A DNA stretch of 22,569 nucleotides from a virus. Shown one piece after another: positions 1 through 22,569 of this stretch. Below the pieces are notes generated by a model. The model was given only the letters and a program-made list of their open reading frames with translations. It did no database searches and was not told the DNA's origin. Location: IMG/VR virus record IMGVR_UViG_3300032249_000721, positions 1 through 22,569 of that record; one strand, written 5' to 3'. The position numbers and the translations under genes were made by a program. Positions within the stretch are counted from its first letter, which is position 1. Each line of letters opens with the position of its first letter.

Positions 1-462
1 ATTGTTTAGCGTTTCAATCGCAATGACGTTGGCCGCAGGTCGAGGCCATTGCCTTCCATTTGTTCCGTTACGAAAGCCCCAAAAAGAAGTTCCCGATTGG
101 TTAAACATCAAAAACTCTCGGTTTGCGGTTGTAGATCGAATGGCTAAAGCCACTTGTCCTCCACTATTAGTTGATGAACCTATCAACATTGTGGAAGTAA
201 GCGATACGTTTGTTGAGGTTAGAAAGTTTGTAAGAGTGCTGGTAAGGCGATTCGGAGAAGCACTTAAGACCATCGGCTGTCCACCAGATATATTTGTTTT
301 GAACGTAGGTCGCGCAGTCGATGTGCCGCTATAGGTATGTGTATTGGTTCTGCTTGGCCATGCATCAATCGGATCGTTATTGGCAAAATTCAAATAGCGC
401 GCATCAAGAACGATAGCCGCGCCAAAATGGGCTGGATTCAAGTGTCTTTGACGCGCTCTCAT
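1..462 (-). CDS. LamG-like virion/fibre protein, N-terminal part (runs off the window)
   Basis: Reading the minus strand from the ATG at 460-462 gives 154 codons with no stop, continuing past position 1, so only the N-terminal part is here. The start overlaps the stop of the upstream fibre gene by one base (TAATG). The pattern AIVLDARYLNF, then a spaced Trp (DAWPSRTN), then RPTFKTNISGGQPMV resembles the first strands of LamG/concanavalin-A-like domains often found in phage tail and host-binding proteins (A-x-L-DA, W.., RP.f..n..gg.p.V). A later SFWGFRNGTNGRQWP stretch fits the same beta-sandwich. The function is inferred as glycan or surface binding at the tail tip. Base composition is clearly more AT-rich than in the head genes, as is common for exchanged fibre genes. 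The family call is from pattern memory and the C-terminal domain is unseen. Confidence 0.72.
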   Translation of the reverse strand, partial: MRARQRHLNPAHFGAAIVLDARYLNFANNDPIDAWPSRTNTHTYSGTSTARPTFKTNISGGQPMVLSASPNRLTSTLTNFLTSTNVSLTSTMLIGSSTNSGGQVALAIRSTTANREFLMFNQSGTSFWGFRNGTNGRQWPRPAANVIAIETLNN

Positions 463-1850
463 TAGTTAAAGCCAATTTCCACGCCAAGCAGACGGGCGTC
501 CACGGCAAGCGAGTCGCCACCCGCATCAGCATCGCGGTATATCTGGAACTGAACAGGCGTGTTAGCCGCTGGCGTCCCGCCGATGGTAACGGCACTGGTC
601 GCCGCCGAAACGTGCATGTCGTTTGCTGCCAGCAATGTATCGGTCGTCGTCTGTGCGGTCCCTGCCGCAGTATCAAGCGCATCGTCGTTAGCGAAAGCGC
701 GTGCTTGGATGCCCCAGATCACATCGCCGCTGCCCGAAGCTGCAGTCCAGTAAAAGCGAGCGGTGATCGTTCCGCTATTGTAATTGGACGGCATCACAAC
801 GAGAGCTTGAGCAAACTCGTCCGTGCCTGCGTCGAAAAGCAACTCGTCGAAGTTTTGGCGGTTGGTTGCCGTCTCGCGGCTGTCCACGCCGCAACCGTTA
901 GTGGTTCGAGGAATAAATGCCGAGGCGGGAATCCAGAGATTTGTGCTACCGCCTGCGGGCAGAGTCTCCAAGAGCGCGATGGTTCCGCTGGCGTTAGGCA
1001 GTGCATAGGACACGTTGGCGGTCAACGAGCTTGGGCGTGTTATAATCGCAACATTGCCAACGCCTTGATCCTTTAGTGTAATTCCTACAGAATCAAGAAC
1101 GATATTGTCACTCTGACTGCCTGTAGTTGAGCCGACAACCAAAGAGCCAACTGCGCCATTCTTAGGATCAACGCGAATCGTCGTAAAGTTTCCTGCCGCT
1201 GGCGTAGTGTTGCCAATAGCGGCGGGAGCCGCAAAATTCACGCGAGCATTGTCGAGGACGCCGCTGGTGATCGCGCTGGCGGCGTGGGTGTGATTGCCCT
1301 CTGCAAACTGCCCTGCCGCAGTCCCAAAAGCCCCCGCCTCGATAACGCCGCTCGTGCCTGTTTTAAGCGGGAGTCCGCTGGTCGTGCCGATGGCTCCAGC
1401 GTTTGTTAGGTTGCCGTGTGTGTGGGAAAGTGGCGTCCTTGCATCACTTAACCTTGAATCATTCCCCTCTGCTGCCGTGCCTGCCGTAGTGCCGTAGGAA
1501 ACGCTTGCCGTGATCGTGCCGCTCGTCGTAATCGGACTGCCGCTGATAGAAAGCCCGGTTCCTGCCAGCGCAACGCTCGTCACCGAGCCGCTGCCGGATG
1601 CTGCCGCTGCCCATTCCGTGTCGTAGTTACTGCCGCTGGCCTTCCGCAGAACTTGGCCCGTTGTTCCGCCGACTGGGACGCCTTGGCCGTTGGCTCCAGT
1701 TGCACCCGTTGCGCCAGTTGCCCCGGCTGCACCCGTCGCACCCGCCGGCCCGACCAGCGGCAGCGTAACGATCACTTCCTGCGGCGAGGGCGCGCCAACC
1801 GTTACCGAGTTGGTGCTCAAGCTAACATCAACTTTGTAGTAATTGGCCAT
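462..1850 (-). CDS. Collagen-like tail fibre protein with HxH motifs
   Basis: This 462-residue fibre protein has a short N-terminal attachment region (1-33), then an uninterrupted Gly-X-Y collagen-like run (34-57). A shaft follows, rich in Gly/Ser/Thr/Ala, with repeated GTxAGxxAEGN units. Two HTH tripeptides, at 143-145 and 187-189, resemble the HxH iron-binding motifs of the T4 gp37 trimeric fibre. The segment AAPAAIGNTTPAAGNFTTI (about 208-226) is a common phage-fibre motif. The C-terminal end (VDARLLGVEIGFN) matches the terminal strand of a widespread fibre-head domain. It is probably a homotrimer at the tail tip that binds the host. The gene begins one base after the stop of the preceding gene. 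The exact receptor cannot be inferred. Confidence 0.85.
   Translation of the reverse strand: MANYYKVDVSLSTNSVTVGAPSPQEVIVTLPLVGPAGATGAAGATGATGATGANGQGVPVGGTTGQVLRKASGSNYDTEWAAAASGSGSVTSVALAGTGLSISGSPITTSGTITASVSYGTTAGTAAEGNDSRLSDARTPLSHTHGNLTNAGAIGTTSGLPLKTGTSGVIEAGAFGTAAGQFAEGNHTHAASAITSGVLDNARVNFAAPAAIGNTTPAAGNFTTIRVDPKNGAVGSLVVGSTTGSQSDNIVLDSVGITLKDQGVGNVAIITRPSSLTANVSYALPNASGTIALLETLPAGGSTNLWIPASAFIPRTTNGCGVDSRETATNRQNFDELLFDAGTDEFAQALVVMPSNYNSGTITARFYWTAASGSGDVIWGIQARAFANDDALDTAAGTAQTTTDTLLAANDMHVSAATSAVTIGGTPAANTPVQFQIYRDADAGGDSLAVDARLLGVEIGFN
1680..1751 (-). repeat. Collagen-like Gly-X-Y triplet repeat in fibre gene
   Basis: Eight consecutive 9-base units encode Gly-X-Y (GPA, four GAT, GAA, GAN, GQG) in residues 34-57 of the fibre. 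Such triplets form a triple helix in phage fibres and impose trimerisation. The near-identical GAT units make the tract prone to expansion or contraction. Confidence 0.85.
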
Positions 1851-1851
1851 G

Positions 1852-2223
1852 TTAAGCGAGCGGTGCGGTGCGAGTGGTCACGTCCTGGCTAACGGTCCAA
1901 AGCCCACCAAAAAGCGTGAAGATTTTGGCCGAGGAGTCCTTGAGCTGGACATCGTAGAACCGCCTGCCGTTGGTCGCGTTGTCGCTGGTCAACAGATCAA
2001 AATGCGACAAACCGCCGGCTGCGTTGTCGTGCGATGTGACCTCTTTGCGAATGACGGCTGCGCTATCGGCGTCAGTCAAAGCGTTCTTCACAGTCAGAAA
2101 AAGCGTTGCCCCGGTCAGGCTATAGGCCGTGCCGTCTGCGCTGGCCACGGTCACATCGAGGCGTCCCGAGTCGCCGCGCACCCAGAACAAATCAGCAGTC
2201 ATGGAATTGCAGGAGGTGCTCAT
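1852..2223 (-). CDS. BppU-like N-terminal-domain tail protein
   Basis: This 123-residue protein looks like a stand-alone beta-sandwich of the type at the N-terminus of baseplate upper (BppU) and related receptor-binding proteins. The visible pattern is an early charged Gly (RGDSGRLDVTV), then SLTGATLFLTVKN, a polar loop with an Asp-rich turn, and RRFYDVQLKDSS ending in FGGLWTVSQDVT. In such proteins this domain anchors the receptor-binding module to the tail. No receptor-binding head is attached here, so it may act as an adaptor for the next fibre. The ATG overlaps the upstream holin-like stop by four bases (ATGA). An alternative start lies seven codons in. The assignment is by strand pattern, not by search. 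Confidence 0.6.
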   Translation of the reverse strand: MSTSCNSMTADLFWVRGDSGRLDVTVASADGTAYSLTGATLFLTVKNALTDADSAAVIRKEVTSHDNAAGGLSHFDLLTSDNATNGRRFYDVQLKDSSAKIFTLFGGLWTVSQDVTTRTAPLA

Positions 2224-2405
2224 TTATTGCGATCCCTCCAGGCTTTTCGGGCGGACATGGCTGCGATAAACAGACCTAAAATTAGCGCGCTTACACGCAT
2301 TCCCGTCTCAAGTTGCGGGAGCAGACTGAAAAGCACAGTGCCGAGGCTGGTAGCCACGCCGACAAATGGCCGCGACAGAAATTCTATTGGGTCGTGGAGG
2401 CTCAT
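2220..2405 (-). CDS. Small two-helix membrane protein, holin candidate
   Basis: This 61-residue protein has two hydrophobic segments, about residues 13-29 (PFVGVATSLGTVLFSLL) and 37-51 (RVSALILGLFIAAMS). They are separated by a short polar loop, and the C-terminus is basic (ARKAWRDRNK). That layout matches small holins, which open the inner membrane at the end of the phage cycle. Its position among late tail-fibre genes is usual for lysis genes. No endolysin or spanin is adjacent, so the lysis role is inferred from size and topology alone. Both ends overlap neighbouring genes by four bases (ATGA at each junction), indicating translational coupling. Confidence 0.6.
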   Translation of the reverse strand: MSLHDPIEFLSRPFVGVATSLGTVLFSLLPQLETGMRVSALILGLFIAAMSARKAWRDRNK

Positions 2406-2884
2406 TGAGGAAGCCGATCGGCCCGCAAGAACGATCCTGCGCGGATGGTGTTGGTGTTTGTGGCAACGCTAGAACGGAAGGTAACGGAGATGCTTCCGGC
2501 GTTCGTCCCGGCCAAAACGTAGAACTGTTGCGGCAGCGATCGCGCAGTTGTTACCGCCAGTGCGTTTTCGTTAGTAAGCGCGTTGGTGCTTGGTGTGTAG
2601 ACGCTTGACGAACCGTTCCAAAGGCCAAAAACAGTTGCGTTGCTGGCAACCACGGTCAGGGCTGTGCTGGTTGAAGCAGCTTCAAGCGTAGGAACAAACG
2701 TGACCGCATAACGCGCATTAGCCTGAGTGGCGAAAGTCAGGTTGCTAATAGTGACAGCATTGGTCTGGTTCGTAATTGACAGGTTGTTTGTCAGCACGCT
2801 GAAAACGGTTGCCGCGAAGCGGTTGGTCTGCGCGCTGGCGGTAGCGGCAGCGGCAAGAAGGAATAGGATGGCGAGGTATTTCAT
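2402..2884 (-). CDS. Secreted beta-rich protein with signal peptide, fibre-head-like
   Basis: This 160-residue protein begins with a classic Sec signal peptide: MKYLAILFLLAAAATASAQT has a Lys, a Leu/Ala core and an A-S-A cleavage site near residue 19. The rest is Asn/Thr-rich and beta-like. Its middle and end (ARYAVTFVPTLEAAS ... TIRAGSFLRADRLPQ) resemble the C-terminal fibre-head domain seen in many phage tail proteins, whose last strand ends in AGSxLRAxRL. A signal peptide on a virion-type domain is unexpected. The protein could act at the host surface (receptor masking or superinfection exclusion) instead of on the particle. It starts four bases after the preceding stop, without a clear Shine-Dalgarno sequence. 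The signal peptide is well supported and the function is not known. Confidence 0.7.
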   Translation of the reverse strand: MKYLAILFLLAAAATASAQTNRFAATVFSVLTNNLSITNQTNAVTISNLTFATQANARYAVTFVPTLEAASTSTALTVVASNATVFGLWNGSSSVYTPSTNALTNENALAVTTARSLPQQFYVLAGTNAGSISVTFRSSVATNTNTIRAGSFLRADRLPQ

Positions 2885-2888
2885 ATTG

Positions 2889-3521
2889 TTAGGTGGTGAT
2901 TAGGCCGCCGTCATTGGCGACTGAAAGTGTGTAAGCGGTGCCATTTGCAGACCGCATGGCCAGTCCTGTGGGCGCGGAGGTGGCCTCGGACGCAACCACC
3001 GACTGAAGCAGGCCGTCATTGTCAGCAGAAAATGCCCACACCGTCCCGTTGGCGCTGGCTAGGCGAAAGCCGCTTGCCACGATCTGCACCAGGGCTTCGC
3101 CCTCGGAGCCGCGAATCACGTCGTTATAGACGATTGCGGCAGTCGGCAACGTGCTGGAAGTCGTGCCGCTTTCGCTCCACTGAATTTCCACTTTGAGCGT
3201 CACGCTCTCCTCGTCATCAGTGGGGAACTCCGCATCAAGGTTTGCGGTATTGAGATTGAGGTCAAACTGGTAAACCGTAGCCGTGCCTGTGCCTGTTTTT
3301 GTGAACGAGGCGTCATTGGCCAAAAAGTCCCCGGCAAAGGTCTTTTTAAGGCCCATCTGCCCGCTTGCCCCAGCGGCGAGCTCCACCACCGCGCCGGATC
3401 GCACAAACTGAACTTCGACCGGCACGACATCGCGGCGGGTGAAAGACAGCGTTGTCACCCGCTGTAAAAGAACTGGTGAAACAACGAACTCGCGGCTGTC
3501 TAGGTTGACGTAAACGCGCAT
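2889..3521 (-). CDS. BppU-like tail/baseplate protein
   Basis: The ATG at 3519-3521 is preceded by GAGG at a good distance, so I choose it over the in-frame GTG six codons upstream; the product has 210 residues. The N-terminal half (MRVYVNLDSREFVV, then VVPVEVQFVRSGAVVELAAG, then GMK-type LKKTFAGDFL and ATVYQFDLNLNT) has the strand pattern of a BppU-type beta-sandwich that attaches fibres to the tail. The C-terminal third contains two short copies of a related unit (LASANGTVWAFSADNDGLL and MRSANGTAYTLSVANDGGL), a short tandem repeat that may form a beta-prism or bind the next fibre. It lies between the cupin gene and the signal-peptide protein. The adaptor role is inferred from this domain and from its position. 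Confidence 0.62.
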   Translation of the reverse strand: MRVYVNLDSREFVVSPVLLQRVTTLSFTRRDVVPVEVQFVRSGAVVELAAGASGQMGLKKTFAGDFLANDASFTKTGTGTATVYQFDLNLNTANLDAEFPTDDEESVTLKVEIQWSESGTTSSTLPTAAIVYNDVIRGSEGEALVQIVASGFRLASANGTVWAFSADNDGLLQSVVASEATSAPTGLAMRSANGTAYTLSVANDGGLITT

Positions 3522-3551
3522 GGCCTTGCCCTCGCCCACCGTGTCAAAGCG

Positions 3552-3980
3552 TCAGCGGCTCTCTATATCCCAGTGAAAAGGAAACCGATACGGCCCAACC
3601 CGCTCCTCGTCTGGGTTTTCGGGATCGTAGGGATGCGACGGCATATTCAATATTGCGGCCTCGCGGTGGCCGTGGCATGGCGTAAAGCCGTGGTAAATGC
3701 CCGGCGGGATGGTCAAAAGCTGCGGGTGGTCGGCGGCAAGGATGACGGTCTGTGACTTGCTCGTGGTCGCGTCGAACAGCCCGACCTTGGCCGCGCCGGC
3801 CACGCAATACCAGCGATCCCACTGCCGAGCGTGCTTGTGCCACGCTTTGATTACCCCTGCTGCTGCCGTGGTCAAGTAGGCTTGGCCGAATCCGTGCGCG
3901 TCATCGGTGGCGCGGAAAATCTCGGTCAGGCGTCCGCGCTCATCGAGGTGCGTTGTGAGTTGGCGGATGTCGGCTAACAT
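3552..3980 (-). CDS. RmlC-like cupin (dTDP-sugar 3,5-epimerase family)
   Basis: This protein has 142 residues from the ATG at 3978-3980, which overlaps the upstream stop by seven bases; an ATG eight codons earlier (4004) is also possible. The pattern HLDERGRLTEIFR, GQAYLTTAAAGVIKAWHKH, then a cupin strand WYCVAGAAKVGLFDA, and finally IPPGIYHGF and SHPYDPENPDEER, is that of RmlC-type dTDP-4-dehydrorhamnose 3,5-epimerases and related small cupins. His48, His50 and His97 are candidates for the active-site pocket. Classical RmlC is longer (about 180 residues), so this compact form may be an epimerase or isomerase on another nucleotide sugar. It ends a three-gene block with a glycosyltransferase and a DUF3431 protein, supporting a role in sugar supply or modification. 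Confidence 0.8.
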   Translation of the reverse strand: MLADIRQLTTHLDERGRLTEIFRATDDAHGFGQAYLTTAAAGVIKAWHKHARQWDRWYCVAGAAKVGLFDATTSKSQTVILAADHPQLLTIPPGIYHGFTPCHGHREAAILNMPSHPYDPENPDEERVGPYRFPFHWDIESR

Positions 3981-4663
3981 GGGCAGCCCAAAATGTTCCA
4001 CCATGTGCGTTCAAGGATTTCGCCGCTGCGCTCCGTTTTACGCGCCAAGGCTTGCACGTCCTTATACCACTGAAGCGGCCTGCCACGGATTGCATCCCGG
4101 CTGGCGGCAAACTGTGCGCCGGGCCGCCACCAAACCCTTTGCATATCGAGCTGGCCTAATTGCTTCCAGAATTTGCCACAAAATTCGGCCTCTGAACCAA
4201 TGGCATTCGGGTTGTCGGTTTTTGGCAGGGTGCAAAAGGTTACAGCGCCAAGGCTTTCAACCACCTCTTTGAAGTCGTGGCAATGGTCTTGAGGGTGGCC
4301 TTGCAGAAACACAGTGACCTCGGCCAACGTGTCGTAACGCCAGATAATGTGGTTTAGCCACTGCTCGGCCTCCCTGCCTTTTGGACAGTTGGCGGCGTCC
4401 TTTTCAACGTGTGCGCTAATTTCCTTGGTAGGATCAGGCTGGCGGGTCAGTTCTGCCATTTCGCGCACGAAAGCCATGACGGCGCGCATTCGGTCAAGCT
4501 GGGCATAAAGGTCTTCGCCGTGGTGATGCTGGCCACGGTTGACCTTGTGCGCGCTGGCCTGCGTAGGCTCCCCGCAGCGGTAAATCGTTGCCATAGGCCG
4601 CCAATGGTCGGGCAACCAATCAATCCGTTCGCGGTGGGCTGCAATGACGATTTCTTTTTGCAT
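3974..4663 (-). CDS. DUF3431 family protein
   Basis: This 229-residue protein matches the DUF3431 pattern: an N-terminal strand with IVIAAHRERIDWLPDHW and IYRCGE, then GREAEQWLNHIIWRYDTL followed by EVTVFLQGHPQDH (96-127), and late PGAQFAASRDAIRGRP (181-196) with LERTWWNILG near the C-terminus. DUF3431 members occur in fungi, bacteria and some viruses and usually sit with glycosyltransferases; their reaction is unknown. The ATG chosen (4661-4663) overlaps the preceding glycosyltransferase stop by one base (TGATG), indicating coupled translation. An in-frame ATG five codons upstream is less likely. It has no signal peptide or membrane segment, so it is cytoplasmic. A glycosyltransferase-like role is a guess from context. 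Confidence 0.78.
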   Translation of the reverse strand: MQKEIVIAAHRERIDWLPDHWRPMATIYRCGEPTQASAHKVNRGQHHHGEDLYAQLDRMRAVMAFVREMAELTRQPDPTKEISAHVEKDAANCPKGREAEQWLNHIIWRYDTLAEVTVFLQGHPQDHCHDFKEVVESLGAVTFCTLPKTDNPNAIGSEAEFCGKFWKQLGQLDMQRVWWRPGAQFAASRDAIRGRPLQWYKDVQALARKTERSGEILERTWWNILGCPC

Positions 4664-5685
4664 CAGCAGGGCATCCAAGGTTGCTGCCGCTGCCGCAAAT
4701 GGCCGCGGTATTCGCCCTCCGTTTCGTGATACGCCCGGTGGTGGACTACCTCGCCCTTGGCATCCCTCTTAACGTGGTCGGCTGCCGTGTGCGGGATAGC
4801 GGCAATGCAAAGGCCGGCGGGATGCCATCTGTGCCAGCAAAGGAATAGGTCTTGCGTGCCTTTGCCCTGGTAGCCTTCAAAGCTGGCCAAGGCCAGCGCA
4901 CGGGCAGACATCAGGGTGCAGCCAAGGCCGCACCAATCGCTTGGCACAATGGCCCCTTTGCCAATTCCAGGGTAGGCAAAGTCCATCCAGCCGCGCCGCC
5001 TCCAACCGTGTTTGCCGCTCACTTCAAAGACGTTCCCGTCTGGTGGGCATTTCTTCACGCGCTCGGCCAGACGCCCGAGCCGCTTACCTTCGCGCTCCCC
5101 GATGGCTTTGTCCTGGCAATCCTTGAGCCGGGCGCGGCAAGCCTCTAGGACGCGGACAAGTCGCGCTGGCAGCTTGCGCTCCTTTTCGGTGAAGTCCTCG
5201 GCAATGGGATTCTGCGGACTGCCGTTGCCTCCCAAGAACAAGCCATTGGGGTAAGTGACCGCCGCCACCTGATAGTAAGGCGACCCGTCCTCAGTAGGCA
5301 TGGCCAGCGCCCACTCGGCCACTCGGAGAGCATCTGGTGGGACAAGGTTGTCGGCCTCGACAGACCACAAGGCCGTGGCTCGGATCTTTCTCGCTGCGGC
5401 GAAAGCGGCCCCTTGAAGCGCTGCAATCCGCATTTGTGCTGGTTCTTTGTAATCCTTGCCCTCTACCCCGCCGTCCTCCATTGGCAGGGCAATGGCTTGG
5501 ATGCGCCAGCCCTCGGGCAGTTCGTGGCGAGCCACCTCAACGGCAGCCTTGGCCTCTTCACTTTGGTCAGTAGCCAGGATAAAGTGCGCCTCGGCGTGGT
5601 GGCCGGCGGCGGCGGCAATTCGCCTTAAAAACTGCGGCCAACAGTGGAAGTAACTTTTGGTTGCGTATGTCGCTATTGCCAGCAC
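4663..5685 (-). CDS. GT-A-type glycosyltransferase-like protein
   Basis: This 340-residue protein starts at GTG (5683-5685). The N-terminus enters directly into a Rossmann-like strand (LAIATYATKSYF), so no longer form is needed. Features of a family-2-like GT-A fold include the metal-binding acidic motif LWSVEADNLVPP (Glu110-Ala-Asp112), then CGLGCTLMSARAL (252-263). After these comes GTQDLFLCWHRWHPAGLCI, with Asp279 as a candidate base, and a closing His (DHV, 303-305). A Lys/Arg/Glu-rich insertion (about 165-213) looks helical. It probably transfers a sugar from an activated nucleotide donor in the cytoplasm. The acceptor is unknown: fibre protein, virion protein or host glycan. It lies 18 bases after the Ser/Thr-rich fibre gene and is coupled to the DUF3431 gene downstream. 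Confidence 0.75.
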   Translation of the reverse strand: MLAIATYATKSYFHCWPQFLRRIAAAAGHHAEAHFILATDQSEEAKAAVEVARHELPEGWRIQAIALPMEDGGVEGKDYKEPAQMRIAALQGAAFAAARKIRATALWSVEADNLVPPDALRVAEWALAMPTEDGSPYYQVAAVTYPNGLFLGGNGSPQNPIAEDFTEKERKLPARLVRVLEACRARLKDCQDKAIGEREGKRLGRLAERVKKCPPDGNVFEVSGKHGWRRRGWMDFAYPGIGKGAIVPSDWCGLGCTLMSARALALASFEGYQGKGTQDLFLCWHRWHPAGLCIAAIPHTAADHVKRDAKGEVVHHRAYHETEGEYRGHLRQRQQPWMPC

Positions 5686-5703
5686 TCGGCAGCGGAAGCC
5701 GTG

Positions 5704-7590
5704 TCAAAGCTCGGGAGGCATGGCTGGCGGCAGGGCCGTGCTGTTGCGAAACTCAACCCAAGTTAGCGGGTTTGCGTTGGTGCTTAAGGCTAAGTTTCGC
5801 ACGTCTTTGATTGGTTGCCACACCGCCACTGACTGCGACAACCCCGCATTAACGACACTGGCCGCGCCGTTGAATCTGGTGGTTTGCCCATCTACCCTGT
5901 TCTTGTAAACGCCTGGCTGCGCGGTCTGCACAAAGGTTTCGCCATCGCCGGCCGACCCTCCAAAGTGTCCGATAGGCTGAGAAAGCGCGACCGTTTGCGT
6001 TGCTCCCTCCACGCCGATGGCCGCGCTCTTTGTAGTCGCCTTGCTCGTTGCCCCGTCGATTGAAGAAACGGCGGTTGTTGTAGTTGTCCAAGTAATCCGA
6101 CTGCCCTCAATTGTGCGGTGCTCATTAGTCGCTGGAAACATGGTGGTTGCCAGCCGGTGTCCGCCGTCCAAGGCATAAAGGTCGGCAAAGAAAACATTGC
6201 CAACCGAGGTGGCGTTTGCCGTGATCCAGCCACCGACCGCGCCCTGCACGTCTGCCCCGCTGGTTCCGTATTTAACTTGTTGAGCCTGCCCGCCTGCCCC
6301 TATGGCTGCGCGGACGGTAGGTAAAACCGTGTTGGCCGTTACGCCGCTTGAACTGAAGCTGGCGAATTCTGTTATTACAGTGCCTGTGGCAAAGTTTATT
6401 AGGCCGCCTTCGGTTCCAGAGGTGCTGTCTGAGTAGCTTTCCGTTTGGGCGGCTTGAATCGTTTGAATTAGCGTGTAGGTCGATACGCTTTCCACCGCAG
6501 CATGAAAAGTCAGTGTTCCGACCCTGCGTGTAACCACAGTTGAGTAAGCGGCAAAGTCTCGGGCCGTTACGGTGCTTGTCGTGCCTCCGTGCGTTTCGTC
6601 TATCTGGAAGTCTAGGTAGTTCGTCCCAACGGTGCTTTGCACTGTCGTAAGTCCTACAACAGTCAGGGTTTCGGTAACTGGCGGAAAAGACACATAATAG
6701 GCGGTTGTTGCGACAACGGAAGTTGTTCTGCTGTTGGTCATCACAAACAAAGACGTTGACTCAATAAGCTCGATGGAAGAAGTCGGGCGCGTCGAGTGTG
6801 CCGAAAATTTATCTTCCGTGACCAATCTTGGAGAAATGGTCAGTCGTGTGCTTGATGCGGCTGAAGCGGTTGCCGCACTAAAAGAAGCCACGTTGCTAAT
6901 TGTCTGCGTTAACACATAAATGACTTCGGCCAGCTCTGGCCGTCTAGTGTTAGCTTGAAATACGGTATCGGGCAGCGCCGTTAGCGTAATCGTTTCTTCA
7001 AGGTAGGTGGTGGCATCAACGGTTTCTGTGCTGGTGGAAAGCGATGTTCCAAGGCTTGTTGTCTGGCTGCCTGCTGTCTGAAAAAATGCAACGCTTGTTT
7101 GGTCGCTGCCGTAGGTATTTGTGGAAGTTGTCCAAATTGAGTTGAAAGGGCCGTCTTCTGTGATAACCGCCGTCACCTCATAGACCTGCTCAAATGTTTC
7201 GGTTGTGCTCGTTTGAATCTGTGCGGTGTTTGCGCTTGCCGTAGAAAAAGAGCTAGAGGTGGAAAAAGAACTAGAGTCTAAGTTTGTCGAAACTGCCGTT
7301 GTGGTTTCCAGTTCGTCGTTTGTGTTGTATTCTAAGCCGCTGTTGTTAATGGTTCCAGCCGCGATGTAATTCTCACTGCTTGAGGAGGATGAGGAGGTTG
7401 TGCCTCCTGAGATTCCCACTACGGTTTGACTGAAATATGTATAAGTGGTCAGCCCTGATCCTGTTGCGCTGTCGGTCTGGCCTTCAATCGATCCGCTTAA
7501 GTTATAGCTGCTTTCCGAAAAGCTAGACCCCTCGACAACGGTGCTACCCGTTAATCGCGGCACGCTGCCTTGAATCGTCCAGTCGATCAT
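5704..7590 (-). CDS. Ser/Thr-rich tail fibre or tip protein
   Basis: This 628-residue protein is dominated by Ser and Thr, most densely in residues 1-130, which include a run of seven Ser. Lys and Arg are very scarce in the first 200 or so residues. The whole chain alternates polar and hydrophobic residues as in extended beta structure, without recognisable enzymatic motifs. Position right after the distal tail genes and before the sugar cassette suggests a central fibre or tip protein, perhaps in the slot of lambda gpJ, although no gpJ/TipJ-like domain is visible. The last 200 residues are more globular (GGHRLATTMFPATNEHR, VWQPIKDVRNLAL). The ATG overlaps the preceding stop by four bases (ATGA). 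GC is lower than in the head genes. The many hydroxyl side chains make it a candidate substrate for the neighbouring glycosyltransferases. Confidence 0.7.
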   Translation of the reverse strand: MIDWTIQGSVPRLTGSTVVEGSSFSESSYNLSGSIEGQTDSATGSGLTTYTYFSQTVVGISGGTTSSSSSSSENYIAAGTINNSGLEYNTNDELETTTAVSTNLDSSSFSTSSSFSTASANTAQIQTSTTETFEQVYEVTAVITEDGPFNSIWTTSTNTYGSDQTSVAFFQTAGSQTTSLGTSLSTSTETVDATTYLEETITLTALPDTVFQANTRRPELAEVIYVLTQTISNVASFSAATASAASSTRLTISPRLVTEDKFSAHSTRPTSSIELIESTSLFVMTNSRTTSVVATTAYYVSFPPVTETLTVVGLTTVQSTVGTNYLDFQIDETHGGTTSTVTARDFAAYSTVVTRRVGTLTFHAAVESVSTYTLIQTIQAAQTESYSDSTSGTEGGLINFATGTVITEFASFSSSGVTANTVLPTVRAAIGAGGQAQQVKYGTSGADVQGAVGGWITANATSVGNVFFADLYALDGGHRLATTMFPATNEHRTIEGSRITWTTTTTAVSSIDGATSKATTKSAAIGVEGATQTVALSQPIGHFGGSAGDGETFVQTAQPGVYKNRVDGQTTRFNGAASVVNAGLSQSVAVWQPIKDVRNLALSTNANPLTWVEFRNSTALPPAMPPEL

Positions 7591-8225
7591 GGCCCGAGGA
7601 CATAATAGATGTCGTAGGGCGATTGGCCGGGGGAGGCCGCAGGCTCGGCGCTAGTGACCAGCCACGTCCTCGTTGCCAGCACAATATGCCCCGAGCCTAT
7701 CACCCGATAGGCTTGGCCTTCAGAAAAGAGCCCAAACAAGTATTGCACAGAGCTTGCAATGCCAAACTCCACCGGCTGCTGCACGGTGGGCGCGGTGCCG
7801 TTGATGACGATGGTAACGCCAGTAACAGCCTCCCCGTCCGTGGCAATCACGGCCTTGGCATACCACAGCCCCGTGCCGGGATAGGTAAATTCCTCGTCCC
7901 AATTTGCAGGCAAGATGCCGTTGAGGGTTCCAGGGCGGACACGGATCAGGTAAGGCGGTGTTTCGTCTTCGGGCGAAGCCTCGGGATCTACTTGGGCCTG
8001 CAAGTCCCAGGGCTGCGGGGTGCTTGGGGTAGAGCTGCCTCCGCGAGGTAAAGACGCGGCAAGACCGATGTAGGTGCCTGTGCCATCTTGCCGCACCGTG
8101 ATCCCGCGCTCACCCTTTGGTTTGTTACGCTTTATCTCGGTGATGATGGCATTCAGTCTCTCGGACCCAAGCTCTTTAGTCAGCGGACGGCCAGGCGTGA
8201 ACCGAATGGAATCGAATTGCGACAT
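7587..8225 (-). CDS. Distal tail protein of unknown function
   Basis: This 212-residue protein has a helical basic N-terminus (RPLTKELGSERLNAIITEIKRNKPKGERG), a Pro/Ser-rich linker (SSTPSTPQPWDL), and a beta-rich body beginning with PYLIRVRPGTLNGILPANWD. The body contains a Gly-rich GTGLWYAKAVIATDGEAV turn and ends in YDIYYVLGP. I do not recognise a named family. Position between the tape measure group and the Ser/Thr-rich fibre suggests a tail-tip or baseplate hub component. It begins four bases after the preceding stop with GGTGAG just upstream. Its first residues (MSQFD) are nearly the same as those of the upstream neighbour (MSQFE). No membrane segment or signal peptide is visible. Confidence 0.55.
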   Translation of the reverse strand: MSQFDSIRFTPGRPLTKELGSERLNAIITEIKRNKPKGERGITVRQDGTGTYIGLAASLPRGGSSTPSTPQPWDLQAQVDPEASPEDETPPYLIRVRPGTLNGILPANWDEEFTYPGTGLWYAKAVIATDGEAVTGVTIVINGTAPTVQQPVEFGIASSVQYLFGLFSEGQAYRVIGSGHIVLATRTWLVTSAEPAASPGQSPYDIYYVLGP

Positions 8226-8229
8226 AAGC

Positions 8230-8871
8230 TCACCACGAATAAAGCGTTTGCACGTCGGCCCACCCGCTAAAGTTTAAGGTGTATTCTCGCGTTACCTCAT
8301 AGCGGTCGCCAATGGGAGAAGCCGTGACGGCGGTGCAAATCCAAAATGTGTCGTTAGGGGCGTTTAGCTCGGATGGATTGGCCACCTTGGCAATGATGTT
8401 GAGCGACGGCAAATTTGATTCGACCTCGGTAACGCGCCCGACTACGGCAGGAGCCAAGACGTATTCAATTTTGCGAGACAGGAAGGAATAAAGAAGCTCT
8501 TGGTCGGGGGTAAATGAGGTCAGAACTGCGTCCGAGCCTTGATCAACTGCCTCTTGAACTTGGACAACCTGCGCGTCGGTCATCGCATCAAACTTTGCGT
8601 GCGTCTGAATCGGAACTTCTCGGGTTCCGCCGGTCAGCTCTATGCGCTTGCCGTATTGGTTGTAGCTGGCCCCGCCGTCGCCGGCTCGACTAAACTCAAA
8701 AACTCCCCGCTGGATGCCGCCTGCCTCTTTTGTGATTGTCGCGTTGGTTAGCGGAAATGAAGAGGCCGGCGCTGTGGGTGTGGCCCCATCTGTGGTGACA
8801 ACCACCTTGCGCTCGATCTGACGATCTCCGCTGTCGATAAACCCGCCGCCTGTTGTTTCAAATTGTGACAT
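8230..8871 (-). CDS. Distal tail protein downstream of tape measure
   Basis: This 213-residue protein follows the tape measure gene by two bases, with GGAG eight bases before its ATG. That position is usually taken by a distal tail (Dit-like) or lambda gpM-like minor tail protein. The sequence is beta-rich. It has FPLTNATITKEAGGIQRGVFEFSR near the N-terminus and a middle helical patch (MTDAQVVQVQEAVDQGSDA). The C-terminal half reads like strand-loop-strand structure ending in GDRYEVTREYTLNFSGWADV. I do not recognise a specific family motif, so the distal-tail assignment rests on gene order. It shares the MSQF start with the next gene, which may mean that the two N-termini have the same partner. 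Confidence 0.58.
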   Translation of the reverse strand: MSQFETTGGGFIDSGDRQIERKVVVTTDGATPTAPASSFPLTNATITKEAGGIQRGVFEFSRAGDGGASYNQYGKRIELTGGTREVPIQTHAKFDAMTDAQVVQVQEAVDQGSDAVLTSFTPDQELLYSFLSRKIEYVLAPAVVGRVTEVESNLPSLNIIAKVANPSELNAPNDTFWICTAVTASPIGDRYEVTREYTLNFSGWADVQTLYSW

Positions 8872-8873
8872 GG

Positions 8874-10385
8874 TTAGAACTCCGATTTCATTACGAGTGT
8901 GTTGGGATTTTTAAGCAGGTCCACGATTTGCTTAATAAAATCGTTTGACCGCTTAAGGGATTCGGCTGTCTTGTCCTCCGGGCGGGCGTTAACAAATTCA
9001 TCCGAGGCAAAGCCGATGCGCTGCAAGCCAGAAGCCGCCGAAACTCCCGCGCCTTGCTGGCCCCCAAGTGCCTGCATTTCTTTGGAAATTCTTTGGGCCT
9101 CGGCAATGCCTTGGGCTCGGCCTGCAAAATCGTCGGGGGCAAGACTGCTGATGCTGTCAAGCAATGCGGACTGCTCTCCTTGGAGCAAGGCGCGGCGCTC
9201 TTCGGGAGTCTGCGCGCTGCGCTTGAGCCCAGCCAAAGATTGCGCGTCGCGGTCGGCGGCCTTTTTGCGCCGGTCGGCATCTTTGCTTGCTTGCTCGGCG
9301 TCCCTGCGAACGCTTTCCCGCTCGCGGTTCAGTTCCTCAATGCCCTCAAAGCTGCCTGGCCCGAGCTGCTTGCCGATCACGTTGCCAGCGCGAGTGCCAG
9401 ATTCCAGTTTTTGCTGCCGCTCTTTTTCGCGGGTGATTTCTTTTTCGGTGTCTAACCGTTTTTGGGCAGCCTCTGCCGCATCTTCTGCCGCAATAACGGC
9501 ATCAAGCTCGGCCTTTAGTTTTGCTGAATCTGCGGGGCTAACTTTTGCGGCTTCTAGGGCAAAAGCCAAATCTTGGCGGCGCTGTCTAACTTCTTGCGCT
9601 CTTTTGACTGCATCAACCCTTTCAGGATCTCCCCCAGCACCAGCAAGTTGCTCTGCCTGTGACCGCTGAAGGGCTAAAGATGCCCGCAGGCTTTGCAGCG
9701 ACTGCTCCTGTTGGGCTTTTTGGTTTTTTTCTAGCGTCTTTTGAACTGTATCGCCCCCAGTCAATCCAGTGAATGCGTCGGCAATTCGTGCAAAAAGTTG
9801 CGAAGGTCTGCCGCTAACCGCATTGCCCAGTGCCTCACCAACCCCCTTGCCGAGATTTTTATCAATAGTCTCGCCAGTTTGCTCTGCCAGAGATTGCAAA
9901 TTTTCAAATGAAGAAATAGCTCCACTAAGGGTGCTTTGACTTCCTGCTTTTGCCAGCGACTCTGCAAACTGGTCTTGAATTTTTGTGGCAGCAACAACCG
10001 TGTTGCTCAAGGTATCAAAAGCAGAGGCGATGACCTTGCCAACCGTAGCCGCCACCCCGATTAGGATTGCAAATCTCCCAATGACGCCACCGATGCCCCC
10101 GGCAAAGTCTTGTGCTGGCGATGGGTCAAGTGCCTCTTGAGCTGATTGCCTAACTCTCTTCAGCTCCTCCTGCATTTGCCGCAGCGGCTCAAGGCCGTAG
10201 TCGCCAATGTCTATGTTAAAGGTGGGGGCCACCCGCTCTTGCGCCGGCTGCCGTGCGGGCATCTGCATGGCCGTCTGCATCTCCTTCTGCGCCTGCCCTG
10301 CAAATTGGCGCACTTCGGCTAGCGAGGCTTGCAACCCGGTTTGCACCTCGTTCTGAGCTGTAATTTTTACTTTTACTTCAGCCAT
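8874..10385 (-). CDS. Tail tape measure protein
   Basis: This 503-residue, Ala/Gln/Glu-rich protein has long heptad-like helices (EEAEKRLDTEKEITREKERQ-type region about 300-330, and RESVRRDAEQASKDADRRKK about 355-375). One hydrophobic Gly/Ala-rich segment lies at about residues 95-122 (GGIGGVIGRFAILIGVAATV). Tape measure proteins set tail length and are ejected with the DNA, and the hydrophobic part enters the host membrane. No peptidase or lysozyme domain is visible. At about 0.15 nm per residue the length suggests a tail of roughly 75 nm. The ATG has AAGGA at a good distance and overlaps the previous gene by eight bases. Confidence 0.85.
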   Translation of the reverse strand: MAEVKVKITAQNEVQTGLQASLAEVRQFAGQAQKEMQTAMQMPARQPAQERVAPTFNIDIGDYGLEPLRQMQEELKRVRQSAQEALDPSPAQDFAGGIGGVIGRFAILIGVAATVGKVIASAFDTLSNTVVAATKIQDQFAESLAKAGSQSTLSGAISSFENLQSLAEQTGETIDKNLGKGVGEALGNAVSGRPSQLFARIADAFTGLTGGDTVQKTLEKNQKAQQEQSLQSLRASLALQRSQAEQLAGAGGDPERVDAVKRAQEVRQRRQDLAFALEAAKVSPADSAKLKAELDAVIAAEDAAEAAQKRLDTEKEITREKERQQKLESGTRAGNVIGKQLGPGSFEGIEELNRERESVRRDAEQASKDADRRKKAADRDAQSLAGLKRSAQTPEERRALLQGEQSALLDSISSLAPDDFAGRAQGIAEAQRISKEMQALGGQQGAGVSAASGLQRIGFASDEFVNARPEDKTAESLKRSNDFIKQIVDLLKNPNTLVMKSEF

Positions 10386-10977
10386 TGTCTTCGTCCTTAC
10401 CCTCGATGTCAGAAGCTGCGCCCTGCTGTTGCTTGAGTTTTTGACGCAGGATGGCGACTCGCTCGGAATCGGTCACAATGTCCAAGCGTGAGCCGCTTTC
10501 GGTTTCGTAGCCAGCCGCCTCATACCAGGAGGCCACACCAACTGAAGTCTGCCATGCCTCGCGCTCGCTCATACCGAGGCGCATCAAGCGCACGGCGGTT
10601 GAAATCTGATGCGGGATGCGCGATGGCTCGGCTCGGCTTTCGCCCGCCTTCGGCGCTTTTGTCCAAAGCTGCGGTGGTGTGCAGAAGTCATCAACAAAGA
10701 CCTTCCAGCGGGCCACCTCTCGCTCAAAATCGGCATTGCGGGTGCGATAGCGCCACCACAGATTGCGCGCCCCGCCAAGGCGAAGGGCGGAAAGCGGCGG
10801 GTTGGCGCAGATCCACGCGGCCACACGCAACTCCTCGGGCGTGCCGAGGCGTCCGTGGTAAAAAGGATTGCCGAGACTTTCTAGGACAAAGGCGTGGCCG
10901 AGCGACAGCGGGCGCATGGCGAGGCCATACACCTTGTGACTCGCGTTTAAGAACGCTTCTGCGGCCAGGCTATCCAT
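10378..10977 (-). CDS. Protein in tail assembly chaperone position
   Basis: This 199-residue protein lies between the tail tube candidate and the tape measure. In siphophages this is the slot of the tail assembly chaperones (lambda gpG/gpGT), which keep the tape measure soluble. The start of the sequence (MRPLSLGHAFVLESLGNPFY, LGTPEELRVAAWICANPP) resembles the short helical chaperone-like proteins of this slot. The rest is Arg/Trp-rich (RNLWWRYRTRNADFEREVARW) with a late helix (MSEREAWQTSVGVASWYEAA) and an acidic tail. I looked for a -1 slippery heptamer near the end and found none in the right phase, so a GT-type frameshift extension is not supported. The role comes from position and fold impression only. 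Confidence 0.55.
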   Translation of the reverse strand: MDSLAAEAFLNASHKVYGLAMRPLSLGHAFVLESLGNPFYHGRLGTPEELRVAAWICANPPLSALRLGGARNLWWRYRTRNADFEREVARWKVFVDDFCTPPQLWTKAPKAGESRAEPSRIPHQISTAVRLMRLGMSEREAWQTSVGVASWYEAAGYETESGSRLDIVTDSERVAILRQKLKQQQGAASDIEGKDEDNG

Positions 10978-10989
10978 AGCCCTTGGCGG

Positions 10990-11550
10990 TTACGATCCAG
11001 AAAAGGCAACCGTGGTGACGGTGGTGCGGTTGTAATCGGTGTTAGAAAGCCGCTTTTCAACCCGAATGGTTGAAGTCGAGGAGTGGTCCCCTGTGGTCAG
11101 GGTTGAGCCAGCCACTGTGGCCGTGTTGATGGCCGTGCCGCGAATGTTGGTCTTGACCACATCGCCGGCTGTTTCGGCCTTCTCGGCGCTCAAGGTCACA
11201 AAGGTGATTCCGTCTAAAGTGAAACTTGACCCCGTGAAGTCTCCCAAAATCTGAGCAGACGCCTCGGCGCGGGGATTGTAAAAGCGAATGGCCGGTGGCG
11301 CGGTGCTCGCGCTGCCGCTCTCGATAAGCTGCTCGTCCACCTGCGCGGTGATGGTTGCGTTTAGAACGTCATCCGAGCCAATGGCTCCCGCTCCAAAAGT
11401 AGTGCCAACCGTTTCGGTGGTTGTCTCCGTGCGGACGTATTTGGAAAGAATGGTCGTGGTGACGCCGTTCTTGTCTTGGACAAGCAGTTTCTCAAAGGTT
11501 TTAGAGGTGGACTTGGAAAATGCACCCGAAACGCCGTAGACGATAGCCAT
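10990..11550 (-). CDS. Major tail tube protein candidate
   Basis: This 186-residue, Thr/Ser/Ala-rich, beta-strand-heavy protein lies two genes upstream of the tape measure and just after the tail terminator gene. That is where siphophages encode the tube subunit that stacks in hexameric rings. Visible strands include TTTILSKYVRTETTTETVG, LNATITAQVDEQLIESG, ASAQILGDFTGSSFTLDGI and STIRVEKRLSNTDYNRTTV. There is no Ig-like C-terminal domain, and the size is near the small end for tube proteins (lambda gpV has 246 residues). The GAGG before the ATG is unusually close. Gene order is the strongest evidence. A minor tail protein is the alternative. Confidence 0.62.
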   Translation of the reverse strand: MAIVYGVSGAFSKSTSKTFEKLLVQDKNGVTTTILSKYVRTETTTETVGTTFGAGAIGSDDVLNATITAQVDEQLIESGSASTAPPAIRFYNPRAEASAQILGDFTGSSFTLDGITFVTLSAEKAETAGDVVKTNIRGTAINTATVAGSTLTTGDHSSTSTIRVEKRLSNTDYNRTTVTTVAFSGS

Positions 11551-11566
11551 GCCCTCGCGGGCGGTG

Positions 11567-12457
11567 TCAACTTCCCGAGTTCACTTGCGCCCACAGGGTC
11601 AGGGCCAGCACATCAGAAATGCGGTTGCTGTCTGTGTCGTTGGTGTGCGTTCCCTCGATGACGCCAGCCACGGTGACATTTGACGAGGTAAAATCCTGCG
11701 TTGTGAGCAGGCGCAGGGTGTCCTGCACTTGGCGGACGGCGGCAACGTGGCCCGTCGAATCGGCCCCGTTTGTGATAACGTGAACGGTAGCTTGCGCTTG
11801 GTAGCGCGCCAACTGCGGGAAAGGTTTGGACGCTGACAGGCAGGCAGCCACAATACGGGAGCCGGCGGCGGGCGCTTCGTTGTAGTAGGGCTGCACCGAA
11901 TAATCGTCAGTGACGGCCTCGGGCAACTCGGCCACTAGGTGCGCGGTCAGGATTTGCTCGACCTCATGGCGCAGGCTGAAGTCCTGCGGGTCTGCATTGG
12001 TTGGCCCTGTCGGCGTAGTCCCAATGCGGTCGCCGGCCACGGCAGCCAAGCGAAAGGAGTCGGCTTGGTGGTTGGCCGAGGTTTCGCTGGCCAACTCGGA
12101 AAGCGCCCAGCCGTAGAGGGTGTAATCGCTTTGCGCGGCGTTGATCGATGCCAAGCTCGGGTTGGTGTTGGTATCGTCCATCAACTTGGCCAGCGCCCCC
12201 ACCCTGTTTTTGTGGGCGGTTTGCCAGCCGCTTTCGTTGCTCGCAGAGCTAACCACAGAAATGTCCACGTTGATGCGAGAGCCTTGTCTGGCCCCGCCTT
12301 CCAAGACTTCGCTAGAGTTGGCTTGCACAATAACGGCGGGGTAAGACAGCGACTCGGCTGGAATGCCGCTGCGAATGGACGCCCCGACCAAAGACGTGCC
12401 ACTGACGCCCGAGGTGATCCAATTCGCAAAGCTAGCTTCAATTTCGCGGTTAATCAT
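11567..12457 (-). CDS. Tail terminator/completion protein, apparent tandem duplication
   Basis: This 296-residue protein sits between the gpZ-like and tail tube genes, the place of lambda gpU, which forms the hexameric ring capping the tail tube. Lambda gpU has about 130 residues; this one is about twice that. It divides into two halves of like architecture. Residues 39-141 read YPAVIVQANSSEVLEGG, then a strand, then a helix AHKNRVGALAKLMDD and a DYTLYGW-like end. Residues 200-292 read SRIVAACLSASK, RYQAQATVHVITNGAD, then helix AAVRQVQDTLRLLTT, then strand-rich EGTHTNDTDSNR and LALTLWAQV. A Thr/Pro/Asp linker joins them (about 145-160). Two domains in one chain would allow a ring of three proteins. 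The start overlaps the previous stop (ATGA). Confidence 0.6.
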   Translation of the reverse strand: MINREIEASFANWITSGVSGTSLVGASIRSGIPAESLSYPAVIVQANSSEVLEGGARQGSRINVDISVVSSASNESGWQTAHKNRVGALAKLMDDTNTNPSLASINAAQSDYTLYGWALSELASETSANHQADSFRLAAVAGDRIGTTPTGPTNADPQDFSLRHEVEQILTAHLVAELPEAVTDDYSVQPYYNEAPAAGSRIVAACLSASKPFPQLARYQAQATVHVITNGADSTGHVAAVRQVQDTLRLLTTQDFTSSNVTVAGVIEGTHTNDTDSNRISDVLALTLWAQVNSGS

Positions 12458-13338
12458 GCTGCCTTTGCCACCTTGCCAACCCGTTTTTCAAATTCGGCTA
12501 GGATGTTTTCTTTGCGGAGGTTTAGAAGGAACTGAATGCTGCCCTTGTTGATCTTGGTCGAGGCTACTGGGTTTTCGTTGATCAACTCGACGAACATATT
12601 GTAGGGATCGCCGTCGCTCACGCGGCCTTTGCCCATAGCGCGGTCTACATTGTTCCTGACAAAGCGCGGCACACTGACCCCGAGATTGGCCTGGTCTGCG
12701 GCTTTGGCCCACCCGGCCTTGAGCAGGCCGACCCTCTTAATTGTGTCGCTCACATATTGATTGTAGGCCGTCTTCTTCAAAACGATCTGCGCCCATTGTG
12801 AGCGCCCCACCTTGCCCCTAGAACCACGGCGGCTTTGGTGCAGCATGGCGCTTGGTTCGTCAGCAATGTGCTCAATGCGACCAAGGCGAGGGTCAGAAAA
12901 AACGCTGGCCTGCCTTGTCTGCGAGTAGGCTTTAACTGGTTTGCCGTTGCGAACGTAGCTGCTCACTTGCACAGATGTTGGCGCTTGGCCGTTTACAAAG
13001 TCTTTGGCCTTTTGCAGCTCGCCGTTGCGGATATAGCGATTAAAGGCAGTCTTGTCGCCGCGCTTACCGTTTTGCCCGAGGATGGCCGCGATAGTGCCGC
13101 GCTGGGCGAACACTTTGCTAATGTCTCGCGCCACGGCAAAATCACCAATGGCCTTTGCGCTGTCCCCATCGCCCTGTGGCGCGGTGATGGAAACCAAGCC
13201 AAAGCCGCTGTCACCCGCGACTAAAAGACGCCCCTGGCGGCGCATTTCAAGCGACACTTCCCTTTTGGTGGCGTTGACGAACTTCGGCACAAACTCGCGC
13301 AGCTCGTCCAAGCTTATGGTCAAATTGATTGCGGCCAT
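12454..13338 (-). CDS. HK97 gp10/lambda gpZ-like tail completion protein
   Basis: This 294-residue, basic protein has a helical start (ISLDELREFVPKFVNATKREVSLEMRRQ) typical of gp10/gpZ-like proteins. A DGDSAKAIGDFAVARDISKVFAQ region follows and then Arg/Lys-rich segments (QSRRGSRGKVGRSQW, RFVRNNVDRAMGKGR). The C-terminus ends in helix LLNLRKENILAEFEKRVGK. Such proteins act at the head-tail junction, completing or positioning the tail tube end. Its location between the small connector-like gene and the tail terminator matches the lambda order FII, Z, U. AAGGG precedes the ATG by about five bases. Larger than most gp10 proteins (about 140), it is nearer to lambda gpZ (192) in style. No enzymatic motif is seen. 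Confidence 0.6.
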   Translation of the reverse strand: MAAINLTISLDELREFVPKFVNATKREVSLEMRRQGRLLVAGDSGFGLVSITAPQGDGDSAKAIGDFAVARDISKVFAQRGTIAAILGQNGKRGDKTAFNRYIRNGELQKAKDFVNGQAPTSVQVSSYVRNGKPVKAYSQTRQASVFSDPRLGRIEHIADEPSAMLHQSRRGSRGKVGRSQWAQIVLKKTAYNQYVSDTIKRVGLLKAGWAKAADQANLGVSVPRFVRNNVDRAMGKGRVSDGDPYNMFVELINENPVASTKINKGSIQFLLNLRKENILAEFEKRVGKVAKAA

Positions 13339-13346
13339 AGAAGCCC

Positions 13347-13679
13347 TTACTCTGCCAGCCCGCCGGCAGTGATCTCGACCACGGCCTCGTCTTTGTTGAC
13401 CGCCAGCACTTGCAGCTCTTGGCCGCGCACCGTAATTCGCGACCAGATCGTCGGCACTGCGGCGTTAATGTTGGCAAAGCTCGGCTCAAAGACGCTGGCC
13501 GGCAGCCCGACTTGCACGCTGCGGATCTGGCGCACGCCGCCCTCGGCCAACTCGTCCCTCTCGTCCACGCTGCCCACAATGGCCTTGAAGCACACGGCTC
13601 CAATCGTGACCACCTCGCCGCCAAGGTCAGTAATTGCGCCAATGCCAAGGACGTGCGCCGTATCTAGTTGGGTGGCCAT
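13347..13679 (-). CDS. Head-tail joining protein (lambda FII-like position)
   Basis: This 110-residue protein is beta-rich: GEVVTIGAVCFKAIVGSVDE, then VRQIRSVQVGLPASVF, then TIWSRITVRGQELQVLAVNK and a closing DEAVVEITAGGL strand. The size and the final strands (I-V-RGQ-L-V-) are like those of lambda gpFII and related head-tail attachment proteins, which form a ring under the portal and receive the tail. Its place between the capsid block and the gpZ-like gene agrees. Three bases separate its ATG from the stop of the large glycosyltransferase gene, so the two are translated in the same message. Weak AGAGA is the only ribosome-site candidate. The functional call depends mainly on order and strand pattern. 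Confidence 0.58.
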   Translation of the reverse strand: MATQLDTAHVLGIGAITDLGGEVVTIGAVCFKAIVGSVDERDELAEGGVRQIRSVQVGLPASVFEPSFANINAAVPTIWSRITVRGQELQVLAVNKDEAVVEITAGGLAE

Positions 13680-13682
13680 TCT

Positions 13683-15434
13683 CTATGGCTTGGAGTCAAA
13701 GGCATCAGGGTTCCTGCGCTTAAAGATTTCTAGCCCATACTTGTAACCCTCTGAGCTGTTTTCTATGGCGTAAGTGTCATCGGTTGGAACGGCTGGATTG
13801 AAAAACGGATGCTCATGCCGAAAGACGATTTCGCTTGGCACTATCCACCCGTGTTTTTTTGCTCGGTGGGTGAACTCGTTGTCGCAAAACACGCCGCGAT
13901 ATTCGCCACTGACAATGCCGCCCTTGTGTCCCATCGCCGCCAGGGTCGGGCGGGTGACGCAAAAAGTGATCAGCAAATCGTCGGTGCGGTATCCGTCACC
14001 AATTTGCAACACCGCCGGCCTGTTTAGCTTTTCGGCCAGCGCCTGCCAGATCAATTCATCCCAAAACAGGCAGGGCTCAAGATCGTCTTGTATGGTCAAA
14101 ATGATTTTGCCGCTGCTTGATCGCACTGCGGCGTTGTAGTTTTCGACCAAAGTTCCGCCCACGGCGTCTAAGTTCCCGGCGGGTGAAAGCGCGTGGCGAA
14201 AACGCCCCAAAATGTCCCGTGTCTCGGTGTCATCCTCGGAAAACCCAAAGATGTATTCGACGCTTTGCGGGTCTTTGGCTGCCTCCAACCACTTCTTGCG
14301 CGTCTCGGCGGCTTGTTGCGGCCTGCCCCGAGTCGGGTGGCACACGCTGATCTTGGCCCCGCACTTCTTAAACCACTCCAACTCAAACTGATCGCCCTTT
14401 TCGGTTTCTCCGTTGGCGCGCAGGGCGCAGGCATAAAGCCCGACGCCTCCAAACCCATAGACAACCGGGCGATGCGTCCACGGCACAATCTCAGGCACAG
14501 GCAGGGCCATAAAAGCCCTGGCATAAGCCAGCGCATCTTGGTTCTCTCCGTTGTCCAAGCTGGTGGCCGCAAGCTGCGCCAGTGCCTCCCTGCGCCAAGG
14601 CGAAACCTTGTAGGCTTCATGCAGGAGTGACTTTTTGGCGGCGAACACTGGTGCTCGCATGGCGAGTTGCAAATAGAGTTCGTAGCGTTCATCTCCCGAG
14701 AGCCCGTCATGTTTGAGTGCCTCGATGGCCAGCTCCATGCCCCGCGCATCGTTCTTCATGCCGAAATTCTCTAGGCTTCCGTAGAAAAGCCAGCGCGGGT
14801 CTTTGTCCCAATCGGGCTGCGCTGCGATGATGCGCCAGTTGCGGGCGTTGCCCTGCTTTTCGGCGGCGGCATCTTTCTTTTCGTCGGGCGCGTGAACAAT
14901 GCGGCAGTCCTCCCAGCGCACCTGGCCGTCTCCAGACTTATCAAAGGGTTCTAGGTGTTCATGCACCGCGCCCTCCCACTTGGCCGTCCCAGCCTTCCAG
15001 ACGCGCTCGCGCAAGAGGTTGAGGCCATTATTGGTCAGACGGTAGGGAATCATAGCAATCGTGTTGCTGGGGTCCGTCTCGCGCAAATGCTGGAGGATGG
15101 TGTTGCAGGAGTCGGGCTCAATAACATCGTCAGTATCAGCCCACATGAGCCACTGGTGGCCGTCTGCCTCGGCCATGTCGGTGGCCATCTGCCGGGCGGC
15201 GGCGAAATCGTCAACGTGGTCCCAGAACTGAAAAGCCTCGGCGTTTTTGTATTCGCCTGTTTTGCACCCCATTTCTCGGGCAATGTCTAGAGAGCGGTCT
15301 GGCTCCCTGCCCCCACAGGCGCGAACAACGTAAATGTGAGGCGTGAGATTTTGGAAAGCCTTGATAAAACGCCCGATATAACCCTCGCTATTTCCGCAAA
15401 TAGCGACCAACGCCAGAGAATGCTGTGTGTCCAT
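13683..15434 (-). CDS. Two-domain glycosyltransferase with central helical repeats
   Basis: This 583-residue protein appears to hold two GT-A domains. The first (about 1-200) begins LALVAICGNSEGYIGRF and has the donor-metal motif MWADTDDVIEP (Asp100-Thr-Asp-Asp103). It also has WEGAVHEHLEP (153-163), the HE motif typical of GT2 enzymes that carry TPR-like repeats, as in SunS-type protein glycosyltransferases. A helical middle part (about 215-345) resembles TPR repeats. The second domain (about 360-583) starts KISVCHPTRGRPQQA, has ENYNAAVRSSSGKIILTIQDDLEP (Asp450-Asp451) and ends with CDNEFTHRAKKHGW and a His pair (RHEH). It probably adds two sugars in sequence. It is placed between the capsid gene and the head-tail genes, so a virion protein could be its acceptor. 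It is preceded by the capsid terminator and lacks a clear Shine-Dalgarno sequence. Confidence 0.82.
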   Translation of the reverse strand: MDTQHSLALVAICGNSEGYIGRFIKAFQNLTPHIYVVRACGGREPDRSLDIAREMGCKTGEYKNAEAFQFWDHVDDFAAARQMATDMAEADGHQWLMWADTDDVIEPDSCNTILQHLRETDPSNTIAMIPYRLTNNGLNLLRERVWKAGTAKWEGAVHEHLEPFDKSGDGQVRWEDCRIVHAPDEKKDAAAEKQGNARNWRIIAAQPDWDKDPRWLFYGSLENFGMKNDARGMELAIEALKHDGLSGDERYELYLQLAMRAPVFAAKKSLLHEAYKVSPWRREALAQLAATSLDNGENQDALAYARAFMALPVPEIVPWTHRPVVYGFGGVGLYACALRANGETEKGDQFELEWFKKCGAKISVCHPTRGRPQQAAETRKKWLEAAKDPQSVEYIFGFSEDDTETRDILGRFRHALSPAGNLDAVGGTLVENYNAAVRSSSGKIILTIQDDLEPCLFWDELIWQALAEKLNRPAVLQIGDGYRTDDLLITFCVTRPTLAAMGHKGGIVSGEYRGVFCDNEFTHRAKKHGWIVPSEIVFRHEHPFFNPAVPTDDTYAIENSSEGYKYGLEIFKRRNPDAFDSKP

Positions 15435-15464
15435 TCGCGCACGGCGTGCTTGTCAACGAAACCA

Positions 15465-15493
15465 AAAGCAAAACCCCCGGCTGATGCCGGGGG
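15465..15493 (-). terminator. Intrinsic terminator after the major capsid gene
   Basis: On the minus strand an 8-bp perfect GC-rich stem (arms 15474-15481 and 15486-15493, GCCGGGGG against CCCCCGGC) encloses a four-base loop and is followed by TTTTGCTTTT. It begins about 30 bases after the capsid stop. It should end or attenuate the head transcript, making capsid mRNA abundant, with downstream genes reached by read-through or antitermination. Confidence 0.85.
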
Positions 15494-15523
15494 CTTGCTG
15501 AACACACAAACCAGAACCAATCT

Positions 15524-16438
15524 TTAGGCGCTGCGACCCAGAATCTTGAGCCCGGCAGTGATGCCGTAAGTGAATCCGCCGACCACCTCGAAGTTGAGGA
15601 AGTGGGTGCCGTTCGCCGTGTTGTAGTGGCGACGATACCCGAGGCCGATGCCGCTGACGGGATCAACGATGGTGCGGGCCTCCAGATACTCTGAAGGAGC
15701 CTGCGGGGCCAAGGTGCGAACCGCCACGGCGATGGCCGAGGGATGCACCGCGAAGCCCGCGAGTGTGATGCCGCTGCCCACGCTGGTGGAGGGAATCAGG
15801 GTGCTTTCGTAGACATCCATGCCGGCGATGCGGCGGATGTTGCCTTCGCGCACGCCTTCGGGGCCGAAGTTCAAGTTAGCTAGGATGTTGGTGCTGTCGG
15901 ACAGCAACGCATCGTAGAGGTCGGGATCAAGGAAGAGCGCCCGATCATTCATCGGAGCCTTGGCCTTGGTCAACTCCAAGCGCGCTTTGCGGACCTGACT
16001 CATGCCAAAGCTGGCGACGGTCGAGCTGGTCGCAATGGCACCGTAGTTGGCCGTGGTGATCATGGCCCACGCGCCGCTGATGAAGGCCTGGGCAACCGCA
16101 CGGCCCTGCTCTGCGCCGATTTGCGCGAGCATCTGGGGAGTGAGGGCCGAGGACTTGCTCCACTGGGTGTCCGTGAAATCAACCGTGGACAAGAAATGCT
16201 TGTCGATGGTGACTTCGCGGGCCGTTAGGGTAACGTCTCCGTCCGCGCCTTCGTAGGTGTTGGCGAAGGTGGTGGCAGTGATCGAGCTGATGAGCGGGAT
16301 GCTCACCACTTCGCCCTTGCGCGCTGCTTCGGCGTTATAGTTAACGGAGAAGGCGGACAGGGGATGCAGGGAATCAACAAACGCTTTGAGCGCCGCTGAA
16401 CTGATGATGTCGTCGTTTAGACCAGTGATGGAAGCCAT
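15524..16438 (-). CDS. Major capsid protein (HK97 fold)
   Basis: This 304-residue protein follows the prohead protease/scaffold gene, as in most tailed phages. Typical elements are an N-terminal arm (ISSAALKAFVDSLHPLSAFS), SIPLISSITATTFANTYEG as a domain entry, and REVTIDKHFLSTVDFTDTQW. A P-domain-like helix follows with RAVAQAFISGAWAM. Near the C-terminus come ALFLDPDLYDALLSD, IAGMDVYESTLIPS and AGFAVHPSAIAVAVRTL, a pattern shared by P22-coat-like and related capsid proteins. It is the shell subunit (pentamers and hexamers around the DNA). It is smaller than lambda gpE (341) but complete. The ATG lies six bases after the protease stop in an A-rich leader with no Shine-Dalgarno sequence, which is odd for what should be the most abundant virion protein. 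A terminator follows. Confidence 0.88.
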   Translation of the reverse strand: MASITGLNDDIISSAALKAFVDSLHPLSAFSVNYNAEAARKGEVVSIPLISSITATTFANTYEGADGDVTLTAREVTIDKHFLSTVDFTDTQWSKSSALTPQMLAQIGAEQGRAVAQAFISGAWAMITTANYGAIATSSTVASFGMSQVRKARLELTKAKAPMNDRALFLDPDLYDALLSDSTNILANLNFGPEGVREGNIRRIAGMDVYESTLIPSTSVGSGITLAGFAVHPSAIAVAVRTLAPQAPSEYLEARTIVDPVSGIGLGYRRHYNTANGTHFLNFEVVGGFTYGITAGLKILGRSA

Positions 16439-16444
16439 GATGTT

Positions 16445-17272
16445 TTACTTGTTGTTTTTGAGTTTGCTGATGAGGGAAAAGTCGCGGGCTTCAAGAGCCT
16501 TGCGAACGATTTCAAATTTAGTGGCGCGGTCGCCAAAGGCGTAAGCGTCTTCGACAGAAACGGCAGAACCGTTGCCGCTGATCGCGTTGTCGCCGCGAGC
16601 GGCGAGTTCGACCTCAAGGGCCGAGAGCTTGTTAAGAGCCGCGTCAAGCTTGGCCGACATTTCCGAATCAACGGGAGCGGCAACAGGAGCGGGTGTTTCG
16701 TCTTGCGAAGCGGCTAGGCCGTCCACGGTGGATTTGAGATCAGCAACAGAAGCGGCCAACGATTCGATGGCGGCTTGAGCGTCGAACTCAACTTTTTCAA
16801 TAGGTGCGGTATTGCCCATGCCCACTGCGGCTGTGTCAACTTGTGGTTCTGATCCTGCGCGAAATACGCCGTCAGGATTGGCTGCCGGGCGGCTGACCAG
16901 ATCCACGCTGACCAACTCGGCCACCCTGGCGAAACGCTTGCCGTCCTGCTCGTCAGGCTGGCCGCTGAAAGTCATGCTGAAGCCCACGCGGTTGGGCGCT
17001 TTGTTGAGAATCTCTTGGTAAAAAGCTGCCTGGGGATGAGAGCCGAGCAGCTCTAGGTCTGCGCGCAGTTGGTCTTCGACAATGCGGAAATTGGCCAAGA
17101 AGCCGATGAGGGAATCAATGCTTTCGTCGTGATCGACAAACACTTTGACCGGGCTGCCCACCTTGCCGGCCTCTTCGGCCTGCAACAGTGTTACGTCATC
17201 AACCATCATGCTGTGGCCGAGCGCGGGGCCGACCGTTGCCACGCTAATGCCTTCAAATTTGAGCGAGTCCAT
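16445..17272 (-). CDS. Prohead protease fused to a scaffold region
   Basis: In this 275-residue protein, residues 1-140 resemble the phage capsid maturation protease fold. VKVFVDHDESIDSLIGFL carries a candidate catalytic His48, NRVGFSMTFSG carries Ser99, and VSVDLVSRPAANPDGVF closes the domain. Residues 150-275 are Ala/Ser/Glu-rich and helical (QAAIESLAASVADLKSTVDGL; AKLDAALNKLSALEVELA), like a scaffolding domain. Such fusions assemble the prohead, then cut themselves and the capsid amino ends. Lambda splits this job between gpC and Nu3. It lies between portal and capsid genes as expected. The ATG is chosen because the fold starts at once, and GAGG is about ten bases upstream. The catalytic residues are assigned by motif, not by structure. 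Confidence 0.85.
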   Translation of the reverse strand: MDSLKFEGISVATVGPALGHSMMVDDVTLLQAEEAGKVGSPVKVFVDHDESIDSLIGFLANFRIVEDQLRADLELLGSHPQAAFYQEILNKAPNRVGFSMTFSGQPDEQDGKRFARVAELVSVDLVSRPAANPDGVFRAGSEPQVDTAAVGMGNTAPIEKVEFDAQAAIESLAASVADLKSTVDGLAASQDETPAPVAAPVDSEMSAKLDAALNKLSALEVELAARGDNAISGNGSAVSVEDAYAFGDRATKFEIVRKALEARDFSLISKLKNNK

Positions 17273-17289
17273 ACTCGCTTGCCCTCATG

Positions 17290-18819
17290 TCAAGCGGTCG
17301 GCTTGTCAGTCTTCTTGCGGCGGTAAAGGCGTTTGCGCTTTTTAGGCAGGGCAAGTTCTGTTGGTTCTTGCTTGGCTTCTAACTGTGGCTCGGCCACTGC
17401 GGGCGCTTGCGGTTCTTCAATAATTACTGCCTGCGGCTGCGCCTGCTCCACGCCGATCATTACGCCGAGGTCGGCGGCAAACTCGCGCTCGGCGGCGATC
17501 TCAGCTACCGCCTCTTTCCAATCAATGCCCTGTTCGCCAAAATAGTCCGAAAGGGTCATCAGCCCCGCCTTCACGTCATCGCGCCGGGCGGTGGCCTCGC
17601 GGCCCACGTCCACGGTGATCGAGCGCGGGGTCTGCCAGCCGACTTGCTGCCAGCCGGCCACCATTGGCAACTCGCGGCGAGAGATGGCGCGGGCGATAGC
17701 GTAGCGCCAGAGTTTCGACAGGAAGGCATTTACCAGCACATCCTGGCGGGCGGCAAAGCAACGAGCCGCCTTCTGAATAATAAACCGCTGCGCCACTCCA
17801 CCGATGGCCGAAGTATCCCACACAAATTCGTAAGGCAGACCAAGGCCGATGGCCGCTGCGCGGATGTATTGCTCAAGGTGCTTGTCGAGCTTCTCGTTCG
17901 GCCTATTCATTACGAAAGACTGAATGTCCTCCGAGTTTTTCATGCGAGGAACCAAGCCGCCGCCGAAAATGCTTTCGCGGGTCAGGTTGCCGTTGCTGTC
18001 TTTGCTGAAGTCGCCAAGGAATCCTTCCGCGCCGATGTTGCCCGTGGCGTTTTTGATGACGAGGCCGATGCTGCTGCCGGCCTTTGCCGCCATCATCTCA
18101 AAGCGGAGCAGCTCGTCGCGGTCTAAAACACTGTTGAGCGCCACGCCGATGGCAGGATAGCCGCGCACCTGGTCTGAGCGTTCTGGCTCGTAGACGTGCA
18201 GCATCACGTCTGCTTTCACCTCGCGGTGTCTGCGCGGGTATTCGTCGCCTTCCCCGATGAAATAGCCCAGCGGACGCTGAAACTTGTCCAGCTTCACGCC
18301 ATCCACCACCCCGGCGTTGCCCGCCGCCGTGTCGGGCGACTCAATGCGGTGAGACTCGACGATCTGAACGGCAGGAGCGCCATCCGACTTGGCGGTTAGG
18401 ACTGCAAAGATTTCCCCGTCGCGGTCAATGGCCTCCGAAACGAGCATCTGGAGGGAGCGCATATCGTGACGGCCACTGATCTCGGGCGAGCGCGCCCAAT
18501 TTTCCCACCACTGCTCTGCTGCATCGTCCCACCCTTGGTCGCCTGACATGGCTTGCGGGCGGATGCCGATGCCGCTGCCCACCGAATACATCGCTTTGTC
18601 ACGCACCGCGCCCCTGACTATCGCGTTGTTGTAGAAACACTTGCGCGATAATGCCATGAGGCGGGTGCGGTCATAGGAGGAAAGGTCAACTTTGGAGTCC
18701 TGCGCTTGGGCGTAAACCCAGCCGCGCTCTTCGCTGCGGTGGTTGACGGCCTCGATCATCCTTGAGAACCCAAAGGCGGCGGCAACGCGGTCAACAAATC
18801 TGGTCGGCTTGGTCTTCAT
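17290..18819 (-). CDS. Portal protein (lambda gpB family)
   Basis: This 509-residue protein has clear phage_portal_2 (lambda gpB-like) features. These include YDRTRLMALSRKCFYNNAIV near residue 50, RDKAMYSVGSGIGIRPQ, and WWENWARSPEISGRHDMRSLQ. AIDRDGEIFAVLTAK, VESHRIESPD and MLHVYEPERSDQVRGYPAI come next. Later come IRAAAIGLGLPYEFVW and RFIIQKAARCFAARQDVL. It forms the dodecameric ring at the capsid vertex through which DNA enters and leaves. The C-terminus is a long Pro/Glu/Gln-rich tail ending in a very basic KKRKRLYRRKKTDKPTA. The basic end could bind DNA or scaffold. The ATG overlaps the gpW-like stop by four bases (ATGA). Confidence 0.93.
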   Translation of the reverse strand: MKTKPTRFVDRVAAAFGFSRMIEAVNHRSEERGWVYAQAQDSKVDLSSYDRTRLMALSRKCFYNNAIVRGAVRDKAMYSVGSGIGIRPQAMSGDQGWDDAAEQWWENWARSPEISGRHDMRSLQMLVSEAIDRDGEIFAVLTAKSDGAPAVQIVESHRIESPDTAAGNAGVVDGVKLDKFQRPLGYFIGEGDEYPRRHREVKADVMLHVYEPERSDQVRGYPAIGVALNSVLDRDELLRFEMMAAKAGSSIGLVIKNATGNIGAEGFLGDFSKDSNGNLTRESIFGGGLVPRMKNSEDIQSFVMNRPNEKLDKHLEQYIRAAAIGLGLPYEFVWDTSAIGGVAQRFIIQKAARCFAARQDVLVNAFLSKLWRYAIARAISRRELPMVAGWQQVGWQTPRSITVDVGREATARRDDVKAGLMTLSDYFGEQGIDWKEAVAEIAAEREFAADLGVMIGVEQAQPQAVIIEEPQAPAVAEPQLEAKQEPTELALPKKRKRLYRRKKTDKPTA

Positions 18820-19079
18820 GTTCTATTGGGAAAGCGCATCTGGCTGACGCGGGAGTTGCCGATTGTGCCGGCGTTAATGGCCAAGGCTGTTTCGATTAGG
18901 CCCAGCATATCCCAGCAGGAATAGGTTTGCTGAAGGGTGACGCTGCGCCCGCCGACGCTGGAGCTGACCACAAATGCCTGGCTGGCCCCGCCAGACAGGA
19001 TCTGCGCTTTGCAAGACGCCTTAAGTTGCGCCAGTTCGGCTGCGCTAAAGACTTCGGATAAAATGGCGGCGTCCGTCAC
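18816..19079 (-). CDS. gpW-like head-tail joining protein
   Basis: This small gene lies immediately upstream of the portal, where lambda W is found. From the GTG at 19077-19079 it has 87 residues. A longer in-frame reading would run into the previous gene and has no gpW-like content. The pattern FSAAELAQLKASCKAQILSGG, then QAFVVSSSVGGRSVTLQQTY and a helix CWDMLGLIETALAINA, resembles gpW (68 residues): helix, beta-hairpin with a Gly-Arg turn, helix. gpW binds the portal and allows the tail to attach. It ends in an ATGA overlap with the portal start and begins 16 bases after the small CxxC gene. The Ser/Thr-rich hairpin is longer than in lambda gpW. Confidence 0.68.
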   Translation of the reverse strand: MTDAAILSEVFSAAELAQLKASCKAQILSGGASQAFVVSSSVGGRSVTLQQTYSCWDMLGLIETALAINAGTIGNSRVSQMRFPNRT

Positions 19080-19095
19080 GCACTCGCGGTGTGTG

Positions 19096-19263
19096 TCAAA
19101 GAGCCGACTTCCTGCGCTTGGCCCACATGGCCAACGCCGCAGCGCGGGCCTGATCAGAGGTTCTAGCCTTAGACGCACCGCGCCCGGCAGATCCACCAAG
19201 CCGCCCCGCTTTGGCGGCGTCAATAACTTTAGGCAGCTTTTTTCCGCAATGTGGGCATTTCAT
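19096..19263 (-). CDS. Small CxxC zinc-ribbon-like protein, 55 residues
   Basis: This short gene starts with ATG at 19261-19263 inside the last codons of the ligase gene (35-base overlap, different frame) and stops at TGA 19096-19098. The product begins MKCPHCGKKLPKVIDAAKAG, with one CxxC pair, then GGSAGRGASKARTSDQA and AALAMWAKRRKSAL. This is the common small phage pattern of a half zinc-ribbon followed by a Gly/Ser/Arg-rich turn and a basic helix that could contact DNA or RNA. Only one CxxC is present, so metal binding would need dimerisation. The stop lies 16 bases before the gpW-like start. It is missed by any length cut-off of 60 residues. Its function is unknown. Confidence 0.72.
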   Translation of the reverse strand: MKCPHCGKKLPKVIDAAKAGRLGGSAGRGASKARTSDQARAAALAMWAKRRKSAL

Positions 19264-20152
19264 AATTTACTTCCGTGTCGCAAGCCGCCCGCCACCCAAT
19301 AAACTGAGGGAAGCGCGGTGCGTCCTTGGCCCCGCTGGGCTGGTGTGAAAACTTAACGATGCGCCCGACAAGCGATGTCCTGTGACGCCAAGCGATTTCT
19401 CGGTCTAATCCTCCAGCAACATGATTGTAGGCAAGGCGAAACTCAACGCCCGTATCAAGCACGCGAACAATAAAGCCACCAAGCTCGCCGCGCCCGGCCA
19501 TTCCTGCTCCGGCTGCACTGCGCTTGGTTCTGCCAAAAGCGTCAAGCGTTGGCGCGTTTTGATTGCTCAAGCCTTCGTAAGTGTCAATAACCACACCTTC
19601 AGAGTCCTCAAAACGCTTAACCTTAAACAGCCATCCCTCGCGCTCGGTTGATCGTCCGCATTTATACGGCCCCATTGGGTCGCGCACCATGATTCCCTCA
19701 AATCCCCGCAAAACGCAAAACTGCTCATATTTTGAAAGATCCTCATGGTTGTGGATCAAGGCTGGCAAAACCTTTTCCATGCGGTCGGCATTGGGCAAGC
19801 CCTCCAAAGACTTTACCCTTTGAAAATATGGCTCGGTGGGATCAACAACAAAATCAAACGCGCAGAAAAGAAAGTCCGGCTGGCCGTGGTGGCGTCCAAT
19901 CCCGCTGCTAATCTCGGAAAAATTGCCGTGTCTAAGCATGATTTCCCCGTCGCACCCGTCTGGCACATTTGCCTCGATCCAATCCCTTGCAAATATATTT
20001 GGAACGGGCTTGAAAGACCTGGTTAATGCGCGGCCCCCGAGCTTTATGCACCGTATGCCGTCAAGTTTTGGTGTTGCTAAAACAGGAAAGCGGACGCTGC
20101 TGGGAATGTAGCGCGCTGCAAGCATTGGCCTGCTAATGATCTGCGTGTTCAT
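19229..20152 (-). CDS. ATP-dependent DNA ligase
   Basis: This protein has 307 residues from the ATG at 20150-20152; a TTG six codons upstream is possible but has weaker support. It is a minimal ligase of adenylation domain plus OB domain. Lys29 in KLDGIR is motif I (adenylated lysine). FLFCAFDFVV (94-103) is motif III, FEGIMVRD (151-158) motif IV and WLFKVKR (174-180) motif V. The OB part has GGFIVRVLDTGVEFRLAYN and the end KDAPRFPQFIGWR. All catalytic residues seem intact. It seals nicks in duplex DNA. Placing a replication/repair gene between terminase and portal genes is unusual. GC is about 50 per cent against roughly 57 for terminase, so it looks like a transferred moron with its own promoter-like site. 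Confidence 0.9.
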   Translation of the reverse strand: MNTQIISRPMLAARYIPSSVRFPVLATPKLDGIRCIKLGGRALTRSFKPVPNIFARDWIEANVPDGCDGEIMLRHGNFSEISSGIGRHHGQPDFLFCAFDFVVDPTEPYFQRVKSLEGLPNADRMEKVLPALIHNHEDLSKYEQFCVLRGFEGIMVRDPMGPYKCGRSTEREGWLFKVKRFEDSEGVVIDTYEGLSNQNAPTLDAFGRTKRSAAGAGMAGRGELGGFIVRVLDTGVEFRLAYNHVAGGLDREIAWRHRTSLVGRIVKFSHQPSGAKDAPRFPQFIGWRAACDTEVNYEMPTLRKKAA

Positions 20153-20158
20153 GCGCCC

Positions 20159-20186
20159 AAGATAACGCAAACAGCTTGCGCGTCAA
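20159..20186 (-). promoter_or_regulatory. Candidate sigma70-type promoter for the ligase gene
   Basis: On the minus strand TTGACG (20181-20186) and TATCTT (20159-20164) are 16 bases apart. They match the -35 box at 5 of 6 and the -10 box at 4 of 6. Transcription would begin a few bases from the ligase ATG, giving an almost leaderless mRNA. No Shine-Dalgarno sequence is seen. Unproven. Confidence 0.45.
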
Positions 20187-20195
20187 GTGCTGTTT

Positions 20196-21872
20196 TTACT
20201 CTGTTGGAGTAGCGTTTGCCGCCGAATACTGCGACATGATGGAGTCAATAAGCACTAGGCCCATCTTTTCACAGTCGGCCAGATGGTTCTCCCCAAGGCG
20301 GGTCCACTTGGCCACACCCTCTTTCTCGACCAGCGCCTCGCCCTGCAACTGCGTCACATAGTCCTTGGCAATGTCCCTCGGCAGATACCATTTGCCCCGC
20401 CCGTCGCGGAGCACATCGTGGTAAAGCCTCGCCTGCCAAAACTCGGCGTCGAATTGAAGCATCCAAATATTGTGGCCAGCCCCAAGAATCTGCTGGAACT
20501 TCCACGGCTCGCGCAGTCCCTGGCTAACCGTGCGCCCCTTGGCCGCGCAGAAGAGGCCACCCGAGCGTGCGACAAAATCGTAAACCCCTGCCGGCGTCTT
20601 GGCGGCGTAGCCCGAATCTACTACCCCCTTAAAGCATTTGTAGTGGCGAAACTTTTCCATGATCAAGTCCCAGCCAATCGCTGCGCCGTAATCAACCAAG
20701 TAGCTGCTGCCATCCTCGTGCAACTCGCGGATGATCCACCACAATTCGGTCTGTTGAACGTCCACGGACATAATGCGGCCCAGCATCTTGCCTTCGGGCG
20801 GCTCTCCGATGGTGTATCGAGGCGAGGCGTCCACCCGCTCGCGGATCATGGCCGTGGTGATAAGCGAACCAGCAGCTTTCCAAGGCAGGGCCAGCTCACG
20901 GTTAAAGAAGTCCTGCAACCCGCCGGGCGTTTCGCGGTCTTGAAGAAATTTGACGGCCAGGTCCGACCACTTGCGCCACGGCGCGTAGAGTGACGATAGG
21001 TGATAGCTTCTGCGCCCTGGTTCTGCGGCAAGGTCAGTTGCCCGCCACTCGCCGCGTTCTAACATCTCCGCCTTGTCGGCCTCGGTGTGCGCGTGGTTGC
21101 AGGCCGGGCAGTGGCATCGCGCCGTTTCTGCAACGGCTTCCATGTTCCACGCGGAATCTTGCTTGGCCTCCTGCGACCATTTGATTGTCTCCCACTCCAT
21201 GACAAAGGCTTCGCCGCAGCCGGCGCACGGCACAAAGTATTTGCGCTGGTCGCCCTTGAGCCATTCCTCCCAGATCGCGCCGTCTTCGTAGGTCGGGGTC
21301 GAGGTCGTGATGATGATGTGCTGCGGATAGGTGGCCACGCGGGCCTCGGCCAACTGCAAGGGCGCTGACTCCTTGCCGCCTTTCGCCGGGAACTTGTCTA
21401 GCTCGTCCATGCACAGGGCGGCAATCGAACGAGAGGAAAGCGAGGCCGGCGAGTTGCTGCCCGTGAACCAAACGCTCATTCGGTCAAAGTGCTGCTCTAA
21501 AAGTCTATACTTGTCAGGGTCTGGCTCCTTGTGCCGCGCCAGCGTCGGGTTCTGGTCAATGAGCGGCATCCACCGCGTTTCAGAAAATGACCTGGCCAAG
21601 TGCGTGGACGGCATGACCCACAGGCAGGGCGCAGGGTCATTGTCTAACTTGTAGGCCATGCCCACGATGATTGCGGTGGTCTTTGAGGTCTGCGCCCCCC
21701 AGACCAAGGCCAGCCGGCGCACACGGTCATCAGCAAAGCATTCCAGCACCTCGCGCACATAAGGCGTGCGAGTCGTAAGGTAGCTGCCGGGTTTGTTGGT
21801 GATGCGTTCGGATAGCTTGAGGTTGCCCTCGGCCCACTCGACCACCCCGAGCTTGGGAGGCTCAAGGGTCAC
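20196..21872 (-). CDS. Terminase large subunit (GpA family)
   Basis: This protein has 558 residues from the GTG at 21870-21872, which has GGTGAGG about eight bases upstream. A longer frame is open far upstream through the small subunit gene, but its content is low-complexity Gly/Ser/Arg and not terminase. The ATPase has a variant Walker A WGAQTSKTT (58-66), Walker B IAALCMDE (150-157) and coupling motif TTSTPT (189-194). A zinc-knuckle Cys set follows (Cys216, Cys219, Cys255, Cys258), typical of lambda gpA relatives. The RNase H-like nuclease has Asp371 (SVDVQ), Asp419 (GVVDSGY) and Asp533 (HLADCE). It translocates DNA into the prohead and cuts it, probably at cos. It starts 26 bases after the small subunit stop. 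Confidence 0.93.
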   Translation of the reverse strand: MTLEPPKLGVVEWAEGNLKLSERITNKPGSYLTTRTPYVREVLECFADDRVRRLALVWGAQTSKTTAIIVGMAYKLDNDPAPCLWVMPSTHLARSFSETRWMPLIDQNPTLARHKEPDPDKYRLLEQHFDRMSVWFTGSNSPASLSSRSIAALCMDELDKFPAKGGKESAPLQLAEARVATYPQHIIITTSTPTYEDGAIWEEWLKGDQRKYFVPCAGCGEAFVMEWETIKWSQEAKQDSAWNMEAVAETARCHCPACNHAHTEADKAEMLERGEWRATDLAAEPGRRSYHLSSLYAPWRKWSDLAVKFLQDRETPGGLQDFFNRELALPWKAAGSLITTAMIRERVDASPRYTIGEPPEGKMLGRIMSVDVQQTELWWIIRELHEDGSSYLVDYGAAIGWDLIMEKFRHYKCFKGVVDSGYAAKTPAGVYDFVARSGGLFCAAKGRTVSQGLREPWKFQQILGAGHNIWMLQFDAEFWQARLYHDVLRDGRGKWYLPRDIAKDYVTQLQGEALVEKEGVAKWTRLGENHLADCEKMGLVLIDSIMSQYSAANATPTE

Positions 21873-21898
21873 GGCCCTTGCCTCACCCCAGGCAAAGT

Positions 21899-22438
21899 CT
21901 AAGCCGTGGCGGTCGCCTCGCTCAAGGAGCTGGGCAATGTCCCCAGATGCTTCTTCATCAACTCCGTGGCCTGCCGGCCCCAAGGGAACGTCGAGAAATC
22001 CTGCCTCAGTGCCGAGATTAGCGAACGAATAGCCGCTACTGTCTCCTGCTTGTTGAGCGTTGCGTTCTTCATCGCCAAAAATGCTGCCAGCTCCTGCTCG
22101 GCCTGCGCTGCCGCCTTCCGACTGTCGCGCCAAGCCCCGGCCAGCTCGGCCACTGATCGGCTGTTCATGTCCTGGCTGTTCGCTGCCGCTTTCCATAGCT
22201 CGTAGTGTCGGATTTCCCCCTCGGCTGCGCGATCCAGCCTTGGCCTTGCCCCCATTGCTAGGTTTTCCGAGGCCACCAGCCCGCTTATTCTTGCCCCTTT
22301 GTTTCGGCGGACGTTGGCCGCTACCCACGCCTTGGCCGCGTCCACCGAGTCCACCGGCATCCCCCGGCTTTTCCAGATCGACACGCTCGCTGGATTTGAG
22401 TCCAGCGCGTTGGCTAATTGGATTTGGGTCAGGGCCAT
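21899..22438 (-). CDS. Terminase small subunit (Nu1-like)
   Basis: This 179-residue protein has an N-terminal helix-turn-helix pattern (LTQIQLANALDSNPASVSIW, then KSRGMP), as in DNA-recognition subunits of lambda-type terminases. A middle basic/helical part with repeated Ala/Glu/Arg (AGAWRDSRKAAAQAEQELAA) is likely to oligomerise. The C-terminus (QATELMKKHLGTLPSSLSEA) would contact the large subunit. It binds the packaging site and directs the large subunit to cut. It is the first gene of the visible operon and directly precedes the large subunit. No strong Shine-Dalgarno sequence is present. The family is inferred from HTH and position; small subunits are poorly conserved. Confidence 0.8.
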   Translation of the reverse strand: MALTQIQLANALDSNPASVSIWKSRGMPVDSVDAAKAWVAANVRRNKGARISGLVASENLAMGARPRLDRAAEGEIRHYELWKAAANSQDMNSRSVAELAGAWRDSRKAAAQAEQELAAFLAMKNATLNKQETVAAIRSLISALRQDFSTFPWGRQATELMKKHLGTLPSSLSEATATA

Positions 22439-22569
22439 TGGGCATTAGTTGAGGCTTTTGCGAGTCGCATTATCAAAAAGGCTTATTGAGACAAGGTTGG
22501 GGCTGATAGTTGTTTATCCCGACCATTCGCAAAAAATTATGGGCCATTTTCTGCCTGTCGTGACCTCCA
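22439..22569 (-). other. Leader/intergenic region upstream of terminase, no gene resolved
   Basis: This holds the space before the small terminase gene. Short minus-strand frames here are open for only 10 to 32 codons and run off the edge, so the end of another gene cannot be told from noise. An 11-base near-palindrome TGCGAGTCGCA (22459-22469) is present. So is an inverted pair TTTTGCGA (22456-22463) and TCGCAAAA (22527-22534). A GATAAT hexamer exists without a good -35 partner. In lambda this place holds cos, so packaging or control sites are plausible but unproven. Confidence 0.4.

What the first reader, a model, noticed from the sequence alone, without database searches (positions are those of the whole stretch)
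3552..5685. Sugar-handling cassette inside the tail-fibre cluster
Seen: three overlapping or abutting genes encode a GT-A-like glycosyltransferase, a DUF3431 protein and an RmlC-like cupin, flanked on both sides by fibre genes and coupled by one-base or seven-base overlaps. Known: glycosyltransferases and RmlC cupins make and transfer nucleotide sugars, but they are not part of tail assembly. Inferred: this block may decorate a fibre or virion protein, or change host surface sugars, and may be an undescribed phage glycosylation unit.
Basis: partly seen in the sequence, partly recalled or inferred. Interest (0 to 1): 0.72.

Follow-up and report, generated by a model that had tools for sequence, protein, structure and literature searches.

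The report
Phage tail-protein sugar-tagging gene pair
In a large group of uncultured, mostly freshwater viruses of bacteria, a predicted sugar-adding enzyme is gained and lost together with one very variable, serine/threonine-rich tail-region protein, which suggests that these phages sugar-coat their own tails; two further sugar-related genes come and go around this pair.

Summary
The three genes exist as described. The 340-aa protein (4663-5685) is a GT-A-fold glycosyltransferase (AlphaFold2 + Foldseek; Pfam hit in 8 of 29 relatives). A DUF3431 protein starts at ATG 4663 and an RmlC/CapF-type cupin at ATG 3980, overlapping by 1 and 7 bases. But the trio is not the unit that moves. The core is the GT plus the gene before it (5704-7590), a hypervariable 628-aa protein about 30% Ser+Thr. 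In 79 of 80 IMG/VR relatives the GT abuts such a protein (the 80th is truncated), in either orientation and in unrelated phage types. In a GT-independent survey anchored on the tail-tube gene, all 32 GT loci have the Ser/Thr-rich neighbour; six close relatives without it lack GT, cupin and DUF3431. The tree needs 5 switches (at least 4 on supported branches), one visible as a clean block swap between 94.5%-identical genomes. GTs stay about 67% identical where their neighbours are about 17% identical. Cupin (42/80) and DUF3431 (8/50 records) are accessories. Most likely: a phage protein-glycosylation cassette that decorates a tail protein, the cupin tuning the sugar donor. Fold and linkage are shown; acceptor, sugar and virion location are inferred. 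Tblastn with the GT found nothing in 50,697 phage records.

The parts
5704..7590 (-). ST: hypervariable Ser/Thr-rich tail-region protein, 628 aa; proposed acceptor of the sugar
   Evidence: Same slot next to the GT in 79/80 loci, S+T median 0.30 against 0.14 for other ORFs; no family hit
4663..5685 (-). GT: GT-A-fold glycosyltransferase, 340 aa, GTG start
   Evidence: AlphaFold2 pLDDT 78, Foldseek to GT-A enzymes E 8e-8, PF13641 in 8/29 relatives, invariant E110, D112, D279, H299, H304
3974..4663 (-). DUF3431 protein (ATG 4663), probable second GT-A-like enzyme; accessory
   Evidence: PF11913 E 2e-13; weak model, best matches mostly GT-A or nucleotidyltransferase folds but E >= 7e-3
3552..3980 (-). 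Cupin of the RmlC/CapF C-terminal type (ATG 3980), probable nucleotide-sugar epimerase or isomerase; accessory
   Evidence: PF14667 2.5e-12, PF00908 2.4e-6; nearest solved relative 3ejk, dTDP sugar isomerase
7587..8225 (-). Conserved tail gene (g7587) that bounds the exchanged block on its upstream side
   Evidence: Kept in GT-minus relatives; L254/L252 homology breaks inside it
2889..3539 (-). Conserved downstream gene (g2889) that bounds the exchanged block on its other side
   Evidence: Kept in GT-minus relatives; homology resumes at its start

Best explanation
The block 3552-7590 is a phage protein-glycosylation cassette. The GT-A enzyme uses a nucleotide sugar to O-glycosylate the Ser/Thr-rich tail-region protein encoded just before it, probably before the tail is assembled. 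The cupin, where present, epimerises or isomerises a nucleotide-4-keto sugar so that a particular deoxy-sugar is attached; DUF3431, where present, probably adds or extends a sugar. The sugar coat would mask or tune a fast-evolving tail protein. Shown: GT-A fold, conserved putative active-site residues, linkage to the ST gene, exchange as a block. Inferred: acceptor, sugar, O-linkage to Ser/Thr, location in the virion, benefit.
For: GT next to ST in 79/80 relatives (80th truncated), including 12 loci with ST on the opposite strand, phages with SU10-type portals and relatives at about 42% GT identity. GT-independent surveys: ST slot with GT 32/32, short slot gene with no GT 6/6, no cupin or DUF3431 without GT; 5 switches on the tree, at least 4 on supported branches; block exchange between near-identical genomes. 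ST is hypervariable (17% median identity) while GT is conserved (67%) and ST keeps its composition: a generic acceptor rather than a sequence-matched partner. Cupin repeatedly beside the GT on either side.
Against: No direct evidence of a glycan or that ST is in the virion. High Ser/Thr partly reflects beta-fibre architecture: [ST]x[ST] alternation is enriched, as also in the tube and g2889, and distant phages have 25-28% Ser/Thr fibre-position genes without this GT. No glycosylation sequon is enriched. The sugar donor is unknown.
Confidence: 0.6

Rival explanations
1. Receptor-editing pair: ST is the receptor-binding protein and the GT alters the host surface sugar it binds, to block superinfection or free progeny from debris. 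The two are exchanged together because they are matched.
For: Explains joint gain and loss and the hypervariability of ST; phage GTs that change host serotype are known (PMC12619734).
Against: A matched enzyme should diversify with its receptor-binding protein, but GTs stay 60-95% identical while STs are about 17% identical. Proteins look soluble (max KD19 1.24) and no membrane partner lies in the block. The gene sits inside the structural gene block.
Confidence: 0.2
2. Hitchhiking: the GT is carried along only because it lies between ST and the next conserved gene, and acts on something unrelated (another virion protein, such as the collagen-like fibre, or a small molecule).
For: The exchanged block has fixed borders, so any gene inside would move with ST.
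Against: The GT is next to ST in inverted arrangements and in unrelated phage types, and no ST-type locus in the tube survey lacks it. Collagen-like runs occur in only 28/80 loci.
Confidence: 0.12
3. The GT is a non-catalytic chaperone or structural partner for ST folding, using a GT-A scaffold.
For: One gene is constantly paired with a variable tail protein; dedicated fibre chaperones next to fibre genes are common (general knowledge).
Against: Metal-motif, acidic and histidine residues typical of GT-A catalysis are invariant across the family, and a sugar-modifying cupin is repeatedly recruited beside it.
Confidence: 0.04
4. DNA-modifying glycosyltransferase (base hypermodification).
For: Known phage use of GTs (PMC12619734).
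Against: Located in the tail block and lost with a tail gene; no base-modification gene was recognised in this fragment, though most of its proteins have no family match and the fragment is incomplete.
Confidence: 0.02

Closest known systems
Mycobacteriophage virion glycosylation (Che8, Rita; Freeman et al. 2023, as cited in PMC11256854 and PMC12619734)
   Same: Phage-encoded glycosyltransferases, proposed to decorate the phage's own virion proteins.
   Different: There the capsid and tail-tube subunits carry glycans and the Maravista GT genes lie near the 3' end of the genome; here one GT is paired with a hypervariable Ser/Thr-rich tail-region gene and moves with it. GT homology between the two was not tested directly; tblastn of this GT finds no phage record at E 0.01.
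COLGALT1 collagen galactosyltransferase and other GT-A enzymes (SpsA, AvpGT, mannosylglycerate synthase)
   Same: Same overall fold; COLGALT1, a protein-modifying GT, is the best Foldseek hit (E 8e-8).
   Different: About 15% identity, TM-score 0.45 or less; COLGALT1 is larger, and the hydroxylysine acceptor has no counterpart recognised here. Not filed as a GT25 member.
RmlC / FdtA-QdtA / CapF C-terminal sugar cupins
   Same: Passes the Pfam cut-offs for PF14667 and PF00908.
   Different: Below the cut-off of FdtA and WbuC families; substrate unknown; coupled to a phage GT.
DUF3431 (PF11913)
   Same: Passes the family cut-off (E 2e-13).
   Different: Function undescribed; found in 8 of 50 GT records, often elsewhere in the genome.

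Membership tests
GT-A-fold glycosyltransferase (protein 4663-5685) | GT-A (Rossmann-like) fold | tested here: met
   75 PDB matches at E <= 0.001; those listed are nearly all GT-A enzymes; TM-scores modest
GT-A-fold glycosyltransferase (protein 4663-5685) | Acidic metal motif (DxD/ExD) after the fourth core strand, and conserved acidic/His residues near the C-terminal end of the domain | tested here: met
   E110 and D112 at the end of strand 105-110, D279, H299, H304 invariant in 29 relatives
GT-A-fold glycosyltransferase (protein 4663-5685) | Sugar transfer from a nucleotide sugar | not testable with these tools
   Needs an enzyme assay
GT25 (COLGALT-type) | Sequence-level match to the family | tested here: not met
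   No GT25 Pfam model among the hits of 29 members at E <= 10; no PDB profile hit
RmlC-type sugar cupin (3552-3980) | Score over the family cut-off | tested here: met
   PF00908 27.8 bits against cut-off 27; PF14667 47.3 against 28.7
RmlC-type sugar cupin (3552-3980) | Catalytic His in the motif corresponding to RGLH of RmlC and the HGF His | tested here: inconclusive
   H56 (KAWH) and H105 (HGF) are nearly invariant in 43 phage rows, but the correspondence to RmlC residues was made by eye from memory of the family
DUF3431 (PF11913) | Score over the family cut-off | tested here: met
   51 bits against cut-off 25
DUF3431 as a GT-A enzyme | GT-A fold | tested here: inconclusive
   Best matches are GT-A or nucleotidyltransferase folds, but E >= 7e-3 and model pLDDT 63
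Phage virion-protein glycosylation system | Phage GT linked to a virion-protein gene | tested here: met
   Linked to a tail-region gene in 79/80 loci; joint gain and loss; that ST is a virion protein is inferred from its position
Phage virion-protein glycosylation system | Glycan found on the virion protein | not testable with these tools
   Needs mass spectrometry
Serotype-conversion gtr cluster | Membrane flippase GtrA and membrane-bound GTs | tested here: not met
   The three proteins look soluble by hydropathy (max KD19 1.24) and no such partner lies in the block

The most novel reading that the evidence does not exclude
A widespread, uncultured, self-contained viral surface-glycosylation module: a conserved glycosyltransferase obligately paired with a hypervariable Ser/Thr-rich tail protein, exchanged between phages as a modular sugar-coated tail part, with swappable accessory enzymes (cupin, DUF3431, perhaps a sulfotransferase in L117) that change the glycan.
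Probability: 0.45. Interest if true: 0.78.

Novelty: new variant of a known kind. Interest (0 to 1): 0.62.

Why it matters
Phage virion glycosylation is known from few phages, and for capsid or tube proteins. Here an uncultured phage group, whose GT has no relative in 50,697 phage records, appears to carry a modular enzyme-substrate pair for a tail protein. It would mean that the surface of the adhesion machinery is diversified with the amount of Ser/Thr and attached sugar kept constant while the sequence is free to drift; it gives DUF3431 a candidate role; and it makes the question 'does a phage sugar-coat its own tail?' directly testable by co-expressing two genes.

Tried and rejected
(1) The trio as the mobile unit: rejected; cupin adjoins the GT in 42/80 and DUF3431 stands between them in 4. 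(2) Profile search of solved structures for the GT: no meaningful hit, hence the fold search. (3) Glycosylation sequons in ST: N-x-S/T at chance (460 against 465 expected), D-S/T-x at or below chance. (4) Mucin-like P/S/T pattern: rejected, [ST]P is depleted (z -12.9). (5) Collagen-like fibre as the universal acceptor: runs in only 28/80 loci, flanks permitting. (6) Relatives in phage records: none for three GTs of the family or for DUF3431; one weak cupin hit. (7) Bacterial genomes: three MAG contigs only. (8) Literature: no description of such a pair found in the held library, which is no proof of absence; Freeman et al. 2023 itself was not held. (9) The sign test on independent switches (4-5 pairs, all concordant because the two states are identical in all 36 rows) cannot reach 0.05 by construction. 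(10) No structure was predicted for ST: both jobs went to the GT and DUF3431.

Full report
THE OBSERVATION. The window is a 22,569-base IMG/VR virus record with its evident genes on the - strand: terminase (20196-22445), a DNA-ligase-like gene, a lambda-type portal, a capsid-type gene, tail genes, then fibre-type genes. The three reported ORFs are real. The GT starts at GTG 5685. DUF3431 most likely starts at ATG 4663 (TGATG overlap with the GT stop, one base) and the cupin at ATG 3980 (ATGTTAG overlap, seven bases), because relatives align from about there.

WHAT THE PROTEINS ARE. The 340-aa protein alone has no Pfam, PHROG or NCBIfam hit. Eight of 29 relatives match Glyco_tranf_2_3 (best 5.9e-6). 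An AlphaFold2 model from 29 relatives (pLDDT 78, low at 146-163 and 223-250) matches GT-A enzymes in the PDB: COLGALT1 at 8e-8, AvpGT, SpsA, mannosylglycerate synthase and others, and viral glycosyltransferases. TM-scores to the query are modest (0.45 or less), so the GT-A fold is secure but membership of a particular CAZy family is not. E110 and D112 (at the end of strand 105-110), D279, H299 and H304 are invariant. The cupin passes the PF14667 and PF00908 cut-offs and its nearest solved relative is named a dTDP sugar isomerase. DUF3431 passes its cut-off; its model is weak (pLDDT 63) and the best matches are mostly GT-A or nucleotidyltransferase folds at E >= 7e-3: suggestive only.

THE PARTNER IS THE GENE BEFORE THE GT. 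The GT has 116 relatives among the candidate stretches of IMG/VR (80 kept and read). In 79 of 80 its neighbour is a protein of 367-858 aa rich in Ser and Thr (median 0.30; other ORFs 0.14); the 80th, L048, is cut off by the contig end but shows a 174-aa, 25% Ser/Thr fragment there. Among loci in the common orientation the usual ST-stop to GT-start gap is 18 nt (30 loci). In 12 loci (L038-L047, L051, L052) ST is on the opposite strand, convergent on the GT, and a cupin precedes the GT. The pair is also found in phages with SU10-type portals (L053) and in relatives at about 42% GT identity (L117-L121, L124, L129). ST sequences are nearly unalignable (median pairwise identity 17%) while the GTs of the same phages are 67% identical. 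What ST keeps is composition: about 30% S+T and 5% K+R.

A GT-INDEPENDENT TEST. Because these loci were found through the GT, I searched with other genes. Portal-anchored records: GT in 19 of 34; three of the records without it (G019, G027, G029) keep the tail genes on both sides but have a 228- or 296-aa protein instead of ST, and no GT, cupin or DUF3431, while the other glycosyltransferase gene near the capsid gene (13683-15434) stays. Tail-tube-anchored: of 38 close loci whose slot could be read, 32 have an ST slot gene and the GT, and 6 (L250, L251, L252, L276, L282, L284) have a short slot gene and no GT; eighteen distant loci (about 27% tube identity) have a slot gene of about 340 aa with S+T near 0.13 and no GT. 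Fisher's exact test gives about 4e-7 (computed with 31 and 6; the final tally is 32 and 6), but rows are related, so the tree matters more: on a tree of the tube plus the next protein the state changed 5 times (at least 4 on supported branches), GT and ST states being identical in all 36 rows. L254 (GT+) and L252 (GT-) are 94.5% identical over 13.1 kb up to inside g7587, and homology resumes at the start of g2889: ST, GT and cupin left or arrived as one block.

ACCESSORIES. Cupin: directly after the GT in 26 loci, directly before it in 12, after DUF3431 in 4, not found in 38 of 80 (some truncated). In the tube survey no cupin and no DUF3431 occurs without the GT. DUF3431 occurs in 8 of 50 GT records, often elsewhere in the genome. 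L117 has a sulfotransferase gene downstream of its GT and a DUF3431 further on.

HOW IT MOST LIKELY WORKS. The GT adds sugar to Ser/Thr of ST; the cupin sets the donor; DUF3431 may extend the glycan. Shown: fold, conservation, linkage, block exchange. Inferred: acceptor, linkage, sugar, virion location, benefit. The main rival is a receptor-editing enzyme matched to ST as receptor-binding protein; the contrast between a conserved enzyme and a hypervariable partner argues against it but does not exclude it. Ser/Thr richness is partly explained by beta-fibre architecture: Ser/Thr alternate ([ST]x[ST] z 17), as also in the tube and g2889, and distant phages have fibre-position genes with 25-28% Ser/Thr and no such GT. 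So Ser/Thr content by itself is no proof.

KNOWN OR NEW. Virion glycosylation exists in mycobacteriophages (capsid and tail tube; as reported in PMC11256854 and PMC12619734). Tblastn with three GTs of this family finds no relative in 50,697 phage records, and only three MAG contigs carry it among 84,980 bacterial and archaeal genomes. I file it as a new variant of phage protein glycosylation: a co-exchanged pair of GT and tail-region protein. 'Freshwater' rests on the names of the MAGs and on general impression of the source data, not on a test.

Noticed in passing
window 13683-15434 (-): A second, 583-aa glycosyltransferase gene (Glycos_transf_2 E 8.5e-8 in the N-terminal part; the C-terminal part looks like a second GT domain by eye) lies next to the capsid-type gene and stays when the ST-GT block is lost; tblastn finds no match in phage records. 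It may modify a capsid protein.
   Followed up: partly
window 19229-20170 (-): A gene resembling an ATP-dependent DNA ligase by eye lies between terminase and portal, an unusual place.
   Followed up: no
window 2402-2884 (-): A fibre-region protein begins with what looks like a signal peptide (MKYLAILFLLAAAATASA), odd for a tail operon.
   Followed up: no
L117 9433-10224 and 11574-12329: A distant relative has a sulfotransferase gene (PF13469 2.2e-6) downstream of its GT, and a DUF3431 gene further on.
   Followed up: partly
L053 3850-4635 and L055 3862-4353: SU10-type relatives have a 51% and a 48% Ser/Thr ORF a few genes upstream of the GT pair.
   Followed up: no
L056, L061, L065 directly after the GT: A 544-591-aa ORF overlaps the GT end in these loci; the L065 copy has no Pfam match. 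It may be a further accessory gene.
   Followed up: partly
L116, L117, L118: The only hits in bacterial genome assemblies are MAG contigs labelled Burkholderiales, Betaproteobacteria and Chthoniobacter; these may be co-binned phage contigs, so the host is unknown.
   Followed up: no

Follow-up and report, generated by a model that had tools for sequence, protein, structure and literature searches.

A fused two-domain glycosyltransferase adjoining the capsid gene of uncultivated tailed phages, with an exchangeable half in its second domain

To our knowledge, glycosylated phage particles have been documented mainly in a few mycobacteriophages. The glycan of the mycobacteriophage virion shields it from antibodies. 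Virion glycosylation in mycobacteriophages is cited in three papers (PMC11256854, PMC12363180, PMC12619734), two of which describe glycans on the capsid and tail-tube proteins (PMC12363180, PMC12619734). The phage-encoded glycosyltransferases (GTs) of these systems include gp108-110 of Che8 and gp38 of Corndog; in Che8 each enzyme has its own gene, close to the end of the genome and at a distance from the capsid gene, and gp108 reads by eye as a GT2-methyltransferase fusion. Protein glycosyltransferases in which helical repeats follow the GT domain include SunS and ThuS, the peptide S-glycosyltransferases of the SPbeta prophage and Bacillus, of which SunS attaches glucose to a cysteine in the SunA peptide (PMC6405829), and GmaR, the flagellin O-GlcNAc transferase of Listeria, the TPR domain of which has been proposed to recognise the substrate (PMC9638930). 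Two GT-A domains in a single chain, each with its own donor, are found in the chondroitin and heparosan synthases K4CP and PmHS2. Our literature searches found no phage GT described as both two-domain and capsid-linked. Phage virion glycosylation is known, and what is new here is a capsid-linked fused GT with an exchangeable specificity half.

The stretch of DNA analysed here (hereafter, the window) is the virus record IMGVR_UViG_3300032249_000721, with a length of 22,569 bases. The preliminary description of this DNA had reported an open reading frame at 13683-15434, between the capsid and head-tail genes, in which two sets of GT motifs (DTDD and HE, then QDD) are separated by helical repeats. 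This observation of a GT with two motif sets behind the capsid gene is confirmed: the gene occupies exactly these coordinates, on the minus strand, and encodes a fused two-domain GT of 583 aa that is recognised by Pfam, PHROG and structure modelling. The motifs, found as D100-T-D102-D103 (15126-15137), H158-E159 (14958-14963) and Q449-D450-D451 (14082-14090), are not chance occurrences, because Pfam Glycos_transf_2 and two different PHROG GT families match the halves of the protein. The gene 5' of the GT (15524-16438, minus) encodes a major head protein of the P22 type (PHROG 283, E 3.8e-25), the presumed acceptor, and the minus-strand order is terminase, ATP-dependent DNA ligase-like gene, small head gene, portal, protease-position gene, major capsid protein and GT, followed by the head-tail and tail genes. 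The ligase-like gene in the interval between the terminase and the head genes (19229-20170, minus; PHROG 114, E 4e-48) has no match among the 18 close relatives compared. A tail-fibre-like protein with a collagen-like GATGATGATG stretch is encoded at 462-1850 (minus).

The first GT-A domain of the fused protein comprises residues 1-185 (14880-15434, minus). Pfam Glycos_transf_2 matches residues 15-154 (E 8.5e-8; 32.7 bits against a curated cut-off of 23.3), the glycosyltransferase family phrog_13126 matches residues 46-310 (E 7.9e-15), and residues 1-293 of the AlphaFold2 model superpose on SunS with Z 24.2 and an rmsd of 2.7 over 273 residues. Given this family match, the fold and the invariance of D100, D102 and D103, domain 1 is a GT2 enzyme of the GT-A fold with a DxD motif. 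By family profile, the best characterised relatives of the N-half are GmaR (E 9.5e-17), SunS (2.7e-14) and ThuS (1.5e-10), and in the profile alignment DTDD falls on the ‘DAD’ and HE on the HE of SunS and GmaR. All three are protein glycosyltransferases, so that the nearest relatives of domain 1 with known function are protein-directed, and the kinship to such enzymes proposed earlier is supported for this domain. The following residues, ~194-357 (14364-14855, minus), form TPR-like helix pairs between the two GT-A domains of the model; the TPR signal is weak in single sequences, with no Pfam TPR match in the window protein, and appears in profile matches to consensus TPR proteins. From the homology of the GT-A domain together with the helical repeats, this part of the protein is predicted to be of the SunS/GmaR type. 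SunS and ThuS share with the window GT the order of a GT-A domain and helical repeats as well as the DxD and HE motifs, but their identity to it is ~15%, they have no second GT-A domain, and their acceptor is a bacteriocin precursor rather than a capsid. The window GT has no adjoining precursor-peptide gene; no glycocin precursor, ABC transporter/peptidase or thiol oxidoreductase gene adjoins it, and its neighbours are phage head and tail genes. GmaR, the closest solved sequence relative of domain 1, likewise has TPRs after the GT domain and modifies a surface-filament protein, but continues into an anti-repressor domain where the window protein continues into a second GT.

An alignment of 12 close relatives was enough for AlphaFold2 to resolve the N-half of the protein but left the C-half with pLDDT under 50. 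Distant relatives were found via the HPTRGRPxxA signature of the second domain and then with a profile built from them; a profile scan of viral contigs gave 245 GT relatives, of which the best 80 were kept. The model built from 54 sequences including distant relatives has a mean pLDDT of 90.7 and a pTM of 0.85. It displays two separate GT-A folds rather than one, as the preliminary description had anticipated, and the fused architecture, which that description proposed to look for in other phages, is present in the viral-contig relatives. The second GT-A domain (residues 359-583; 13686-14360, minus) superposes in the model on the fucosyltransferase WrtF (Z 16.6, rmsd 3.0 over 197 residues) and on RmlT (Z 15.7), with GalNAc-transferases and TarS also aligning to it. 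A second, different glycosyltransferase family, phrog_14945, matches residues 361-560 (E 5.4e-5), and no Pfam family passes for the C-half of the window protein. Sequence and model together point to a GT-A enzyme in which QDD is the acidic donor motif and, by analogy with GT2 enzymes, D518-N-E520 (13875-13883, minus) holds the candidate catalytic base. WrtF, RmlT and TarS/TarP, which share the GT-A fold of domain 2 (Z 15-17), are glycan-extending or decorating enzymes, but act on polysaccharides or teichoic acids and have a single GT domain and other accessory parts. K4CP and PmHS2 are polymerases without the TPR linker, and their domain arrangement differs, as judged by an rmsd of 15-20 across both domains. 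Internal duplication as the origin of both domains was considered and rejected, the comparison of N-half and C-half profiles giving E 0.49. A pattern-seeded search of a genome collection (one genome each for 84,980 species) revealed no cellular homologues. In the phage collection nothing matches over the full length: three Manatee Spring records contain the N-half alone, and the C-half is weakly matched in phages of Streptomyces and Arthrobacter. Orthology with the Che8 enzymes found no clear support: gp108 matched at the level of the fold (E 3e-4 in a search of ~30 proteins), and gp109 and gp110 had no match.

The acidic residues of both domains, the loss of which across homologues would speak against the two-transferase assignment, are kept: D100, D102, D103, H158, E159, D450, D451 and D518 show no variation across the alignment of 54 sequences, with identities down to 36%. 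The same holds for R142-E143-R144, D480, R483 and D485, and Q449 is kept in most. Both domains are under purifying selection, dN/dS being 0.02-0.16 in all four segments over seven pairs, a rough estimate with several synonymous distances near saturation.

In the annotated relatives retrieved with the GT as query, the capsid gene is almost without exception the first recognised gene on the upstream side. To remove the bias of the GT query, we searched with the capsid protein as the sole query and retained the best 80 of 333 matches. The fused GT lies directly downstream of the capsid gene in 61 of the 61 loci with at least 1.9 kb of downstream sequence, which supports the coupling to the capsid gene suggested earlier; these loci include many near-duplicates and are not 61 independent events. 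Of the 19 shorter loci, 17 display the start of the N-domain and the remaining two had <100 bases. The gap between the two genes is mostly 67-151 nt, and among these best 80 of 333 matches the adjacency persists at capsid identities as low as about 42%; the genes further downstream of the GT are exchanged or absent among relatives. The Verrucomicrobia phage P8625, with a capsid protein 26% identical and a similar gene order, has only a small gene in the slot; this head module therefore does not always include the GT. In one relative (L172, 6722-7960) a DNA methyltransferase gene is inserted between the capsid gene and the fused GT. Another relative (L289, 9253-10323) carries a tyrosine integrase, by which the phage group may be temperate; no prophage of this group was found in the genome collection. 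The groundwater phage ctKR88 (L093, MW202524.1, 3147-5432, UOF78238.1) encodes, two genes behind that for its capsid protein, a similar GT2-TPR domain in fusion with another GT, but this second domain is a GT-B (Glycos_transf_1). The ctKR88 capsid protein, at 15% identity, was not taken as related, and the region is possibly a convergent capsid-glycan locus. Further sugar and methyltransferase genes come after the fused GT of ctKR88.

The preliminary description did not include the intrinsic terminator that separates the GT from the capsid gene (15465-15500, minus). In 24 of the 25 phages sampled, this intergenic region contains a strong hairpin with a run rich in T behind it, and the stems differ by group (CCCCCGGC/GCCGGGGG, CCCCGGGGC/GCCCCGGGG, GCCGTCAGCC/GGCTGGCGGT and others). 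Such a terminator would lower the transcription of the GT relative to that of the capsid gene, and given its position upstream of the GT, the two genes need not be co-expressed. A TTGACA hexamer at 15451-15456 (minus), ~20-40 nt before the GT start, is conserved in most relatives. No clear Shine-Dalgarno sequence precedes the GT start codon in the window and in most relatives.

Also absent from the preliminary description is an exchangeable cassette that covers the acceptor-side half of domain 2 (residues ~421-568; 13731-14174, minus; type I in the window). In one pair of relatives (L002, which like the window carries type I, and L007, which carries type II) the upstream sequence is 98.2% identical; within the GT gene the values are 97.3% for codons 1-415, 56.5% for codons 421-568 and 100% for the final 14 codons, and the gene that follows is 97.3% identical. 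The corresponding values are 98.1, 91.3, 59.7, 88.1 and 98.5% for L005 and L052, in which the left edge is less sharp and codons ~227-300 and ~367-415 differ too, and 95.3, 86.4, 58.8, 92.9 and 87.3% for the window and L003. A distant N-domain group of 27 sequences comprises five C-types at 65% clustering; pairs such as L183 and L193, with N-domains 95% identical, have cassettes 45% identical, and, conversely, the cassettes of the window and L189 agree at 73% identity, the N-domains being only 32% identical. Cassette exchange has occurred in several backgrounds. Residues 358-419, the start of the GT-A domain, are conserved, and the swapped part includes the QDD motif and D518 together with the acceptor side. 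What recombination replaces is thus the specificity half of domain 2, with the first transferase and the capsid protein left untouched. Mosaic recombination, with no selection favouring different glycans, could account for the exchange. No second, silent copy of the cassette of the shufflon kind was found in 10 longer records, all fragments, with one match per record.

Some relatives extend the fusion by a further domain or have further genes behind it. Six long relatives (L200, L206 and L211-L214) have a third domain at the C-terminus, which in L213 is Methyltransf_24 (E 9.5e-25) and in the other five is methyltransferase-like by eye. Extra genes found right behind the fusion encode a GT2 enzyme (L122, L192), a GT-B-like PF13524 protein (L122, weakly L113), an RGP-like protein (L137) and a DUF3431 protein (L165, 7928-8482). 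Additions of a methyltransferase domain, GT2, GT-B and DUF3431 at one spot are as expected of a glycan-building locus. A DUF3431 protein (E 2e-13) is also encoded in the fibre-side cassette of the window (3974-4678, minus), matched only in L045 among the 18 close relatives compared. The proposal that the capsid side and the fibre side represent two separate layers of glycosylation is weakened by this finding: because DUF3431 lies directly behind the fused GT in L165, the fibre-side cassette and the fused GT may belong to one pathway. On the fibre side, a 340-aa protein (4663-5685, minus), 83-96% conserved in many relatives, has no Pfam, PHROG or NCBIfam match, and its SVEADN motif could be the DxD of another GT-A enzyme. 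Conserved beside its gene is a cupin of the Polysacc_synt_C / WbuC / dTDP-sugar-epimerase kind (3552-4004, minus).

The reading that we favour, with moderate confidence, is a bifunctional virion-protein GT that primes and then extends a glycan, with the major capsid protein as the probable acceptor, from gene order. The TPR-like helices would dock a virion protein, with the newly synthesised major capsid protein as the likeliest partner; the SunS/GmaR-type domain 1 would use its DxD and HE motifs to attach the first sugar, drawn from a nucleotide sugar, to a side chain, and the tethered second GT-A domain would put a second sugar on the primed residue, the sequential addition suggested in the preliminary description. 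The terminator would hold the copies of the enzyme low relative to the hundreds of capsid subunits. The acceptor may possibly be another virion protein or a host target. Were it the tail tube, the head-tail connector or a fibre, the adjacency to the capsid gene would be only historical; the reported glycosylation of both capsid and tail tube in mycobacteriophages (PMC12363180, PMC12619734), with Che8 gp108-110 encoded far from the capsid gene, fits this reading, as does the missing GT in the P8625 slot, but it appears unlikely with the adjacency holding to ~42% capsid identity (best 80 of 333) while genes farther downstream are exchanged or absent.

Modification of a host surface glycan, for serotype conversion or superinfection exclusion, has precedent among phage GTs (cited in PMC12619734) and would suit the lysogenic stage that the integrase of one relative makes possible. 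We regard it as improbable, the gene being located inside the late head gene block, with no gtr-type membrane-anchored partner genes recognised beside it and with protein glycosyltransferases as the kin of domain 1. Phage GTs of DNA hypermodification also exist (cited in the same paper), and a 39.6 kb relative carries a C5 cytosine methylase. Glycosylation of modified bases in phage DNA is nevertheless highly improbable here, considering the structural neighbourhood, the kinship to protein-directed enzymes and the lack of a base-hydroxymethylating partner in the window or in the seven Pfam-scanned genes of that relative, a partial coverage. It is also conceivable that only domain 1 is active and that domain 2, the variable one and without a Pfam match in the window protein, is degenerate or serves as an acceptor-binding module. 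There is little chance of this, given the confident GT-A model, the invariance of D450, D451, D480, R483, D485 and D518 and a cassette dN/dS of 0.03-0.08.

Under the favoured prime-and-extend reading, swapping of the acceptor-side half would alter the second step (sugar, linkage or acceptor) while the priming domain and the capsid remain unchanged, and this would give close relatives glycan surfaces that differ. These phages probably coat their own shell with a changeable, putative sugar layer. More tentatively, and with somewhat less than even confidence, a widespread lineage of uncultivated tailed phages may possess a modular prime-and-extend capsid GT locked to the capsid gene, the second specificity half of which, repeatedly swapped between phages by recombination, would provide serotype switching on the virion itself. 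A fused GT that is linked to the capsid gene across a lineage, has an exchangeable specificity half and was found in none of the cellular genomes searched offers a specific example on which the diversification of virion glycans can be tested where antibodies are lacking. There the selecting force must be a different one, with adsorption, grazing and phage-phage competition as candidates. On the serotype-switching reading, phages with near-identical capsids would display different glycans.
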